Below, piece after piece: positions 1-64,000 of a DNA stretch of 64,000 nt. The stretch comes from Chloroflexota bacterium. GTDB taxonomy: Bacteria > Chloroflexota > Dormibacteria > Dormibacterales > Dormibacteraceae. The stretch is from assembly GCA_005882135.1 (NCBI GenBank), contig VBDR01000030.1, positions 52,052-116,051 on the forward strand. The letters run 5' to 3'. The notes below the pieces were generated by a model. That model made no database searches, was not told the origin of the DNA, and was given only the letters and a program-made list of their open reading frames with translations. How positions within the stretch are numbered: position 1 is the stretch's first letter; the number at the start of each line of letters is the position of its first letter. A program made the translations under genes and the position numbers.

Positions 1-149
1 CGCCGCGGACAACGTATGCGGTCAGCTCGAGCGGCGCGCGCTCGCGGTCCACCGCTTCCAGCAGCTGCTGCAGCTTGGTCTCCAGATCCGCCGCGGCGAC
101 CGTCTCCACGTCTTCGAGAACGTTAGCCTGTCATACGAGCGAGACGCGA

Positions 150-1265
150 GTGAACGATCCAGTACGCGTGGGAATCGTCGGTTGCGGAACGGTCAGCGAG
201 GCCTACCTGACCAACCTCAACGCCTCGCCTCAAGTCGAGGTGGTCGCATGCGCCGATCAGGTTTTGGCGACGGCTGAGAAGAGGGCCGCGCAGTTCGGCG
301 TGCCCCGCGTCTGCACCACCGACGAGCTCCTCGCCGATCCCCGGGTGGAGCTGGTGGTCAACCTGACCATCCCCAGCGCTCATGCCGAGATCAACCTGGC
401 GGCCCTCGCGGCCGGCAAGCACGTGTACTCGGAAAAGCCGCTGGCCATCACCCGCGAGCTTGGGCGCGCCATTCTCGATGCGGCGACAGCAGGCGGCCTG
501 TGTGTGGGCGGCGCACCGGACACGTTCCTGGGAGCAGGCATTCAGACCTGTTTGCGGCTGATGGAGCAGGGTGAGGTCGGAACCGCGCTGGCGGCGTCCG
601 GATTCATGCTCAATCGCGGTCCTGAGAGCTGGCATCTCAACCCCGCCTTCTTCTACCAGCCAGGCGGCGGTCCGCTGCTCGATGTCGGTCCGTACTACGT
701 GACCACCATGGTCTGCTTGCTGGGCCCGGTGCGCCGAGTCACCGGCATGTCCCGCATCCTGTTTCCAGAGCGAACAGCTGTGAGCGGCCCGAGGGCCGGC
801 GAGACGTTCAAGGTCAGCACCGATACATTTGTCGCGGCGCTGATCGAGTTCGAGAGCGGGGCCCAGGCAACCCTTGTCACCAGCTTTGGAATCGCGGGTC
901 ACGACCTTCCCAACCTTCAGGTGTACTGCACGAAGGGCATCCTGGGCGTCCCCGATCCCAATACTTTCGGCGGTCCTGTCAGGTTCCGCGCCAGTGATGG
1001 TGAGTCGGCATGGCGAGAGGTTCCGCTCCAGCACGGTCATGGTGCAAGCGCGAAGAATTTAAGGGGCCTTGGCGTCATCGAGATGGCGGGCGCGCTGCGC
1101 CAGGGAGAGCAACCACGCGCATCGGGCGAGCTCGCCTATCACGTCCTGGATGTGCTGCTGTCGATCCTCGAATCCAGCGCCACCGGGCGGCACATTCAGG
1201 TCACGAGCACATGCGCCCGGCCTTCCTTTCTTCCCCGAAGCGCGGGCCTCGTCGCGGCGCCATGA
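150..1265 (+). CDS. Gfo/Idh/MocA family oxidoreductase
   Basis: VRVGIVGCGTVSEAY Rossmann N-terminus and SEKPLAITRELGRAILDAA motif; likely GTG start at 150 inside ORF 75..1265. Confidence 0.85.
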   Translation: MNDPVRVGIVGCGTVSEAYLTNLNASPQVEVVACADQVLATAEKRAAQFGVPRVCTTDELLADPRVELVVNLTIPSAHAEINLAALAAGKHVYSEKPLAITRELGRAILDAATAGGLCVGGAPDTFLGAGIQTCLRLMEQGEVGTALAASGFMLNRGPESWHLNPAFFYQPGGGPLLDVGPYYVTTMVCLLGPVRRVTGMSRILFPERTAVSGPRAGETFKVSTDTFVAALIEFESGAQATLVTSFGIAGHDLPNLQVYCTKGILGVPDPNTFGGPVRFRASDGESAWREVPLQHGHGASAKNLRGLGVIEMAGALRQGEQPRASGELAYHVLDVLLSILESSATGRHIQVTSTCARPSFLPRSAGLVAAP

Positions 1266-2029
1266 TCGCGGTCCAGCTCTACACGATCCGGACCCAGCTC
1301 CAGGACCCATCTCGCCTCAGCGGCGTCCTCGGTCGCGTGCGCGAGATCGGATATCGCGCGGTCGAAGTCGCGGGCCTTGGAGCCAAGACCGTGAGCCGGT
1401 TCGGCGAGGAGCTGAGGCGAGCAGACCTTGTCGCCTGCGCGGCCCACGTCCCGCTCAACCGCCTCATGGATGACCTCGACGGCGCCGTGGCCGAGGGCAG
1501 GGACTGGGGCTGCGAGTATGTCGTCGTGCCGAGCCTTCCTGAGGCATACAGGTCGGGCGACGGCTACCGGCGATTCGCGGCGGAGGCGGCTCAGCTGGCC
1601 GCCAGGCTGCGGCCGTCCGGGCTTCAGCTCGTCTACCACAACCACGCCCATGAGCTGCAGCGGTTCGGTCAGCAAACCGGGCTGGAGACGTTGTTTGCGG
1701 CCGCGCCGGCCGATTCGCTCCAGGCGGAGCTGGACACGTACTGGCTGCAGTACGGCGGCGCCAACCCGGCCGCCTGGATACGGCGCTTCAAGGGCAGGGC
1801 TCCGCTGGTGCATCTCAAAGACATGGCCATCGATCGAGGCGATCCGGTCGATGCCGAGATTGGAGAGGGCAACCTGGATTGGGTTGACGTCCTGAGCGCG
1901 TGCCGCGACGCCGGGACCAGATGGCTCGTCGTGGAGCAGGACCAACCGCGGCGCGACCCGATGGAGAGCGTGGCGATCAGCTTTGCCAACCTGGCGAAAC
2001 TCACCGCCGGTGTCGGATTGGAGGCATGA
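1262..2029 (+). CDS. sugar phosphate isomerase/epimerase (xylose isomerase-like TIM barrel)
   Basis: MIAVQLYTIRTQLQ...YHNHAHEL...HLKDM; ATG 1262 overlaps preceding stop. Confidence 0.8.
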   Translation: MIAVQLYTIRTQLQDPSRLSGVLGRVREIGYRAVEVAGLGAKTVSRFGEELRRADLVACAAHVPLNRLMDDLDGAVAEGRDWGCEYVVVPSLPEAYRSGDGYRRFAAEAAQLAARLRPSGLQLVYHNHAHELQRFGQQTGLETLFAAAPADSLQAELDTYWLQYGGANPAAWIRRFKGRAPLVHLKDMAIDRGDPVDAEIGEGNLDWVDVLSACRDAGTRWLVVEQDQPRRDPMESVAISFANLAKLTAGVGLEA

Positions 2030-3066
2030 CGATGCGCAAGCGCCTGCTTGGCCAAACCGGCGTCCTCGTGTCCGAGTTCGCGCTGGGGACGATGACCTTC
2101 GGGCAGGAAGCCGATGAGTCGGCTGCGGGCGCGGTGCTGGATCACTATGTGGAAAGCGGCGGCAACCTGATCGACACCGCCGATGTGTACCCACCGGTTG
2201 GCCCGCGCGGCGCGTCCGAGGAGATCATCGGGCGGTGGCTCGACCGCCAACCCGGCCGGCGCGACTCCATCATCCTGGCGACCAAGTGCCGCGGCAGGAT
2301 GGATGACTCCGGCAACTCCGAGGGCCTTTCCCGACGCTGGATCATTCGCGCTTGCGAGGGGAGTCTCCGGCGCCTGAAAACCGACTACATCGATCTGTAC
2401 CAGGCGCATCAATGGGACCCCGCGACGCCGATCGAGGAGACGCTTGCCGCCTTCGATTCGCTGGTCCGGGCCGGCAAAGTTCGGTACATCGGCGTGTCGA
2501 ACTTCACCGGATGGCAGCTCGAGCGCACGGTGCTGACGGCGCAAAACCTCGGCCTGTCCGTGCCTGTCTCGCTGCAGCCGCAGTACAACATGCTGGCTCG
2601 GGAGATCGAATGGGAGCTCGTCCCGGTGTGCCTGGAACACAGGCTCAGCATCGTGCCCTGGGGTCCCTTGGGCCAGGGCTGGCTTTCCGGCAAGTACCGT
2701 CGCGACGCCGCCCCGACCGGACCAACCCGGCTGGGAGAGGATCCCAACCGAGGTTTGGAGGCGTACTCGCGCCGCAACATCGAGCGCACCTGGCGGATCG
2801 TGGACGCGGTGCAGGCGGTGGCGTCCGAACTTGGCGTGCCTCCGGCGCGGGTCGCCCTGCGCTGGCTGGCCGACCGGCCCGGGGTCGCCGCCCCGCTGCT
2901 TGGCGCCCGGAACGCCGAACAGCTCCGGGACAACCTCCTGGCGGCCGACCTCACCCTTGACGAACGCCAACGGTCCGAGCTGGACGACGTCAGCGCACCG
3001 ATGACTCCCGACTACCCGTACAGGCTGCTCGCGGAAGGCACGGCCGAACGGCGCCGGCTGCTCTAG
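2026..3066 (+). CDS. aldo/keto reductase
   Basis: MRKRLLGQTGVLVSEFALGTMTFG, LYQAHQWDP, IGVSNFTGWQLE; ATGA overlap with upstream gene. Confidence 0.9.
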   Translation: MTMRKRLLGQTGVLVSEFALGTMTFGQEADESAAGAVLDHYVESGGNLIDTADVYPPVGPRGASEEIIGRWLDRQPGRRDSIILATKCRGRMDDSGNSEGLSRRWIIRACEGSLRRLKTDYIDLYQAHQWDPATPIEETLAAFDSLVRAGKVRYIGVSNFTGWQLERTVLTAQNLGLSVPVSLQPQYNMLAREIEWELVPVCLEHRLSIVPWGPLGQGWLSGKYRRDAAPTGPTRLGEDPNRGLEAYSRRNIERTWRIVDAVQAVASELGVPPARVALRWLADRPGVAAPLLGARNAEQLRDNLLAADLTLDERQRSELDDVSAPMTPDYPYRLLAEGTAERRRLL

Positions 3067-3111
3067 CGGCCTCGCCCCAGGCCCTCCGCGAGTTCAGATC
3101 GATCGGCTCAG

Positions 3112-3140
3112 TTGACATCGAGCCGCCGCGGTTCGATATT
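3112..3140 (+). promoter_or_regulatory. putative promoter of the solute-binding-protein gene (TTGACA-N17-GATATT)
   Basis: TTGACA at 3112-3117 and GATATT at 3135-3140 with 17-nt spacing, upstream of CDS 3252. Confidence 0.45.
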
Positions 3141-3251
3141 GCTTGGTGGAGTAAACGCGATCCCGCGCCGGCGCGCTCTCGCCCCGGGTCCGCTCTCGAG
3201 GGCCCGGGAAGAAGGCGGGGGGTCCAAGGTCGTAGTGACGGAGGAAGCGCC

Positions 3252-4604
3252 ATGGCACTAGTACCTGGACGAGGGGTTCAGGCGTTGATTCTCTCGTTCC
3301 TCTTGGTCGCCGCGTGCAGCACCGGCGGCGGGACGTCGTCCGCACCACCGCTTGCCGGGTGCAATTCGGGCACGAAAATAGCCCTCTTCTGGACTTCGCA
3401 CACGCCGCCCGATACCGACAGTGAGAAGAACATCGTCGATGCCTTCAACAAGCAAAGCAACACCACCTGCGTGAAGATGGTCGCGGTACCCGGCTCGGAA
3501 ACCGACATCGCCAAGCTCACGACGGCGGTGCGCGGCGGCACGGGTCCGGACGTCTACGAGCTCGACCGGTTCACCGTCGCCGAGCGGGCGGCCGCCGGCG
3601 TGCTCGAGGACCTCACTCCGTACGGCGCCGCCAACATGAGCGGCAATTACCTCGACTTTGCCTGGAAGGAGGCGCTGTTCAAGGGCAAGCCCTATGCGCT
3701 TCCTGACGACACCGACGCACGCGTGCTCTATTACAACAAGGACCTGCTTCAGGCGGCCGGTGTGACCGACCTGAGCGCGCTCGACATGTCGAAAGGCGCG
3801 CCGACCATCGACACGATTCGGGGCATGGCCAACAAGGTCAACAAGAAGGTAAACGGCAAGTACACCGTGGTCGGCTTCGCACCGAGGCTCAACCAGGGGT
3901 GGCACTACACATGGGGATTCGCGTACGGAGGCAGCTTCTTCGACGCGGCTTCTTGCAAGGTCACGCCTGACGACCCCAAGATCGTGCAGGCCTTCAAGGA
4001 CATGTTCTATGACTGGTCCGCGGCCCTTGGAGTCAGCGACCTCCAGACATTCGAGAGCACATACGCCCCGGACACGCCCCCGCTACCGACCGAGCAAGAC
4101 GCCTTCTTGACCGGGCATCTCGGTTTCGTCATCAGCGGCGACTGGGTTCTGGCCTGGCTCCAGAAGTACGCCCCGAACCTGCACTATGGAATCACTTACA
4201 TTCCGGTGCCGCACCAGGGCGACCAGCCCGCGACCTGGGCGGGCGGCTGGTCAGTCGTCATCCCCAAAGGCGCCAAGAACGGGTCGGGAGGCTTCGAGTT
4301 CATGAAGTACTTCGCCGGCGAGCCGGGCCAGAGGACTTACGCGAAGGAAACGACGCACATGCCGACCCTCAAGAGCCTGCTCACCGACAGCACCCTTTTC
4401 CCGGGCGACCACAAGCTTTTCGTAGCTATGCTGCCCGTCGCCCACAGCCGGCCGGCGCTCCCGGTCGGAGCTCTCTACTGGGACCAGCTCACGATTGCGC
4501 AGAGCGCGGCCGAGCATCACAGCAAAGACCCTGCGACTGCGCTGAAAGAGGCCGCGACAGCGGTCAACGCCAAGCTGCAGCAGTACTGTCCGCTTGCCAC
4601 GTGA
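3252..4604 (+). CDS. ABC transporter extracellular sugar-binding lipoprotein
   Basis: Lipobox-like LLVAACS, family 1 SBP features, followed by two permease genes. Confidence 0.88.
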   Translation: MALVPGRGVQALILSFLLVAACSTGGGTSSAPPLAGCNSGTKIALFWTSHTPPDTDSEKNIVDAFNKQSNTTCVKMVAVPGSETDIAKLTTAVRGGTGPDVYELDRFTVAERAAAGVLEDLTPYGAANMSGNYLDFAWKEALFKGKPYALPDDTDARVLYYNKDLLQAAGVTDLSALDMSKGAPTIDTIRGMANKVNKKVNGKYTVVGFAPRLNQGWHYTWGFAYGGSFFDAASCKVTPDDPKIVQAFKDMFYDWSAALGVSDLQTFESTYAPDTPPLPTEQDAFLTGHLGFVISGDWVLAWLQKYAPNLHYGITYIPVPHQGDQPATWAGGWSVVIPKGAKNGSGGFEFMKYFAGEPGQRTYAKETTHMPTLKSLLTDSTLFPGDHKLFVAMLPVAHSRPALPVGALYWDQLTIAQSAAEHHSKDPATALKEAATAVNAKLQQYCPLAT

Positions 4605-4640
4605 AATAACGTTCGGGCCTAGATCCAACGAGGAGCGGCG

Positions 4641-5576
4641 GTGATCGCCGCTCCTCGTCTCCGCCGCCTGACTGTCGATGAGAGGCGGAGCCTGCGGACG
4701 GCGCTGCCTTTCATCGCGCCCTGGATCGTCGGTTTCATCGCGTTCACCCTCTACCCGATCTTCTACAGCCTCTATCTGAGCTTCACCCGCTACTCCGGGT
4801 TCGGAGATGCAACACCGGTGGGGTTTGAGAACTACACGCACATGGCGTCCGACCCTTTGTTCTGGCAGGCACTTGGCAACACGTTCTACTACACAGCCCT
4901 GGCCGTCCCCGTGGGGGTGGTCGTGGCGATCGCCCTGGCGATGATGATGAACCAGAACGTTCGCGAGGTCGCCTTCTATCGGGCGGCGTTCTATCTGCCG
5001 TCGATCCTCCCCCTGTTCGCCTTGACGTTCATCTTCATCGTCCTCCTCAACCCAGGCTTCGGGCTGGTGGACTACGTGCTCGAGCTGGTGGGATTGCCGG
5101 CGGTCAACTGGTTGGGCGACGCCCATTGGACGAAGATCTCGATCGTGCTCCTGGCACAGCTGGGCGCCGGCGGTCCCGCCCTTATCTTTCTTGCGTCGCT
5201 GCGCGCGGTCCCCAGCGAGCTCTACGAGGCAGCAAAGCTGGAGGGAGCGGGCCCGATTCGCAGCTTCTACAAGATCACCCTGCCCCTGATCACGCCGGTC
5301 ATCCTCTTTGACATCATCTACGGGACCATCCTCGGCATTCAGATCTTCACGCCGGCCTTCGTGCTGACCGGCGGTACAAGTGGTGGCGGCGCCTATACCA
5401 CCGGCCCGGAGAACTCGCTTCTCTTCTACGTCTTTTATCTCTACAAGACCGCCTTCCAGTACAGCGACATGGGCTTCGCGTCGGCGATGGCGTGGGTGCT
5501 CTTTGTGATCAGCGTCGTGCTCGCGGCGGGCATCATGCGCTGGTCCAAGGGCTGGGTTCACTACGAGAGTGGCTGA
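4641..5576 (+). CDS. carbohydrate ABC transporter permease (MalF/UgpA-like)
   Basis: Six-TM protein with EAAKLEGAGPIRSFYKITLPLITP EAA motif. Confidence 0.9.
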   Translation: MIAAPRLRRLTVDERRSLRTALPFIAPWIVGFIAFTLYPIFYSLYLSFTRYSGFGDATPVGFENYTHMASDPLFWQALGNTFYYTALAVPVGVVVAIALAMMMNQNVREVAFYRAAFYLPSILPLFALTFIFIVLLNPGFGLVDYVLELVGLPAVNWLGDAHWTKISIVLLAQLGAGGPALIFLASLRAVPSELYEAAKLEGAGPIRSFYKITLPLITPVILFDIIYGTILGIQIFTPAFVLTGGTSGGGAYTTGPENSLLFYVFYLYKTAFQYSDMGFASAMAWVLFVISVVLAAGIMRWSKGWVHYESG

Positions 5577-6475
5577 TGACAGTCGCCCGTGAGGTAGCCG
5601 AACCCCCGGCGCTGACCGTGGCCCGCCGGCCTGCCCCGGCGCCGCGACCCGAGTTCCGAATTCCGCGCACGCTGATGGTCCGCCTCGGCCTGATCATCGC
5701 CAGCCTGCTCTTCATGCTGCCCTTCTACTGGATGGCCAACTCAGCCCTCAAGGACATCCACGAGCTGTCCAGCATTCCACCCACCCTGTACCCGCACGTT
5801 CCCGCTTTCGACAATTTTGTGCGGGCCGTCACCTACATTCCCTTCGGCACGTTTCTCCGCAACTCGGTTGTGCTAACGGCCGGCGTCACGATCGGGTCGG
5901 CGATCTCCAACCCTTTGATCGCATACGGTTTTTCGCGCATCAAATGGCCCGGGCGTGACTTTGTCTTCGGGATTGTCATGGCATCGATATTCCTTCCGTT
6001 CCCGGTGCTGATCGTCGCGCTGTTCGACATCTTTGCGAAGTTGCAGTGGGTAGACACATTCCTGCCGATCATCGTGCCCGCCTTCTTCGGGAATCCCTTC
6101 TTCATTTTCTTGATGAGGCAGTTCTTCCTCGGACTGCCGATGGAAATCTCGGAGCAGGCTCGGATCGACGGCGCCAACGAGTTCCAGGTCTTTCTCTTCA
6201 TCATCCTGCCGTTGGCCAAGCCGGCCGTGGCCGTCGTGATCATCTTTGCGGCGGTCCAGGCTTGGGGCGAGTTCCTGACGCCGCTGCTGTTCCTGCAGGA
6301 CGAGACGAAATACCCGCTGTCAATCGGTCTGCAGTTCTATCGCCAGTCGCACGACGTCGCCTACAACCTGCTGATGGCGGCCTCGACCTTGATCGTCCTC
6401 CCGATCGTCGCGCTGTTCATCGCCTTCCAGCGCTTTTTTATCGAGGGAGTCACCGCCGGCAGCGTCAAGGGATAG
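5576..6475 (+). CDS. carbohydrate ABC transporter permease (MalG/UgpE-like)
   Basis: EQARIDGANEFQVFLFIILPLAKP EAA motif; ATG 5576 overlaps previous TGA. Confidence 0.9.
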   Translation: MTVAREVAEPPALTVARRPAPAPRPEFRIPRTLMVRLGLIIASLLFMLPFYWMANSALKDIHELSSIPPTLYPHVPAFDNFVRAVTYIPFGTFLRNSVVLTAGVTIGSAISNPLIAYGFSRIKWPGRDFVFGIVMASIFLPFPVLIVALFDIFAKLQWVDTFLPIIVPAFFGNPFFIFLMRQFFLGLPMEISEQARIDGANEFQVFLFIILPLAKPAVAVVIIFAAVQAWGEFLTPLLFLQDETKYPLSIGLQFYRQSHDVAYNLLMAASTLIVLPIVALFIAFQRFFIEGVTAGSVKG

Positions 6476-6477
6476 CG

Positions 6478-7536
6478 CTACACCACCGCCTGGCCGCTCC
6501 GGCCGTCGAACAGGTGAATGCGCTCCGGGTCGAGGCCCAGGCGCAGCCGCTCGCCGCGCCCTACCTTCACGTGCGAATCGATACGGGCGACTACCGGGTT
6601 GTCGCCGACGGCGCCAACGACGAACTGGTCCCGGCCGAGAATCTCGACCGTGTCCACGTCGAGCTCGAGCGTGGGCTCGCCGGGCGCCGCGTTTTCATGC
6701 AGCGCTTCAGCTCGGATCCCCAGCACCCCCTCGTCCACGCCGGGTGCCCACGGCAGCTCGATCTCCAGCGCCGACCCCGTCGCGATTCTGCCTGCCACTG
6801 CCACCGGTATGAAGCTCATCGCCGGAGTACCGATGAAACCGGCGACGAAGAGGTTCGCGGGATGGTCGTAAACATGCCGAGGAGGCCCGACCTGCTGCAG
6901 CACCCCATCCTTCATGACGGCAATTCGATCCCCCATCGTCATCGCCTCGAGCTGGTCGTGCGTGACATAAAGGAAGGTCGCGCGAAGCAGCCGATGGATC
7001 TTCCGGAGCTCGGCGCGCATGTGCTCACGGAGCTTGGCGTCCAGGCTGGAGAGCGGCTCGTCGAAAAGGAACAGCTGCGGATCCCTGACGATTGCCCGGG
7101 CCAGCGCTACTCGCTGCTGCTGGCCGCCGGACAGCTGGCGAGGCAGGCGGTTCAGCAGGGACCCGAGGCCGACCAGGTCTGCCGCCCGGCTCACGCGCGG
7201 CGCGATGTCGGCCAGGTCGAGTCCCTGCATGCGCATGCCGAACGCGATGTTGTCGAACACCGACATGTGCGGATAGAGCGCGTAGGTCTGAAACACCATC
7301 GCCACGTCGCGATTGCGCGGGGGCACGTGGTTGACCACCGTCTCCCCGATTCTGATGACCCCCTCGGTCACATCCTCGAGCCCGGCGAGCAGCCGGAGGA
7401 CGGTCGACTTTCCGCAGCCTGACGGGCCCAGGACGACCATGAACTCGCCGTCCTTGACGTCCAGGCACAGGTCGTTGACGGCGGTTTCGCCGCCCGGAAA
7501 TCGCTTGGTGACGTGTTCATAGCCGGCAGAAGCCAT
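6478..7536 (-). CDS. sugar ABC transporter ATP-binding protein (MalK/UgpC-like)
   Basis: Walker [29 protein letters not shown]-like C-terminus; convergent with permeases. Confidence 0.92.
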
Positions 7537-7620
7537 CCAGGAGCTACTTGATCGGAATAGTGTCCGCCACTTCGGATTTCAAATGGTTGCAAGGCAGGTG
7601 ATCCTAAACTGGCTCTACTG

Positions 7621-8199
7621 ATGGCGGAACCCGCCGCACAAACTGCCTTCGCGGAAGAGGCGTTGACACATCTAGACACGTTGTACAGGGGGGCTCTCCG
7701 GCTCACCCACGACCCCGATCAGGCCCAGGACCTCGTCCAGGAGGCTTACCTGCGCGCGCTCCGCTACCAGCACAGCTACCAGGCGGGGACGAACATGAAG
7801 GCCTGGCTGTTCGCCATCATGCGCAACCTCTTCTGGGACCGCTTCAAGGGTGTGCGGAAAGAGGACGTCAGCCTGGACGACGTGGGCGAGTTCGTCCTGT
7901 ACGACAAGCTGCGCGACGAGGGTGCGCGGCCCGAGTCAGACGTGCTGGACAAGATCGCCGCCTCCGAGGTGGTCGCGGCGGTCGACACGCTGCCCCCGCT
8001 CCATCGCGAGGTGGTGCTCCTGGTGGACGTGGAAGGCTTTTCCTACAAGGACGCCGCCGAGACGCTTGGCGTTCCCATAGGCACCGTGATGTCGCGGCTT
8101 CACAGGGCCCGCCAGCAGTTACAAAAATCCCTCTATGACTACGCCGTCGAATCGGGTATCGTGCGGCCCAGCGGCATGAGGCAGGTGCCACAGCAATGA
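7621..8199 (+). CDS. ECF RNA polymerase sigma factor (SigR-like)
   Basis: LTHDPDQAQDLVQEAYLRA region 2 and GFSYKDAAETLGVPIGTVMSRLHRARQQL region 4. Confidence 0.9.
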   Translation: MAEPAAQTAFAEEALTHLDTLYRGALRLTHDPDQAQDLVQEAYLRALRYQHSYQAGTNMKAWLFAIMRNLFWDRFKGVRKEDVSLDDVGEFVLYDKLRDEGARPESDVLDKIAASEVVAAVDTLPPLHREVVLLVDVEGFSYKDAAETLGVPIGTVMSRLHRARQQLQKSLYDYAVESGIVRPSGMRQVPQQ

Positions 8200-8414
8200 G
8201 ATGCGAAGAGTGTTCTGACAAGCTCGACCGGTTCGTTGACCGGGAGCTGAGCGATACGGAGGCCCTGCAGGTCCAGCTCCACCTCGAGGGCTGCCCAGAG
8301 TGCATGGATCACTACGACTTCGAGTCGCACTTGAAGCGCCTGGTCAAGCACTCGTGCGAGTGCGACAAAGCGCCCGAGGCCTTCCGAGAGAAGCTGCGCC
8401 AGATCCTCAGCTGA
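8196..8414 (+). CDS. zinc-binding anti-sigma factor (RsrA-like, mycothiol-system type)
   Basis: MRCEEC...HLEGCPEC (HxxxCxxC ZAS motif), overlapping the sigma gene. Confidence 0.82.
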   Translation: MRCEECSDKLDRFVDRELSDTEALQVQLHLEGCPECMDHYDFESHLKRLVKHSCECDKAPEAFREKLRQILS

Positions 8415-8416
8415 AT

Positions 8417-8470
8417 CCACCTCCCCGCTTGCCGGGGAGGTCGCCCGGCGACGCCGGGCGGGTGGGGGCG
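8417..8470 (+). repeat. REP-like double-hairpin repeat, copy 1
   Basis: CCTCCCCGCTTGCCGGGGAGGT + CGCCCGGCGACGCCGGGCG + GGTGGGGGCG. Confidence 0.7.
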
Positions 8471-9085
8471 AGCGCCCTGCAGTCAGCGCGCCTCTACATC
8501 ATCACCCCGGACGCGTCACCTGAGCGCGTCGTCGCGGTCGCCACGGCGGCGGCTCGCGGTGGGGCGGACCTGATCCAGCTTCGCCACAAGTCGCTGCCGC
8601 GCGGGGAGCTCCTGGAGCTGGCCCGCGAGCTGCGCCGGGTGGTTGGCGGCGCGCTGTTCATCGTCAACGACCATGTCGACATCGCGCTCCTGAGCGGCGC
8701 CGACGGCGTGCATCTCGGACCGGACGACCTGAGCATCGCGTCGGCGCGCCGGGTCGCCGGCGACCGCCTCCTCATCGGCGCTTCGGCGTCCACCGTGGAC
8801 GCGGCGCGCAGCGCGACCGATGCCGGCGCCGACTACATCGGGTGCGGCCCGGCGTTCGCAACGTCGATCAAGAGCCAAAAGCAGGTCATCGGCCCAGAGG
8901 GCGTGGCCGCGGTCGTCAACGCGCTCCCATCGGTGCCGGTGTTTGCGATCGGCGGCATCGACGAGTCCAACCTCGGCGATCTGACCGCGATTGGCGTCCG
9001 GCGCGCATGCGTCATCCGCGCCGTCGCCGACGCCGCCGACCCCGAGGCGGCCACGCGCCGCCTGCGTGCCATGCTCACCGCATGA
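8462..9085 (+). CDS. thiE: thiamine phosphate synthase
   Basis: ARLYIITPD, DLIQLRHK, LFIVNDHVDIAL, GADGVHLGPDDL, DYIGCGPAFAT; GTG start at 8462 lies in the repeat. Confidence 0.88.
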   Translation: MGASALQSARLYIITPDASPERVVAVATAAARGGADLIQLRHKSLPRGELLELARELRRVVGGALFIVNDHVDIALLSGADGVHLGPDDLSIASARRVAGDRLLIGASASTVDAARSATDAGADYIGCGPAFATSIKSQKQVIGPEGVAAVVNALPSVPVFAIGGIDESNLGDLTAIGVRRACVIRAVADAADPEAATRRLRAMLTA

Positions 9086-9948
9086 GCGTGCGGGGCGTGG
9101 GCGAGCTGGGCCTGCTCGAGCGGATCAAGCCGTACCTGGCCGCGGGCGCAGGCGGCGACGACGCCGCGGTCATCGCCGACGCGACCGGATTTGTCGTCGC
9201 CAGCACCGACATGTTCGTCGAGGGCGTTCATTTCGACCTGGGCTGGATGAGTGCCGAGGACGCCGGTTGGCGGTCGCTGGCACTGGCCCTTGGCGACCTG
9301 GCTGCGAAGGGCGCCGAGCCGTTGTGGGCGCTCGCCGCGGTCGCCATCCCCGAGCAGTGGCCCGTCGATCACCTGACCGGCCTATATGCGGGGATGGCCG
9401 TCCTGGCTCGGCGTTTCCAGCTCGCGATCGCGGGCGGCGACATGAGCTCGATCGAAGGCCCCGCGGTCGTGTCGCTGACTGTGGTCGGGCACACGAACAC
9501 GATGCCGTTGGCGCGGGCGCAGGCCGAGGCAGGTTGGTCGGTGGGCGTCACCGGCGCGCTGGGTGCGGCCGCGGTGGCCTTGCGGGACCGCCGGGTCCAC
9601 CGTCCTGTGCCTCTAATCGAGGAGGGCCGCCGCCTCAACGAGCTGGCCCTGTGCTCCGGCGACATCTCGGACGGGTTGGTGCGGGAGATGGAGAAGTTCG
9701 CGGCGATGGCGGGGGTCGGCTGCGTGCTGTGGGGCGAAGACGTCCCCCGCGCGACGGGAGCCTCGATGCAGGATGCGCTGACCAGCGGCGAGGAGGCTGA
9801 GCTCGTGTGCGCCGGTCCCGACGAGCTCGTCAAGAAGGCGGGACTCCAGGTCGTGGGAACACTGACCGACGACGGCGTCGTGCGGGTGGTTGACGCCCGG
9901 GACGCGCCGATCAAGCTGGCCGCCAGCGGCTACGACCACTTTGCCTGA
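9082..9948 (+). CDS. thiL: thiamine-monophosphate kinase
   Basis: GELGLLERI...GDDAAVI...TDMFVEGVHFDL...ALALGDLAAKGAEP. Confidence 0.9.
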   Translation: MSVRGVGELGLLERIKPYLAAGAGGDDAAVIADATGFVVASTDMFVEGVHFDLGWMSAEDAGWRSLALALGDLAAKGAEPLWALAAVAIPEQWPVDHLTGLYAGMAVLARRFQLAIAGGDMSSIEGPAVVSLTVVGHTNTMPLARAQAEAGWSVGVTGALGAAAVALRDRRVHRPVPLIEEGRRLNELALCSGDISDGLVREMEKFAAMAGVGCVLWGEDVPRATGASMQDALTSGEEAELVCAGPDELVKKAGLQVVGTLTDDGVVRVVDARDAPIKLAASGYDHFA

Positions 9949-10354
9949 CGTCACGACGAACACCCCCGCGGAGACCGAGGAGATCGGCCGCCGTCTCGGT
10001 GAGCGGCTCCGCCCGGGTGACGTGGTCCTGCTGACCGGCGAGCTCGGCGCCGGCAAGACCACACTCGTCCGCGGCGTGGCGCAAGGCATAGGCTCGAAGG
10101 CGCCGGTCGCGAGCCCGACCTTCCAGCTCGTTCGTGTGTATCCGGGGCGCGTGCAGCTGGCTCACGTGGACCTCTATCGGATCGAGAACAGCGCGGAGCT
10201 ACGCGACCTGGGCCTGGAAGAGCTGGTGCAGCAGGGCGCGGTCGTCGTCGAGTGGGGCGAGCGCCTTGCCGTCGACTCAGCCGCGCTGATCGAGATCGAT
10301 CACCTCGGCGGCGACCGCCGCCTGATCCGGACGAAACGTGATCTTAGTCATTGA
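9941..10354 (+). CDS. tsaE: tRNA t6A biosynthesis ATPase TsaE
   Basis: LTGELGAGKTTLVRGVAQGIG, SPTFQLVRVYPGR, HVDLYRIE, VEWGER; likely TTG start. Confidence 0.9.
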   Translation: MPDVTTNTPAETEEIGRRLGERLRPGDVVLLTGELGAGKTTLVRGVAQGIGSKAPVASPTFQLVRVYPGRVQLAHVDLYRIENSAELRDLGLEELVQQGAVVVEWGERLAVDSAALIEIDHLGGDRRLIRTKRDLSH

Positions 10355-10916
10355 TACCTCGGCCACCATGAGCGCGCGGGCTGCGCTGTGGGGCGAGGAC
10401 GGTGGCGCCGTCCGCCTGCTCACCGCGTCCCGTAACCAGCAGGCGATCATCTCGGAGCTCAAAGGGATGATCAAAGGCAAGCGGCTGACTGCGGTCGCAG
10501 TGGCTACCGGCCCAGGGTCGTTCACCGGACTCAGGGTCGGAGTGTCGTTCGGGCTCGGCCTTGCGATCGGCCTACGGATTCCGATCATCCCCCTGCCGAG
10601 CCTCGACCTCCAGGCCGCTCGCAGCGACGTTCCCGCGATTGCGGTCATCGAGGCCGGCCGCGGCCGCGTGTACTACAAGCTTCCAGGCGGCAAACCGATG
10701 CTGGGAGATCCCAGCGATATCCCAACAAGCCACCCATTGGTTGGCAACGTGGCGCCAATGACCGAGGCGGCGCTGCTGGCGGCAGGTCACAGCTTCAGAC
10801 AGCTGGATCCATTGAGCTGGGGAATGGCTGTTGGGCGGGTCCTCGAAACGGCACGCGAAGTGGCCTATGGTAGTCTCGAAATCGAATACATGCACTCGTT
10901 CTCCGCGCAGGCGTGA
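10338..10916 (+). CDS. tsaB: tRNA t6A biosynthesis protein TsaB
   Basis: ILVIDTSATMSARAAL, GPGSFTGLRVGVSFGLGLA. Confidence 0.88.
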   Translation: MILVIDTSATMSARAALWGEDGGAVRLLTASRNQQAIISELKGMIKGKRLTAVAVATGPGSFTGLRVGVSFGLGLAIGLRIPIIPLPSLDLQAARSDVPAIAVIEAGRGRVYYKLPGGKPMLGDPSDIPTSHPLVGNVAPMTEAALLAAGHSFRQLDPLSWGMAVGRVLETAREVAYGSLEIEYMHSFSAQA

Positions 10917-11518
10917 TGGTTCAGATCAGGCAGCAGCTCGCCATCGAGCTGATGCGCGAAGCGGACGTCAACACCGTCCAGGAGATCGAACGCGAGATCT
11001 TCGCCACGCCCTGGCCGCGCAACGCCTACTACCGCGAGCTGGCCTCGCGCGCCAGCGCACACTACGTCGTGCTGCGCCAGGAGGGTCCGGCGGAAAGGCC
11101 GGCCGGATATCGCCTGGCCGATTTCGACCCCACGATCATCGGCTACGGCGGCATGTGGCGGATGTATGACGAGGCTCACGTCACCACGATCGGCGTCCGC
11201 CACGACCTCCAGCACCGGGGCTACGGCCGGATCATCTTCGCCGGGCTGGTCCAGGCGGCCTACGACATGGGCGCCAAGTGGGTCACGCTCGAGGTCCGAA
11301 CCACCAACGACAACGCGATGCGGATGTACGAGGCTTTCGGGTTCAAGGTCATCGGCCGGCGCAAGGGTTACTACACGGACAACGGGGAGGACGCGATCGT
11401 GATGTGGTCCGACTCGATCCACTCGCCCCGCTTCCGCAAGGCCTACGAAGCGAACCTCGAACGAATCGACTCAGAAGTCAGAAACCTCCGTCGCGACCTG
11501 CTGACCAAAGGGGACTGA
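10913..11518 (+). CDS. rimI: ribosomal protein alanine N-acetyltransferase (GNAT)
   Basis: EAHVTTIGVRHDLQHRGYGRIIF, MRMYEAFGFKVIGRRKGYY. Confidence 0.88.
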   Translation: MMVQIRQQLAIELMREADVNTVQEIEREIFATPWPRNAYYRELASRASAHYVVLRQEGPAERPAGYRLADFDPTIIGYGGMWRMYDEAHVTTIGVRHDLQHRGYGRIIFAGLVQAAYDMGAKWVTLEVRTTNDNAMRMYEAFGFKVIGRRKGYYTDNGEDAIVMWSDSIHSPRFRKAYEANLERIDSEVRNLRRDLLTKGD

Positions 11519-11562
11519 TTCCCCTCTCCCCGCAGGGGAGAGGGTCAGGGTGAGGGGCGTGG
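11517..11562 (+). repeat. REP-like repeat, class A copy 1
   Basis: CCCCTCTCCCCGCAGGGGAGAGGGTCAGGGTGAGGGGCGTGGA; near-identical to 15896-15942. Confidence 0.7.
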
Positions 11563-12617
11563 AAAGCACATCGCTAACGCTGGGCATCGAAACGTCCTGC
11601 GACGAAACTTCTGTCGCGGTCGTCGAGGGCGGTCGCAAGGTCCTCTCCAACATCATCCACTCCCAGGTGGACCTGCACCAGGAGTTTGGGGGCGTGGTCC
11701 CCGAGCTGGCGGCGCGCGACCACCTCGAGCGCCTGCCGGGTCTCCTGGATATGGCGCTGCAAAAGGCGGACGTCAAACCCGCCGACCTCGACCTGGTCGC
11801 GGTCACGCGCGGGCCGGGCCTGGTCGGCTGCCTGCTGGTCGGAGTGGGAGTGGGGGAGGGCCTCGCTGCCGCGTGGTCGAAACCGCTCACCGGCGTCAAC
11901 CACCTGTGGGGTCACATCTACGCCGCAATGCTCACCCGGCCCGACCTCGAACCGCCGCTGCTGGGCCTGGTCGTCAGCGGCGCCCACTCGGACCTTGTCC
12001 GTATGCCCGAGCACGGCCGCTTCGGGGTCATCGGCCGGACCAGGGACGACGCCGCCGGCGAGGCGTTCGACAAGGCCGCCCGGATGCTTGGCCTCGGCTT
12101 CCCTGGCGGACCGGCGCTGGACCATATCGCGCGCACGGGCGATCCGAATCGCCGGCCGCTGCCGAAGCCGTCGCTGCCGGGCCTCGAGTACAGCTTCAGC
12201 GGCCTCAAGACCGCGCTGCTCTACAGGCTCCGGGGTATGGGCGAATCCGTGACCGACCAGGATCGAGCCGACCTCGCGGCGGCGTTTGAGCGGTCGGTCG
12301 TGGAATCGCTGCTCGAGAAGCTCGACCTCGCTCTGGAGCAGCAGCCGGTGCGAGAGGTCGTCGTCGCCGGGGGCGTGGCGGCCAACACGCTGCTCCGACA
12401 GCGGGCGGCGGAGATCGTCGCCGGTCGTGCCCGCCTGACCATGCCGCCGCTCGAGCTCTGCACCGACAACGCAGCAATGATCGCGGCAGCAGCCCATTTC
12501 ACCTCCCCTTCCCTTCCCCGCCCGCCGTGGAAGGTGGCCGGGGTTGCGCAGCGACCCCGGCCGGATGGGGGCGCCCGACCTATCGCTGTCGACCCGTCGT
12601 TAGGCTGGGAGCCGTGA
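11550..12617 (+). CDS. tsaD: tRNA N6-threonylcarbamoyladenosine synthase TsaD
   Basis: LGIETSCDETSVAVVEGG, NHLWGHIYA, GVAANTLLR; GTG start (11550 or 11559) lies in the repeat. Confidence 0.93.
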   Translation: MRGVESTSLTLGIETSCDETSVAVVEGGRKVLSNIIHSQVDLHQEFGGVVPELAARDHLERLPGLLDMALQKADVKPADLDLVAVTRGPGLVGCLLVGVGVGEGLAAAWSKPLTGVNHLWGHIYAAMLTRPDLEPPLLGLVVSGAHSDLVRMPEHGRFGVIGRTRDDAAGEAFDKAARMLGLGFPGGPALDHIARTGDPNRRPLPKPSLPGLEYSFSGLKTALLYRLRGMGESVTDQDRADLAAAFERSVVESLLEKLDLALEQQPVREVVVAGGVAANTLLRQRAAEIVAGRARLTMPPLELCTDNAAMIAAAAHFTSPSLPRPPWKVAGVAQRPRPDGGARPIAVDPSLGWEP

Positions 12618-12892
12618 GCGTCAAGGGCTGGGTCGTGGTCTTCACAGGCGAGCGGATCCAGGCCGATCTCCTGGCCGCCGTCCTGGAGGCGGACGGCTTG
12701 CGGGTCGAGGTCTTCGGCGACAACGCCTACGGGGTCGGGATCGACCTGACCGCCGCCCGCCTGCTGGTCCCCGAGGACCAGGCGGAGGCCGCCCGGCGCA
12801 TGATCAAGGAGGCCGAAAGCGCGCCCGCCGAGGCCGATGAGGCCTCCGAAGACGAGCCCCATCCCCCGCCTGCGGCGGGTACTTCCCCATAA
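12614..12892 (+). CDS. DUF2007-like putative signal-transducing protein
   Basis: VVVFTGERIQADLLAAVLEADGLRVEVFGDNAYG...LLVPEDQAEAARRMI. Confidence 0.6.
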   Translation: MSVKGWVVVFTGERIQADLLAAVLEADGLRVEVFGDNAYGVGIDLTAARLLVPEDQAEAARRMIKEAESAPAEADEASEDEPHPPPAAGTSP

Positions 12893-12905
12893 ATGGGGAA
12901 GAGGG
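12857..12905 (-). repeat. REP-like double-hairpin repeat, copy 2 (inverted)
   Basis: Reverse complement CTTCCCCATTTATGGGGAAGTACCCGCCGCAGGCGGGGGATGGGGC matches the 37.4/42.8 kb architecture. Confidence 0.7.
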
Positions 12906-12937
12906 TTTGGCAGCCCGACCCGGCTTGGTACTAGTAT

Positions 12938-12964
12938 TTAGCAGTCAACCTGCCAGAGTGCTAA
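12938..12964 (+). promoter_or_regulatory. CIRCE operator (HrcA-binding site)
   Basis: TTAGCAGTC-N9-GAGTGCTAA; one mismatch to TTAGCACTC-N9-GAGTGCTAA, upstream of groES. Confidence 0.93.
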
Positions 12965-13015
12965 GCGCTCGGGGGTGGGGAGTGCCAATTCACTTTCAGC
13001 TTAGGAGGGCTGCAC

Positions 13016-13315
13016 ATGAACTTGAAACCGTTGGGCGACCGCGTGGTGGTCAAGCCCGTCGAGAAAGAGGAAAAGACCAAGAGCGGGATCGTGCTTCCGG
13101 ACACCGCCAAGGAGAAGCCCCAGGAGGGGATCGTCCAGGCCGTGGGGACCGGAAGGATCCTGGACAACGGAACCAAGATTCCGATGGAGCTCAAGGTCGG
13201 CGACAAGGTGCTCTACGCGAAGTACGCCGGCAACGAGTTCAAGGTGGACGAGATCGAGTACCTGATCGTGTCCGAGAAGGACGTCCTCGCCATCCTGGCG
13301 AACGGCAAGAAGTAA
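13016..13315 (+). CDS. groES: co-chaperonin GroES
   Basis: [36 protein letters not shown]. Confidence 0.97.
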
Positions 13316-13342
13316 TCCACAGATAAAAGAAGAGGGACGCAT

Positions 13343-14980
<1,638 letters not shown>

Positions 14981-14985
14981 CCCGA

Positions 14986-15390
14986 CTAGGTCCGAGTTCT
15001 CAAGGAGCCCCCGCTTCGGCGGGGGCTTCTTTCTTTCCCGGGCGGCTCATCGACAGGGATGATGCCCCCGATGCCGGCCACTCGCCTCGCGGCGACGGAG
15101 ACCGCAAACGGAAGCAAGATCATGAACGTGGCGACGATCACCGAAAGGGCGTCCGGCAGCCGCCTCGGGTCGCCGAGTCCCAGGTAAGTGAGGTAGCCGC
15201 CACCGACCGCGGTCACCAGCACTAGAAACACCGCGGCGCCGATCGCCCACGTGCGGTACTCGCGATAGAGGGGTGGAGCGTTCCGGCTGGCCAGCCGCAG
15301 CAGCCACCAGGCGGTGAGGCCGTTCAGCACCAGCCCGCTCAAAAGCGCGCAGGCGGCGATGCCGATCCGGAAGGCGGCCAGGTGAACCAT
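14986..15390 (-). CDS. small membrane protein, function unknown
   Basis: Three predicted TM stretches; annotated ATG at 15390 but open frame extends upstream (see finding). Confidence 0.55.
   Translation of the reverse strand: MVHLAAFRIGIAACALLSGLVLNGLTAWWLLRLASRNAPPLYREYRTWAIGAAVFLVLVTAVGGGYLTYLGLGDPRRLPDALSVIVATFMILLPFAVSVAARRVAGIGGIIPVDEPPGKERSPRRSGGSLRTRT
15006..15034 (+). terminator. Rho-independent terminator of groESL
   Basis: AGCCCCCGCTTCGGCGGGGGCT followed by TCTTTCTTT. Confidence 0.88.
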
Positions 15391-15486
15391 GACGAACGCC
15401 GAGGCGTTGACGGCGAGGATGCCGATGGGCGTGATTACGCCCAGGGCGAGAAGCGCGAACTCTCTAAGGCGTCTGGATCGAAGCGT

Positions 15487-15873
15487 CTAGTGGCCGCAGC
15501 CGCAGGCCTGCGCGCCGCCGGCGTCGTCGCCCGTGTCGAACGAGTGGCCGCACGAGCACGAGTGCACCGCGTTCGGGTTGTGCACCGTGAAGCCGGCGCC
15601 CATCAGGCCATCCACGTAATCGATCTCGGAGCCGCGGAGGTAGGAGACGCTGAAGTCGTCAACGACGATCTGCACACCCTCGTTGTCGACCACGACGTCG
15701 TCCTGGCGCCGCTGATCGTCGAAAGCCATGCCGTACTGCATTCCCGAGCAACCGCCGCCGCTGACAAAGACGCGGAGGGCCAGCTGCGGGTTGTCTTCCT
15801 TGGCGAGCAGCTCCTTGAGTCGGGTCTGGGCTTCGGTGGTGAGAGAGACGACAGCTTGTTCGATCACGCCCAA
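15487..15873 (-). CDS. erpA: iron-sulfur cluster insertion protein (IscA/ErpA A-type carrier)
   Basis: LRVFVSGGGCSGMQYGMAFDD...SCSCGHSF cysteine pattern. Confidence 0.88.
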   Translation of the reverse strand: MGVIEQAVVSLTTEAQTRLKELLAKEDNPQLALRVFVSGGGCSGMQYGMAFDDQRRQDDVVVDNEGVQIVVDDFSVSYLRGSEIDYVDGLMGAGFTVHNPNAVHSCSCGHSFDTGDDAGGAQACGCGH

Positions 15874-15895
15874 AATGCTACCACGGCTGTTGCGA

Positions 15896-15942
15896 GTCCC
15901 CTCTCCCCTTCAGGGGAGAGGGTCAGGGAGAGGGGCGTGGAG
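15896..15942 (+). repeat. REP-like repeat, class A copy 2
   Basis: CCCCTCTCCCCTTCAGGGGAGAGGGTCAGGGAGAGGGGCGTGGA. Confidence 0.7.
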
Positions 15943-15944
15943 AA

Positions 15945-17222
15945 CTACCGCCTCCCGAGCTTGAACCCCTTCTTTTCCTTGGCCTCGCCGGCGCCGGTGG
16001 TCCCCGCGATCATCTGCGCCAGCACCTCGACCCCGCGCGCGATCGCGCTCTTGGGGTCGGTCAGGACCAGGATCTCGCCTTTGACCGCGGCCTCGTCGGG
16101 CTTGGTCCCGTCGAAGTCGATCTCCACCGCCAGCTCCTGCTTGAGGGTCCGGACCACATCCTCTTTGCTGACGACCGACTTCGGCACCTTGTTGTTGAGG
16201 GCCAGGATGACGCGGCCGGGCACGATGTTGAGGACGTTGGTGAAGATGTTCAGCAGCTCCCCCACGTCCTTCAGGGAGGACAGCTCCGGCGTCACCAGCA
16301 CCAGCACGCGCTGGGAGTGGTCGAGGACGCTGATCACGATGTCGGTGAAAGCGACGCCGAGGTCGAAGACGATGTACCGGAACGCGTTGACCAGGATGCC
16401 CATTGCCCGGTTGACCAGGTCGACGGTGATCAAATCGGCCTGCTCCGCGCGCAGCACCCCGGGCAGAAGCATCATGCCGCCGGGGTGATGGAGGATCGCC
16501 CCCAGCACCGCCTCTTCGAAGTTCTGGGGCGGAACCTGGCTCGCCGCGGCCAGACAACCGGTCGGGGTGAGGTAGGAGATAAGGGCGGCGTGGTTGTAGG
16601 GGAGGGCCAGGTCGACGAGCAGGACCTCGCCCGGGAACCGCTTGGCCAGGGAGGCGGCCAGGTTGACCGCGATGGTCGTGCGGCCGGAGCCGCCCTTGGG
16701 CGAGTAGATGGCGACCGTCGAGGCGGCCTGCTCTGGCGCGACCATGCGAGCGCGGGCGATCAGGTTGGGCAACGTGTCCTTGCGCTGCTCGACCAGCTTG
16801 GTCAGCTCGATGAGCGCGTCCGACTCGGCGGGGATGGTCTCGTAGAGCGTCTTGCGGTCGAGGGTCAGCAGCCGGCAGTCCTCGAGGGCGCGGACGCTGG
16901 CGGTGCGGGTCTCTTCAGAAATCAAGGCCATCTCGCCGAAGAAATCGTCCGGCCCCATCAGGGCGATCGTGATCGTGTGGCCTGGGGACTCCTCGACGTA
17001 CACCTCGCAGCGCCCCGACTCGACGATGAACATCGTGTCGCCGGGGTCGCCCTGGTGCACGATCACCGAACCCCTGGCGGCAGAGGCTGGGGCGAGACGC
17101 CGCGCGAGGGCGTGAAGGGTGTTGTCGGGAAGCGTGAAAAAGATTGCTACCCGCTCCAGGATCTGGAACCGCCTCCGCAGTTCATCCGGCGAGCCTGAAG
17201 TGGGGCGGTCGTTGTCGCTCAC
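15945..17222 (-). CDS. cyclic-nucleotide-binding domain fused to CpaE/MinD-like ATPase
   Basis: IVHQGDPGDTMFIVESGRCEVYVEE CNMP domain; VAIYSPKGGSGRTTIAVNLAASLA deviant Walker A; GTG 17222 likely start. Confidence 0.8.
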   Translation of the reverse strand: MSDNDRPTSGSPDELRRRFQILERVAIFFTLPDNTLHALARRLAPASAARGSVIVHQGDPGDTMFIVESGRCEVYVEESPGHTITIALMGPDDFFGEMALISEETRTASVRALEDCRLLTLDRKTLYETIPAESDALIELTKLVEQRKDTLPNLIARARMVAPEQAASTVAIYSPKGGSGRTTIAVNLAASLAKRFPGEVLLVDLALPYNHAALISYLTPTGCLAAASQVPPQNFEEAVLGAILHHPGGMMLLPGVLRAEQADLITVDLVNRAMGILVNAFRYIVFDLGVAFTDIVISVLDHSQRVLVLVTPELSSLKDVGELLNIFTNVLNIVPGRVILALNNKVPKSVVSKEDVVRTLKQELAVEIDFDGTKPDEAAVKGEILVLTDPKSAIARGVEVLAQMIAGTTGAGEAKEKKGFKLGRR

Positions 17223-17253
17223 GCCGAGGGAATTATAGGTATGGGGTCTCAAT

Positions 17254-17300
17254 CCTCCTCCCCATTCATGGGGAGGTGTCGGCGAAGCCGACGGAGGGGC
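17254..17300 (+). repeat. REP-like double-hairpin repeat, copy 3
   Basis: CCTCCTCCCCATTCATGGGGAGGTGTCGGCGAAGCCGACGGAGGGGC. Confidence 0.7.
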
Positions 17301-17341
17301 CTCGGAGTCGGTCATAGCCGTTGGTAGACTTAGCCGCTGCC

Positions 17342-17420
17342 GGTCCCGTGGTGTAGCCTGGCCAAACACGCGGCCCTGTCAAGGCCGAGAGCGCCGGTTC
17401 GAATCCGGTCGGGACCGCCA
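17342..17420 (+). tRNA. tRNA-Asp (anticodon GTC)
   Basis: GGTCCCG/CGGGACC acceptor, CGGCC-CTGTCAA-GGCCG anticodon arm, encoded CCA. Confidence 0.95.
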
Positions 17421-17446
17421 TGAAACCGGAGCAGATGCGGCTCTGT

Positions 17447-17536
17447 GGAGAGGTGGCCGAGTCCGGTTGAAGGCGACGGTCTCGAAAACCGTTATGGGTC
17501 ACTGGCCCATCGAGAGTTCAAATCTCTCCCTCTCCG
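17447..17536 (+). tRNA. tRNA-Ser (anticodon CGA)
   Basis: GGAGAGG/CCTCTCC acceptor, ACGGT-CTCGAAA-ACCGT anticodon arm, long variable arm. Confidence 0.95.
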
Positions 17537-17728
17537 CTCCCTTCCCGCTCCCAACCGTGCGATGGAAGTTTGAGACGGACATCGCACGCTCTGTTCGGCT
17601 GCTCCTGCGAGGCCCCTCAAGCTGTCTCGGATTTGCGGATGCGCGGCTCTCGGGTCTCGCCCGGCCGGGCTGTAGACTGTCGCAAAGGCGGCGATCACCT
17701 CTCCGCCTCAAGATTTGGAGAAGTCCAG

Positions 17729-18256
17729 ATGAGCTGGAACCCCTATGACAACCTTCCCCGGGCGGCCTCCTTCTCACTGACCAGCAGTGACCTCCGGGAA
17801 GGTGAAAAGCTGGCGATGCCGCAGGTCAGCGGCGTATTCGGCGCCGGCGGCCAGGACGTCTCCCCGCAACTCTCCTGGAGCGGCTTCCCCTCAGGGACGA
17901 AGAGCTTCGTGGTCACCATGGTCGACCCCGAAGCGCCCACCGTCCTTGGCTTCTGGCACTGGGCCGTGGTGAACATACCGGGCAGCGTCACCGAGTTGCC
18001 TACGGGTGCCGGCGACGAGTCCGGCTCGAGGCTCCCGCAGGGCGCCTTCCAGCTCCCGAACGACGCCAGATCGATGCGCTACGTTGGCGCCGCGCCGCCG
18101 CCCGGCACTGGAAAGCACCGCTACATCTTCGCGGCCCTCGCCCTCGAGGCCGAGAAGATCGAGATTGACAGGGGAGCGACACCCGCCTGGCTGATGTACA
18201 TGGTCTTCAACGGCACCCTTGGACGCGCCTTTCTCGAGGGCTGGTACGAGAGGTAG
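17729..18256 (+). CDS. YbhB/YbcL (PEBP/Raf kinase inhibitor-like) protein
   Basis: SPQLSWSGFPSGTKSFVVTMVDPEAPTVLGFWHWAVVNIP. Confidence 0.92.
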   Translation: MSWNPYDNLPRAASFSLTSSDLREGEKLAMPQVSGVFGAGGQDVSPQLSWSGFPSGTKSFVVTMVDPEAPTVLGFWHWAVVNIPGSVTELPTGAGDESGSRLPQGAFQLPNDARSMRYVGAAPPPGTGKHRYIFAALALEAEKIEIDRGATPAWLMYMVFNGTLGRAFLEGWYER

Positions 18257-18371
18257 AGGTCGCCTTCGGCCCACGGCGCAGCCGACGGTTTCGTCAGCTC
18301 CGCCGGAATGAGCGGGATCCTCGCCACGCGCGCAGGATGCCGCGACTAGAGGGTTTCTCCAACCCAGCCGG

Positions 18372-19862
18372 TTAAAGGAAGGCGAACGCCTCGTAGATCG
18401 GGCCGCGGTCGAACCAGTCGCCTGAGAACGCCACGTGCATCGCGTTCTGCTCCCACGGGTCGTTGGTCCAGTAGTCGGACGCGCCGTTCAACCCGGTCAG
18501 GGTCACGAAATGCGTGCCACCCGTTGGCAGGTTCATGCCCACGATCACCGGATGGCCGGCGCCGACCTGAGCCCTGATCCACGCCGGATCCGGACTACGC
18601 ATGACGACCGTCCTGTGTCCTGGAATGTTCAGGGCCGAGTTGAACATCGCGCCGCTGCCGTTGAACCAGCCCGGGTGAGCAGCGATCGTCGCCGGTGTGA
18701 TCGACGTGAACCCGAAGTGGGCGAACACCATCGCGAGGTCCGAGATCAGGCAGCCGATCTTCCACACCGGAAAGGTTGCGGCGCCCACATTCGCCGACGC
18801 CCATCGCGAGTCGCGCTGGTTGTAGTAAGCGCCCCAGCCATCGCTGATGGGTTGGGCGTCGAGGATCACCCGCTCGGTGCTGCCGCCACCGCTTCCGGCC
18901 CCTGCGAGCCCTCGCGCGATGTCCCACGACGGCCAGGTTTCAGAGGCGGCCAGCCGCGGGGCGCTGCCCCAGGCATGGACCTCGCCGTGCCGGTCGAGCA
19001 CCCAGCCGCCGGGCGACGCAGCCGAGGCCGCCGTCCAGGAGACCATCGAGTCGGCCATGTCCTGGCCCGGCCACCGCGCCGACGGCGTCACTGCCGGAGC
19101 GCCACCAAACGGATGGATGCCCCCCGAGTAGTCGAGCGTGTAACCCTGCATGAGCAGTCGGTGCCGCCCCGACGTGAGCACCAGCCCGCGGGCGACGTCG
19201 GTGGTCCAGCGAGCGTTGGCGGTCACGAAGGGCGCCCCGCCGAACGGGTGGATGCCGCCGAAACCATCGAGCGTGTAGCCCATGACACTGGCGGGTGTGC
19301 TGTTCGGCGTCAGCACGAGTCCTCGCGCGATGCCCTGGCCCGGCCAGAGCGAGTTGCCCGTCACCTGCGGCGCACCACCGAACGCATGGATACCGCCGTC
19401 AGCGTCGAGAAGGTAGCCCGCGGGCGCCCTATGAGACGACCAGGGCGCCAGCACGATCTCGCGCGCGCCGATCCAGTGCGGCCAGTACACGCCGCTTTCC
19501 ATGGTGGGTGCGCCGCCAACCGGATGCAGGCCGCCCCATCCATCCATGACGTATCCGCCGGTGCCATCCGGGAAGAGCGCGAGGCTGTAAGCGATGTCCT
19601 TGGTCGGCCACGACGCGGTCGACGCCAGGGCCGGCGACGCGCCGACCGGGTGGATGCCGCCCCATCCATCGAGCACATAGAGATGGTTCCGATTGTCGAT
19701 CGGCGGATGCACGTGCGCGGCTCCGTGGCCGATTGCGCCCAGGGTCACTTCGTCCCGTCCAGCGCTGGCCGTGCCGAGCAAGGCAGCGATGACTGAGAAG
19801 CCGAGGACGTAAGGCAGAAATCTCCGGGCACGCACCCCCACGGCGCCGGGATCGTAGTCCAT
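18372..19862 (-). CDS. secreted protein: six ~45-aa GGIHPFGGAP repeats + C39-like peptidase-type domain
   Basis: Signal-like N-terminus; repeated Y-x-LD-xxGGIHPFGGAP-xxx-WPxxDIA; C-terminal GCLISDLAM ... GTHFVTLTG. Confidence 0.75.
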   Translation of the reverse strand: MDYDPGAVGVRARRFLPYVLGFSVIAALLGTASAGRDEVTLGAIGHGAAHVHPPIDNRNHLYVLDGWGGIHPVGASPALASTASWPTKDIAYSLALFPDGTGGYVMDGWGGLHPVGGAPTMESGVYWPHWIGAREIVLAPWSSHRAPAGYLLDADGGIHAFGGAPQVTGNSLWPGQGIARGLVLTPNSTPASVMGYTLDGFGGIHPFGGAPFVTANARWTTDVARGLVLTSGRHRLLMQGYTLDYSGGIHPFGGAPAVTPSARWPGQDMADSMVSWTAASAASPGGWVLDRHGEVHAWGSAPRLAASETWPSWDIARGLAGAGSGGGSTERVILDAQPISDGWGAYYNQRDSRWASANVGAATFPVWKIGCLISDLAMVFAHFGFTSITPATIAAHPGWFNGSGAMFNSALNIPGHRTVVMRSPDPAWIRAQVGAGHPVIVGMNLPTGGTHFVTLTGLNGASDYWTNDPWEQNAMHVAFSGDWFDRGPIYEAFAFL

Positions 19863-19924
19863 TTCCGAGCCCCAACCTGGCCTTGCACCGGAATCGACCG
19901 CCCAACAGGCGGGTTGCTCCAGTT

Positions 19925-20305
19925 ATGACGGGATTTGAGCCATGGGTCTTCGATGCGGCTGGGCGTGAGCGCGAGGTAAGGCTCACGACGATCGGGCGCA
20001 GGACCGGCAAGCCAAGACGCGTCACGATCTGGATCTCCACCGATGGCGAGCACATCTACATCCGTTCCGGCGAGGGATTGAGCCGCGATTGGCCGCAGAA
20101 CTTTCTCGCCAAGGGCGAGGCCACTCTGCTTCTCGGCGGCAAGTCCATCCACGTGAAGCCGCGACACGTTGCAGATGTCGATGAAGCGCGAGCCACGTCC
20201 CATCTGGTACGCAAGAAGTACGGCGACTACGTCAAGCCATCCAGGCCCGGCGAGCCACCTACCAAAGGAGAGCAGGCGACCTTCGAATTGATCCCGGCTT
20301 CTTGA
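19925..20305 (+). CDS. nitroreductase/deazaflavin (F420)-dependent family protein
   Basis: VRLTTIGRRTGKPRRVTIWISTDGEHIYIRSGEG...RDWPQNFLA. Confidence 0.75.
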   Translation: MTGFEPWVFDAAGREREVRLTTIGRRTGKPRRVTIWISTDGEHIYIRSGEGLSRDWPQNFLAKGEATLLLGGKSIHVKPRHVADVDEARATSHLVRKKYGDYVKPSRPGEPPTKGEQATFELIPAS

Positions 20306-21462
20306 TCAAAAGCCAGCGAATCGCCGTCTCCGTCGCGTTCCTTGCGTTTGGCGCCGCATGCACAACCTGGGTCCCCCGACTCCCTGCGCTGAAAGACCAC
20401 CTGCATCTGACCGATGGCCAGGTCGGCCTGGCGTTGCTCGCCTACGCCGTCGGCGCGGTGGTGGGGGCGGCTGCGGCGCGACTTGTCCTGGCCCGCGGCG
20501 CGCGAGCTTTCGTTCAAGCGGGCACGGTTGCGCTGTGCGTCGCGCTGATCGGTCCCGGCCTGGCCGCAGACTTCACGCAGCTCTTCGCGTCCTTGCTTCT
20601 GATCGGCGCGACGGCCGGCTTCATCGATGTCCTGGAGAATGCGCAAGCCGCCGAGCTCGAGCGCAAGGCGGGCCGGCCGCTGATCAACGGCTTTCACGGT
20701 TTCTGGAGCCTGGGCGCCATCATCGGCTCGGTCAGCGCCGGGGCGGCGGCTTATGCCGGCGTGACGCCGCTGGTCCAGTTCATTGCCGTCGGAGGCATCG
20801 TTGTCGTGGCGACGGCCTGGATCCTGCGCGACCTACCCGACACCCGCTCCGGAGCCGCGCGCGTCATGCCCGTCGATGCCGGCCGCCTCTGGCTGACCGG
20901 ATCGATCCTTGCCGTGGCGGCGATCTCTCTGGGCTCGTACCTGGTCGAGGGCGGGACAGCTGACTGGAGCGCGCTCTTCCTCAGCGAGCTGAGCCACGCC
21001 AATCCGGGCATCGCGGCCGCCGGGTTCGCCGGTTTCTCGACCGCCGCGGCGGTGGTTCGGTTCCGCGCCGACATACTGACGGCCCACACGAGCCCCACCG
21101 TCGTCGCCCGGCTTGGAGCGTCGATCGCGGTGGTGGGCCTGGCGCTCGCGATCGCGGTCCCCGCGCTGCCCGGAGCCGTCACCGGCTTTGCCCTCGTCGG
21201 AATCGGCACGGCCGTGCTGGTCCCGCTGGCGTTCAGCGCCGCGGCCAATCTCGGACACAGCGGCACCGCGCTGGCACTTGCGCTGGCGTCAGGTTACGCC
21301 GGCTCGATCGTGGGCCCCGTGCTGATCGGCAGCGTCGCCGACCACTTCGGCTTGCGGGCGGCGATGACGGTGCCCCTCGTGAGCGCGCTGGTGATAGTCG
21401 TCCTCGCCGGCAGCCTGACCGTGTCGCGGGCGGCGGTCAGCCCTCAGCCAGCCCGCAGATGA
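20302..21462 (+). CDS. MFS transporter
   Basis: Twelve hydrophobic segments; FGAACTTWVPRLPALKDHLHLTDGQVGLALLAYAVGAVVG. Confidence 0.88.
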   Translation: MIKSQRIAVSVAFLAFGAACTTWVPRLPALKDHLHLTDGQVGLALLAYAVGAVVGAAAARLVLARGARAFVQAGTVALCVALIGPGLAADFTQLFASLLLIGATAGFIDVLENAQAAELERKAGRPLINGFHGFWSLGAIIGSVSAGAAAYAGVTPLVQFIAVGGIVVVATAWILRDLPDTRSGAARVMPVDAGRLWLTGSILAVAAISLGSYLVEGGTADWSALFLSELSHANPGIAAAGFAGFSTAAAVVRFRADILTAHTSPTVVARLGASIAVVGLALAIAVPALPGAVTGFALVGIGTAVLVPLAFSAAANLGHSGTALALALASGYAGSIVGPVLIGSVADHFGLRAAMTVPLVSALVIVVLAGSLTVSRAAVSPQPARR

Positions 21463-22825
21463 AGCGAATGACCGCCTCGATGCCGCGGTGGTAGTTGTCG
21501 ATCACCAGGTGCTCGTTGGGCGAATGGATCGCGGAGTCAGCCTGCGCGATGCCGCTGATCACGAGCGGGGCTCCGACCGCTTCCTGGAAATCGACCGCGA
21601 CCGGGATTGAGCCTCCGACCCGGATCAGCGCCGTCTCCTTGCCAAAAGCCTGCCTGTAAGCCTCGCGCAGGGCCCGCGCCGCATCGTTGTCGACATCGCA
21701 GGTAACCGGTGGCGCAGAGCCGAGCACCTCAACGCTGATCTCCACACCTGGGGTCGTGAGCTCGCGCACGTGTTTCTCGAATGCCGCCTGGATCGCCTGC
21801 GGGTCCTGGTCCGGCACCAGGCGCATGCTGACCTTGGCCGAGGCCGCAGCGGGGATGACGGTCTTGGCGCCCTGGCCTGTGAAGCCGCCGATGAAGCCGT
21901 TGGCGTCGAGGGTGGGGCGGCTTCCGGCGCGCTCCAGGGCCAGAAACCCGTCTTCGCCTTCTAGCGTTTTGGCCCCAATCATGCCCTTGACCGTCTCCAC
22001 GTACCTCGCGTCCTTTTGCTTCCAGGCCGCCAGCTCTTCCGGGCTCGGGGCTCGAACCGCGTCGTAGAAACCCGGGATGGTGATGTGTCCGTGGCGGTCT
22101 TTCAGCTCGCCGATGACTCGGGCCAGCGTGTTGATCGGATTTGGCGCCACGCCGCCGTAGGTCCCGGAATGAAGGTCGACCGCCGCGCCCTTCGCGCGCA
22201 GCTGCGTGTAAAAAAGGCCCCGGAGCGCCGTGGCCAGGGTGGGGTGACCGTCCTCGTCCATGCCGCCGTCCCAGATCAGGACGGCATCCGTCTCCAGATC
22301 GCCGCCGTGGGTGCGAAGGAAACGAGGTAGCGCTATCCCGGTGGTCTCCTCCTCGCCCTCGATCACGAACCGAAGGTTGATCGGCGGTCCGCCCGCCGCA
22401 AATAGATGCTCGACCGCCTTGACGGTGGCCATGTGGTTCCCCTTGTTGTCAGCGGCGCCGCGGGCCCAAACCTCGCCGTCACGCACCGCGGGCTCGAACG
22501 GCGGCGATCTCCACTCTTCGAGGGGATCGACGGGCTGAACGTCGTAGTGGCCGTAGATCGTGAGGTGGGACTTGCCGGGGTGCTCGTTCCAGTCAGCTAT
22601 CACAATCGGGTTGCCGCCGTCCACATCCACGATCTGCGACTTCATGCCCATCGTCTCGAAGCGGTCACCTAGCCAATGCGCGTTGCGCACGCAGTCGGCC
22701 CGCCGTTCGGCGAGAGCGCTGATCGACGGTATGCGCAGCTCCTCTATGAGGTCGTCGAGGTCGGCCTTACGCCGGGTCTGGGAGAGGGCGATCGCGGCCT
22801 CGAGCATTGACTGCGTCGTCGCCAC
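21437..22825 (-). CDS. M20 family dipeptidase/metallopeptidase
   Basis: LTIYGHYDVQPVDPLEEW, VWARGAADNKGNHMA, VIEGEEETTG. Confidence 0.92.
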   Translation of the reverse strand: MATTQSMLEAAIALSQTRRKADLDDLIEELRIPSISALAERRADCVRNAHWLGDRFETMGMKSQIVDVDGGNPIVIADWNEHPGKSHLTIYGHYDVQPVDPLEEWRSPPFEPAVRDGEVWARGAADNKGNHMATVKAVEHLFAAGGPPINLRFVIEGEEETTGIALPRFLRTHGGDLETDAVLIWDGGMDEDGHPTLATALRGLFYTQLRAKGAAVDLHSGTYGGVAPNPINTLARVIGELKDRHGHITIPGFYDAVRAPSPEELAAWKQKDARYVETVKGMIGAKTLEGEDGFLALERAGSRPTLDANGFIGGFTGQGAKTVIPAAASAKVSMRLVPDQDPQAIQAAFEKHVRELTTPGVEISVEVLGSAPPVTCDVDNDAARALREAYRQAFGKETALIRVGGSIPVAVDFQEAVGAPLVISGIAQADSAIHSPNEHLVIDNYHRGIEAVIRFICGLAEG

Positions 22826-22827
22826 GC

Positions 22828-23292
22828 TTACGCTTTGCGCCTCGCGCGCTTGATCTGGTCGGCGTGGTCGTGCGCGTGAGCGGCGTAGATCTTCAGCCAG
22901 TCCTCGGTCCCATAGGGGCCACTCTCGGTGTGCGTGCCCACGATGCGCCAGTCGTCCTCCGTCATGCGGTCGAGCAGCTGGGAGCAGGTTTCGCGGGCCC
23001 ACCGCATCGCCTCGAGGGAGGGTCGGATCGGCCGGTCGCCGGTGAGGCGCTCGGCGAAGCCCTTCTCGTCGTAGCCATAGATCACCGGTTCGGGCTCGGC
23101 CAGGAGCCGGCGGATGCGGATGGCGGACATCATCTCGCTGTCGGCGAGATGATGCGCGATCTGGCGCGGGGTCCACTCGCCGGTGGCGGAATGATCCAGC
23201 TCATCATCGGTCACGCCGTCAAGCGCTTTCACCACGACCCGGTAGCCGTCCCGATACTGACGAATCAAACGCTTCCTTTCATTCGCGTCCAT
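22828..23292 (-). CDS. DinB family protein
   Basis: DDELDHSATGEWTPRQIAHHLADSEM...HAHDHADQIKRAR; ATG at 23292. Confidence 0.85.
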   Translation of the reverse strand: MDANERKRLIRQYRDGYRVVVKALDGVTDDELDHSATGEWTPRQIAHHLADSEMMSAIRIRRLLAEPEPVIYGYDEKGFAERLTGDRPIRPSLEAMRWARETCSQLLDRMTEDDWRIVGTHTESGPYGTEDWLKIYAAHAHDHADQIKRARRKA

Positions 23293-23334
23293 GTGCCCTC
23301 CTGGCGACGAGCGTAGCCCTTCTGGTGCCGGACT

Positions 23335-23640
23335 ATGATCGAGACGATGATCGCCAGGATCGCCGACATTCCGGCCAATCAAGAGTCGACATGGGGTGCG
23401 GTCCTGTCGGTGCTCCGGTTCGATCATCGCGACGACATGAAATTCCACTGGCGGGCTGAGCGCCCGCGAGACGGCGACCCCTTCACGTTTGTGGAGGTGG
23501 AGATGCCCGGCGAAGACGTGGCGGCGCTGCGCGCGGAGATCGAAGAGATCGTCGTCCTGGTCAATCAGATCGCCGATCGCGACCCGCTGAAGGTCATGGC
23601 TCGCGCAGATCCGGGACTCGTTGAAGTCCTCGTCAGCTAG
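23335..23640 (+). CDS. hypothetical protein
   Basis: Intact 101-aa ORF between real genes. Confidence 0.5.
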   Translation: MIETMIARIADIPANQESTWGAVLSVLRFDHRDDMKFHWRAERPRDGDPFTFVEVEMPGEDVAALRAEIEEIVVLVNQIADRDPLKVMARADPGLVEVLVS

Positions 23641-23683
23641 TCGAGCGTCCTGCTTTTGGATTGAATAAGGAGGACTGAGTCCT

Positions 23684-24640
23684 ATGCGAGTCAATGGGCT
23701 TACTGCGGCCTGGCTCGTAACGATCGCATCGATGATCGCGCTGTCCGCGCCGGAAACTGCCGAGGCGGCAGCCGCGCCAGCAGGACGGATTGTCTTCTCG
23801 TCATTCGACAATGCCTCAACGAGCGACATTTACTCGATCAGTCCTGATGGCTCCGGCCTCAGGAATCTCACGTCCACGCCGGGCGATTACGAGCAGGTGC
23901 CAAGCATTTCCCGAGATGGGACGAAGATCGTGTTCCGTCGCGGCTTCGACCCGGTGTCGGCCATGGAGCTCTACACGATGAATGCCGACGGCTCAGGTGT
24001 GGCGCGGGTCACGAACAACGCGTTTGCTGAAGACTTCGAGTCGTGGACGCCGGATGGCAGGCAGATCATCTTTTCCGGAAATCAGCACAACGCGGATACG
24101 AACTGCCTGTATCCGCCTTGCAATTGGGACCTCTTCATCGTGCGGGCAGACGGCACGCATCTGCGACAACTAACTTTCAGTCCCGACCAGGAGCTCTTCG
24201 CGAAGGTCTCTCCTGATGGCCGAAAAGTACTCTTCACAAGGATCTCCGGGTTGGCGGATAGCGCTCTTTACACCATGAACCTTGATGGATCGCAGGTCGA
24301 GCTCGTCAACACGCCGGCACAGCTTCTCGCAGGCGTAGGCGATTGGTCACCGGATGGGTCGAGGATCGTCTTCTCGGACAACAGTTGCCTTGGTAATTGC
24401 GGTAGCTCCAATCTCTGGACGGCGAATCCAGACGGCTCGGCTCTCACGCGGGTTACCAACGACAACTTCAACAATCTCTTCGCCACCTGGTCGCCCGATG
24501 GTCAGTGGATCGTGTATACGCGACGAGCCTTCGGCGCCAACCCTGACGTCGTGCGAGTTCGCCCGGACGGGACCGGCGCCGTTGTTGTGACCCAGCAGGT
24601 TCACGGCGGAGGATTCGAGCCGAGCTGGGGGCCGGGTTAG
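23684..24640 (+). CDS. secreted TolB-like/PD40 beta-propeller protein
   Basis: Repeated DG-s-x-L-x-NLT / WSPDGSRIVFSD motifs, signal peptide. Confidence 0.85.
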   Translation: MRVNGLTAAWLVTIASMIALSAPETAEAAAAPAGRIVFSSFDNASTSDIYSISPDGSGLRNLTSTPGDYEQVPSISRDGTKIVFRRGFDPVSAMELYTMNADGSGVARVTNNAFAEDFESWTPDGRQIIFSGNQHNADTNCLYPPCNWDLFIVRADGTHLRQLTFSPDQELFAKVSPDGRKVLFTRISGLADSALYTMNLDGSQVELVNTPAQLLAGVGDWSPDGSRIVFSDNSCLGNCGSSNLWTANPDGSALTRVTNDNFNNLFATWSPDGQWIVYTRRAFGANPDVVRVRPDGTGAVVVTQQVHGGGFEPSWGPG

Positions 24641-24672
24641 CACCGAACGCGAAGTCACCGCCGCCGTAGAGC

Positions 24673-24702
24673 CCCCGGCCAGAGCCGCCGACAGGAATCG
24701 AA
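24673..24702 (+). repeat. direct repeat: copy of the tRNA-Thr 3' end plus flank (att-like, left)
   Basis: CCCCGGCCAGAGCCGCCGACAGGAATCGAA identical over 30 nt to 25998-26027. Confidence 0.85.
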
Positions 24703-24912
24703 GCCGTCCGACCCTTGACCTCCTCCGGGCACCAGGCTCCCAGCCGCCGGATCTCGGCCGGCCGTTCGGCATCTCCCATGCCCTCGGTCAGGAGCCTCTC
24801 AATGGCCCTGCGGTTTGAAGCTTTGCGCTGCCCTCTTGTTCACGGCGTAGTCCTCCAACTCGGTGATTGGTCTCGCCGCGGAAAGCCATCAGTGCTGCGC
24901 TAAGGTCGGCGC

Positions 24913-25824
24913 ATGGGTCCGACCGTTCCCGGCATCGACGCGGGAACCCGGCAGCGTCTCACCGCTCGCTTCGGCCACGAAGTGGAGATATGGTTCGACG
25001 CGCTGCCAGGCGTGCTGACCGCTCTTGCAGATCGGTGGCAGTTCAAGCTCGGCTCCCCGATCCCGCGCGGGAGCGTGTCGGCCGTCTTCCGTTGCCGGAT
25101 GGCTGACGGGCGGCGCGCTGTACTGAAGGCCAGCCCCGACCGCGCGCGCTTGGCATTCGAGGGGGCCGCGCTCGACGCCTGGCACACCGTTCATACCCCC
25201 GCGGTAATCGCGCTCGACGAACAGCTCGGGGCGCTTTTGATCGAGGCAATCGAACCTGGCACGCCGCTCGTCGTCTCCTCGATCTACCCTGCCGCGGAGA
25301 GCGTCGCCGAGCTTCTGACCTCCCTGCACGAGAGCGGTGTTTCCAACCCGTCCTATCCGACGGTCGAGCAGCGCGTCGCCTACCTGTTCGACTCCTCGGC
25401 GAAGCTTTACGAACGTCACCCCGAGCTCACGGCGCTGATCCCGCTGGACCTCTACGAGCGCGGGCGCCGGCTCGCGACGCGGCTCGCGCAGCAGGGCTCC
25501 CCGATCGTCCTGCTTCACGGTGACCTAACGCCCAGCAACATCCTCGACGGCGGAGCCGAACGCGGCCTCGTCGCGATCGACCCCGCACCTTGCCTCGGCG
25601 ATGCCGCTTTCGACGCGGTCGACCTGCTCCTCTGGCAGGCGGATGATCTGGAGACGATCGCGGCGCGCATCGAGCGGCTCGCCGTGGCTACCAACATGGA
25701 CGCAGGGCGGCTCGTGGGCTGGTGTGTGGCATTCGCAGGCATGAGCGCCCTGGAGCTCGCGAGCCAAGGAAACGGCGCCGGCGCAGGCATGGATGCTCTC
25801 CTGGAACTCGCTTCGCAGGCGTAA
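24913..25824 (+). CDS. APH(6)/hydroxyurea-kinase-like antibiotic phosphotransferase
   Basis: AVLKASPD, IVLLHGDLTPSNIL, GLVAIDPAPCLGDAAFDAVDLLLW. Confidence 0.8.
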   Translation: MGPTVPGIDAGTRQRLTARFGHEVEIWFDALPGVLTALADRWQFKLGSPIPRGSVSAVFRCRMADGRRAVLKASPDRARLAFEGAALDAWHTVHTPAVIALDEQLGALLIEAIEPGTPLVVSSIYPAAESVAELLTSLHESGVSNPSYPTVEQRVAYLFDSSAKLYERHPELTALIPLDLYERGRRLATRLAQQGSPIVLLHGDLTPSNILDGGAERGLVAIDPAPCLGDAAFDAVDLLLWQADDLETIAARIERLAVATNMDAGRLVGWCVAFAGMSALELASQGNGAGAGMDALLELASQA

Positions 25825-25997
25825 ACGGCCTAGCGGCAGAGATGCCGCGTCGCGTCCGGTTCCTGTTGGAAAAGTAACGGCACCCTCGCGCTAGCGAGGA
25901 GTGTCGCGTAGGTATGGAAGTAGCTGTAGCGAACCAGCCGAAGGTCTGTCGCGCAGGAGCCGAAGGTGTTTTGTCGCCTAGGAGGCGAACTTGCACA

Positions 25998-26027
25998 CCC
26001 CGGCCAGAGCCGCCGACAGGAATCGAA
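25998..26027 (+). repeat. direct repeat (right), covering the 3' end of the intact tRNA-Thr gene
   Basis: 30-nt identity to 24673-24702. Confidence 0.85.
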
Positions 26028-26080
26028 CCCGTAACCTGCTGTTTACAAAACAGCTGCTCTGCCAATTGAGCTACGGCGGC
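26008..26080 (-). tRNA. tRNA-Thr (anticodon TGT)
   Basis: Reverse strand GCCGCCG...GCTGT-TTTGTAA-ACAGC...GGGTTCGATTC...CGGCGGC. Confidence 0.95.
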
Positions 26081-26133
26081 GCGTCAAAAGAGCGTAACGG
26101 AAGCCCTAGAGACGGGCCGGTCACAACCGCGCC

Positions 26134-26153
26134 GTTAAGCCAATTGACTTAAC
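26134..26153. promoter_or_regulatory. 20-nt near-perfect palindrome upstream of tRNA-Thr
   Basis: GTTAAGCCAATTGACTTAAC, 18/20 symmetric. Confidence 0.4.
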
Positions 26154-26259
26154 AAACTTCCATGGCTTCCTTTTTACAAATGCGGGCCCGAAGTCTTGGT
26201 TTGGACGAAATTTTTCGCTAATTCGTGGAGACGGTTCTGGGTCTCGCTACTATCGCAAC

Positions 26260-26282
26260 AGCCCGCCACCTAGGCGGGCTTT
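26260..26282. terminator. strong hairpin, possible terminator
   Basis: AGCCCGCC-ACCTA-GGCGGGCT; weak T run. Confidence 0.4.
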
Positions 26283-26319
26283 GCCGTCAGAAGGGGTTTT
26301 GAAGAGGGTTCGTTTTCGC

Positions 26320-27567
26320 ATGTCTCGGACGCGTCGCGTCTCAGTCGCGGCTTTCGCAGCCGCAATTTGCGCCCTGGTTTTCACGTCGCTAGGCGCCGCC
26401 GCCGACTCGCCAAATCAGGTCGCCGATTCAGACCTGCAGCCGACGTCGACAAAGTTCGGCCACCCGCAAACGCCGCACGCCGAGGCGCGCACCATCCAGC
26501 ACTGGGCGGGCGAGACGACGAACCCGGTGGACGGCGCGACCTACAGCTACAGCATGGTCGGAGCCAATCCCGCCACCGTGAGCGCCGCGACCATCGATGT
26601 GGACATCGTCCCGATTAACGTGACAGTCGCCGGTACGGCCTTCAACGGCTCCGACGTCGTGCCGACCGTCCTTGCTTCACCCCTCTTTCAGAAAGGCGAC
26701 TACTCGTCTACGAGCGCGGCCAGCACCGCGACGGGGGGCAGAGGTGCGGGCGGCGAGCTTTCCGCCGGCAACGTCGACGTCCAGCTCCTGGACGCCACGA
26801 TGCGATCACAGTTCAACAAGATCGGCACCGGTTACCACCTCTTCCTGTCGGCCACCGTTCGCCGCCCGGTGACGATCGAGGTCCCCGCGGAATTCGGCGT
26901 CCTGATGACGAGCCGCGGCGGGACAACCTTCGCCGACATCGACCAAACGTGGTTTCAGCCGCAGGTGGAGGGCCTGACCGCGAGCCTTCATTACCTCCAG
27001 CCGCACCGCCTGGCCCTTTTCCTCACCAACGACGTGATGCTCTACGGCAACCACAACCCAATGGCCTGCTGCGTTTTCGGCGCGCACGGCACCACTGACA
27101 CGACCGCCGAAGGCAACGGCAGCGAGGGCCGGCAGGGCCTCCAGACCTTCGTCTGGGCTTCCTGGATAAAGGCAGGTACATTCAGCCCGACCAAGTCGTG
27201 GGCCAAGCAGGACATCAGCGGCCTGAGCCACGAGATCGCCGAGTGGGCCGCGGATCCATTCGCGAACAACACCGTCCAGCCCTGGTACTCGCCAGTAGCG
27301 ATGCAGTACGGGTGCAACAACATGCTCGAGATCGGGGATCCGCTCGTGGGGTTCGGGTTCACACAGGGCAGCAACAGCTTTGACCAGACCAACCCATACA
27401 CGGACGGCGCCTTTCACCCGCAGGACGAAGTTTTCCTGCCGTGGTTCATGCGGACTTCACCCAACGACGTCTCGCAGCCCACTCAAGGGGCTGCGACGGG
27501 CCGCTACACGTTCATGGGTAACCTCAACCGCGTCTCCGCCTTCCAACAGGCCGCCGGCGGCTGCTGA
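26320..27567 (+). CDS. secreted protein with putative zincin-like SHEIAEWAADPF motif
   Basis: Signal peptide MSRTRRVSVAAFAAAICALVFTSLGAAA; LSHEIAEWAADPF. Confidence 0.6.
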   Translation: MSRTRRVSVAAFAAAICALVFTSLGAAADSPNQVADSDLQPTSTKFGHPQTPHAEARTIQHWAGETTNPVDGATYSYSMVGANPATVSAATIDVDIVPINVTVAGTAFNGSDVVPTVLASPLFQKGDYSSTSAASTATGGRGAGGELSAGNVDVQLLDATMRSQFNKIGTGYHLFLSATVRRPVTIEVPAEFGVLMTSRGGTTFADIDQTWFQPQVEGLTASLHYLQPHRLALFLTNDVMLYGNHNPMACCVFGAHGTTDTTAEGNGSEGRQGLQTFVWASWIKAGTFSPTKSWAKQDISGLSHEIAEWAADPFANNTVQPWYSPVAMQYGCNNMLEIGDPLVGFGFTQGSNSFDQTNPYTDGAFHPQDEVFLPWFMRTSPNDVSQPTQGAATGRYTFMGNLNRVSAFQQAAGGC

Positions 27568-27605
27568 CCAGCGGAATCAGGGGTAGGGGCGAAAGTCCCG
27601 TGCGG

Positions 27606-27636
27606 AGAGGCCCGGGCGACCGGGCCTCTCTTTATT
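27606..27636 (+). terminator. Rho-independent terminator
   Basis: AGAGGCCCGG-GCGA-CCGGGCCTCT then CTTTATT. Confidence 0.85.
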
Positions 27637-27647
27637 CTTGGCGGGCG

Positions 27648-27980
27648 TTGATCGAGCCCAAAGACGTCGTCATCGCCATCCTCGGCTCGTCCGCCGCGCT
27701 CGCGGGGTTCGAGCTCGTGTTCCTAGGCATCATCATCGCCGCCTATCAGTCGTACCCGGGCAGCGTTCCCGAGCAGGTGGTCCAGCCCTATCGTCTGACC
27801 GGCACCGCTCTGCTGGGAACCTTCGCCGTCAGCCTCGTCACGGTTGCGATCAGCCTTCTCTGGCTCAGCAGCGGGGGCCCGACTGGCCTCTATGGATGGA
27901 CCATCGGACTGTTTGCGGTGCAGCTCGTGGTGGTGTTCGTGTCTGCCACCTGGGCGACGCGCATGGTGCTCTGGCGGTAG
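27648..27980 (+). CDS. small membrane protein, unknown
   Basis: Three hydrophobic segments; likely TTG start. Confidence 0.5.
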   Translation: MIEPKDVVIAILGSSAALAGFELVFLGIIIAAYQSYPGSVPEQVVQPYRLTGTALLGTFAVSLVTVAISLLWLSSGGPTGLYGWTIGLFAVQLVVVFVSATWATRMVLWR

Positions 27981-27982
27981 CG

Positions 27983-28276
27983 ATGGCGCTGACCCAGAAG
28001 AAGCTGCAGGACCTGAAGGACGCGAGCCTGACGTCGCTGCTCCACGACGACGCGCCGGCCTGGAAAGCCAAGGCGAAGCACTCCTACACCGCGACGCGTG
28101 GCTTCATCAAGGAGATCCGGCCCGACGACGTGGTGCCGCTGCTTATCGCCGAGCTCGAGGTGACGCCCGAGTTCAGAAATTACCTGGCCAAAAAGAAGCT
28201 GAAACAGAAATACTGGTCGGAGTGGTTTGCTGAGTTGATCATCGACCGATTCTGGTCGGAGTTGAAGGGAGGATGA
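27983..28276 (+). CDS. hypothetical protein
   Basis: Compact ORF directly after the previous stop, overlapped by the next ATGA. Confidence 0.5.
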   Translation: MALTQKKLQDLKDASLTSLLHDDAPAWKAKAKHSYTATRGFIKEIRPDDVVPLLIAELEVTPEFRNYLAKKKLKQKYWSEWFAELIIDRFWSELKGG

Positions 28277-28446
28277 CGTTGGCAAAGGACCCCTCGGAGC
28301 AGGCCAAGAGGTTCATCGATGCGTCGCTGCGGGGACGATCCCGGCCTCCGAGCAAGGCTGCCTACGACCGGGCGATCAAGCTGGCGCGCCAAGCGATCGA
28401 GGAGCTGGCCCACGTAGCTCGGCGGTCTGGAGAGCCAAGCCGCTAG
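28273..28446 (+). CDS. small hypothetical protein (57 aa)
   Basis: ATGA overlap with previous stop; MTLAKDPSEQAKRFIDASLRGRSRPPSKAAYDRAIKLARQAIEELAHVARRSGEPSR, below the ORF-track cutoff. Confidence 0.4.
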   Translation: MTLAKDPSEQAKRFIDASLRGRSRPPSKAAYDRAIKLARQAIEELAHVARRSGEPSR

Positions 28447-28552
28447 AACTACCGCAATTGAGGGATGACCCCAGCCGCCAGGAGTGATATCTCCTTAGGG
28501 CAGAAAGTAGGCGGATAGCGCCGGCCTGGCACGCCGGCGCCGAAAGGGGGGT

Positions 28553-30745
28553 ATGGCCATGACTCGTTCGCGCGTCGCCATTTGGGCGCTGGTAGCTCTC
28601 GTCGCCGGCTCCGTCGCGCTGGCACATTCACCGCGAGGGACTGTCGACGCCGCCTCCAGCGCGATCACCTTCGAGACCCCGACGATCGTCGACCCGATCC
28701 ACACCAACGGCGAACCCGATATCGCGATCGATCCACAAGGCCGCGTCTTCAACAGCGGACCGACAGGTACCGGCACCCAGCGGAGCACCTGGTTCGGCTC
28801 GGTTGACGGCGGCCATTCCTTCCGGGTCATGGCGCAGAAAGCGGTGCCGACCGCGATCATGGGCATTCCCGCACCCGGACCCGGCGGCGGCGACACCGAC
28901 ATTGCGTTCGACCGCAGCGGCAAGCAGTATTTCGCCGACCTGTGGGCGCTCGCCTGCCAGCGGGTGGCGGTCACCGGGCCCACCAACTCGGGCGCCTCGG
29001 ACCAGGAGAACTTCCTCGGCTGCTCTGGCAGCGGCCCCGGCTCTGACCGCCAGTGGTTCGCCGTCTATGATCCCGCGCCCGGGACCCCCAACCAATCGAA
29101 ATATGTCGGTCCGCGTCCGCTCGTCTACCTGGAATGGAACAACATCGTCGGTCCGGGCCCCAACGGGGGAGCCCAATGGAACATGAGCACGGACGGCCTG
29201 AACTACATCAACGCCACCGCAGGCGTGACCCCTGCTAACAGCACGAGCTATTCGCCGTTTGGCCCCGACGGCTATCCGGCCATCGACCAGGTCACGGGCA
29301 AGGTGTTTCAGGCTGCCGGCTGCACCACCAACAACGGATGCAAGTCGAGCGGACTGTGGATGAACATCGGTACTCCAGACGCGAGCGGCTCGCTGCACTT
29401 CCTGGACGACAACGGAAACGGTGGCCAGGACCTCACGCAGCTTATCCCCATCGCTGCCACCAACGGGTCTCCAGACGTGCTCTTCTCGGTCCTCTCCATG
29501 GATACCGCCCGCAACCTGTTCGCCGTTTGGGCGGTGAGTAGCACCGATCCTGGCCAGCGCCAGATCTTCGTCAGCGCCTCGAGCGCGGCCAGCGGATGGA
29601 CCACCTGGACGGCGCCCGTCCAGGTCAGTGACGGCTCCACCGCGACCGGCGATGCGACCAACGTCTTCCCCTGGCTCAAGGCGGGCGGGCCTGGTCGCGC
29701 CGACGCCGTCTGGTACGGCTCGGACAAGAAGGTCGACCCGAGCAGCCACAACAACCAGTCCTGGAACGTCTTCATGTCCCAGGTCGTCTTCCCGACCAAC
29801 ACCACCGGCGGGATCACTGGCGCGGCGCCCTCGAAACAGCTAACCAAGGTCACGCCGCATCCGATGCACTACGACGACGTCTGTCTTGCGGGCACCGGAT
29901 GCATAGCCCAGACCGGCAACCGCAACCTGGCCGACTTCTTCGTCGTCACCATCGACTCGAGCGGCGCGGCCGAGATCGTGTACGACGACACGTCGAACAA
30001 GCTGGTGCAGCAGCCAAGCCCCTGCAGCGCCCAGGTGGCCGACCACTGTGGCGCCGGCGTGATCACGATCGCCCGCCAGGCATCGGGCCCAGGTCTTTTC
30101 GGGACCAAGGTCAGCGGGCCCTCGAACACGCCGATCAGCGGGCTGAGCGATCCGGCAGGCGACGGTCTCTATCCCGTCATTGGCGGCCCCACCAAACTGT
30201 CGGGCATGGACATCCGATCGAGCCGGCTCAGCTTCTCGCCCGACGGAACGACTCTCAATGTCACCATGCAGGTCACCGACCTGGCGAACCCTGCCACGGC
30301 GATCACGGCCGTCCCCGGCGCCACCAACGTCCAGTACGTCACGCGGTGGCAGATGGGCAACACCGTCTACTACGCCGCGATGGAGAACACGGTGACCAAC
30401 CAGCCGATCTTCTACGCCGGGGCGATGCAGACCATCGACCTGTGCTCAGTGTCCGCGTGCTTCCCGCACGTGCTCACATATCCGGAGCCGGGCGCCGGTC
30501 CGACGTTCACCGGCAAGGCGGAGACAGGTTCGATCAGCTGCACTGAAACTCCGTGCACGCTGACCATCTCGGTCAAGGTCGGCGACGTGGGCAACCCGAC
30601 GACGGCCAGCCTTCTCGAGTCGGTCGGCGCTTACTCGCTGGCCGCCGCCCTGCAGGAGGGCGCAGAAGACAACGCAACAGCGGAGAGCGACACCGTTCCG
30701 CTCGAGATCGACGGCGTCTGCTGCTTCAACTTCAGGCGCAAATAG
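28553..30745 (+). CDS. large secreted protein, sialidase/BNR-propeller-like N-terminus
   Basis: Signal peptide; NGEPDIAIDPQGRVF, WFGSVDGGHSFR, GGGDTDIAFDRSGKQYFADL. Confidence 0.65.
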   Translation: MAMTRSRVAIWALVALVAGSVALAHSPRGTVDAASSAITFETPTIVDPIHTNGEPDIAIDPQGRVFNSGPTGTGTQRSTWFGSVDGGHSFRVMAQKAVPTAIMGIPAPGPGGGDTDIAFDRSGKQYFADLWALACQRVAVTGPTNSGASDQENFLGCSGSGPGSDRQWFAVYDPAPGTPNQSKYVGPRPLVYLEWNNIVGPGPNGGAQWNMSTDGLNYINATAGVTPANSTSYSPFGPDGYPAIDQVTGKVFQAAGCTTNNGCKSSGLWMNIGTPDASGSLHFLDDNGNGGQDLTQLIPIAATNGSPDVLFSVLSMDTARNLFAVWAVSSTDPGQRQIFVSASSAASGWTTWTAPVQVSDGSTATGDATNVFPWLKAGGPGRADAVWYGSDKKVDPSSHNNQSWNVFMSQVVFPTNTTGGITGAAPSKQLTKVTPHPMHYDDVCLAGTGCIAQTGNRNLADFFVVTIDSSGAAEIVYDDTSNKLVQQPSPCSAQVADHCGAGVITIARQASGPGLFGTKVSGPSNTPISGLSDPAGDGLYPVIGGPTKLSGMDIRSSRLSFSPDGTTLNVTMQVTDLANPATAITAVPGATNVQYVTRWQMGNTVYYAAMENTVTNQPIFYAGAMQTIDLCSVSACFPHVLTYPEPGAGPTFTGKAETGSISCTETPCTLTISVKVGDVGNPTTASLLESVGAYSLAAALQEGAEDNATAESDTVPLEIDGVCCFNFRRK

Positions 30746-30762
30746 CTTCCCGGGGCGGAGCT

Positions 30763-31791
30763 CTAGAGCTCCGCCCTCACTTTCTCTGCCGCTTTCGCCA
30801 GCGCGCTCAGCTTGCCGAACGCCTTCTCGCGCGGCAGGTATTTCATGCCGCAGTCGGGGGCGAGGATCAGCCGGTCGGCGTCGACGAACCGCAACGCATT
30901 TCTGATCCGCGCCACGACCGTGTCGACGTCCTCCACCGGGCTCTCGTCGGAGAGGTCGATGACTCCGACGATCAATTTCTTGCGGCCGAGCGATTTCAGC
31001 ACGCCCAGGTCGACTTTCTGCTGCGCCGACTCGAGTGAGATTTGCTGCACGCTCGTGTCTGCGAGGTCCTCGAGAAACGGATAGCCCTGGGGCCGGTTGT
31101 GGACGATGTGCGCGTAACCGAAGCACGTGTGCAGGGCGGTGGTCCCGGTGATCCCGTCCAGCGCGCGGTTGATCGCTTTGACCGCAAAACGCGCCGCCTT
31201 CTCAGCGCGTGCCTGAAGGTAAGGCTCGTCGAGCTGCACCACGTCCGCGCCCGCCGCAAATAGGTCGCGCACTTCCTCGTTCACGGCCTCGGCGAGCGCC
31301 ATCGCCAGCGCCTCTTCGTCGTGGTAGAAGTCGTCCTGCGCCTGCTGCGACATGGTAAAAGGTCCGGGCAGCGTGGCCTTGATGGCGCGGTCGGTGCTGG
31401 CGCGCAAAAACTCGACGTCGCGCTTTTCGACGGGCCTGGTCCGCCGGATGGCGCCCACCACCCGCGGTACGGGATTGGCATGACCCGTGCGGTCCAGCGC
31501 CGTGCCCGGATTGTCGAGGTCCATTCCCTCTAGCGCAGTGGCGAAACGGTTGGAGTAGCTCTCGCGCCGGACCTCGCCGTCGGTGATGATGTCGATCCCT
31601 GCGCGCTCCATGTCCCGAATCGCGACAAGCGTCGCGTCGTCCTGCGCATGCTCAAGAAAATCCGGCGCCACGCGCCATATCTCTCGAGCGCGAACGCGAG
31701 GCGGCAGGCGGCTGCCGAGCATCGTGCGATCGACCAGCCAATCCGGCTGCGGATAGCTGCCGACCACGGTGGTCGGCAAGAGTCCCACCAC
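30763..31791 (-). CDS. cobalamin-independent methionine synthase-like (MetE C-terminal domain) protein
   Basis: PTTVVGSYPQPDWL, ITDGEVRRESYSNRF, VVQLDEPYLQ, HTCFGYAH, LILAPDCGMKYLPRE. Confidence 0.85.
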   Translation of the reverse strand: MVGLLPTTVVGSYPQPDWLVDRTMLGSRLPPRVRAREIWRVAPDFLEHAQDDATLVAIRDMERAGIDIITDGEVRRESYSNRFATALEGMDLDNPGTALDRTGHANPVPRVVGAIRRTRPVEKRDVEFLRASTDRAIKATLPGPFTMSQQAQDDFYHDEEALAMALAEAVNEEVRDLFAAGADVVQLDEPYLQARAEKAARFAVKAINRALDGITGTTALHTCFGYAHIVHNRPQGYPFLEDLADTSVQQISLESAQQKVDLGVLKSLGRKKLIVGVIDLSDESPVEDVDTVVARIRNALRFVDADRLILAPDCGMKYLPREKAFGKLSALAKAAEKVRAEL

Positions 31792-31818
31792 GCCAGCAAG
31801 GGTAATCTGTGCCTCGAC

Positions 31819-33168
31819 ATGGCAACGACTGCAAGCCGCCTGCGTGGCGATAACTGCGAGCGGGACTGGATCTGGGAGCGCGAGGTCGAGGCGGCGCCGT
31901 GGGAGGAAACGAGGCGGCTCTCGGTCGCGGCATGGGAACGCCAGTACCGGCGGATTCGCGAATCGTCGCCCTTCTATGCGCGCAAGTTTCGCGAGGCGGG
32001 GGTGGGCAACTCGTTCGTCAGCCTCGCCGACCTGAGCAACCTTCCGTTCACGACCAAAGAGGAGCTGAGGCAGGCGCTCGAGGAGGACCCGCCGTTCGGC
32101 AGCAACCTGTGCGTCACGCCCGACCAGGTCAAACGCGTCTATCAGACCAGCGGCACCACGGGCTCGCCGAGCGTGCTTGCGCTGACGCGAGGCGACATGG
32201 AGACGTGGACGATCATGGGCACGCGGACCTACTACGCGACCGGCATCCATGAGCACTCGAGCGTGCTCACGACTTTCGGCGCGGGTCCCTTTGTCGCCGG
32301 CCACACACACTTCGTGCTGCTGCGGATCGGCTCGCGGTCGGTGCCCGTCGCCCCGGGTGATACCGAACGCGTCATCTTCGGGCTGCGCGCCGGCCTGGCC
32401 GACACGCTGCTCTCGACGGCCTCGTTTGCCCAGTACCTCGCCAACCGTCTGGAGAAGAGCGACACGGAGCCGAGCGGGATCCCTCTGACGCACGTCGTGA
32501 CCGGCGGCGAACCCGGCGGCGGCATACCCGCCATCCGCGATCACATCCAGCGCGTTCTGGGCGTCACGGTGACCGAGGTCATGGGCATCGGCGACATCGC
32601 GCCTTCATTGTTCGGCGAGTGCCCGCACCAGCAGGGCATGCACTTCTGCGGCGCTGGCCACGTATGGGTGGAGCTCATCGATCCCGACACGCGCGAGCCG
32701 ATGGAGATCGAGACGGGCGCGGTGGGCGAGCTGGTCTACACCGCGCTCACCCGCGAAGCGATGCCGGTGGTGCGTTTCCTCGGCGGTGACATCGCGCGCA
32801 TCGAAGGCACGACGTGCGAGTGCGGCCGGACGAGCTTCCGCCAGCGCGTGCTGGGGCGCCGCGACGACATGTTCATCGTCCGCGGCGTCAACGTGTACCC
32901 GACGGCGATCCTGGCCGTGGTGGGAGATTTCCGCCCCAAGGTGACCGGCCGCGCGCGCGTGATCCGGAAAAGCGACGAGACCTCGATCGAGCCCCCGATC
33001 CCGGTCGAGGTCGAGGTCACCGAGCGGCACGAGTCGGATGGCGCGCTGGTGACGGAGATCGAAAACGCGATCCACTCGAGGCTGATGTTTCGGAGCAAGG
33101 TCGAGCTGGTGCTGGAATCGGATTTTGGCGAATCGGGATACAAAACGAGGTTGACCGTTCGCAAGTGA
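31819..33168 (+). CDS. phenylacetate-CoA ligase-like AMP-binding enzyme
   Basis: RESSPFYARKFREAGV, VYQTSGTTGSPSVLALTRGD, RRDDMFIVRGVNVYPTAI. Confidence 0.9.
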   Translation: MATTASRLRGDNCERDWIWEREVEAAPWEETRRLSVAAWERQYRRIRESSPFYARKFREAGVGNSFVSLADLSNLPFTTKEELRQALEEDPPFGSNLCVTPDQVKRVYQTSGTTGSPSVLALTRGDMETWTIMGTRTYYATGIHEHSSVLTTFGAGPFVAGHTHFVLLRIGSRSVPVAPGDTERVIFGLRAGLADTLLSTASFAQYLANRLEKSDTEPSGIPLTHVVTGGEPGGGIPAIRDHIQRVLGVTVTEVMGIGDIAPSLFGECPHQQGMHFCGAGHVWVELIDPDTREPMEIETGAVGELVYTALTREAMPVVRFLGGDIARIEGTTCECGRTSFRQRVLGRRDDMFIVRGVNVYPTAILAVVGDFRPKVTGRARVIRKSDETSIEPPIPVEVEVTERHESDGALVTEIENAIHSRLMFRSKVELVLESDFGESGYKTRLTVRK

Positions 33169-33932
33169 GCCGCAAGCTCAAGTCCCGGCTCGGGCGCAGC
33201 ACGACCGACCAGATCTTCGTCCGCGACCACGACCTGGCCGCGGACCTGATCGGAAGGGTCTCGCTCGGCGACGTCGCGTTCCTCGAGCTCAAGGGACGGC
33301 TTCCCTCGAAGCAGGAGTCGGTGATGTTCAACGCCCTGGTGGTGACGCTGGTCGAGCATGGGCTGACCCCGAGCACGATCGCCGCCCGGCTGACCTACTT
33401 CGGCGCCCCCGAGGCGCTCCAGGCGGCGGTGGCCGCGGGCCTGCTCGGCATGGGCGATCGCTTTGGCGGCTCGATCGAGCAGGCGGCGCGAACGCTCCAG
33501 GAAGCGCCGCCCGACGGCGACCCGCGTGCGGTCGCTCGCCGGATCGTGGAAGGCCACCGGGCGGGCAAGCAGGTGATCCCCGGCATCGGCCATCCCGTCC
33601 ACAAGCCCGCCGACCCGCGGGCCACCAGGCTGTTCGAGCTGGCCGCCGAGAACGATTTTTCCGGCCGTCATGTGGCGCTCATGGAGCTCATCGCAAAGGA
33701 GGCCACGGCTGCCTACGGCCGCGACCTCCCGGTCAACGCGACCGGCGCGATCGCGGCCATCGCCACCGAGATGGAGTTTCCCTGGCGCATCACCCGCGGC
33801 CTCGCGGTGATGGCCCGGGCCATCGGTCTCGTCGCCCATCTGCAGGAGGAGATGGACGAGCCGATGGCGGCCGAAATCTGGTCGCGTTCGGAGGCGGAGG
33901 CGTCGAATGACACCGCTTCAGGCCGGGACTAA
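33165..33932 (+). CDS. citryl-CoA lyase / citrate synthase-like protein
   Basis: HGLTPSTIAAR, VIPGIGHPVHKPADPRATRLFELA, NATGAIAAIATEM. Confidence 0.85.
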   Translation: MSRKLKSRLGRSTTDQIFVRDHDLAADLIGRVSLGDVAFLELKGRLPSKQESVMFNALVVTLVEHGLTPSTIAARLTYFGAPEALQAAVAAGLLGMGDRFGGSIEQAARTLQEAPPDGDPRAVARRIVEGHRAGKQVIPGIGHPVHKPADPRATRLFELAAENDFSGRHVALMELIAKEATAAYGRDLPVNATGAIAAIATEMEFPWRITRGLAVMARAIGLVAHLQEEMDEPMAAEIWSRSEAEASNDTASGRD

Positions 33933-33968
33933 TATGGGGGTGCACGGAATAAGTTAGTCGGAGGGAAC

Positions 33969-34940
33969 GTGGCCGCCAGCGTCGCCAGCATTCCTGGCAT
34001 TCACCACGTGACGTGCATCACCGGCGACGTTCAGAAATGCGTCGATTTCTATGTGGGCGTCCTCGGACTGCGCTTCATCAAGAAGAGCATCAACCAGGAC
34101 CTTCCTGACACCTACCACATCTATTTCGGCGACAACCTTGGGACGCCTGGCACCGCGATGACTTTCTTTGGGTGGCCGACGTGGCCGAAGCAGCGGGCGG
34201 GCAGCGGCCAGATCACGAGCGTGTCGTTCCAGGTTCCGCCCGGGTCTCTTGGCTTCTGGAGCAACCGGCTCAACCAGCTCGATGTCGATCACAGGATGGT
34301 CAGCAGGTTGGACGCCGACGCCCTCGTCCTGCACGACCCCGACGGCATCGAGCTCGACCTTGTCGCGCAGGCATCAAACGATCGCTGGACGCCGTGGCGC
34401 GATTCGCCGGTTGAGGACGAGCACGCGATCCGCGGCTTTCACTCGGTGACGATGACGCTGGCCGAGATGGCCGCGACATTCAACCTGCTGACCACGGTCA
34501 TGGGCTTCCGGATGGTGACGCAAGAGGGCAGCAGGACCCGGTTCGAGACCGGGGCGGGCGGACCGCACGCGATCGTCGACGTGGTCGAGGCGCCGGAAGG
34601 GCCGGTCGGTGAGGAGTCGATCGGCACCGTGCACCATGTCGCCTGGCGGACGCCGGACCCCGACACCCAGGTGGCGTGGCGCGACACGCTGCTGACCGCC
34701 GGTCGCAACGTGACGCCGGTGATCGATCGCTGGTATTTCAAGTCGATCTATTACCGGGAGCCGGGAGGCGTCCTGTTCGAGATCGCGACCGACGGTCCGG
34801 GCTTCACCATCGACGAGCCACCGGAGAAGCTCGGCACCGCCCTGAGCCTGCCGCCCTGGTTTCAGGTGCGGCGCGATCAGCTCGGCGAGATCTTGCCGCC
34901 GATTGTCGTGCCGACCACGGCGACGACCGGCGCTCATTAG
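33969..34940 (+). CDS. VOC-family ring-cleaving dioxygenase (MhqO-like)
   Basis: IPGIHHVTCITGDVQKCVDFYVGVLGLRFIKKSIN...GTVHHVAWRTPD...REPGGVLFEIATDGPGF. Confidence 0.88.
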   Translation: MAASVASIPGIHHVTCITGDVQKCVDFYVGVLGLRFIKKSINQDLPDTYHIYFGDNLGTPGTAMTFFGWPTWPKQRAGSGQITSVSFQVPPGSLGFWSNRLNQLDVDHRMVSRLDADALVLHDPDGIELDLVAQASNDRWTPWRDSPVEDEHAIRGFHSVTMTLAEMAATFNLLTTVMGFRMVTQEGSRTRFETGAGGPHAIVDVVEAPEGPVGEESIGTVHHVAWRTPDPDTQVAWRDTLLTAGRNVTPVIDRWYFKSIYYREPGGVLFEIATDGPGFTIDEPPEKLGTALSLPPWFQVRRDQLGEILPPIVVPTTATTGAH

Positions 34941-34976
34941 CGTGGTCAACGCATGAGACCTCTGGGAGGAAGCTGA

Positions 34977-35819
34977 ATGAGCACCGCAGTTATCGCGCCG
35001 GTCAACCCGTTCGCGGCGGAAAGCAAGGACACCGTCATGAGCGTCATGCGCCGGGACCGTGACAAGTTCACGCGCATGGTCTCGGATCCCAAGAACTGGA
35101 ACGTCGACACACGCTGCACCGGATGGGAGACCCGCGACCTGGTCGGTCACATGATCGATGTCATGGAGGGTTATTTCAAGAACTGGGAGGCGGCCAAGAA
35201 AGGCGAGACGCCAACTCCATTAGGCATGGCGGCGATGGGCGGGACCCTCAACGACCACGCGCTCGACTTCCGCAAGCTGTCGCGTGAGGAGGCGCTCGAC
35301 CGGTTCAAGAAGGACGCCCAGAAGCTTGATGGGATGCTCGATGCATTGAAGCCGGACGAGTGGACCGGATTCATGGTCTCGCACCCGTTTGCCGGACCGG
35401 TCCCTGCGGGCGCCTATGCCACATTCCAGATCATGGACTACGGGATCCACCCGTACGACATCGAGTACGGGCTGGGCAACAAGCTCGCCACCATCGACGA
35501 GGCAAGCGCCGGCCTGATCCTGCCCTTCACGTTCATCTTCTGGCAGAACACCGTCGACCAGAAGGCGGCAGAAGGGGTCGACATCACCTACGGCATCGAG
35601 GTGGCGGGGCCGTGGGGCGGCAAGTGGCGGTGCACAGTCAAGGATGGCAAGTTCGCCTACGAACCCGAGAAGGGCAACTTTGAAGGCTGCGCGGCGCTCT
35701 TCAGCTTTGCCTCGCCGCAGGAGGAGGTGCTGACGCACTTCGGCCGGTACCCGGGCGGTTCCGCGAGCGGCGACCCTGAGGTGATTGAAAAGGTGCGTCA
35801 CCTCTTCTTCCCCTTCTGA
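34977..35819 (+). CDS. maleylpyruvate isomerase/mycothiol-dependent (DinB superfamily) protein
   Basis: VDTRCTGWETRDLVGHMIDVMEGYF. Confidence 0.75.
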   Translation: MSTAVIAPVNPFAAESKDTVMSVMRRDRDKFTRMVSDPKNWNVDTRCTGWETRDLVGHMIDVMEGYFKNWEAAKKGETPTPLGMAAMGGTLNDHALDFRKLSREEALDRFKKDAQKLDGMLDALKPDEWTGFMVSHPFAGPVPAGAYATFQIMDYGIHPYDIEYGLGNKLATIDEASAGLILPFTFIFWQNTVDQKAAEGVDITYGIEVAGPWGGKWRCTVKDGKFAYEPEKGNFEGCAALFSFASPQEEVLTHFGRYPGGSASGDPEVIEKVRHLFFPF

Positions 35820-35836
35820 TCCAAAGCACGCTCTGG

Positions 35837-35872
35837 GCGGCGGACCTGACGCCTTCGGGTCCGCCGCTTTTT
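35837..35872 (+). terminator. possible Rho-independent terminator (conflicts with possible coding)
   Basis: 10-bp stem GCGGCGGACC/GGTCCGCCGC then TTTTT. Confidence 0.45.
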
Positions 35873-35905
35873 GCTGTTGAGGAGGTCGACCCAACCCGCG
35901 CGCAA

Positions 35906-36397
35906 TTGATCGCGGCCACGATGGGTCCGGAAGGCGACCTGGTCGCGGCACGGCTGGCCCGCGGGTGTCGCTGCTTCGCTGTGTGGATGGACGGTCAGGT
36001 CGCCGGTTATGGCTGGCTTTCGACGGGGCCCGAATGGATCGGCGAGCTGCAGCTCGAGATCACGCCCGGGTCAGCCGAGGGTTATATCTGGAACTGCGTC
36101 ACCGTCGACGCGCATCGCCGCAAGGGGATCTTTCGCTCCCTGCTGATCGGCATCTCAGAGATTGCTCGTCGGGACGGGCTCAAGCGGCTGTGGATCGGCA
36201 GCGTCGCCATCCCGGCCGAGAAGGCGGTGGGATCGTCGGGTTTCCAACCTGCGTTGCACTTCACGACGGTCACCGTCGGAGGCCTGCACGCGATGCGGAT
36301 GACGGCACGCGATCCAAAGCTCAGCCAGGACGCCGGCCGGGTGCTCCGGGTTCAGCCCGGCTGGTACATGCGGCGATCGCGCCGCCGCCGTCACTAG
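35906..36397 (+). CDS. GNAT acetyltransferase-like protein (start uncertain)
   Basis: VDAHRRKGIFRSLLIGISEIARRDGLKRLWIGSV. Confidence 0.7.
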   Translation: MIAATMGPEGDLVAARLARGCRCFAVWMDGQVAGYGWLSTGPEWIGELQLEITPGSAEGYIWNCVTVDAHRRKGIFRSLLIGISEIARRDGLKRLWIGSVAIPAEKAVGSSGFQPALHFTTVTVGGLHAMRMTARDPKLSQDAGRVLRVQPGWYMRRSRRRRH

Positions 36398-37533
36398 ACC
36401 GCGGCCAGGTAGATCGCCAGCAGGTCTTCCGCTGGATACTTGCCGGCCAGCTCGCCGGCCGCGCGGCGCAGCTCGGACTCGCCGATCCCATAAGTCGCGA
36501 TGTGTTGGGGCAGACCCAACGAACCGATCAGCTCCCGGACCCGGTCGGGCGCGTCGCCTCCCATCGCCTCCGAGAGAATCGCCATTCGGTCCGGCATTTG
36601 CCTCGCCATATAGCGCATGACATGCGGCAGCAGCAGGCACGATGTCACGCCGTGCGGGATGCCATATCGGGCGCCGATCTGCTTGCCCATCATGTGGCTG
36701 AGCCCAGATGCCGATGCGCCAGGCAGCGTGAACGAGAACCACGCCGCCAGCTGGTTTTCGGTCCGCACCGCGACGTCATCGGGCACGGCCTTCGCACGCG
36801 GCAGCGACGAGAAGAGGCGGCGGATCGCCTCCAGCGCCATCACATCATTGAAGGGATGCTCGCCAACGGCCAGGTATCCCTCGACCGCATGGTCGAGGGC
36901 GCGGATGCCCGTCGAGAGCCACAGCTGCATCGGCGTCGCCAGGGTCAGCTCGGCGTCGTAGATCACCGTTTCCACCAGCAGGCGCGCGTCGCGCATGCCG
37001 GCTTTATCGCCGGCCTCAGTCGTGTATCCGGCCCCAGCGGCCAGCTCGGCAGCCGAGAGCGTGGTGGGAATGGCAATGTGGGGGAGGGCGCGGCCACCGC
37101 CATCCGCGAGCCTGACCGAGATGATCTTGGCCGCGTCGATGGCGCTGCCTCCGCCAAAGCTGACTATTCCGTCGGCGCGTGCGCTCGACGTCTCCTCGAC
37201 ACCGGCGTCGATCTGCGACATGGGGGCGTGTTGCGAGATGAGGATGGTCGCAACCGGTTTCGCCGGCAGCCGGTCCAGCGCAGACAACAATGACCGCGTC
37301 GTCACAACGGCGATCCTTGTGGTCTCGAGCCGCTGCAGCTCAGCGCCGAGCTGCGCCACGGACCCCGCTCCCCAGTGAATGACACGTGGATTCGAATACG
37401 TGAAGGCGCCGGTTGTCTTCCCCGCTTGCGGGGAAGTACCCGGCGAAGCCGGGGGATGGGGCCGTGGGGTTGACATACTTTGAAAGCATGAGCATTGCCC
37501 ACGGTCAACGCGTCCTCGCGGCCGGCGAGCCAA
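36394..37533 (-). CDS. iron-containing alcohol dehydrogenase / maleylacetate reductase-like
   Basis: IVSFGGGSAIDAAKII, IPTTLSAAELAAGAGYT, ALDHAVEGYLA; true start probably in 374xx near TGAFTYSNPRV. Confidence 0.88.
   Translation of the reverse strand: MARRPRGRVDRGQCSCFQSMSTPRPHPPASPGTSPQAGKTTGAFTYSNPRVIHWGAGSVAQLGAELQRLETTRIAVVTTRSLLSALDRLPAKPVATILISQHAPMSQIDAGVEETSSARADGIVSFGGGSAIDAAKIISVRLADGGGRALPHIAIPTTLSAAELAAGAGYTTEAGDKAGMRDARLLVETVIYDAELTLATPMQLWLSTGIRALDHAVEGYLAVGEHPFNDVMALEAIRRLFSSLPRAKAVPDDVAVRTENQLAAWFSFTLPGASASGLSHMMGKQIGARYGIPHGVTSCLLLPHVMRYMARQMPDRMAILSEAMGGDAPDRVRELIGSLGLPQHIATYGIGESELRRAAGELAGKYPAEDLLAIYLAAV
37414..37465 (+). repeat. REP-like double-hairpin repeat, copy 4
   Basis: TGTCTTCCCCGCTTGCGGGGAAGTACCCGGCGAAGCCGGGGGATGGGGCCGT; 52 nt identical to 42838-42889. 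Confidence 0.85.
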
Positions 37534-38114
37534 TCGCCTCCGCGCGCGCGGCGATGATCCTGCTTCACGGGCGCGGCGCCACGGCCGAGGACATCATGAC
37601 CATCGCCTCCGAGGTCCAGCAGCCGGGTTGGGCCTACCTCGCCCCGCAGGCTGCCGGCAACACCTGGTATCCGAATCCGTTCACCGCACCGCTGGAGAGC
37701 AACGAGCCGTACCTGAGCGCCGCGCTGGACATGGTCTCGAAGCTCGTCGAGCGGGTCGAACCACGGGTGCCCGCGCAGCGGCTCATGCTGCTCGGCTTCT
37801 CGCAGGGTGCGTGTCTCACGCTCGAATGGGCGGCCCGGCACGCACGAAGGTACGGCGCCGTGGTCGGCCTCAGCGGCGGACTGATCGGCCCCGACGGCAC
37901 GCCGCGCGATTATCCGGGCGGCTTCGATGAGACGCCCGTCTTTCTCGGCTGCAGCGACGTCGATCCGCACATCCCGAAAGAGCGCGTGGTGGAAACCGGG
38001 GACGTATTCAAGCGGATGGGGGCCGTGGTGACGGCTCGCCTCTATCCGGGCATGGCGCACATGGTCAGCGGCGAAGAGATCGCGGTCGTCCGCGAGCTGG
38101 TCGAGTTGATCTAG
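37488..38114 (+). CDS. phospholipase/carboxylesterase (MhqD-like alpha/beta hydrolase)
   Basis: AMILLHGRGATAEDI, LMLLGFSQGACLTLEWA, GMAHMVSGEE. Confidence 0.88.
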   Translation: MSIAHGQRVLAAGEPIASARAAMILLHGRGATAEDIMTIASEVQQPGWAYLAPQAAGNTWYPNPFTAPLESNEPYLSAALDMVSKLVERVEPRVPAQRLMLLGFSQGACLTLEWAARHARRYGAVVGLSGGLIGPDGTPRDYPGGFDETPVFLGCSDVDPHIPKERVVETGDVFKRMGAVVTARLYPGMAHMVSGEEIAVVRELVELI

Positions 38115-38431
38115 CTTTTCTTCTCGGCCTCTTCGCCCATCTCGCCGTGCTCGACGATGTCGCCCGGCTTGAAGAGCACCGCCTGGAGTACCGCGCGCCA
38201 CTTGGGCTTGCGCCGGGACAGGAACTCGAGCGCCATCGCGAAGTGCTTGAACTCCTCCTCCTGCGCCTCCTCCATGATCGCCCGGGCTTCAGGGTCGCGC
38301 TCGAGCGACAGGCGCTGCTCGTACCAGCCGATTGCCTCCGCCTCTTCTTGGAGCGACGCCGCGACACGGGCGAAGGTCCGGACGTCGGCGCTGAGATCGC
38401 CGGGCGGCTCGTGGTACTGGTCGGTCGGCAC
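38111..38431 (-). CDS. encapsulated-ferritin (EncFtn)-like protein
   Basis: LQEEAEAIGWYEQRLSLERDPEARAIMEEAQEEEFKHFAMALEFLSRRKPKW. Confidence 0.7.
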   Translation of the reverse strand: MPTDQYHEPPGDLSADVRTFARVAASLQEEAEAIGWYEQRLSLERDPEARAIMEEAQEEEFKHFAMALEFLSRRKPKWRAVLQAVLFKPGDIVEHGEMGEEAEKKS

Positions 38432-38495
38432 CTCCTCATTCTCCCTGATGTGAAGAGCAGCAAGGAATCGGGTCCGGCGCGCTTAAATACCAGCA

Positions 38496-38762
38496 GTGAC
38501 GCTCGAGAACATCGTCGTCTTCATCGTGGTGGGCCTGGTCGCCGGCTTCCTGGCGAGCCGCGTCGTCCTCGGCCACGGCCGCGGCTTGCTCTGGGACATC
38601 ATCATCGGCATCCTCGGCGCGATCATTGGCGGCTGGCTCGCCGGCCTCCTCCACATCTCAGTCAACGTTGGGCCGTCGATCCTGAACCAGATCATCATCG
38701 CCTTCGCCGGCGCCGTGATCCTGCTCCTGATCTGGCGGCTCGTCTTCCGGCGCGGGAAGTAA
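38496..38762 (+). CDS. GlsB/YeaQ/YmgE (transglycosylase-associated) stress membrane protein
   Basis: GLVAGFLASRVVLGHGRGLLWDIIIGILGAIIGGWLAGLL. Confidence 0.88.
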   Translation: MTLENIVVFIVVGLVAGFLASRVVLGHGRGLLWDIIIGILGAIIGGWLAGLLHISVNVGPSILNQIIIAFAGAVILLLIWRLVFRRGK

Positions 38763-38844
38763 GGTCCGAACGCTCCTCGTAGGTGGGCACGCTCGGCGTC
38801 AGTGCGCCGCCATATCGACGTCGCCCAAGTAAGCGCTCGACCGG

Positions 38845-38874
38845 AGAGAGGGCCCGCTGCGGGCCCTCTCTTTA
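38845..38874 (+). terminator. Rho-independent terminator
   Basis: AGAGAGGGCCCG-CTG-CGGGCCCTCTCT then TTA. Confidence 0.8.
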
Positions 38875-38913
38875 CGGAATACCTCGCGGAGCGGCCGCCA
38901 TTCTTGCTTCTGG

Positions 38914-39753
38914 ATGGACTACGGGCAGCCGGTCAGGTTCGGAGTCTTCGTCACCCCCGTGGCGACCGAGGACCCGATGCGACAGGCGATCGCGGCGGAC
39001 GAGCTCGGGTTCGACGTCATCGGCATCCAGGACCACCCGTATCAACGCCGCTTCTTCGACACCTGGACGCTCCTGACCGCGATCGCGATGCGGACCGCGC
39101 GCATCAGTCTCTTTCCCGACGTCGCGAACGTGCCGCTGCGCCCGCCGGCCATGCTCGCCAAGGCCGCCGCAACGCTCGACATCCTGAGCGACGGGCGCCT
39201 GGAGCTGGGCTTGGGCGCGGGAGGCTTCTGGAAGGGGATCGAGGCCTACGACGGGCCGGTGCGGACGCCCGGAGAGTCCGTGTCGGCGGTCGAGGAGGCG
39301 ATCCAGGTGATCCGCCTTTTGTGGAGCGGGCAGCACGGCATCCGCTTCGAGGGCAAGTTCTACCGGCTCGCCGGCGCGCATTCCGGGCCTATGCCGAAGC
39401 ACCCGATCGGCATCTGGCTCGGCGCCTACAAGCCCAGGATGCTTTCGATCATCGGCCGGCTGGGTGACGGTTGGGTGCCGTCGTACGGCTACGTCAAAGA
39501 GGCCGACCTCCTGGAGGGCAACCGGCGCATCGATGAAGCTGCGATCGCGGCGGGTCGCGACCCGCGTTCGATCCGGCGCGTGTTGAACGCGGGACAGGTC
39601 GACGCCCCAACGCTTGTCTCGCTCGTGGTCGACTACGGGATGGACACGTTCCTCGTCACCGACGACCCCGACGAGATGCGGAGCTTCATGTCGGACGTCG
39701 CGCCGAGAGTTCGGGAAGAAGTTGAGACACGCCGATCTCGTAGCACTCATTAG
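38914..39753 (+). CDS. LLM-class (F420-dependent-type) oxidoreductase
   Basis: ADELGFDVIGIQDHPYQRRFFDTWTLLTAIAMRT, LELGLGAGGFWKGIEAY. Confidence 0.9.
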   Translation: MDYGQPVRFGVFVTPVATEDPMRQAIAADELGFDVIGIQDHPYQRRFFDTWTLLTAIAMRTARISLFPDVANVPLRPPAMLAKAAATLDILSDGRLELGLGAGGFWKGIEAYDGPVRTPGESVSAVEEAIQVIRLLWSGQHGIRFEGKFYRLAGAHSGPMPKHPIGIWLGAYKPRMLSIIGRLGDGWVPSYGYVKEADLLEGNRRIDEAAIAAGRDPRSIRRVLNAGQVDAPTLVSLVVDYGMDTFLVTDDPDEMRSFMSDVAPRVREEVETRRSRSTH

Positions 39754-40222
39754 GGATGGGGTAGGGGGGCGGGGCGGCCGCTGGGCCGACCTGGGTGCGG
39801 GAGAAGGCGCCTTCACCTCCGCGCTCGCCGATCTACTTGGGCCCGATGCCCACATCACCGCCATCGACAAGGACGCAAGCGCCGTGCGTTCGATCCAGGG
39901 CCCGATCGACGTGCGCGTCGCCGACTTCACCAGGCCGTTGGATCTTCAAGACCTGGACGGAGTTCTGATGGCGAACTCTTTGCACTTCGTCCTGGACAAG
40001 GGGCCGGTCTTGAGGGCCGTGCACGCCATGCTTCGCCCGGGCGGCAGGTTGATCATCGTCGAGTACGGAACCGACCGCGGCAACCCGTGGGTGCCGCATC
40101 CCTTCACCTACGAGCAGTGGGAGGGGATGGCGGCTCAGGCCGGCTTCAAGAACACAAAGCTCCTGCGCACCGTCCCGAGCCGCTGGCTCGGCAGCATGTA
40201 TTCAGCCGCGAGCGAGGCCTAA
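39722..40222 (+). CDS. SAM-dependent methyltransferase
   Basis: WADLGAGEGAFTSALADLLG, ITAIDKDASAV, MLRPGGRLIIVEYG; likely TTG start overlapping previous gene. Confidence 0.8.
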   Translation: MRHADLVALIRDGVGGRGGRWADLGAGEGAFTSALADLLGPDAHITAIDKDASAVRSIQGPIDVRVADFTRPLDLQDLDGVLMANSLHFVLDKGPVLRAVHAMLRPGGRLIIVEYGTDRGNPWVPHPFTYEQWEGMAAQAGFKNTKLLRTVPSRWLGSMYSAASEA

Positions 40223-40635
40223 AAGACTTGCGACTGCCTCTCGGCTCGCTGCTCGCGCCGTCCGCGGTGCCGACGCATCCAGCGCCGGATCATCACGCTC
40301 CGCCGGTCATCGCCGCCGCGACCGCCGCCTCCGGGGTTGAAGCGCTTGGTCACGCCGTCGAGCTTGGCGCCCCACGTGATGTATTTCTTGAAGCGCTCCT
40401 CGGCCTCCTGGGCGATGCCGATCCGCTGGCCGCGCGTCTCCTCACGGAAACGAGCGATGCGTCCGGCGGCGGCGCCTTCCTTCTCCTCGGGCGTCGAGCC
40501 GAGATTGGTCTCGGGCAGCGTGCCGATGACCACGATCTGGTCGTCTTCGACGGCGACCTCCACCCCCGCGAACCAGCCGTCCGGGAGCCTTCCGGCAAAC
40601 CAACCCTTGATCGAACCGAGCTCTTTCTCATCCAT
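40219..40635 (-). CDS. conserved hypothetical protein
   Basis: MDEKELGSIKGWFAGRLPDGWFAGVEVAVEDDQIVVIGTLPE; convergent with methyltransferase. Confidence 0.65.
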   Translation of the reverse strand: MDEKELGSIKGWFAGRLPDGWFAGVEVAVEDDQIVVIGTLPETNLGSTPEEKEGAAAGRIARFREETRGQRIGIAQEAEERFKKYITWGAKLDGVTKRFNPGGGGRGGDDRRSVMIRRWMRRHRGRREQRAERQSQVF

Positions 40636-40638
40636 CCA

Positions 40639-40657
40639 TTACATGATTACACTGTAA
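40639..40657. promoter_or_regulatory. inverted repeat TTACA-N9-TGTAA upstream of 40219..40635
   Basis: TTACATGATTACACTGTAA adjacent to the ATG at 40635. Confidence 0.45.
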
Positions 40658-40678
40658 GAGATGGTCTGTCAAGCACTT

Positions 40679-40730
40679 CACCTCCCCGCTAGCCGGGGAG
40701 GTCGGCGGCGCAGCCGCCGGGTGGGGGCGT
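40679..40730 (+). repeat. REP-like double-hairpin repeat, copy 5
   Basis: CACCTCCCCGCTAGCCGGGGAGGTCGGCGGCGCAGCCGCCGGGTGGGGGCG. Confidence 0.7.
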
Positions 40731-40766
40731 GGCCTTGCCAATAGCCTCACGTAAGCTCCCTTTCAC

Positions 40767-42896
40767 ATGGGAATGATGCCGCCCGGCTCGCATGGGCCGG
40801 TGATCTGGTGGGGAGGTTGGGGCCGGGGCCGGCGCAAGCCTGAGAGCGGCCCTGCCAACAGCGGCCTGACCGGCGATCCGACGCTCGAGCCGCCGCAGCA
40901 GCCCGAAGGGCCCAAAGACCTCCGGGGACGGTGGGAAAGCCTCAAACAGTCGGTCACCGGCACGACCGCGGCGCTGCCTCAGGTGCTCCGACTGGTCTGG
41001 GAGGCGAGTCGCCCCATCACGATCGGCCTGTTTGCCACCACGGCCATCGCGGGTGTCATCCCCACCATTTCCGTCGGGATCACGCTGATGCTGACCAACG
41101 CGGTCGTGGCGGGTATCGCCATCCATCAGTTCCACCAGCCCGACCGGGTCGTCTTTTCCAGCCTCGGCGTGCCGTGGCTCCCCGGCCCGACCTTGACCGC
41201 GGTGCAGATGATCGTTTTCCTGGCCGCGCTGCAGTTCGTGGTGTTCGTTGTAAGCGCGCTGCTCAACACCCTGCGCAACATCACGCAGCAGCTGCTCCAG
41301 AACTCGGTGTCCATGCGCATCCAGCTCATGGTCATGGAGAAAGCCGCGTCGCTCGACCTTCCTTTTTACGAAGACCCCGCCTCGTACGACCTGCTGCGGC
41401 GAGCGCAAAACGATTCCATCAACCGGCCGGTGCTGATGATCGCCACGGCATTCGGCCTCCTCCAGACCATCCTCACGCTGGCGACCATGATCGTCCTGCT
41501 GTTCGGAGTCAGCTGGGTCCTGGCCGTGGTCGTTCTGATCTCACCGATTCCGGCCTTCATCGCCGACACCCGTTACGGCTGGCGCGGTTACAACATTGCG
41601 CGCTGGGGATCCCGGCTCCTTCGCCGCATGCAGTACATGGTCTCGCTCGTCACCACGGATTCGTTCGCCAAGGAGGTCAAGCTCTTCGGCCTCGGCGAGT
41701 ACTTCATCGAGCGCTATCGCCTGATCGCCAACGCCTTCTACGAAAGCCAGCGATCGCAGCTGGTCCGGCGCTATATGACCGGTTTCGTGTTGGGCAACCT
41801 GAGCACCATCGTCACGTCGATCACCTACCTCTACATCGCGGTGCAAGCGATCGCGGGCCGGATGTCGCTGGGGAGCCTGACTGCTTACACGCAGGCGGCG
41901 GTGCAGGTACAGAACTCCATCCAGAGCGTTCTGAGCGGATTCTCGGGCATGTACGAGCACAACCTCTACCTCAACAATCTCGTCGAGCTGATGGCGAAGC
42001 AGCCGTCGATGCCAGTGGCCGCGGAACCAGAGCCGGTGCCGCAGCCGCTGCGCGGCGAGATCCGCTTCGAGAACGTCAGCTTCGCGTACCCGGGATCCGA
42101 GAACCAGGCGCTCACCGAGCTCTCGTTCACGGTCGAGGCAGGCGAGACGCTGGCGGTCGTCGGCCGCAACGGAGCGGGGAAGACCACCTTGTTCAAGCTC
42201 ATCTGCCGCCTCTACGACCCGCTCGAGGGCAGGATCCTGATCGACGGGGTCGACATCCGCGACTTCGAGCCTGCCCAGCTCCGCCGCCAGATCGGCGCCA
42301 TGTTCCAGGACTACGTCGATTACCAGGCCACCGCCTCCGAGAACATCGGCCTGGGCAACGTGCCCGAGATCGCCGACCGCGATGCGGTCGTCAGCGCCAG
42401 CAAGCAGGCCGGCTCCGACGAGCTCATCGCGAACCTTCCCGCCGGCTACGACACCGCGCTCGGCAAGTGGTTTGACGCCGGCGTGAACCTGTCGGGAGGC
42501 GAGTGGCAGAAGGTCGCGCTGGCGCGTGCGTTCATGCGCGAGGACGCTCGCATCCTCCTGCTCGACGAGCCGACGTCAGCCCTCGACGCGCAGGCCGAGT
42601 ACGACCTGTTCGAGCGGCTCCGTTCGCTGACGCATGGCCGCACTGCCGTCTACATCTCGCACCGCTTCTCGACCGTGCGCCGCGCCGACCGGATCATCTT
42701 CCTCGACCACGGTCGCCTCGTCGAAGAAGGCACGCACGAAGAGCTGATGCGTCTCGGTGGCCGCTATGCGAGGCTCTTCCGCATGCAGGCCGCCGCCTAC
42801 ACGGGGGAAGACGTCGAAATGTTGCCGGAAGAAGCCATGTCTTCCCCGCTTGCGGGGAAGTACCCGGCGAAGCCGGGGGATGGGGCCGTCGTCTAA
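40767..42896 (+). CDS. ABC transporter, fused permease/ATP-binding protein
   Basis: VVGRNGAGKTTLFKLICRLYDP, NLSGGEWQKVALARAFMRE, LLDEPTSALDAQAE. Confidence 0.93.
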   Translation: MGMMPPGSHGPVIWWGGWGRGRRKPESGPANSGLTGDPTLEPPQQPEGPKDLRGRWESLKQSVTGTTAALPQVLRLVWEASRPITIGLFATTAIAGVIPTISVGITLMLTNAVVAGIAIHQFHQPDRVVFSSLGVPWLPGPTLTAVQMIVFLAALQFVVFVVSALLNTLRNITQQLLQNSVSMRIQLMVMEKAASLDLPFYEDPASYDLLRRAQNDSINRPVLMIATAFGLLQTILTLATMIVLLFGVSWVLAVVVLISPIPAFIADTRYGWRGYNIARWGSRLLRRMQYMVSLVTTDSFAKEVKLFGLGEYFIERYRLIANAFYESQRSQLVRRYMTGFVLGNLSTIVTSITYLYIAVQAIAGRMSLGSLTAYTQAAVQVQNSIQSVLSGFSGMYEHNLYLNNLVELMAKQPSMPVAAEPEPVPQPLRGEIRFENVSFAYPGSENQALTELSFTVEAGETLAVVGRNGAGKTTLFKLICRLYDPLEGRILIDGVDIRDFEPAQLRRQIGAMFQDYVDYQATASENIGLGNVPEIADRDAVVSASKQAGSDELIANLPAGYDTALGKWFDAGVNLSGGEWQKVALARAFMREDARILLLDEPTSALDAQAEYDLFERLRSLTHGRTAVYISHRFSTVRRADRIIFLDHGRLVEEGTHEELMRLGGRYARLFRMQAAAYTGEDVEMLPEEAMSSPLAGKYPAKPGDGAVV
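42838..42889 (+). repeat. REP-like double-hairpin repeat, copy 6
   Basis: 52 nt identical to 37414-37465; encodes the C-terminus of the ABC protein. Confidence 0.85.
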
Positions 42897-44238
42897 CCGG
42901 GCCGCACTCGCCGGCACCCTTCTCGGCGTCGCCACCTTCGCCGTCTACATGATCGGATCCAACCGCTCCTTCGGTTACGACGCCGCGGCAAGCTTCGCCA
43001 ACTTCATCGCCACGCCATCGCTGTGGGATGCGTTCGCCTATCGTTCCGTGATCCCAACCATCCCGGTGACGCAGGTCGCGACCAACGACCACGTCCTGGT
43101 GTCGTTCATCAGCCACGTCATCTTTTCGGCGACCGGCACGCGCAGCGAGGCGGTGTACAGGCTGGTCCCGGCCCTGGCCGCGGGCGCAACCGTCGGGGTC
43201 GCCACGGCGGCGCTGGCACGCCGCTTCGGGCTGCTGGCGGGATTCTGCGCCGGGCTCTACATCGCCACCGATCCGCTTTTCGTCGACAACAGCCGCGACC
43301 TCCGCGGCTACAGCCTGGCGGCGCTGGGCTCAGTCGTGGCGACGTTGCTCCTCCCCATTCATGGGGAGGTGGCCCGGAGGGCCGGAGGGGCCGCGCCGGA
43401 GGGGCTCCGCCTTGTTGCGTATGCCCTGGTCATGGGCCTGGCCATCGCCGCCCAGCTCTTCGCCGGGGTGGTGCTGCTCTGCCACATCGCATGGATGCTC
43501 ACGCGCCGGTCGCGAGCCGAGCTCTTGCAGCTTGCTCCCGCGTGGATCGGCGCCGCCCTGGTCGGTGTCGCGGCCAACGCCACGATCCAGGTCACCGAGT
43601 TCACCCAGCACGGCCTGCCGGCACCGCTGTTCTACCCGACCTTCCCCCGCGACTTGGTCTTGTTCCTGGTCGGCGCGCCGGTGCTGCTGCCGGTGGGGCT
43701 GTGGCTGTCAAGCGCCGGGCTCGGCCTGTGGCTTCAGCGCCGTCAAGCCTGGCTGTGGGCGACCCTGGCAGTGCTTGCGGCGGTGGTGCTGGTCCTCTGG
43801 CTCGTCCTCCGGCCGGCGTTCCTGTACCCGCGCTTCTTCGTCTTCCTGGTCCCGGCCTGCGCCTACCTGATGGCGGCCGCGATCGCCCGCTGGTGGGTGC
43901 TGGGCCCGGTGGTGGCGCTGGGAGCGGCCGCGGCCGTACTCAGTCAGGCGTCTGGTTACACCCAGGACCCACTGGCTTTGCCTCAGGCCGCAGCCGCGGT
44001 GGAGCGCATCCACGCCTCGGGCCAGCGCGCGTGCGTGATCCACAGCGACGAGCAGGTGCTGTCGGGGTACACGAGCGAGTTCACCGTGGTCACCCGGCCG
44101 GAACAGCTGAAGGACTGCGACGCGGTCGTGGTCGTGAGCTGGGGGGTCGACCTCGCCCTGCGCGACCAGGCGGCGCAGGAGTTTCCGCGGCTGACGACGC
44201 TGGAGGCGTACTACCCGGCGGTGGTTCTAGAGAGGTGA
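42880..44238 (+). CDS. multi-TM membrane protein (glycosyltransferase 39-like topology)
   Basis: Many TM helices; GYDAAASFANF, DNSRDLRGYSLAALGS; ATG 42880 inside the repeat. Confidence 0.65.
   Translation: MGPSSNRAALAGTLLGVATFAVYMIGSNRSFGYDAAASFANFIATPSLWDAFAYRSVIPTIPVTQVATNDHVLVSFISHVIFSATGTRSEAVYRLVPALAAGATVGVATAALARRFGLLAGFCAGLYIATDPLFVDNSRDLRGYSLAALGSVVATLLLPIHGEVARRAGGAAPEGLRLVAYALVMGLAIAAQLFAGVVLLCHIAWMLTRRSRAELLQLAPAWIGAALVGVAANATIQVTEFTQHGLPAPLFYPTFPRDLVLFLVGAPVLLPVGLWLSSAGLGLWLQRRQAWLWATLAVLAAVVLVLWLVLRPAFLYPRFFVFLVPACAYLMAAAIARWWVLGPVVALGAAAAVLSQASGYTQDPLALPQAAAAVERIHASGQRACVIHSDEQVLSGYTSEFTVVTRPEQLKDCDAVVVVSWGVDLALRDQAAQEFPRLTTLEAYYPAVVLER
43348..43392 (+). repeat. REP-like double-hairpin repeat, copy 7 (inside a CDS)
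   Basis: CTCCTCCCCATTCATGGGGAGGTGGCCCGGAGGGCCGGAGGGGCC. Confidence 0.7.
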
Positions 44239-44502
44239 GTGGGCGCTGCAGGCGTGGAGGCCCTGAGGTGTCATCTGGAGGACTCGGACCGCCCGTCCGC
44301 GCATGCGGTCGCAACGCCAGCAGAACACGACCGCGTCGATCCCCCAGGGGAGGATCCCCCTCAGCAGCACCTCGCGCTCCTTTTGGTGGAGCGCCCAGCA
44401 AATGATGAAGTGCATCAAGCCGGAAGACTGTATCCGGAAACTGCCGACAAACCGACGGAAGCCCAGTTAAGAACCTGTGAAACGCGCCCAGGATTGCTCG
44501 GT

Positions 44503-44862
44503 CTAGTCGATCTGGTCGATCTGGTCGATCTTGGCCGCCAGCACGAAGTCGTTTTCGGTCAGCCCTCCCGCGGCGTGGGTCCAGAGCTCGACCTTCAGCG
44601 AGCCATAGCTGAGGTGCAGGTCGGGGTGGTGGCCCTCGGCCTCGGCGATGGGCGCGATCCGGTTGATCAGGTCGACGCCGGGCATGAAGCCCTTGAACCT
44701 GAAGGTCTTGGTGAGCACGAGGTGACCGTCGGGCTCGACGACGCTCCAGCCCGACAGCTGCTGGAGGAGGCGGTCGATTTCGGCGGGCGGGAGGGTGGGG
44801 GTGCCGGGGGTGCAGACGATGCAGTGGCGCTCAGTAAGAGGCGTTTCCATCCCGGTGAGCAT
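44503..44862 (-). CDS. 4a-hydroxytetrahydrobiopterin (pterin-4a-carbinolamine) dehydratase
   Basis: FRFKGFMPGVDLINRIAPIAEAEGHHPDLHLSYGSLKVELWTHAAGGLTENDFVLAAKID. Confidence 0.92.
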   Translation of the reverse strand: MLTGMETPLTERHCIVCTPGTPTLPPAEIDRLLQQLSGWSVVEPDGHLVLTKTFRFKGFMPGVDLINRIAPIAEAEGHHPDLHLSYGSLKVELWTHAAGGLTENDFVLAAKIDQIDQID

Positions 44863-44894
44863 CGTACGAGGGTGGGTAGAATGAAGCCTCCCAT

Positions 44895-44969
44895 GGGCGG
44901 CTAGCTCAGTGGGAGAGCGCTTGCCTCACACGCAAGAGGTCGTTGGTTCAACCCCAACGCCGCCCACCA
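44895..44969 (+). tRNA. tRNA-Val (anticodon CAC)
   Basis: GGGCGGC/GCCGCCC acceptor, CTTGC-CTCACAC-GCAAG, encoded CCA. Confidence 0.95.
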
Positions 44970-44974
44970 ATAGC

Positions 44975-45051
44975 GGCCCCGTCGTCTAGTGGCCTAGGAC
45001 GCAGCCCTCTCAAGGCTGAGATCGCGGGTTCGAATCCCGCCGGGGCTACCA
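44975..45051 (+). tRNA. tRNA-Glu (anticodon CTC)
   Basis: GGCCCCG...CAGCC-CTCTCAA-GGCTG...GCGGGTTCGAATCCCGC CGGGGCT ACCA. Confidence 0.95.
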
Positions 45052-45208
45052 ACTTCATGGCCCCTGAATGTGCGCCCTGCGCGCGCCCGGCGAGGCTGAG
45101 ATCGCGGGTTCGAATCCCGCCGGGGCTACCAACTTCATGGCCCCTGAATGTGCGCCCTGCGCGCGCCCGGCGAGGCTGAGATCGCGGGTTCGAATCCCGC
45201 CGGGGCTA
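45013..45208 (+). repeat. 80-bp-period tandem repeat of the tRNA-Glu 3' half plus downstream flank (about 2.45 units)
   Basis: AGGCTGAGATCGCGGGTTCGAATCCCGCCGGGGCTA recurs at 45013, 45093, 45173 with identical 45-nt linkers. Confidence 0.95.
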
Positions 45209-45332
45209 TTTCGTCACCATGACTAACATCCAGCACCCAGTGCGAGCGCAGTGGCGACGGCAATGATTGTTCGGCTGCGGGTCGCCGCAATTGATCGGAG
45301 CGGCTCTCACACTGGTCGACGCGTGACGGGTC

Positions 45333-46307
45333 TCAGGCTGGGCTCATCTGAGACTTCGTCCCCAGCAGGATAGCCTCTGCGCCCTCGACCAGCTCGTGGA
45401 CGATCTTCGCTGCCGGCTCGACCTTCTTGACGTCGCCCACTGACTGGCCCGCGTAGCACGCCATCGCGGCGATGGTTCCCACGAAGCTGCGATTGGGCGG
45501 CGCGCCCGCGAAGCGGGGAATTGGCCGCACTCCCGGCCAATCGCCTGCGGTCTCGGTCTGCAAGGCCTCAGCCCTCTCGATCGCCGATCGCAGTACGCCG
45601 TGTGTGGAAGGGCAGAGTGGGCAGTCGACGTGGAACCGGTTCGTGCGGACGCTGTCCTCTGCGCGTGCCGCGATTAGCGCCTTCACGTAATCCGGATGCG
45701 CATTGGTTTCCTCGGCAGCGAGGAACCGCGTCCCGATCCGTGCCCCCGCGGCGCCCGCGGCGATCACGCCCGCCAGCGCCCGTGCGTTGCCGATCCCGCC
45801 TGCCGCCAGCACCGGAACTTTCACAGCTTCTACAACCTCGGTCAGAAGCTGGAGCACACCCAGCTGGCCGCGGATATGGCCGCCGGCCTCGATGCCTTGG
45901 GCGATGAGGAAATCGCAGCCGGCGGCCTCGGCCGCGACCGCCTCTTCGAGCGACCCCGTCTGCCAGCTGGCCAGAGCACCCCCGGCATGTGCGATACGCA
46001 CCAGCTCGGCGTCGGGCCGGCCCCAGAAGAAATCGACCACCCGGCAGGCTCGGGCGGCAGCCTTGACGGCCTCCGTATCGACGACCGGGATCAGGAAGTT
46101 AAGGGCGAAGGGCTTCTTGGTCTGGGTGCGGATGAGGTCCACGCGTGCCTCCACCTCGTTAGGAGTCAGCCCGGCGACCGTGTTCGTGCCCAGGCCGCCA
46201 GCCTGCGACACTGCTGCTGCCAGTTCGGGCCCGCCAACCGAGCCCATGCCTGACATCTGAATCGGCGCCTCGACGCCGACTAGCTCAGTGAAGGTTGTTC
46301 TCAGCAT
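45333..46307 (-). CDS. nitronate monooxygenase / 2-nitropropane dioxygenase-like
   Basis: TELVGVEAPIQMSGMGSVGGPELAAAVSQAGGLGTN, AGCDFLIAQGIEAGGHIRG, PVLAAGGIGNARALAGVIAAGAAGARIGTRFL. Confidence 0.92.
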   Translation of the reverse strand: MLRTTFTELVGVEAPIQMSGMGSVGGPELAAAVSQAGGLGTNTVAGLTPNEVEARVDLIRTQTKKPFALNFLIPVVDTEAVKAAARACRVVDFFWGRPDAELVRIAHAGGALASWQTGSLEEAVAAEAAGCDFLIAQGIEAGGHIRGQLGVLQLLTEVVEAVKVPVLAAGGIGNARALAGVIAAGAAGARIGTRFLAAEETNAHPDYVKALIAARAEDSVRTNRFHVDCPLCPSTHGVLRSAIERAEALQTETAGDWPGVRPIPRFAGAPPNRSFVGTIAAMACYAGQSVGDVKKVEPAAKIVHELVEGAEAILLGTKSQMSPA

Positions 46308-46463
46308 GGCTTTAGCCCTCCTTCCGCTGCCATAGGCTCGCTCCTTGATGAGAGTCTGCGCCTCCACAAAGCATTGGGAATCGCGCGATCGCGCTATTTG
46401 TAGGACTGGCGGCCGGAGATCGAAGTCAGCAGAAGACGATCCGAGGTTTCTTAGGTGTCGCCC

Positions 46464-46481
46464 CGAATCCCGCCGGGGCTA
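46464..46481 (+). repeat. diverged tRNA-Glu 3'-end copy (att-like)
   Basis: CGAATCCCGCCGGGGCTA identical to the tRNA-Glu 3' end, followed by diverged TACCAAC...GTGAATCCGCACGCCTGGCGAG. Confidence 0.75.
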
Positions 46482-46654
46482 TACCAACCTGACGCACTTC
46501 AACCCGTGAATCCGCACGCCTGGCGAGCGTCTCGTCCAACACATATAGGCTCGTTTCTCGCCAGGAAGGCCGAATTTTCGAGCGCGGCTCAATGGAGTTG
46601 CGCGCCGTCGGTGGTGACCCCAGGGCCGAGGCCCTGGGGTCGACGGTGGATCTA

Positions 46655-47146
46655 TTAGCCGAACGAGTACTGCGCCGTGTAGACGCCGAACGGGCCCTGC
46701 GGTGTTGGGGAGACGATGGCTGTCCCCTGACCGTGCAAGTCAGCCAGCCCGCCCGACCCAGAGAGGACGAAATGCGCTTCCGACACTCCCGAGGTGTTAG
46801 TCGTTCCGGCGATGTTGTCGAAGACGAGAGTTCCCGTTCGACCGCCTACGGCACATGTGCAAGTGGCATTCCCCTGGAGGTTCTGGGAGCCGTCGGGATG
46901 GGTCACGATGTGGAGCTGTTCGGTGAAGTTGCCGGTGATATCACCTGTCACCACTCCCGCCGGGAAAGAGAGGGTGACGAACGCGTTGCCATCGGCCATG
47001 CGGAAACCAGACGGCACCGGCGCCGCCACGAAGAAGAACGTGCCGGCCACTGATATGGGGCTCGACGCCGCGACCGGCTGGACCGCTACGAGGGCGGCTC
47101 CAGCCGCCAGCACCAAGGTCAGCAATCTCGTCCTAAATCGGATCAT
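46655..47146 (-). CDS. secreted allene-oxide-cyclase-barrel/DUF3224-like protein
   Basis: Signal peptide MIRFRTRLLTLVLAAGAALVAVQPVAAS; same frame as, but separate from, the SnoaL pseudogene. Confidence 0.6.
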   Translation of the reverse strand: MIRFRTRLLTLVLAAGAALVAVQPVAASSPISVAGTFFFVAAPVPSGFRMADGNAFVTLSFPAGVVTGDITGNFTEQLHIVTHPDGSQNLQGNATCTCAVGGRTGTLVFDNIAGTTNTSGVSEAHFVLSGSGGLADLHGQGTAIVSPTPQGPFGVYTAQYSFG

Positions 47147-47159
47147 GGGGCCCTCCTCG

Positions 47160-47596
47160 TTAGCTGATAGCGGGATGCGGCGTGAGCCCGAGCTGGGCCA
47201 GGATTTCGGCTTGGTCGAAGTATTCGCGCTGCGTCTTGATCCGCCCATCGCGGTCGACGATCCCGACACTAGCGCCTGCACGTCGACATGCTTGTTAGTT
47301 GCGGGCAGCAGCTCGCCGGTCGGAAGCGGGAGTGGCCCGCCGTTGGTTCCTGCCGATGCGTACTCCACCGCGACGGCATCGCCCTGCTCGACGATGCGCC
47401 TGAGCGTCACCTGCACATCCGGGAACGCGCCAAACATCTGCGCATAGAACGCGACCACCGCTTGACGTCCTTTGAACGTCGGCATCCCTGGCCACGTGAG
47501 CTCAGCATCGTCCGCGTACATGTCTCCAATCGGGTTCAGGTCGTGCGCATTGACCGCCGCATTGAGTCGCCGCACACGATCCGCTATCGCTTTCAT
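47160..47596 (-). pseudogene. SnoaL-like (NTF2 fold) gene with 1-nt frameshift
   Basis: N-terminal half closely matches 52687..53124; frame shifts near 47270-47277, where the paralogous C-terminus VGIVDRDGRIKTQREYFDQAEILAQLG resumes. Confidence 0.75.
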
Positions 47597-47650
47597 TGCA
47601 ACTCCTCCTATCCGTTGTTGGCGACATCGTCAGGGTCCGGCGGCACGGCT

Positions 47651-47668
47651 CGAATCAGGGAAACCCCT
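47651..47668 (+). promoter_or_regulatory. shared operator-like motif CGAATCAGGGAAACCCCT
   Basis: Exact inverted copy at 52617-52634; related copy at 52556-52574. Confidence 0.65.
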
Positions 47669-47699
47669 ATGTCTTAAATCCATCGACGGCAGGCATAAG

Positions 47700-50501
47700 A
47701 TGGGCCGGATGTTCCTGGGGAGGGACGCGGAGCAAGCCCGGATCGATGCACTCCTGGAGCACGCTCGCTCAGGTGTAAGCGGAGCCCTCATCGTCAGCGG
47801 CGAGCCGGGAATCGGTAAGAGCGCCTTGCTGAGCTACGCGGCCGACATGGCCCTCGATATGACGATGTTGTCAGCCACAGGGGTCAAGGCTGAATCCGAG
47901 CTCGCCTTTTCTGGACTTGCTCAGCTCCTGCATCCCATCCTCGACCTGATCGACGAAATTCCGAAGCCACAGGCGGCGGCGCTCGCCAGTGCGCTGGCCT
48001 TCGGTCCACCTGTGATGTCCGATCCATTCGCTGTCTCGGCGGCAACGCTCAGTCTCATCGCAGCAGCGGCCGAGAACAGCCCGCTGTTGGCGGCTGTCGA
48101 CGATGCTCACTGGCTCGACGCAGCCTCGCGGGGGGCGCTGGCGTTCGCGGTTCGTCGCCTGCATGCCGATCGAGTCGCATTCATCTTCGTGATCCGCGAA
48201 GGTGAGAAGACCGATCTCCAGTTCGCGGACTTCCCCCGAATGACCCTGCAGGGCGTCGGCTTCGAGACGTGCCGCGAACTGCTCGCACGGGGCGCTGGGT
48301 CGCCGGTGGCCGCCAGGGTCGCCCAGCGCATATGGGAAGAGACGCAGGGCAATCCTCTTGCGATCCTCGAAACCCCACGTCTGCTGACAGCAGCCCAGCT
48401 ATTGGGAACCGAGCCGCTGCCTGAGCTACTTCCAGCTGGACCTGGAATTCAGATGTCGTTCGAGCGCCGCGTCGCCAGCCTTCCGAAAAGGACCCAGATG
48501 GCTCTCCTCGTCGCGGCCGCATCACAATCCGGCTCCATCAAAGAGATGGCGCGAGCGTATGCCAGCAGTGAGGTAGCTCTGGTCGACCTGGACTCCGCCG
48601 AAGCGGCCGGACTGATCTCGAACGACGGTCTCACGATCCAGTTTCGACATCCCTTGGTGCGCGCGGCTGTCTATCAGGCGGCCGCGCCCGCGGACCGGCG
48701 TGCCGCTCATCGGGCGCTCGCAAGCTCTGCTGAGGTCGATGGTTCACCGAGTGAGCGCGCCTGGCATCTCGCGGCTGCGGCGCAAGGAGAAGACGAGGAG
48801 GTGGCGGCGGCCCTCGAAGCGGTCGCCAACGATGCTCGCCGGCGTAGCGGCCCCGCTGCAGCATGGCGCGCCTTTGAAAGGGCGGCGCGATTGACGCCGG
48901 ACCCCGAGCAACGCGCGCGACGGCTGCACGAGGCAGGCAGCGATGCTTACGTTGCGGGCCAGTCAGAGCGATCGAGGGCCTTGTTAGACGAGGCGCATGT
49001 CCTGGCGCGAGAAATGAGCCTGCGCGCCGACATAGAGCACACGCGCGGGCGCATCGAGATGTGGACACGGTCCCCGGCTGCCGCCCGCACGATTCTGCTC
49101 AAGGCGGCCGAGCAGATCGAAGCTCACGACCCAGCCAAGGCCACTCTCATGCTGGTGGACGCAGCTACCACCACCACCCAAGAAGTCGATCCCGACGAGA
49201 GCATGGTGCAGCAGTCGCTGCGAGTCTCTCAACGCGCGTATGAGCTGGGCTGCCAGGTCGGAGGCATCACCCAGGCGGCAGCCGAAGGCGCATATGGCAA
49301 GGCGCTACTCATCCTCGGACAGAACGCCGACGGACATCGTCTACTCCTTCGCTCGCTAGAAGCGATTGACGCGAGAGAATCGCCCTGGCTGGCGATCCAG
49401 CTGATCCAGTACGCCCACTGCTTCCTCTATTTCGAAGAGTTCGATCGGATGCGTGCCCCCCTGGAACGTCTGATTGCCGAGGCCCGCGAGTCTAGCGCGC
49501 CCGGGGCTCTTCCCTATGCGCTCGGTCACTTGTCCGAACTGGACTTCCGAACCGGACGCTGGTCGGCGGCTCACACTGAGGCAGCCGAGGCCGTCGAGCT
49601 CGCCACCGAGCTTGGCCACAGGTTCTCCTTGATATATGCGCTCGCCTGCCTTTCCTGGATCGAGGCGGCCCGCGGATTGGAAGCGGATTGCGAAGCTCAC
49701 CTTGCAAGGCTATGGGATGTCTCCGAGCACGCCCGGGACGCTGTCGGCGGCTATGTTGCTCGTATCAGCGGGCTTTTGGACCTGGGGATGGGGCGGAATG
49801 AGCAGGCCGTCAAACATCTCCTGCGGGTGGTCGAGGCCTTGGCGCGGTTAGGACTGGTTATGCCATATCTATTTCAGGAAGTCCCGGACTTGATCGAAGC
49901 GTATGTCTACACGGGGCAGCGCTCGCAGGCGCAGGCGGCGCTCATGGTCTTGCAGGAGCAGGCGGCGACTGCTCCCGGATTGTGGCCTCGTGCCGCTGCT
50001 GCTCGATCCCGCGGGCTTCTGGAGGAGGATTTCCAGTCGGCATTCGAGGAGGCCTTGCATCTGCATGATCGGGTGCAGATGCCATTCGAGCGGGCGCGAA
50101 CCGAGCTCTGTTACGGAGAGCGACTACGGAGGGCTCGTCGCCGTGCCGAGGCTCGCGACCAGCTGCACGCGGCACTTCAAACTTTCGAACGCTTGGGCGC
50201 TGAGCCGTGGGCCGATCGCGCGCGCAATGAGCTGCGAGCTACGGGAGAAACCGTGCGCCGCGACCGATCGGCTTCAGATGAGCTGACTCTTCAAGAAGTG
50301 CAGGTCGCGTTGAAGGTGGCCGAGGGTGCCACTAACCGGGAGGCTGCCGCCGCCCTCTTCCTCAGCCCGAAGACGATCGAAGCGCATCTCAGCCGCATCT
50401 ACAGCAAGCTCAGAATCCGTTCACGTACCGAACTGGCTCACCGGTTTGCTCAAGAGAGCTCGATGGGGCCTGCAGCCGGTACGCCGACCTCCAGGCGGTA
50501 G
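47700..50501 (+). CDS. LuxR-family regulator with AAA ATPase domain (LAL/MalT-like)
   Basis: LGRDAEQARIDALLEHA, SGEPGIGKSALLSYAA; C-terminal GATNREAAAALFLSPKTIEAHLSRIYSKLRIRSRTELA. Confidence 0.93.
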   Translation: MGRMFLGRDAEQARIDALLEHARSGVSGALIVSGEPGIGKSALLSYAADMALDMTMLSATGVKAESELAFSGLAQLLHPILDLIDEIPKPQAAALASALAFGPPVMSDPFAVSAATLSLIAAAAENSPLLAAVDDAHWLDAASRGALAFAVRRLHADRVAFIFVIREGEKTDLQFADFPRMTLQGVGFETCRELLARGAGSPVAARVAQRIWEETQGNPLAILETPRLLTAAQLLGTEPLPELLPAGPGIQMSFERRVASLPKRTQMALLVAAASQSGSIKEMARAYASSEVALVDLDSAEAAGLISNDGLTIQFRHPLVRAAVYQAAAPADRRAAHRALASSAEVDGSPSERAWHLAAAAQGEDEEVAAALEAVANDARRRSGPAAAWRAFERAARLTPDPEQRARRLHEAGSDAYVAGQSERSRALLDEAHVLAREMSLRADIEHTRGRIEMWTRSPAAARTILLKAAEQIEAHDPAKATLMLVDAATTTTQEVDPDESMVQQSLRVSQRAYELGCQVGGITQAAAEGAYGKALLILGQNADGHRLLLRSLEAIDARESPWLAIQLIQYAHCFLYFEEFDRMRAPLERLIAEARESSAPGALPYALGHLSELDFRTGRWSAAHTEAAEAVELATELGHRFSLIYALACLSWIEAARGLEADCEAHLARLWDVSEHARDAVGGYVARISGLLDLGMGRNEQAVKHLLRVVEALARLGLVMPYLFQEVPDLIEAYVYTGQRSQAQAALMVLQEQAATAPGLWPRAAAARSRGLLEEDFQSAFEEALHLHDRVQMPFERARTELCYGERLRRARRRAEARDQLHAALQTFERLGAEPWADRARNELRATGETVRRDRSASDELTLQEVQVALKVAEGATNREAAAALFLSPKTIEAHLSRIYSKLRIRSRTELAHRFAQESSMGPAAGTPTSRR

Positions 50502-51010
50502 CGCCGCAGGTGTTGCACTGGTACTCCGACTGATTCTCGGAGTTCTTTCGGCCGGTCGCCTTCCAGATCAGACGTGAACGCTTGATCACACTGCATACAC
50601 ACGGTTTCGACGTCGCGTGGGTTCAATCGGGTTTGTCGGACATGTTGTTTGTCGGACATGTCTACACCTCCAAAGGTTTGGCTTGCCGTCGGCTCGCCGC
50701 GATACCTGCGAAGACGTATTCGGCATCTCTTCGGACGCCAATCGATTAGCGCAGAGTTGTGTCCGAACTGGGACGGCAGGCTCATGAAGTAAAGGCCTGG
50801 CTCCGACAGCACCACGCCTCGCTCGTGAGCCGGGAAGTGGCTGCCGGCAGCCGCCGGCAGTTGGATCCAGCCGCGGCTCAGCTCGATGTCCGCTCGCAGA
50901 TCAACGTCGTTTGTGACGTGCAGTCCTTCAAGAAGCAGCGGGCGAGACACCGCTGATACTCCGGCCGCATATGGACGACGACCTTCGAGGCGCGGCTTGC
51001 CAGTTTGCCC
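50500..51010 (-). pseudogene. remnant of the 3' part of a flavin monooxygenase plus small zinc-ribbon ORF
   Basis: GWIQLPAAAGSHFPAHERGVVLSEPGLYFMSLPSQFGHNSALID parallels the intact gene at 51278..52513; small ORF has an in-frame TGA. Confidence 0.75.
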
Positions 51011-51119
51011 GCGTCAAAGAGGCGGCGTGCACGCTTTTCCGAATCGGGCGTAAGGCGGGCGGATCGAATTTCGCCGTCGCGGGCATCATGCGCGTGCCGA
51101 GGGTCGAAGGTGTCGAGTA

Positions 51120-51300
51120 GCCTGCGGCGCGACCAATCGCGAGGCGGGCGCGGCCTATTCCTGTGTCCTAAGACGATCGTAGCGCACCTCAGTCGCATCT
51201 ACAGCAAGCTCGGCATCAGGTCGCGAACGGAGCTCGCCTACCGGTTCGCGAAGGAAGGCTGGTCCATCGCACGGGGGTCATGCAGGCCTCCACGCGGTAG
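51120..51300 (+). pseudogene. remnant of a LuxR-regulator C-terminal HTH
   Basis: FLCPKTIVAHLSRIYSKLGIRSRTELAYRFAKE preceded in another frame by GATNREAGAA. Confidence 0.75.
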
Positions 51301-52513
51301 CCCCGCAGATCTTGCACTGATACTCGAGCTTTCCATCGTCTTTCCGCCCGGTCGACTTCCAGACGAGTCCAGATCGCTTGATCACACTACACACGCATGG
51401 CTTGGACCCGGTGTGGGTGGAATCGGGCTTTTTGGACATTGTCTGCACCTCCACTGGTTTAGTGTTGGATCGCGCCGCAGCGATCCTCGCGACGATGTAT
51501 TCAGCGTCTCTACCTGCCCCGTCGATGAGCGCCGAATTGTGCCCGTACATGAAGGGCAGGCCCATGAAGTAAAGGCCACGCTCCGCCAGCACAACGCCTC
51601 GCCGATGGGCTGGTAGGTGGCCGCCAGTTGTTGATGGCAGTTGGATCCAGCTGAAGTCGTGCTTGAATCCGGTACACCAGACCACGGTTCCGACGTCGAG
51701 GACGCGACCGTCTTCCAGGCGCGGCTTGCCACCCTCGACGCCGGCTACTCGCGGAGCGCGGGTAACCCCAGCCGCGATCAGGTCCTTTTCACGGATGCGG
51801 ACAAGCGGAGTGCCCTTGCGGCCAAGCTGGCGACCGAGCCTTCGGCCGATTTGCGTATCTACAGTCAGCAAGCGCGTGGCCAGCCACCATGTGGGGCGCG
51901 AATAAAAGCTGGCGGAGACGGTGCCCGTCGGTCGGCCGGATAGCCAGACCCTATGGAATTGAACGCTGTCCAGCGCAATCTCCGCCCCCGAGTTGCCGGC
52001 GCCGACGACCAACACATCGCCTTCGGCGAGTTGTGATGGTTGGCGATAGGCGGAGGAATGCAGCTGCTTGATGTCTTTGTCGAGCTGGACAGCGAACGCG
52101 GGCAAGTTCGGGTCTGGGTAACCTCCGGTGGCCACCACCACCTGGTTCGCGTTGAGCCGCAGGGCACCGGCGCAAAGTTCGTATCCCTGCTCAAGGCGCC
52201 TCAGCGAATCGACGCGAATTCCGAGTCGAATCGGGACTTCGAAACGCTGAGCGTAGCTCTCCAGGTACGCAGCCATCTCGTCTTTGGTCGGCAGCGCCGA
52301 CGCTCGAGCCGGAAAAGGCATGCCAGGAAGCGCGTCCAGCCGGGCTGGGGTGAACAGGCGCAGTGAGTCCCAGCGCCTCCGCCAGGCGTCGCCGACCCGT
52401 TCATGGGCATCAACGATGGTGAAGTCAATGCCTCGCCTTGAAAGGTGGTAGCCGGTTGCCAGGCCGGCCTGGCCTCCTCCGACGACCACGACTTCGAAAT
52501 GACCTGAACGCAT
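51278..52513 (-). CDS. flavin-containing monooxygenase-like FAD/NAD(P) oxidoreductase with C-terminal zinc-ribbon-like extension
   Basis: EVVVVGGGQAGLATGYHLSRRGIDFTIVDAHERVGDAWRRRWDSLRLFTPA; VLVVGAGNSGAEIA; C-terminal CVC...CKIC. Confidence 0.9.
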   Translation of the reverse strand: MRSGHFEVVVVGGGQAGLATGYHLSRRGIDFTIVDAHERVGDAWRRRWDSLRLFTPARLDALPGMPFPARASALPTKDEMAAYLESYAQRFEVPIRLGIRVDSLRRLEQGYELCAGALRLNANQVVVATGGYPDPNLPAFAVQLDKDIKQLHSSAYRQPSQLAEGDVLVVGAGNSGAEIALDSVQFHRVWLSGRPTGTVSASFYSRPTWWLATRLLTVDTQIGRRLGRQLGRKGTPLVRIREKDLIAAGVTRAPRVAGVEGGKPRLEDGRVLDVGTVVWCTGFKHDFSWIQLPSTTGGHLPAHRRGVVLAERGLYFMGLPFMYGHNSALIDGAGRDAEYIVARIAAARSNTKPVEVQTMSKKPDSTHTGSKPCVCSVIKRSGLVWKSTGRKDDGKLEYQCKICGATAWRPA

Positions 52514-52555
52514 CTCTGGCTGTGCGCGTCAGCCTACCGCCGCTGGGCTGGATTT

Positions 52556-52574
52556 GAATCGGGGAAACCCCCAT
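52556..52574 (+). promoter_or_regulatory. operator-like motif GAATCGGGGAAACCCCCAT
   Basis: Matches 47651 motif; between divergent 52513(-) and 52687(+). Confidence 0.55.
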
Positions 52575-52616
52575 ACATGGCATTGAAGGGGTCGGCGATT
52601 CCGAGTCGCAAGAACG

Positions 52617-52634
52617 AGGGGTTTCCCTGATTCG
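52617..52634 (-). promoter_or_regulatory. operator-like motif (inverted copy of CGAATCAGGGAAACCCCT)
   Basis: 18/18 identity in reverse complement to 47651-47668. Confidence 0.65.
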
Positions 52635-52686
52635 TGGAATTGCTGCAGCCACCACGATGTCTACGAAAACTCCAAGGAGGACAGCG

Positions 52687-53124
52687 ATGCGAGACATGAC
52701 GGACCGTGTAAGACGACTGAACTCAGCGGTGAACGCTCACGACCTTAATCCGATTGGCGACATGTATGCCAACGATGCCGAGCTGAAGTGGCCAGGTCTG
52801 CCGGCGATGAAGGGACGTCAGGCAGTGGTCGAGTTTTACGCCCAGATGTTCGGCGCCTTCCCAGACCTCCACGTGACGCTCGAACGCATAGCCGAGCAGG
52901 ACGGCGTCGTTGCCGCCGAATATGAGGCAGGCGCGACCAACAGCGGACCGCTGCCAATGCCCGGCGGGCAGTTCCTACCGCCAACGCAAAGGCGGATCGC
53001 AGTTCACGCGACCAGCGTCGGGACCGTCGATCACGAAGGCCGGATCAAAGTCCAGCATGAGTACTTTGATCAACTCGATGTGCTGACTCAGCTCGGCATC
53101 CTGGCTGTACCCACTGCGCGTTGA
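52687..53124 (+). CDS. SnoaL-like (NTF2-fold) protein
   Basis: RRLNSAVNAHDLNPIGDMYANDAELKWPG...GRQAVVEFYAQMFGAFPDLHVTLERI. Confidence 0.85.
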   Translation: MRDMTDRVRRLNSAVNAHDLNPIGDMYANDAELKWPGLPAMKGRQAVVEFYAQMFGAFPDLHVTLERIAEQDGVVAAEYEAGATNSGPLPMPGGQFLPPTQRRIAVHATSVGTVDHEGRIKVQHEYFDQLDVLTQLGILAVPTAR

Positions 53125-53220
53125 CGGAGCAGAGGGGACTTGGCGATGAGTCGGTTTACTGCTCTCTTCGTCCCTGGATGGGTCCACGACACCGTCATCG
53201 TCGGGATTGAGGACAGATAA

Positions 53221-53382
53221 ATGAGCGAAAACTATCGGTTCTACAAGCTGAAGATGGCCGAGCTGCGCGCCTGCCTAGCGGGTTCGGCCGAACTGCGCCG
53301 CCAGATGAAGGAGCTTCTCGCCGCTGTTGCGCGATGCGAGGCGATGTGGACGCTCGAAGACCGCATCGAGAAGAATCGTTGA
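53221..53382 (+). CDS. small hypothetical protein (53 aa)
   Basis: MSENYRFYKLKMAELRACLAGSAELRRQMKELLAAVARCEAMWTLEDRIEKNR; below track cutoff. Confidence 0.3.
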   Translation: MSENYRFYKLKMAELRACLAGSAELRRQMKELLAAVARCEAMWTLEDRIEKNR

Positions 53383-53431
53383 GCGAGCTGCTGCCGGCTG
53401 AGAAGATCCGGTCTGCAGCTGCGGTGTCCCG

Positions 53432-53659
53432 CACACGTTCTGGAACCCGACCGATCAGCCTGCCAGGCTGCTGGAAATCATCTGCAAGGCGGGCTTTGAG
53501 AATTATTTCGTCGAGATTTCCGAGCTATTCGCGACAGGCGCCAAGCCGGGCGGTACGGAGCACGAGGCGATCGCGGCCCGGTACAACGAGAGTCACTTCA
53601 TGGACTGGGTGCCTGAGCTCAAAGCGCGGTATGGGTTGAAACTTCTGGGCGAGTTCTAA
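53432..53659 (+). pseudogene. cupin-family C-terminal fragment
   Basis: HTFWNPTDQPARLLEIICKAGFENYFVEISELF...ARYGLKLLGEF with no N-terminal cupin barrel upstream. Confidence 0.55.
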
Positions 53660-53748
53660 TCGGGTTCATGAGCCACAAACGGCGAAGGGCGAGTCGGTCC
53701 AAAAAGTTCGAATAGCGTCCCGCTTTGTGCTACTTCATCTGATGCGCG

Positions 53749-53765
53749 GCGTGATAGCATCACGC
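53749..53765. promoter_or_regulatory. TA1 operator: perfect 7-bp dyad over -10
   Basis: GCGTGAT-AGC-ATCACGC; TAGCAT ends 8 nt before ATG 53769. Confidence 0.65.
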
Positions 53766-53768
53766 ATC

Positions 53769-54008
53769 ATGCGAACCACGATCGACCTCGATCCGACGGT
53801 CGTGAAAGAGCTCAAGCGGCGCAGCCGGGGCGCCGGCAAGAGCATGGGCCAACTGGCCTCAGAGCTGCTGGCGACGTCGCTCCGAGAGCAGGGGAGCCGT
53901 CAGAAGCATCCCGCCGTGTTGGAGTGGATCGCGAAGGATCTCGGCCGGCCGCTGGTTGACCTAGAAGACAAGGAAGCGGTTAGGGCGGCGCTAGACGGGC
54001 CTCGATGA
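53769..54008 (+). CDS. TA1 antitoxin (ribbon-helix-helix-like)
   Basis: MRTTIDLDPTVVKELKRRSRGAGKSMGQLASELLATSL. Confidence 0.82.
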   Translation: MRTTIDLDPTVVKELKRRSRGAGKSMGQLASELLATSLREQGSRQKHPAVLEWIAKDLGRPLVDLEDKEAVRAALDGPR

Positions 54009-54469
54009 GCGCCACCATCGACGCGAACATCCTCGTCTATGCGAGCAATCAGGCCGACCCGGTCCACGCGCAGGCCGGACGGCTGCTTCAGGTCCTGGCC
54101 GCCGGCCCGGACCTTCTATACCTGTTCTGGCCCGTCGTAGTGGGATATCTACGCATCGTTAGCCACTCGGCGATTCTTTCGAGGCCGCTAAGCCCTCGTG
54201 ACGCTGCTGGCAACGTCGAATCTCTACTTAGCCGGGGACACGTCCGCGCGCTGGGCGAGGGGGAGGGATTCTGGGAATTGTTCCGAGCTACGAGCCGCGA
54301 TCAGGCGCGCGGCAACGACGTCCCGGACGCACACCTTGTGACTCTGATGAGGCAGCATGGTGTGCGGCGAATCTACAGCCGGGACGCCGGGCTACGCCGG
54401 TTTGCTGACATCGAAGTCGTCGATCCCTTCGCGTCTGCACCGGGCGGCGGACGTCGGTCTCGCGCTTAG
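54005..54469 (+). CDS. TA1 toxin, PIN-domain (VapC-like)
   Basis: TIDANILVYASNQADPVHAQA...GNDVPDAHLVTLMRQHGVRRIYSRDAGLRRFADIEVVDPF. Confidence 0.88.
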   Translation: MSATIDANILVYASNQADPVHAQAGRLLQVLAAGPDLLYLFWPVVVGYLRIVSHSAILSRPLSPRDAAGNVESLLSRGHVRALGEGEGFWELFRATSRDQARGNDVPDAHLVTLMRQHGVRRIYSRDAGLRRFADIEVVDPFASAPGGGRRSRA

Positions 54470-54615
54470 GTCGGGCTATTTCCGCACGATTAGGTCGGCG
54501 GCGCCATTGTTGCGCCGCGCCAGCGTCGGCTTTGGTGTCGTGGGCGTGGCTCTGACCTACAAGCGCACCAAGCGCCGAAAGGCTCGGTTTGACGCGGCAT
54601 ATATCTAGGCTTACG

Positions 54616-54631
54616 GGCAGGATATACTGCC
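54616..54631. promoter_or_regulatory. TA2 operator dyad over -10 TATACT
   Basis: GGCAG-GATATA-CTGCC; TATACT ends 7 nt before ATG 54636. Confidence 0.65.
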
Positions 54632-54635
54632 TGAG

Positions 54636-54830
54636 ATGAGCAAGAGGTTGGTTGACATCGATGATCGCCTGCTGGCCGCTGCCCGGGCCGAACTCGGAAC
54701 CGACACCATCAAGGCGACCGTGAATGAAGCCTTGCGGCGGGCGGCGCGGGCCCGAGCGCAGGAGATCCGCAAGGCGCTGGACGGGCTCGCGGAGAGGTCG
54801 TTCTCAGATCGCGGCGAAGCTTGGCGCTGA
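54636..54830 (+). CDS. TA2 antitoxin (VapB, type II RHH)
   Basis: MSKRLVDIDDRLLAAARAELGTDTIKATVNEALRRA. Confidence 0.87.
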   Translation: MSKRLVDIDDRLLAAARAELGTDTIKATVNEALRRAARARAQEIRKALDGLAERSFSDRGEAWR

Positions 54831-55234
54831 CGCATCTCGCTGACACCAGTGTTCTGACTCGCGTTCGCCATGCCGACATCTACGGAAGGCTCGCGAATCT
54901 GCTTGAGGCGGCGGCGCTGGCGCGCGCCGACATCTCGGATCTCGAGTTGGGCTTTACGGCCCGCAACGCTCGCGAGTGGGACAAGATTCAGCACGACCTA
55001 CGGCCGTTTTCCGTCCTCGAAACCTCGCCGGCGCACGTGCATAGGGCGCTTCGGGTGCAGCGTGCCCTCGCGGAAAACGGACTCCGCGGACGGAAGGTGC
55101 CGGATCTCCTTGTCGCAGCAGCAGCTGAAGAAGGAGGATTGGTGCTACTCCACTACGACACCGACTTCGACCTGATCGCCAAGGTGACGCATCAGCCTTG
55201 CGAATGGATCGTGCCCCGCGGGAGCATCGATTAG
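54821..55234 (+). CDS. TA2 toxin, PIN-domain VapC
   Basis: LADTSVLTRVRH...GRKVPDLLVAAAAEEGGLVLLHYDTDFDLIA; overlaps antitoxin. Confidence 0.88.
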   Translation: MALTHLADTSVLTRVRHADIYGRLANLLEAAALARADISDLELGFTARNAREWDKIQHDLRPFSVLETSPAHVHRALRVQRALAENGLRGRKVPDLLVAAAAEEGGLVLLHYDTDFDLIAKVTHQPCEWIVPRGSID

Positions 55235-55291
55235 CTCTAGAGGTCGACCTCCTCGAACCGGCATCGGAGAATCGGTGTAGGACTTGTCGCC

Positions 55292-55312
55292 CGAATCCCG
55301 CCGGTGCTACCA
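55292..55312 (+). repeat. diverged tRNA-Glu 3'-end copy (att-like, retains CCA)
   Basis: CGAATCCCGCCGGTGCTACCA vs tRNA-Glu CGAATCCCGCCGGGGCTACCA (1 mismatch). Confidence 0.75.
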
Positions 55313-55353
55313 CTATCGCCATCATAGAATGTGATAGTAAAGTGCCGATATAA

Positions 55354-55839
55354 TCATTCGGGCGGAGGACCGACGATCTCAATCCCGAACCGGTGAGCCA
55401 CCTCCGCCAGCCGCTGCTGGTCGACGGGCGCGCGGGGCGGGATTGTAAGCTCAGCCGCGGGCTCGCCCGCCGCGGCCACGAAGTCAGCGAAGGTCGACGG
55501 AAAGGAAAAAGTGAGTGCGCGCGCCCCATCTTCACCGACCTCGAAGGTGTGCACGACACCCCGAGGCGCGAAGACCCATGTCCGTTCCACAGCCACAATG
55601 ACGCGCTTGCCGCAGTAGAAGGTCATCGAGCCCTCGAGCACGTACCAGGCCTCGTCCTCCTCGACATGGATGTGACGCGGGACGGCGTAGTCGGGCGGCA
55701 TGGTCTGATCGAGCATGGCGAACCGCCCCTCGGTCTCGGCGCCGCCGGCCTTGCGTTGAAGGAGCGCGCCGACAAACCAGTAAGCCTGTCCCTCCCCGTC
55801 GGCGAGGGAGTAAATACGATCGGCGGTTCTGGTCTGCAT
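55354..55839 (-). CDS. cupin-domain protein
   Basis: PRHIHVEEDEAWYVLEGSMTFYCG...APRGVVHTFEV. Confidence 0.88.
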   Translation of the reverse strand: MQTRTADRIYSLADGEGQAYWFVGALLQRKAGGAETEGRFAMLDQTMPPDYAVPRHIHVEEDEAWYVLEGSMTFYCGKRVIVAVERTWVFAPRGVVHTFEVGEDGARALTFSFPSTFADFVAAAGEPAAELTIPPRAPVDQQRLAEVAHRFGIEIVGPPPE

Positions 55840-55844
55840 GGTGT

Positions 55845-56426
55845 CTACCTCCCTGGCCGCTCGACCACGCGCAAGGCGAGGTCGCTGATAATCGCGGGCG
55901 CGTCGCGCCCCGGAACCCCGGCGTCGACCAACGACTTCCAGAATGGGAAATCGAGCAGGGCCTTCAGCGCGGCTCGGCGCTTCCGTCCGATTCCAGCCCC
56001 GAGCGCTGCACTAATGAGCGCGTCGAGCGCGCGATCTTGCATCCGCGCCGCGACGGCGAGGGCCGGCACGCTGCGGGCCTCCCGCCTGCACGCATCAAGC
56101 CACTCCTCCCCGCGCTCGTAGCACCGGCAGGATTCGACGATGACCTTTTCGAGCTTCTCAGTCGGATTTGCCATTCCGGAGAACAAGGACGCCAGCTCAC
56201 CCGCAGCCGGCAGGCGGGCACCGGCGGCAAAGGCGGCCTGGGCGCAGGCTGGAATGAGGTCGTCCAGCGTCGGGAAGTGCCGATAGACCGTGGCCGTGGA
56301 CACATGCGATGCCACGCCAATCTCGGCCCAGCTGGTTTGAGTGATGCCCTGCCGGCCGTGGAGCCGAACGGCAGCATCGATGATGCGCTCGCGCGTGCCA
56401 CTGATCAGCTCGGCCCGCCGCGCCAT
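55845..56426 (-). CDS. TetR/AcrR family regulator
   Basis: TRERIIDAAVRLHGRQGITQTSWAEIGVASHVSTATVYRHFPTLDDL. Confidence 0.92.
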   Translation of the reverse strand: MARRAELISGTRERIIDAAVRLHGRQGITQTSWAEIGVASHVSTATVYRHFPTLDDLIPACAQAAFAAGARLPAAGELASLFSGMANPTEKLEKVIVESCRCYERGEEWLDACRREARSVPALAVAARMQDRALDALISAALGAGIGRKRRAALKALLDFPFWKSLVDAGVPGRDAPAIISDLALRVVERPGR

Positions 56427-56553
56427 CCGGTAGCGACGAGTGGCTATTTGGTGCGAAACCATTTCTCGCGAATTATATAGCGGCGCCACGTAGCGCCATC
56501 GATCTCTCTCTCGATCATTGGCTCTCTAGCCTCGAGTCGCGTTCGGACTACTC

Positions 56554-56580
56554 CTACAACACTGACCCGACATGTTGTAG
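56554..56580. promoter_or_regulatory. TA3 operator: inverted repeat CTACAACA-N11-TGTTGTAG
   Basis: Perfect 8-bp arms immediately upstream of TAGCGT and GTG 56595. Confidence 0.6.
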
Positions 56581-56594
56581 TAGCGTGTCTTTTC

Positions 56595-56900
56595 GTGACG
56601 AAGAAGGTCGCGGACGAGATTGACGTACTCGCAGCTGCATCGATCGCTGGTCGGTCGGCGGAGACGGTGCGCCGCTGGGTATGGTCTGGCCGCCTGCGGG
56701 CGCACAAGCGCGGAAACAAGCTCTTGATCGATCGTTCGGATCTCGAGCGTCTCCTCAAGTCGAGCGCCGCGCGGAAGAGCCTGACGCTGGCGGAATGGCT
56801 CGAGTCTCTGGAGCGCTCGGCTCTGAAATCCGGAGCCAAAGCCCGATCGGCCGCCGATCTCGTCCTCGCCGATCGTCGCGCGAGGTCCGACGAGCTGTAG
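56595..56900 (+). CDS. TA3 antitoxin (MerR/excisionase-type HTH)
   Basis: LAAASIAGRSAETVRRWVWSGRLRAHKRGNKLLIDRSDLERLL. Confidence 0.8.
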   Translation: MTKKVADEIDVLAAASIAGRSAETVRRWVWSGRLRAHKRGNKLLIDRSDLERLLKSSAARKSLTLAEWLESLERSALKSGAKARSAADLVLADRRARSDEL

Positions 56901-56904
56901 TTCG

Positions 56905-57324
56905 ATGCCCGTACTGGATGCCAGTGTCGTCATCGACTGCATCGCGCCTGACGTCTCTCTTTCGTCTCGTGCCGTCCGCACCCTGGCGCGACTGGCGGCC
57001 GAAGGAGCTGAGCTGGTTGCGCCTGCCTTGCTCGTCCAGGAATGTGCAAACGCACTGCTGACGGGCATCCGGAAGGGTCGATGGTCTGGGGCTGCCGGCG
57101 ACCAGGCCTATGGGTTCCTCGTCGGCCTACCTCTGAAGCTCACCGACGACGCGCGCCACGTCGACCGCGCCTGGGAGCTGTCGCGGCGATTTGACAATCA
57201 CCCGATCTACGGCATGCTTTACGTCGCGGTCGCCGAGGCCGCCGGCATCGACCTGATCACTGCAGACGAAACTCTTCGGTCGCGCCTGCGGCATTTGGCG
57301 TGGATCAAGGCTCCCGATCCCTGA
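56905..57324 (+). CDS. TA3 toxin, PIN-domain
   Basis: MPVLDASVVIDCIAPD...LVAPALLVQECANALL...HPIYGMLYVAVAEAAGIDLITADETLRSRL. Confidence 0.87.
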   Translation: MPVLDASVVIDCIAPDVSLSSRAVRTLARLAAEGAELVAPALLVQECANALLTGIRKGRWSGAAGDQAYGFLVGLPLKLTDDARHVDRAWELSRRFDNHPIYGMLYVAVAEAAGIDLITADETLRSRLRHLAWIKAPDP

Positions 57325-57449
57325 GGCACAGTAGAAGGTCGTCCAGGCGGTTCGAATAGCGTCCCGTTTGGGCTACCGCTTTTGGTGCCCTTGTCCTCCG
57401 CAGGTGACGTGCCGCGAGAAAGGAAATTGTGTGGAGTTACACTCCGGCC

Positions 57450-60400
57450 GTGGTGTGCAAGCGCTGTGGGCAGGAAAATCCACTCGGCGCTCGCTTCTGC
57501 CTGGCCTGCGGTGCACCGTTGGAAGCAGAGCCGGCGAAGCAAGAACGCAAATTGGTTTCAGTGCTCTTCGTCGACCTGGTCGGCTTCACCGGGCAGTCGG
57601 AACGAGCGGACCCGGAGGACGTCAGGGACACGCTGAATGCGTACCGGGCGGCTGCGCAAGAAAGCATTCAGGTCTTCGGCGGGAACATGGAGAAGTTCAT
57701 CGGCGACGCCGTGATGGCCGTATTCGGGGCGCCGGTGTCCCATGGGGACGATGCAGAGCGCGCCGTAAGAGCTGGCCTCGGAGTGCTCGAGGCTGTCGCG
57801 CGGCTGAAGCTCATAGCCCGGGGCGGTGTCAACACAGGTGAGGCTGTCGTGACCGTCGCATCGGGTCCCGCCACAGGAGAGGCGCTGGCCATGGGCGACG
57901 TCGTCAACACCGCTTCGAGGTTGCAGACGTCAGCGCCTCCGGGCGGTCTCGTCGTGGGGGAGGAGACCTACCGACTGACACGAAACGCGATCAAATACCA
58001 GGCTCTGCCATCCGTCGACGCAAAGGGAAAGGAAGCTCCGATCCCGGCGTGGCTTGCGGTCGCTCCTGCTCTCGCCGGTCCAGCCCGACCCGAGGCGCCG
58101 ATGGTGGGACGCGACCGCGAACTGGCGCTTGTGACCTCGATCTGGGATGGCGCCGTGGGCGACCGGCATCCGCATCTCATAACCGTGGTTGGCCCCCCTG
58201 GCATCGGTAAGTCGAGGCTGCAGCGTGAGTTCTCTCGCCGCATCCAGGCGCGCGGCGCCGCAGTCGCGCGGGGGCGGTGCCTGCCCTACGGCGAGCGCGC
58301 GGCGTACGGCGCATTCACGCAACTGGTGCGAGGCATCGCCGAGATTTACGAGAACGATCCGCCGGAATCGGCCAGGGCGAAGCTTTCAGCTGCAGTCGAG
58401 AAGGTGCTGCCGGCGACGGAGGTTGAAGAGACGACTCGCTACATCTCCCTCCTCACCGGTCTGGGCGTCGACGAACCGGCCCGCGACCGCGATTACCTTT
58501 TCTTCGCCGCACGCCGATTGCTCGAGGGTTTTGCTTCGAGCCAGCCGCTGCTCGTCATCGTCGAGGACCTGCACTGGGCGGACGCCGGCCTTCTGGATCT
58601 GATCGAGTACCTGGCGACTCACGTTAGGGATGTGCCGCTGGTTATCGTGGGCCTCACCAGGCCGGAGTTCATCGACCGCAGACCAGGCTGGGGAAGTGGC
58701 TTGTTCGCTCACACCACAATCGGACTGGAGCCATTGTCAAGCCTGGACTCATTCGTCCTGGCGGAACGACTCCTTGCCAACTCGGCTGGCTTAAAAGAGG
58801 CTATCGACCGGCTGGCCGAAGCATCCGGGGGAAACCCTCTATTCATAGAGGAACTGACCTCAGCGCTGACCGAGGGGCATGAGTTGGGCTCCGACCTCCC
58901 GACCACAGTCAGGGCCGCGATCGCCGCTCGTCTGGATGCGCTGCCAGGCAATGCACGGGCAGCCCTCTTGGATGCATCGGTGATCGGCCGGACTTTTTGG
59001 CGGGGTGTTCTGGTTGCGCTTGGCGGGCATCGCGAGCTCGACGAGGCACTGGCTGCACTCGAGGTTCGAGACTTCATCCGTCGTGTGCCATCGAGCAGGG
59101 TCCGCGGCGATGTCGAGTACGTGTTCAAGCACATCCTCATCCGAGAGGTCGCGTACGCGACCCTTCCCCGTTCACTCCGCCGCGAACGCCATGCGGCCGT
59201 CGCCAGATACATCGAATCGGCAGCTGGTCAGGCGAAGGACCTGGCCGCATTCCTGGCACACCACTGGCGAGAGGCAGGGGAGCCCAACAAGGCCATCGAT
59301 TATTTGATGCTCGCTGCCGAGCAGGCGGTCGACGGCTGGGCGCTCGAGGAGGCGGTCTCTCACTACAACGCCGCGCTCGAGCTGGCGCCTGACGACGCCA
59401 CCCGCCGCCGGATTCGGCTGGCGCGCGGGCTCGCCCGATCAACGCTCGACGACTATCAGGCGGCGGTCGACGATCTGGGTGAGTTGCTGCCGGAGCTGAG
59501 CGGCCGTGAGCGAGTCGAAGGACTGCTGGGATGGATTTGGGGGACCGAGTGGACTGAGCGCAGCGAGGAGACGATCGCCGGAGCCCAGGAGGCACTCGAG
59601 CTCGCGCAAGCAATTGGAGATGCGGAGCTTGTGGCAGTGACCACGGGCCGCCTGAGCCAGGGTCTCGCCATGAGGGGACATCCGGGTGACCTGGACCGCG
59701 CCAAGGAGCTGGGCCAGAAGGCTCTCGACACCTGGATCCCGGGCAGCCGGCCCTGGGATCTGATCAACCATCAACACATGTTTGGCGAACAGCTCTACTG
59801 GATGGGGCGCCTGGCCGAGGCCGGCGATCTGATGACTGCGGTGACGGAGTCGGAATCGGATCCGCTGAGTCTCCAGGCGCGCCTCAGAAGCGCGTCGCTG
59901 AGGGCCATGGTTCTCACCTCGACGGGGCGCTATGAAGAAGGCCTTGCATTGTTCGATCAGACGCTCGACCTGGCGCGAAAGCTCGGCCGGTCCACCCGGA
60001 TCGTCCAGAACTACTCGACGCTTCCGCTGCGTGAACTGTTTGACCTGGGTGAAGCAAGGCGCCGCACTGAGGAGGCCTTGGTCGGTGCCGAGTCGCTGTC
60101 CGGATTCACCATGCCCAGGGCGATGGCGATGGCCGACCTCGTACAAACCGCCATGTTGCAGGGTGACATCGGGACCGCGGAGAGCACATGGCGGACCCAA
60201 TGGGAGGACTCGATCAACACCAAGGGCTGGGCCCGCTGGCTGGTCAGCTGTCGCCTGGCTGCCGCGAAAGCAGAGCTGGAGCTCTTGATGGGTCGGACCG
60301 AGGATGCGGTCGAGTGGGCACGAAAAACAATCGAGCTATGCGTACCGGTGCACCGCTTGAAATATGAGATCGCCGGCCGGATGCTGCTCGGGCGGGCACT

Positions 60401-60680
60401 GGTCAGCTTAGGAAACGGTGCAGAAGCGATTCCCGAGCTGCGGCTCGCGGTCGAGCTGGCAGATCGGCTTGGGAGCCCCTCACTGCGCTGGCCAGCTCAG
60501 GCGGCGCTTGGCAGAGCTCTTTATGCGACTGGCGATGACAAGGGAGCTGAGCACGCCTTCGCTGAGGCAAAGAGCGTCATTCACGGGATAACCGCTGCAC
60601 TTGCGCCCGAGCGGGCGACCAGGTTCCTCGCCGCCGAGCCTATCCGCGAAGTTGTGGCAGGCTCAACAAAGCCGGTCTGA
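57450..60680 (+). CDS. zinc-ribbon + class III adenylate/guanylate cyclase + AAA ATPase/TPR regulator
   Basis: CKRCGQENPLGARFCLACGAPL; VSVLFVDLVGFTGQSE...GDAVMAVFGAP; VVGPPGIGKSRLQREFSRR. Confidence 0.9.
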   Translation: MVCKRCGQENPLGARFCLACGAPLEAEPAKQERKLVSVLFVDLVGFTGQSERADPEDVRDTLNAYRAAAQESIQVFGGNMEKFIGDAVMAVFGAPVSHGDDAERAVRAGLGVLEAVARLKLIARGGVNTGEAVVTVASGPATGEALAMGDVVNTASRLQTSAPPGGLVVGEETYRLTRNAIKYQALPSVDAKGKEAPIPAWLAVAPALAGPARPEAPMVGRDRELALVTSIWDGAVGDRHPHLITVVGPPGIGKSRLQREFSRRIQARGAAVARGRCLPYGERAAYGAFTQLVRGIAEIYENDPPESARAKLSAAVEKVLPATEVEETTRYISLLTGLGVDEPARDRDYLFFAARRLLEGFASSQPLLVIVEDLHWADAGLLDLIEYLATHVRDVPLVIVGLTRPEFIDRRPGWGSGLFAHTTIGLEPLSSLDSFVLAERLLANSAGLKEAIDRLAEASGGNPLFIEELTSALTEGHELGSDLPTTVRAAIAARLDALPGNARAALLDASVIGRTFWRGVLVALGGHRELDEALAALEVRDFIRRVPSSRVRGDVEYVFKHILIREVAYATLPRSLRRERHAAVARYIESAAGQAKDLAAFLAHHWREAGEPNKAIDYLMLAAEQAVDGWALEEAVSHYNAALELAPDDATRRRIRLARGLARSTLDDYQAAVDDLGELLPELSGRERVEGLLGWIWGTEWTERSEETIAGAQEALELAQAIGDAELVAVTTGRLSQGLAMRGHPGDLDRAKELGQKALDTWIPGSRPWDLINHQHMFGEQLYWMGRLAEAGDLMTAVTESESDPLSLQARLRSASLRAMVLTSTGRYEEGLALFDQTLDLARKLGRSTRIVQNYSTLPLRELFDLGEARRRTEEALVGAESLSGFTMPRAMAMADLVQTAMLQGDIGTAESTWRTQWEDSINTKGWARWLVSCRLAAAKAELELLMGRTEDAVEWARKTIELCVPVHRLKYEIAGRMLLGRALVSLGNGAEAIPELRLAVELADRLGSPSLRWPAQAALGRALYATGDDKGAEHAFAEAKSVIHGITAALAPERATRFLAAEPIREVVAGSTKPV

Positions 60681-60847
60681 CCCAGGCCGCAAATCTGGTC
60701 TGGCCATGCCAAGCCTGATTACGAACCTCTGGCGTCAACGATGCGTGTCGCGTTCATCTGAAACGCCCCGGTGGCACCAACGGCGCGGAATCCCTCAAGA
60801 AAGCATCCTACACATCTTACGCGTTGGTGGTGTGTATACTGGCGCAG

Positions 60848-61072
60848 ATGAGGCGAATCCAGATTCACATCGATGAGGCACTGGACGACGCGGCTGAAGC
60901 CGAGGCGGCGCGACGAGGATTGTCGAAGGCGGCTCTGATCCGCGCTTCGCTGGCGCACGAGTTGGCGGTCGATGAACGCCCGGCCACGGATCCGTGGGAG
61001 GCGATCACCGGATGGCTGGACGACGGTCCGGTTGACGACCTCGATGCCGTCATTTACGAGCGCGGTCGGTGA
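60848..61072 (+). CDS. TA4 antitoxin (CopG/RHH)
   Basis: MRRIQIHIDEALDDAAEAEAARRGLSKAALIRASLAHEL; TATACT ends 7 nt upstream. Confidence 0.85.
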   Translation: MRRIQIHIDEALDDAAEAEAARRGLSKAALIRASLAHELAVDERPATDPWEAITGWLDDGPVDDLDAVIYERGR

Positions 61073-61464
61073 GGTTCGCTGACACCAGTTTCTGGTTCGG
61101 ACTGCAGGAGCGGCGGGACGGCCGGCACCAACACGCACGGGCTCTGGTGGTACGCGGGGTCGGTCGCGTGGTTACCACCAATCACGTTGTCGGTGAAACA
61201 TGGACCCTTCTTCGTCGGCGGTCCGGGCACGCCGCCGCCGTCGGCTTCCTCGACCGACTGGGCGCGCTGACGGATGTGACCGTTGTCCACGTCGACGACG
61301 CGACCGAAGTGGAGGCATGGCGTTGGCTTCGAGCGCGGTCGGAGCGCGAATACTCATTCGTTGATGCCACCAGCTTCGCTGTGATGCGACGACGCCGGAT
61401 CCGCGAGGCCTTGGCATTCGACGGTGACTTCAACGCGGCCGGTTTCGTCGAAGTCAGACCGTAA
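61069..61464 (+). CDS. TA4 toxin, PIN-domain
   Basis: RFADTSFWFGLQERRDGRHQHA...YSFVDATSFAVMRRRRIREALAFDGDFNAAGF. Confidence 0.88.
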   Translation: MRFADTSFWFGLQERRDGRHQHARALVVRGVGRVVTTNHVVGETWTLLRRRSGHAAAVGFLDRLGALTDVTVVHVDDATEVEAWRWLRARSEREYSFVDATSFAVMRRRRIREALAFDGDFNAAGFVEVRP

Positions 61465-61541
61465 TCGTCCGCCATCCGACCAGCGTTCGTTGACATGTTC
61501 AGCGACGAGCCAGGCAGCATGAGGCACATTCGAGCTGATAA

Positions 61542-61559
61542 GTGCTACAATGTGCTACA
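61542..61559 (+). promoter_or_regulatory. TA5 operator: GTGCTACA direct repeat with 10-bp period
   Basis: GTGCTACAATGTGCTACATG; TACAAT ends 7 nt before ATG 61559. Confidence 0.55.
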
Positions 61560-61831
61560 TGGGACGGGTAGGAATTAGAGAGCTTCGGCAGAATGCAACT
61601 GCCGTGTTGCGTCGCGTCGCGGCGGGCGAGATCGTTGAGGTAACCGACCGAGGCCGAGCCGTAGCGCGCATCGTGCCCATGCATGAGGCGAGCAGGCTTG
61701 AACAGCTACTGGCCGAGGGGCGAGCGAGCGCCGCAACGGGAGATCTGCTCGACGTGAAGCCGGTGCCGCGGATGGCTGGGAAGCCACTTCTGTCAAAGAT
61801 CCTGGCTGACATGAGGGCAGATGAGCGCTGA
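61559..61831 (+). CDS. TA5 antitoxin (Phd/YefM)
   Basis: VGIRELRQNATAVLRRVAAGEIVEVTDRGRAVARIVP. Confidence 0.92.
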   Translation: MGRVGIRELRQNATAVLRRVAAGEIVEVTDRGRAVARIVPMHEASRLEQLLAEGRASAATGDLLDVKPVPRMAGKPLLSKILADMRADER

Positions 61832-62222
61832 GGTGGCTTACCTCGATACCTCAGCGGCGGTGAAGCTCCTCATGAATGAGCGGGAGTCACGTGCGTTGCG
61901 AAGGTGGCTTCGTCGGCGGCCGGAGCGCGCTTCGGCGGCCCTGCTGAGGGTCGAGCTCGTGCGAGTCGTGCGGCGCGCCGGTTTCCCGCGCTTGATTCCT
62001 GAAGCCCGCAAGCTATTGGCCGGCGTCCATCTGATCCGACTCGACGACGCGCTGCTCGACCGAGCCGCGGACCTCGACCCGACCGACCTCCGATCGTTGG
62101 ACTCGATCCACCTGGCGGCTGCTGCGAGTCTCGGAGATGATCTGGCAGCGGTGGTTTCCTACGACGATCGCTTGCTGGCCGCAGCTGCGTCTGTCGGGTT
62201 GCCGATAGCAACGCCTTCCTAA
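61821..62222 (+). CDS. TA5 toxin, PIN-domain VapC
   Basis: AYLDTSAAVKLLMNERESRALRRWL...LRSLDSIHLAAAASLGDDLAAVVSYDDRLLAAAASVGL. Confidence 0.92.
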   Translation: MSAEVAYLDTSAAVKLLMNERESRALRRWLRRRPERASAALLRVELVRVVRRAGFPRLIPEARKLLAGVHLIRLDDALLDRAADLDPTDLRSLDSIHLAAAASLGDDLAAVVSYDDRLLAAAASVGLPIATPS

Positions 62223-62254
62223 GCGCGCGGCTCACTAAGAATTAGCCTTGCGGC

Positions 62255-62770
62255 ATGAACACCACCGAGATCAGCGATGCAATGTCCCAGGCGGTCGAAT
62301 ACCTCCGCGATCATCCGAGCGAGGCTAAATACACCGACAGCGCTGCCACGGCACTCCTCGAGGGCAGCCTTCGGGTGACAGTGACCGGACCCGACGGCGC
62401 AAAGCTCACGACCGATATGCCGAAATCGATTGGGGGCCGAGGTGAGTCGCCTTCGCCTGGATGGTTTCTCCGCGCGGCCGAGGCGAGTTGTTTGGCCAGC
62501 CTGATCGGAATGGAAGCAGCTCGAGCCGGCGTGGTCCTGGAGCGAGTCGAGGTCGTGGTCGACAGCGAATCCGACGACTATGGGATCCTGGGCATCGACG
62601 ATTCCGTTCCCGCCGGCCCGCTCAGGTCGAAAGCCAGAGTTCGCATTGAAGCCGGCACGCGAACGGATCTAGCGGCCCTCGTGGCCAGGGCCGATCTTCA
62701 CTGCCCCGTGACGGATGCCCTCCGCCGGGCGGTGCCTTGGGCCACCGAGCTTTCTGATTCCGCGCGCTAG
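62255..62770 (+). CDS. OsmC-like protein
   Basis: GRGESPSPGWFLRAAEASCLASLIGMEAARAGVVLERVEVVVD. Confidence 0.75.
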   Translation: MNTTEISDAMSQAVEYLRDHPSEAKYTDSAATALLEGSLRVTVTGPDGAKLTTDMPKSIGGRGESPSPGWFLRAAEASCLASLIGMEAARAGVVLERVEVVVDSESDDYGILGIDDSVPAGPLRSKARVRIEAGTRTDLAALVARADLHCPVTDALRRAVPWATELSDSAR

Positions 62771-62785
62771 GTCGACGAGCCGGCC

Positions 62786-63598
62786 TCAGGCCGATCTGAT
62801 GCGCGATTTGTCGAAGTCACGGATGGCCGAGAGGAGCAGCTGCGGAGTTTCGATCTGCGGGACGTGACCGGTTCCCGTCAGCAGCTGGAACCGCGCGGTC
62901 GGGATCGCCTCCGCGTATGCGCGGCCGTAGTCAGGGTCGGCGATCCGATCGCTTTCTCCCCACAGCACCAAGGCCGGCACGCTGACGGCCCCGAGGCGCT
63001 GGCGCAACGCCGGATCGACCATGGATGGCGTTCCGCCGTAGACGGCCAGCGCGGCTCGGTTGCCGGCCATGGCCGCCTGTTGCGCCGGCGGCATCTTGGA
63101 CACGTCGATCCGGAACGGATCCGGGTGGTGGTAGCTGAGCTCGGCGACCTGGTCCATCGTGAGGCTGAAGAAGTCCGCGACCGGGTGGCCAGGCACCTCG
63201 ATGCCGACGGCGTCGACGAGGATGATGCGGCCGATCCGAGGCGACCCCAGCAGGGCCATCTCGGCGCAGATCCAGCCGCCGATTGAGTTGCCGATCACGG
63301 TGACGTCGGTCAGGTCGAGCTGGTCGAGCAGCGCGACGTAGACCAAAGCCAGCCGGCGAATAGTGTCGAGTGCGTCCGAGCGGGGGGTGCCGCTGAAGCC
63401 GGGGTGCGTGGGAGTGATGACGCGGACCTTCTCGGTTTCGGCCAGCAGGTCGGCGAAGCCGCTGACCGACGGCGGCCCGGCGCCGCCGTGAAGCATCAAG
63501 AACGGGCGGCCCGCGCCACGTTCGGTGAAGCTGACGTCGACAGGTCCGACTCCATCAACGGTCAGAGATTGCGTCGCCGTGGTGGTGGCAATGGTCAT
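62786..63598 (-). CDS. alpha/beta hydrolase
   Basis: PFLMLHGGAGPPSV, VIGNSIGGWICAEMAL, VPALVLWGESDRIADPDYG, GTGHVPQIE. Confidence 0.92.
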   Translation of the reverse strand: MTIATTTATQSLTVDGVGPVDVSFTERGAGRPFLMLHGGAGPPSVSGFADLLAETEKVRVITPTHPGFSGTPRSDALDTIRRLALVYVALLDQLDLTDVTVIGNSIGGWICAEMALLGSPRIGRIILVDAVGIEVPGHPVADFFSLTMDQVAELSYHHPDPFRIDVSKMPPAQQAAMAGNRAALAVYGGTPSMVDPALRQRLGAVSVPALVLWGESDRIADPDYGRAYAEAIPTARFQLLTGTGHVPQIETPQLLLSAIRDFDKSRIRSA

Positions 63599-63636
63599 GC
63601 GGGTTCTCCTTTTTTGACGTCGGCCATCATAGGCGG

Positions 63637-64000
63637 ATGGGGAAAGTCACCTGCCAGATCTCGATCTCTCTGGACGGGTTTGTCGCCGGGCCCAATCAGA
63701 GCCTTGAAAATCCCATCGGCGAGGGCGGCATGCGACTTCACGATTGGCTCATCGCAACGGCCGGCTGGCGCCGCCGGCATGGGGAAGAGGGAGGCGAAGA
63801 CGGTCCCGACTCAGAGGTCTTCGACGAGTTGGTCGAGGGCGTCGGCGCCTACATCATGGGTCGGAAGATGTTCGGTGGCGGAGCCGGGCCCTGGGACGAG
63901 GAATGGAAGGGTTGGTGGGGCGACGAGCCGCCGTACCACACGCAGGTTTTCGTGCTCACTCACCAGCCGCGCCAACCACTGTCGATGCTGGGCGGCACCA
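63637..64000 (+). CDS. dihydrofolate reductase-family (RibD C-terminal-like) protein, truncated by window end
   Basis: MGKVTCQISISLDGFVAGPNQSLENPIGEGGMRLHDWL...YIMGRKMFGGGAGPWDEEW; open to the window end. Confidence 0.85.
   Translation, partial: MGKVTCQISISLDGFVAGPNQSLENPIGEGGMRLHDWLIATAGWRRRHGEEGGEDGPDSEVFDELVEGVGAYIMGRKMFGGGAGPWDEEWKGWWGDEPPYHTQVFVLTHQPRQPLSMLGGT

Follow-up and report, generated by a model that had tools for sequence, protein, structure and literature searches.

Spare tRNA-Glu(CTC) 3' halves in tandem at the head of a putative tRNA-anchored integration hotspot in Dormibacteraceae (Chloroflexota)

A question raised by this locus is why a functional tRNA gene is followed by exact tandem copies of its own 3' half, and whether such copies are scars of serial integration, active recombination sites or products of a local process. 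The window (the whole stretch of DNA analysed, 64,000 nucleotides) belongs to G000, a MAG of 2.7 Mb and 85% completeness, and was compared with about 90 genomes of relatives at most, all of them MAGs as well. A sequence-only reading of the window had described an exact 80-bp period with a third, partial unit ending at GGGGCTA|TTTCG, which was confirmed by the letters themselves and by Tandem Repeats Finder (45013-45208, period 80, 2.5 copies, 100% matches, score 392).

The array sits head to tail directly 3' of the intact tRNA-Glu(CTC), which ARAGORN placed immediately 3' of tRNA-Val(CAC), and heads the variable region (Table 1). It consists of three copies of X, the 36-bp 3' half of the tRNA (AGGCTGAGATCGCGGGTTCGAATCCCGCCGGGGCTA, which begins with the 3' strand of the anticodon stem and ends at the discriminator base), alternating with two copies of a 44-bp spacer that terminates in a 21-bp GC-rich motif, M. 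A full 80-bp unit comprises X (36 bp), a spacer of 23 bp (S) and the 21-bp M (GCGCCCTGCGCGCGCCCGGCG), and the third unit is X only.

Table 1. Features of the tRNA-Glu(CTC) locus in the window.
Feature	Position	Strand	Basis
tRNA-Val(CAC), upstream neighbour, conserved synteny	44895..44969	+	ARAGORN; pair kept in most relatives
Intact tRNA-Glu(CTC), anchor and presumed original target	44975..45051	+	ARAGORN; Rfam tRNA 64.9 bits
X1, 3' half of the functional tRNA-Glu, array copy 1	45013..45048	+	sequence, Tandem Repeats Finder
Spacer S, copy 1 (differs among species)	45049..45071	+	sequence, comparison with relatives
Motif M, copy 1 (21 bp, GC-rich, a dispersed repeat)	45072..45092	+	genome-wide motif counts
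X2, tRNA-Glu 3' half, copy 2	45093..45128	+	sequence, Tandem Repeats Finder
Spacer S, copy 2	45129..45151	+	sequence
Motif M, copy 2	45152..45172	+	genome-wide motif counts
X3, tRNA-Glu 3' half, copy 3, ending at the discriminator base	45173..45208	+	sequence, Tandem Repeats Finder
Nitronate monooxygenase, cargo of the interval from X3 to the following 3'-end copy	45336..46367	-	PF03060 E=4e-45
Type-A attachment-like site (GGTTTCTTAGGTGTCGC + CCCGAATCCCGCCGGGGCTA)	46440..46482	+	profile E=7e-12 (optimistic, because a training site)
PIN-domain protein (VapC-like toxin candidate); relatives in arrays/att-bearing contigs of G003, G033, G057	54005..54469	+	PF01850 just below cut-off
PIN-domain toxin candidate	54821..55234	+	PF01850 E=1e-9
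Degenerate attachment-like site (TTGTCG + CCCGAATCCCGCCGGTGCTACC)	55269..55313	+	profile E=3.5e-7 (optimistic, because a training site)
HTH antitoxin and PIN toxin pair, with relatives abutting tRNA-Glu in G010 and G017 and an X copy in G025	56595..57324	+	PF12728, PF01850
Ribbon-helix-helix-type (RHH) antitoxin and PIN toxin pair, with a relative immediately next to tRNA-Glu in G007	60828..61464	+	PF01850; blastn to L078
PIN-domain toxin candidate, with a relative close to tRNA-Glu in G033	61821..62222	+	PF01850

At the orthologous tRNA-Glu, three X copies were found in G016 (period 80) and G013 (period 79), two in G011 (period 80) and two adjacent ones each in G034, G023 and G033 (periods 93, 90 and 91, respectively), most other relatives having a single copy. 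In a tree built from about 1 kb of upstream sequence, G000 with its three copies groups with G009 and G001, which have one each (support 99/98), G013 is paired with G011 (100/100), and the array-bearing species are scattered with no common group. Because they mix with single-copy species, the copy number of the array turns over. All three states, one, two and three units, thus exist among the sister genomes. Nor is the array fixed in all relatives without variable DNA beside it, the case that the sequence-only reading had named as speaking against its idea, because copy number varies, further 3'-end copies delimit cassettes (see below), and the downstream content differs among relatives while synteny upstream of tRNA-Glu is kept.

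The same comparison bears on whether the repeat is an artefact of short-read metagenomic assembly. Every genome is a MAG and the units are identical, as an artefact would have it, but arrays that differ in spacer and period occur in several independent MAGs, the two spacers of G013 are not identical to each other, and an independent contig (L087) contains spacer-M-X together with an IS insertion. An artefact is therefore rejected as the source of the repeat and regarded as most improbable, while the exact copy number in G000 rests on the MAG assembly.

X and M show little or no change across species, while the spacer drifts (13 of 23 positions alike between G000 and G016, counted by eye). This pattern would suit units that are transcribed as a tail of the tRNA and processed to small RNAs, the array being kept for an RNA function, and the RNA of the tRNA plus array folds somewhat better than shuffles (z = -2.6). 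Such a case is the rtT RNA of E. coli, where the tyrT repeats likewise stand in tandem immediately behind a tRNA gene, each with a copy of the tRNA 3' end. The E. coli units differ in being 178 bp long, in containing no more than a short 3' end and in having a known transcript. Against an RNA function, the excess in folding is expected from repeated tRNA arms, the identity of X is explicable by conversion with the tRNA gene, no Rfam family besides tRNA was found in the array region, and most congeners lack the array. We consider it improbable.

The junctions of the units point elsewhere. M is a dispersed repeat, of which a genome in the window's genus typically has 5 to about 50 copies, compared with about 1 for a reversed control. 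In G000, it also bounds a tandem duplication of the tRNA-Arg(CCT) 5' half with its leader (L134:200-460, G000:C77). Because M is dispersed in the family and bounds this second duplication, a local, M-associated tandem duplication is favoured over integrase scars as the origin of the 80-bp units, judging by junction anatomy. Template switching or slippage involving M and the tRNA arms would have made a tandem duplicate of the segment that starts in the tRNA anticodon stem, includes the spacer and finishes at M's outer end, and recombination between units would then have raised and lowered their number. The spacers of G034, G023 and G033 additionally contain the anticodon arm in inverted form (CTCAGCCTTGAGAGG), which could be a leftover of a template switch. 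The idea of M-X as a mobile unit spread through the genome was rejected, M-X junctions being found only at tRNA-Glu in 42 genomes. Elsewhere, M was followed in sampled contexts (e.g., L053-L068, L090-L143). By this crude analysis, it may be enriched at gene ends, the numbers being small, and inside reading frames, for example those of a UvrD-like helicase and of topoisomerase C-termini (both named by eye), it prefers one phase (8 of 10; antisense peptide AGRAQGA).

Apart from the array, the window has two more, degenerate copies of the tRNA-Glu 3' end in the same orientation, which were absent from the sequence-only reading. Both are fused to "element-side" sequence and have 4 and 5 mismatches in 23 positions, as compared with 0.55 matches at up to 6 of 23 mismatches in mononucleotide shuffles; one weak match lies on the opposite strand (56115-56137). 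A 20-nt 3'-end scan of tRNA-Glu loci revealed 21 extra copies, all of them downstream and in the same orientation, and none in the window's 45 kb upstream of tRNA-Glu. Many copies outside the M-X arrays join type A (GGTTTCGTAGGTGTCGC) or type B (ACGGTATAGCAGTTGTCGC) sequence, followed by CTCGAATCCCGCCGGGGCTA. Of 42 genomes of the family, 13 had degenerate junction patterns of this attachment-like kind, against a single hit in the control, and each of the 10 occurrences of the exact type-A motif (no mismatch) lies beside a tRNA-Glu 3' end, in some cases a degenerate one. The 80-bp units differ from these sites in abutting M rather than type-A or type-B sequence.

The cassettes of the family are small, consisting of PIN toxin-antitoxin pairs, oxidoreductases and hydrolases, with an order shuffled between species. 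The cassettes of G003, delimited by four sites, contain a TetR regulator, a PIN toxin pair and a glyoxalase-fold protein, and the series of G034 includes an FAD oxidoreductase, a cupin, two hydrolases and two toxin-antitoxin pairs. Directly 3' of tRNA-Glu, HTH-PIN pairs are found in G010 and G017 and an RHH-PIN pair in G007. The window region has five PIN-domain genes, one of them just under the Pfam cut-off, and its cassettes recur near tRNA-Glu or on att-bearing contigs in other orders (G033, G003, G001, G034, G007 and G057). The comparison supports tRNA-Glu(CTC) as a serial integration hotspot in the family, in which small cassettes, often toxin-antitoxin, appear to be added downstream of tRNA-Glu, each bounded by a tRNA 3'-end copy fused to element-side sequence; a tyrosine recombinase acting in trans would be the most likely agent. 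Two SnoaL-like genes of the island (46655-47596 and 52657-53124), about 70% alike, are likely an internal duplication. An HTH-PIN pair was also seen just 3' of tRNA-Ala(CGC) (L161/L185, G016:C10), and therefore such pairs adjoin other tRNA genes too.

PF00589 genes were present in all 11 genomes searched, always on contigs other than the att-bearing ones, which are short, so a distant or unassembled integrase may exist. In G007, G011, G017, G023 and G025, the single PF00589 gene detected encodes a conserved XerC/D-like protein. Serine recombinases (PF00239) were absent except from two G013 contigs, and a mechanism based on them was rejected. A phage or viral source was likewise rejected, as IMG/VR contained no exact X or M. 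At three other loci (L173, L174 and L176), small HTH (excisionase-like) genes have tRNA-Asn 3' halves nearby, in antisense orientation and with the cut in the anticodon loop; these are probably ordinary integrative elements in the same family.

These results allow the idea of serial integration and excision, put forward in the sequence-only reading, to be divided. It holds for the hotspot, with its one, two or three copies, variable flank and other 3'-end copies bounding cassettes, but is not supported for the 80-bp units as integrase scars. In a refined form, X2 and X3 would be attachment-site halves displaced by an anticodon-loop crossover of successive elements at tRNA-Glu, the elements having been lost save an 80-bp stub, which was then duplicated. 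An integrase origin keeps some plausibility because X, with its start at the anticodon stem and its end at the discriminator base, corresponds exactly to the stretch that an integrase crossing over in the anticodon loop would push out, displacement of the 3' half being the usual case (Islander, PMC4383910). At the integrative-element-like loci, the tRNA-Asn 3' halves are cut in the anticodon loop, the other tRNA-Glu 3'-end copies resemble integration junctions, and Dehalococcoides ssrA repeats have an element motif just upstream, like M upstream of X (PMC3146451). However, M as a dispersed repeat is neither a site-specific element end nor an element-side half-site specific to the target, in contrast to the exact type-A copies with their invariable position, and the tRNA-Arg 5'-half tandem with M at its junction requires no integrase. 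Furthermore, no element with such an attP was found, nor an integrase nearby, and X is without an exact match in IMG/VR. Overall, displaced attachment-site halves are a rather unlikely origin of the units, although one to be taken seriously.

What the spare tails may do is indicated by insertions at X copies in relatives. In G025, an HTH-PIN pair lies straight 3' of X2. Contig L087, 99.8% identical to window positions 45117-48033, has an IS481-family element (L087:2920-4139) within the T-arm of a tRNA-Glu 3'-half copy, at GGCGG|GATTCGAACC; it was deposited under an Acidobacteria gp7 MAG (AA6) and, because of this identity, is probably misbinned. An IS481-family end at the matching X position was also found in G034 and in contig L208 (G057), which suggests a target preference, and the literature search returned nothing useful on IS481 targeting tRNA genes or on tyrT/rtT. 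In L208, a contig assigned to a different family and perhaps misbinned, spacer-M-X' comes after a type-B site, the layout that would result from entry of an element at an X copy in front of a unit already present. The insertions inside or just behind X copies support the view of these copies as spare target sites, every unit offering the T-arm and acceptor sequence targeted here by mobile DNA. The spare tails are probably extra landing sites that keep the essential tRNA gene intact by absorbing insertions which would otherwise strike it. Running counter to such protection, the cassettes of G007, G010 and G017 sit directly behind the functional tRNA-Glu. On balance, we lean towards a reading in which spare tRNA-Glu 3' halves, multiplied by local duplication into a small tandem array, act as landing sites at the head of a tRNA-anchored integration hotspot.

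The suggestion that the units form an active array of recombination sites was not borne out, given that M is dispersed and recurs at the tRNA-Arg duplication, and that no recombinase was found on the att-bearing contigs examined; their anatomy rather suggests passive extra targets. A related possibility is an integron-like cassette-capture system, with tRNA-Glu 3' ends as recombination sites, one recombinase in trans moving single-gene cassettes and the 80-bp units as empty buffering sites. Integron arrays hold single-gene cassettes of about 1 kb, often toxin-antitoxin, in strain-shuffled order and with a recombination-site repeat at the boundaries. The cassettes described here share the size, the frequent toxin-antitoxin cargo, the shuffled order and a site-like repeat at each boundary, but the boundaries are tRNA 3' ends with element-side motifs and would differ from attC hairpins, gene orientation is mixed, the series is anchored at a tRNA, and no linked integron integrase was found (no PF00589 gene on att-bearing contigs). 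Such a system appears doubtful.

Tandem tDNA and ssrA islands offer a closer parallel. Islander defines tDNA islands by the tDNA, its fragment and an integrase, and lists only 4 tandems of three or more (PMC4383910). In these, as here, the intact tDNA is followed downstream by 3' fragments in the same orientation with variable DNA between them, and crossovers occur at the anticodon loop or the T loop (PMC4383910). The extra copies at tRNA-Glu loci, including those at 46440 and 55269 in the window, and the contents differing among relatives agree with this. In contrast, every island in Islander must have its own integrase and a length of 2 kb or more, whereas the intervals here are often about 1 kb with one gene or gene pair and no tyrosine integrase in or next to them, and the arrays reach 4-6 fragments. 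The closest match in layout and phylum (Chloroflexota) is the Dehalococcoides ssrA islands, many of them in tandem and bounded by a short copy of the RNA-gene 3' end preceded by a conserved element motif, with integrase-less members read as cis-mobilizable elements (PMC3146451). Those, however, have a tmRNA target, a 20-bp repeat, reductive dehalogenases and often an integration module, as opposed to a tRNA-Glu target, toxin-antitoxin and enzyme cargo and an additional cargo-less 80-bp tandem (PMC3146451). The locus would thus appear to work like tandem tDNA/ssrA islands, while strict membership fails on the integrase.

Overall, a curious repeat is tied to a hotspot of gene capture that is reproducible within an uncultured soil lineage, where a series of cassettes of roughly 1 kb, rich in toxin-antitoxin pairs and with no linked integrase, is anchored at a tRNA gene. 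Such loci are likely overlooked because they fall under the size and integrase filters of island finders. If spare 3' halves do absorb insertions, they would represent a simple way to host site-specific mobile DNA while keeping the essential tRNA.

Follow-up and report, generated by a model that had tools for sequence, protein, structure and literature searches.

What places a single gene between two copies of the 3′ end of a tRNA gene? The question is raised by the window, a 64,000-nucleotide stretch of a Dormibacteraceae (Chloroflexota) genome, in which a tRNA-Glu gene is followed by copies of its own end. An earlier note on this DNA had read the arrangement as a one-gene cassette with att-like tRNA ends and no recombinase of its own. 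The features of the window are as follows.

44895..44969, plus strand: tRNA-Val(CAC), conserved neighbour of the platform; the pair is kept in nearly all relatives
44975..45051, plus strand: tRNA-Glu(CTC), the platform and putative attB; its T-loop motif GGTTCGAAT fills half-site positions 11-19, counted from the central CT
45050..45209, plus strand: two A-type units of 80 bp each, whose ends are 36 nt of the tRNA-Glu 3′ half
45210..46482, plus strand: nitronate monooxygenase cassette, 1273 bp, with an independent copy in contig L048
45333..46307, minus strand: nitronate monooxygenase, 324 aa, the sole cassette gene (PF03060, E=3.6e-45)
46436..46482, plus strand: B-type cassette end, arm GAGGTTTCTTAGGTGTCGCCC plus core CGAATCCCGCCGGGGCTAT
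46483..53733, plus strand: segment after the nitronate cassette, with DUF3224/SnoaL-like, AAA-LuxR regulator and flavoprotein genes
53683..53733, plus strand: C-type end (GTTCGAATAGCGTCCCGCTTTGTGCTAC)
53734..55310, plus strand: segment with two antitoxin/PIN toxin pairs (53742-54469 and 54636-55234)
55270..55310, plus strand: B-type end, core with 1 mismatch
55311..57376, plus strand: segment with cupin, TetR regulator and HTH_17/PIN pair (56595-57324), terminating in a C-type site
57325..57376, plus strand: that C-type site, a variant end, closing the cupin/TetR segment
60809..61464, plus strand: RHH/PIN toxin-antitoxin unit, recurring in G007, G050 and G051

The tandem 80-bp units, each made of 36 nt of the tRNA-Glu 3′ half and a further 44 bp, lie at 45013-45092 and 45093-45172, and a third, 36-nt copy occupies 45173-45208. 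The 18-mer CGAATCCCGCCGGGGCTA is found at 45191-45208 and again at 46464-46481, extending to 19 nt with the next T (to 46482), at a spacing of 1273 bp. This recurrence, from which the earlier note had started, is confirmed. Moreover, the whole 2.7-Mb genome holds four copies of the 18-mer, every one at the tRNA-Glu locus, whilst a reversed control gave 0. The diverged version of the downstream flank that had been described after the second copy does exist, although the similarity is weak (local alignment score 31, shuffle p=0.0015), and the single gene said to lie between the copies is indeed a nitronate monooxygenase and the sole called gene there. Beyond what had been noticed before, a copy of the tRNA-Glu end with 1 mismatch lies at 55292-55309, and variant ends (GTTCGAATAGCGTCCCG..GGGCTAC or similar) lie at 53683-53733 and 57325-57376. 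A minus-strand near-match at window position 56118 was dropped, being inside the TetR gene and without an arm. From 45.2 kb to the end of the window genes are short, with a median of 139 aa versus 280 aa upstream. The array downstream holds five PIN-domain toxin genes, each directly 3′ of a small gene that by its position looks like a candidate antitoxin; Pfam backs two of these putative antitoxins as RHH and HTH_17 and, weakly, a third as Phd.

We then considered whether the nitronate monooxygenase gene is a resident gene merely flanked by repeats, as a resident nitronate monooxygenase stands near tRNA-Glu in several relatives. This was ruled out, the cassette gene having 32-36% identity to the resident homologues of the family and the opposite orientation. 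Its nearest relative (59%; G022:C16, L037) lies in a stretch without a tRNA-Glu end. The cassette gene is foreign. Gene calls and Pfam reveal no integration or transfer genes in the cassette, only the nitronate monooxygenase. The cassette runs from a tRNA-type end at 45209 to a B-type end at 46482, both of which end types recur at other cassettes, and it sits behind the third tRNA-end copy with the tRNA itself intact. From the order of insertion that we infer, it would be the newest or near-newest member of the array. The 160 bp before its B end (window 46320-46481) are 78% identical to L076:12235-12395 in G050, where the cassette gene differs (alpha/beta hydrolase). This shared terminal block, the upstream region of the nitronate gene, is perhaps a promoter.

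Metagenome contigs could have been misjoined at short tRNA repeats, and contigs do often break at tRNA-Glu (G003, G018 and G019). However, the separately assembled same-species contig L048 is 99.76% identical over 2.9 kb and has both junctions around the gene identical, and therefore these are no assembly accident. The same cassettes are also found in the same orientation in many independently assembled species, all of which makes an assembly artefact highly improbable. Within L048 (2910-4139; QHVV01000172.1, from an Acidobacteria bin and apparently misbinned) an IS481-family element lies inside the tRNA-Glu end copy adjoining the nitronate cassette.

The earlier note had proposed a search of related genomes for the empty site, and had held that a gene always in place with the repeat absent would speak against a cassette. 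The opposite was found in G013, G011 and G016, which have tRNA-Glu and tandem end copies without the nitronate gene. The exact empty site of the nitronate cassette was not found within the same species, nor was a circular form of the cassette seen, in genomes that are all fragmented MAGs, one per species; the circle junction would be expected to read …GCCGGGGCTATTTCGTCACC….

How widespread are such loci? We searched 110 genomes of the class, of which the family makes up 42, all of them fragmented MAGs with one per species; reversed-pattern controls gave none. Arrays with B- or C-type ends behind tRNA-Glu are present in 18 of the 42 family genomes and in 7 of the 14 genera, and in these family arrays both tRNA-Glu(CTC) and tRNA-Glu(TTC) serve as platform. 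The C pattern has 17 matches in 12 of the 110 class genomes (reversed control 0). One C copy, L091 (G106:C291:1012-1038), belongs to another family and suggests wider transfer. A search of IMG/VR for viral carriers of B or C ends returned 0 matches. The curated set comprises 97 sites (39 tRNA ends, 13 A, 26 B and 19 C), and two window sites missed by score were added after this curation. Orientation is uniform: on the 18 contigs also holding tRNA-Glu, all non-tRNA sites (39/39) are on the tRNA strand and downstream of it, and four more contigs that hold two or more sites have them all on one strand. When A units and five gaps >3.2 kb are left out, the shortest cassette gap is 0.39 kb and the longest 3.1 kb, the median being ~1.2 kb. 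Amongst the cargo are oxidoreductases, hydrolases, a methyltransferase, a DNA glycosylase, two-component systems, regulators and toxin-antitoxin pairs; this cargo is foreign and rich in toxin-antitoxin genes. The comparative data thus support the one-gene cassette of the earlier note, as one of an array.

Three end types, A, B and C, are found beside unrelated cargo, and the last bases GGGCTAC are common to all. The A end is 36 nt of the tRNA-Glu 3′ half. The B end has arms ..CGGTTTCGTAGGTGTCGCCT or ..CGGTATAGCAGTTGTCGCCT, followed by CGAATCCCGCCGGGGCTAC, and leave-one-out tests show most B arms to be conserved among unrelated cassettes, whilst the C end reads ..TCCAGGTGGTTCGAATAGCGTCCCGCTTGGGCTAC. 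The A unit, of 80-93 bp, is found alone behind C ends in G049 and G050, and may therefore act as a geneless mini-cassette or a spare attB-like landing site. Moreover, one cassette with two-component genes and a 225-aa gene ends in a B site in G023 (L026:3040-5827) and in a C site in G017 (L073:9299-12057); therefore, end types are exchangeable on one cargo.

Could the copies be tRNA fragments duplicated by slippage, or by homologous recombination at a hotspot, without any site-specific system? The A units of the window are exact tandem repeats, a product that replication slippage can yield. However, A units also stand alone behind C ends, and the arms beyond the tRNA-derived core are conserved across unrelated cassettes. 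End copies are also rare at other tRNAs: downstream copies occur in 10 of 33 cases for tRNA-Glu(CTC) against 3 for all non-Glu tRNAs pooled, the control at the same loci. Lastly, homology breaks at sites far above chance. Arrays of different genomes gave 314 alignments. In 39 of these both partners have a site where the alignment starts, against a null mean of 0.28 (maximum 3), and in 20 both have one where it stops (null mean 0.16, maximum 3). Many of these site-bounded alignments are A-unit pairs, but about a dozen involve gene-sized cassettes. We therefore regard duplication of this kind as improbable.

The gene-sized cassettes have moved as units. The cassette behind tRNA-Glu(TTC) in G013 (genus g1) is that behind a C end in G017 (genus g2), at 96.4% over 728 bp, and G011 and G017, also of different genera (g1 and g2), share 2.7 kb at 99.1%. 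A VapBC-like cassette follows B ends in G003 and G007, whereas in the window and in G063 it follows C ends; the first antitoxin/PIN pair of the window (53742-54469) is likewise found after B or C ends in G003, G007 and G063. The RHH/PIN cassette at 60809 in the window array has three other settings: in G007 it follows tRNA-Glu directly, in G051 a C end and in G050 a B end. Window positions 46604-50871 are 94% identical in G007, where they follow a VapBC-like cassette, whilst the chromosomal flank is 84% identical. Across these genomes one cassette can follow ends of different types, the breakpoints falling at ..GGGCTAC, and the comparison shows transfer between genera.

In outline this resembles a chromosomal integron, in that gene-sized, often single-gene cassettes with one distal site form an array anchored at one end and rich in toxin-antitoxin pairs. 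An integron-like system would have the cassette ends act as folded single strands in the manner of attC. However, a conserved hairpin is missing from both alignments, B and C (about -0.9 and -1.5 kcal/mol), there is no GTTRRRY boundary, and no integron integrase was found near the arrays. Only one full-length tyrosine recombinase was found in the genome, the XerC-like C73; it is unlinked to the arrays and was ruled out as the cassette enzyme. The arrays have no IntI, attI or attC fold and are not members of the integrons; such a mechanism is very doubtful indeed.

What, then, might insert the cassettes? None of the ~45 scanned array proteins is a recombinase except one in G051, and only two genomes have a recombinase local to the array. 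The G051 enzyme is a 529-aa large serine recombinase (LSR) with domains PF00239+PF07508+PF13408, whose best NCBIfam is CcrB, below the equivalog cut-off; it is encoded in a 7.6-kb element flanked by tRNA-Glu and a B-type end. The LSR reading frame extends into tRNA-Glu, and C-end cassettes directly follow the element. A copy with 96% identity stands at tRNA-Glu in G061 and likewise reads into the tRNA; an LSR is linked to tRNA-Glu sites in these two genomes only. Other LSRs of the family are not near sites and were ruled out as local enzymes. In G019 and G025, LSR relatives at some 34-40% identity overlap the ends of tRNA-Gly. Genes of this CcrB-like clade running into tRNA 3′ ends (Glu, Gly) are found at L066:15794-17383, L099:7816-8467, L109:6180-7733 and L113:6771-8090. 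The elements in G051, G019 and G025 start with the inverted word TTCGAAC at about positions 14-22, and it is possible that the clade are general T-loop readers whose elements begin with this inverted T-loop word. The G051-type LSR was not found in the window genome or its genus, where PF07508 occurs in 1 of 17 genomes, and therefore the enzyme is absent, lost or unsampled there.

The geometry of the sites bears on the class of enzyme. In the half-sites of serine integrases the 9-bp zinc-domain motif spans positions 11-19 of attB but 16-24 of attP (PMC3783163). Counted from the CT of GGGG-CT-AC, a centre of our choosing, the T-loop word GGTTCGAAT fills positions 11-19 of tRNA-Glu, whereas in C ends five extra bases, AGCGT, put it at 16-24, exactly 5 bp further out. 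The C ends match the published 5-bp shift of attP versus attB. The B ends are without the shifted GGTTCGAAT and have.TGTCGCCT at 16-24 instead, where the LSR element's own attR carries CTGTCGGCT; a link between the arm of that element and the B arms (2.4 bits) is suggestive and statistically weak. TTCG is enriched near cassette starts, being present at positions 10-20 of 13 of 81 (shuffle mean 2.7, maximum 9). A recognisable second half-site, clear in the LSR-bearing elements, is missing at most cassette starts, including that of the nitronate cassette, which has no TTCG at positions 10-20.

Alternatively, tyrosine (phage-type) integrases might have built the same array by inserting in the T-loop and pushing the old 3′ end aside; several such enzymes with different arms (B, C) would then have shared one target gene. 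Indeed, tRNA 3′ ends are their classical target, tyrosine recombinases exist elsewhere in most of the family genomes, and B ends retain tRNA sequence from CGAAT onward, as a T-loop crossover would leave. However, no PF00589 protein is encoded on any of the ~45 site-bearing contigs in the 42 family genomes, and the enzymes found at tRNA-Glu are LSRs only. Moreover, C ends diverge inside the supposed shared core (the AGCGT insertion) yet the tRNAs in front of these cassettes are intact, so that exchange must lie at GGGCTAC, the extreme 3′ end. We therefore think tyrosine integrases unlikely to be responsible. Three tandem tyrosine recombinases (a recombinase trio) in L105 (G013:C90) and in G050:C6 are unrelated to the arrays.

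Taken together, we favour as the probable explanation an array of integrase-less, CIME-like cassettes accreted at tRNA-Glu and served in trans by CcrB-like LSRs. Here we infer both insertion by a serine integrase and its supply in trans. The tRNA-Glu 3′ end and the tandem A copies would act as attB, and each cassette would bear an attP-type half-site (B or C) at its distal end. Insertion would leave the cassette between attL (tRNA end plus cassette start) and attR (cassette end plus older DNA). A CcrB-like LSR, the most likely recombinase class, would read the conserved tRNA T-loop sequence GTTCGAA and could be supplied by integrative elements like those at tRNA-Glu in G051 and G061; its recombination should depend on the 5-bp spacer AGCGT and on GTTCGAAT. 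Reversal by large serine integrases requires an accessory factor, and therefore arrays would be stable in lineages that have lost the helper, as may be the case for the window's genus. More tentatively, the locus may represent a system of cassette capture that parallels integrons without being related to them, with tRNA-Glu and spare copies of its 3′ end as the landing site and Ccr-like LSRs acting in trans. Such a system, which we would put no higher than a reasonable conjecture, would have the T-loop word, universal among tRNAs, at 11-19 in attB and displaced 5 bp in attP, with cassettes shuffled between genera.

A literature search of open papers found no published description of tRNA-Glu cassette arrays, but several known systems are comparable. 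The closest curated family of the LSR is CcrB, as in SCC elements with their Ccr recombinases. SCC elements form composite tandem islands at one 3′ gene end; the gene that they target, their host phylum and the size of their cargo are different. CIMEs are as a rule deletion derivatives related to an adjacent ICE, unlike the many unrelated gene-sized cassettes with standardised ends seen here. As in CIMEs and accretion islands, the units are att-bounded, without integration or transfer genes and stacked in tandem; CIMEs are mobilised in trans (cited in PMC3146451). A candidate helper for the tRNA-Glu arrays would be the LSR element at tRNA-Glu in G051 and G061. The closest precedent is the array of ssrA islands in Dehalococcoides; the tRNA-Glu arrays are a system of that kind, with another target and with units reduced to gene size and given standardised ends. 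Those islands lie in tandem on the downstream side of an RNA gene, each between 20-bp RNA-gene ends, with a conserved motif just upstream of the repeats; 15 are without an integration module, a CcrB-like serine recombinase of about 540 aa is next to attL, and the authors put insertion in the T-loop (McMurdie 2011, PMC3146451). The two share the phylum, tandem units with 3′-end direct repeats, many without an integration module, and a CcrB-like enzyme, that of 529 aa adjoining tRNA-Glu in two genomes here. However, the target here is tRNA-Glu (both isoacceptors) and not tmRNA, the units are mostly gene-sized (0.4-3 kb) and without an integration module, there are three end types and extra landing-site copies, and exchange maps to GGGCTAC and not to the T-loop. 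No CcrB-like module is found in the window, and at tRNA-Glu it is found only in G051 and G061.

If the favoured reading is true, these arrays would be a second route, besides integrons, by which bacteria build up a stock of single genes at one fixed site and exchange them, and one that has spread through a family of uncultured soil bacteria of the Chloroflexota. It would also mean that the serine integrases of this clade find tRNA genes via the T-loop, attP being the same word moved by 5 bp. Moreover, the arrays would explain the origin of many of the toxin-antitoxin and small metabolic genes in these genomes.
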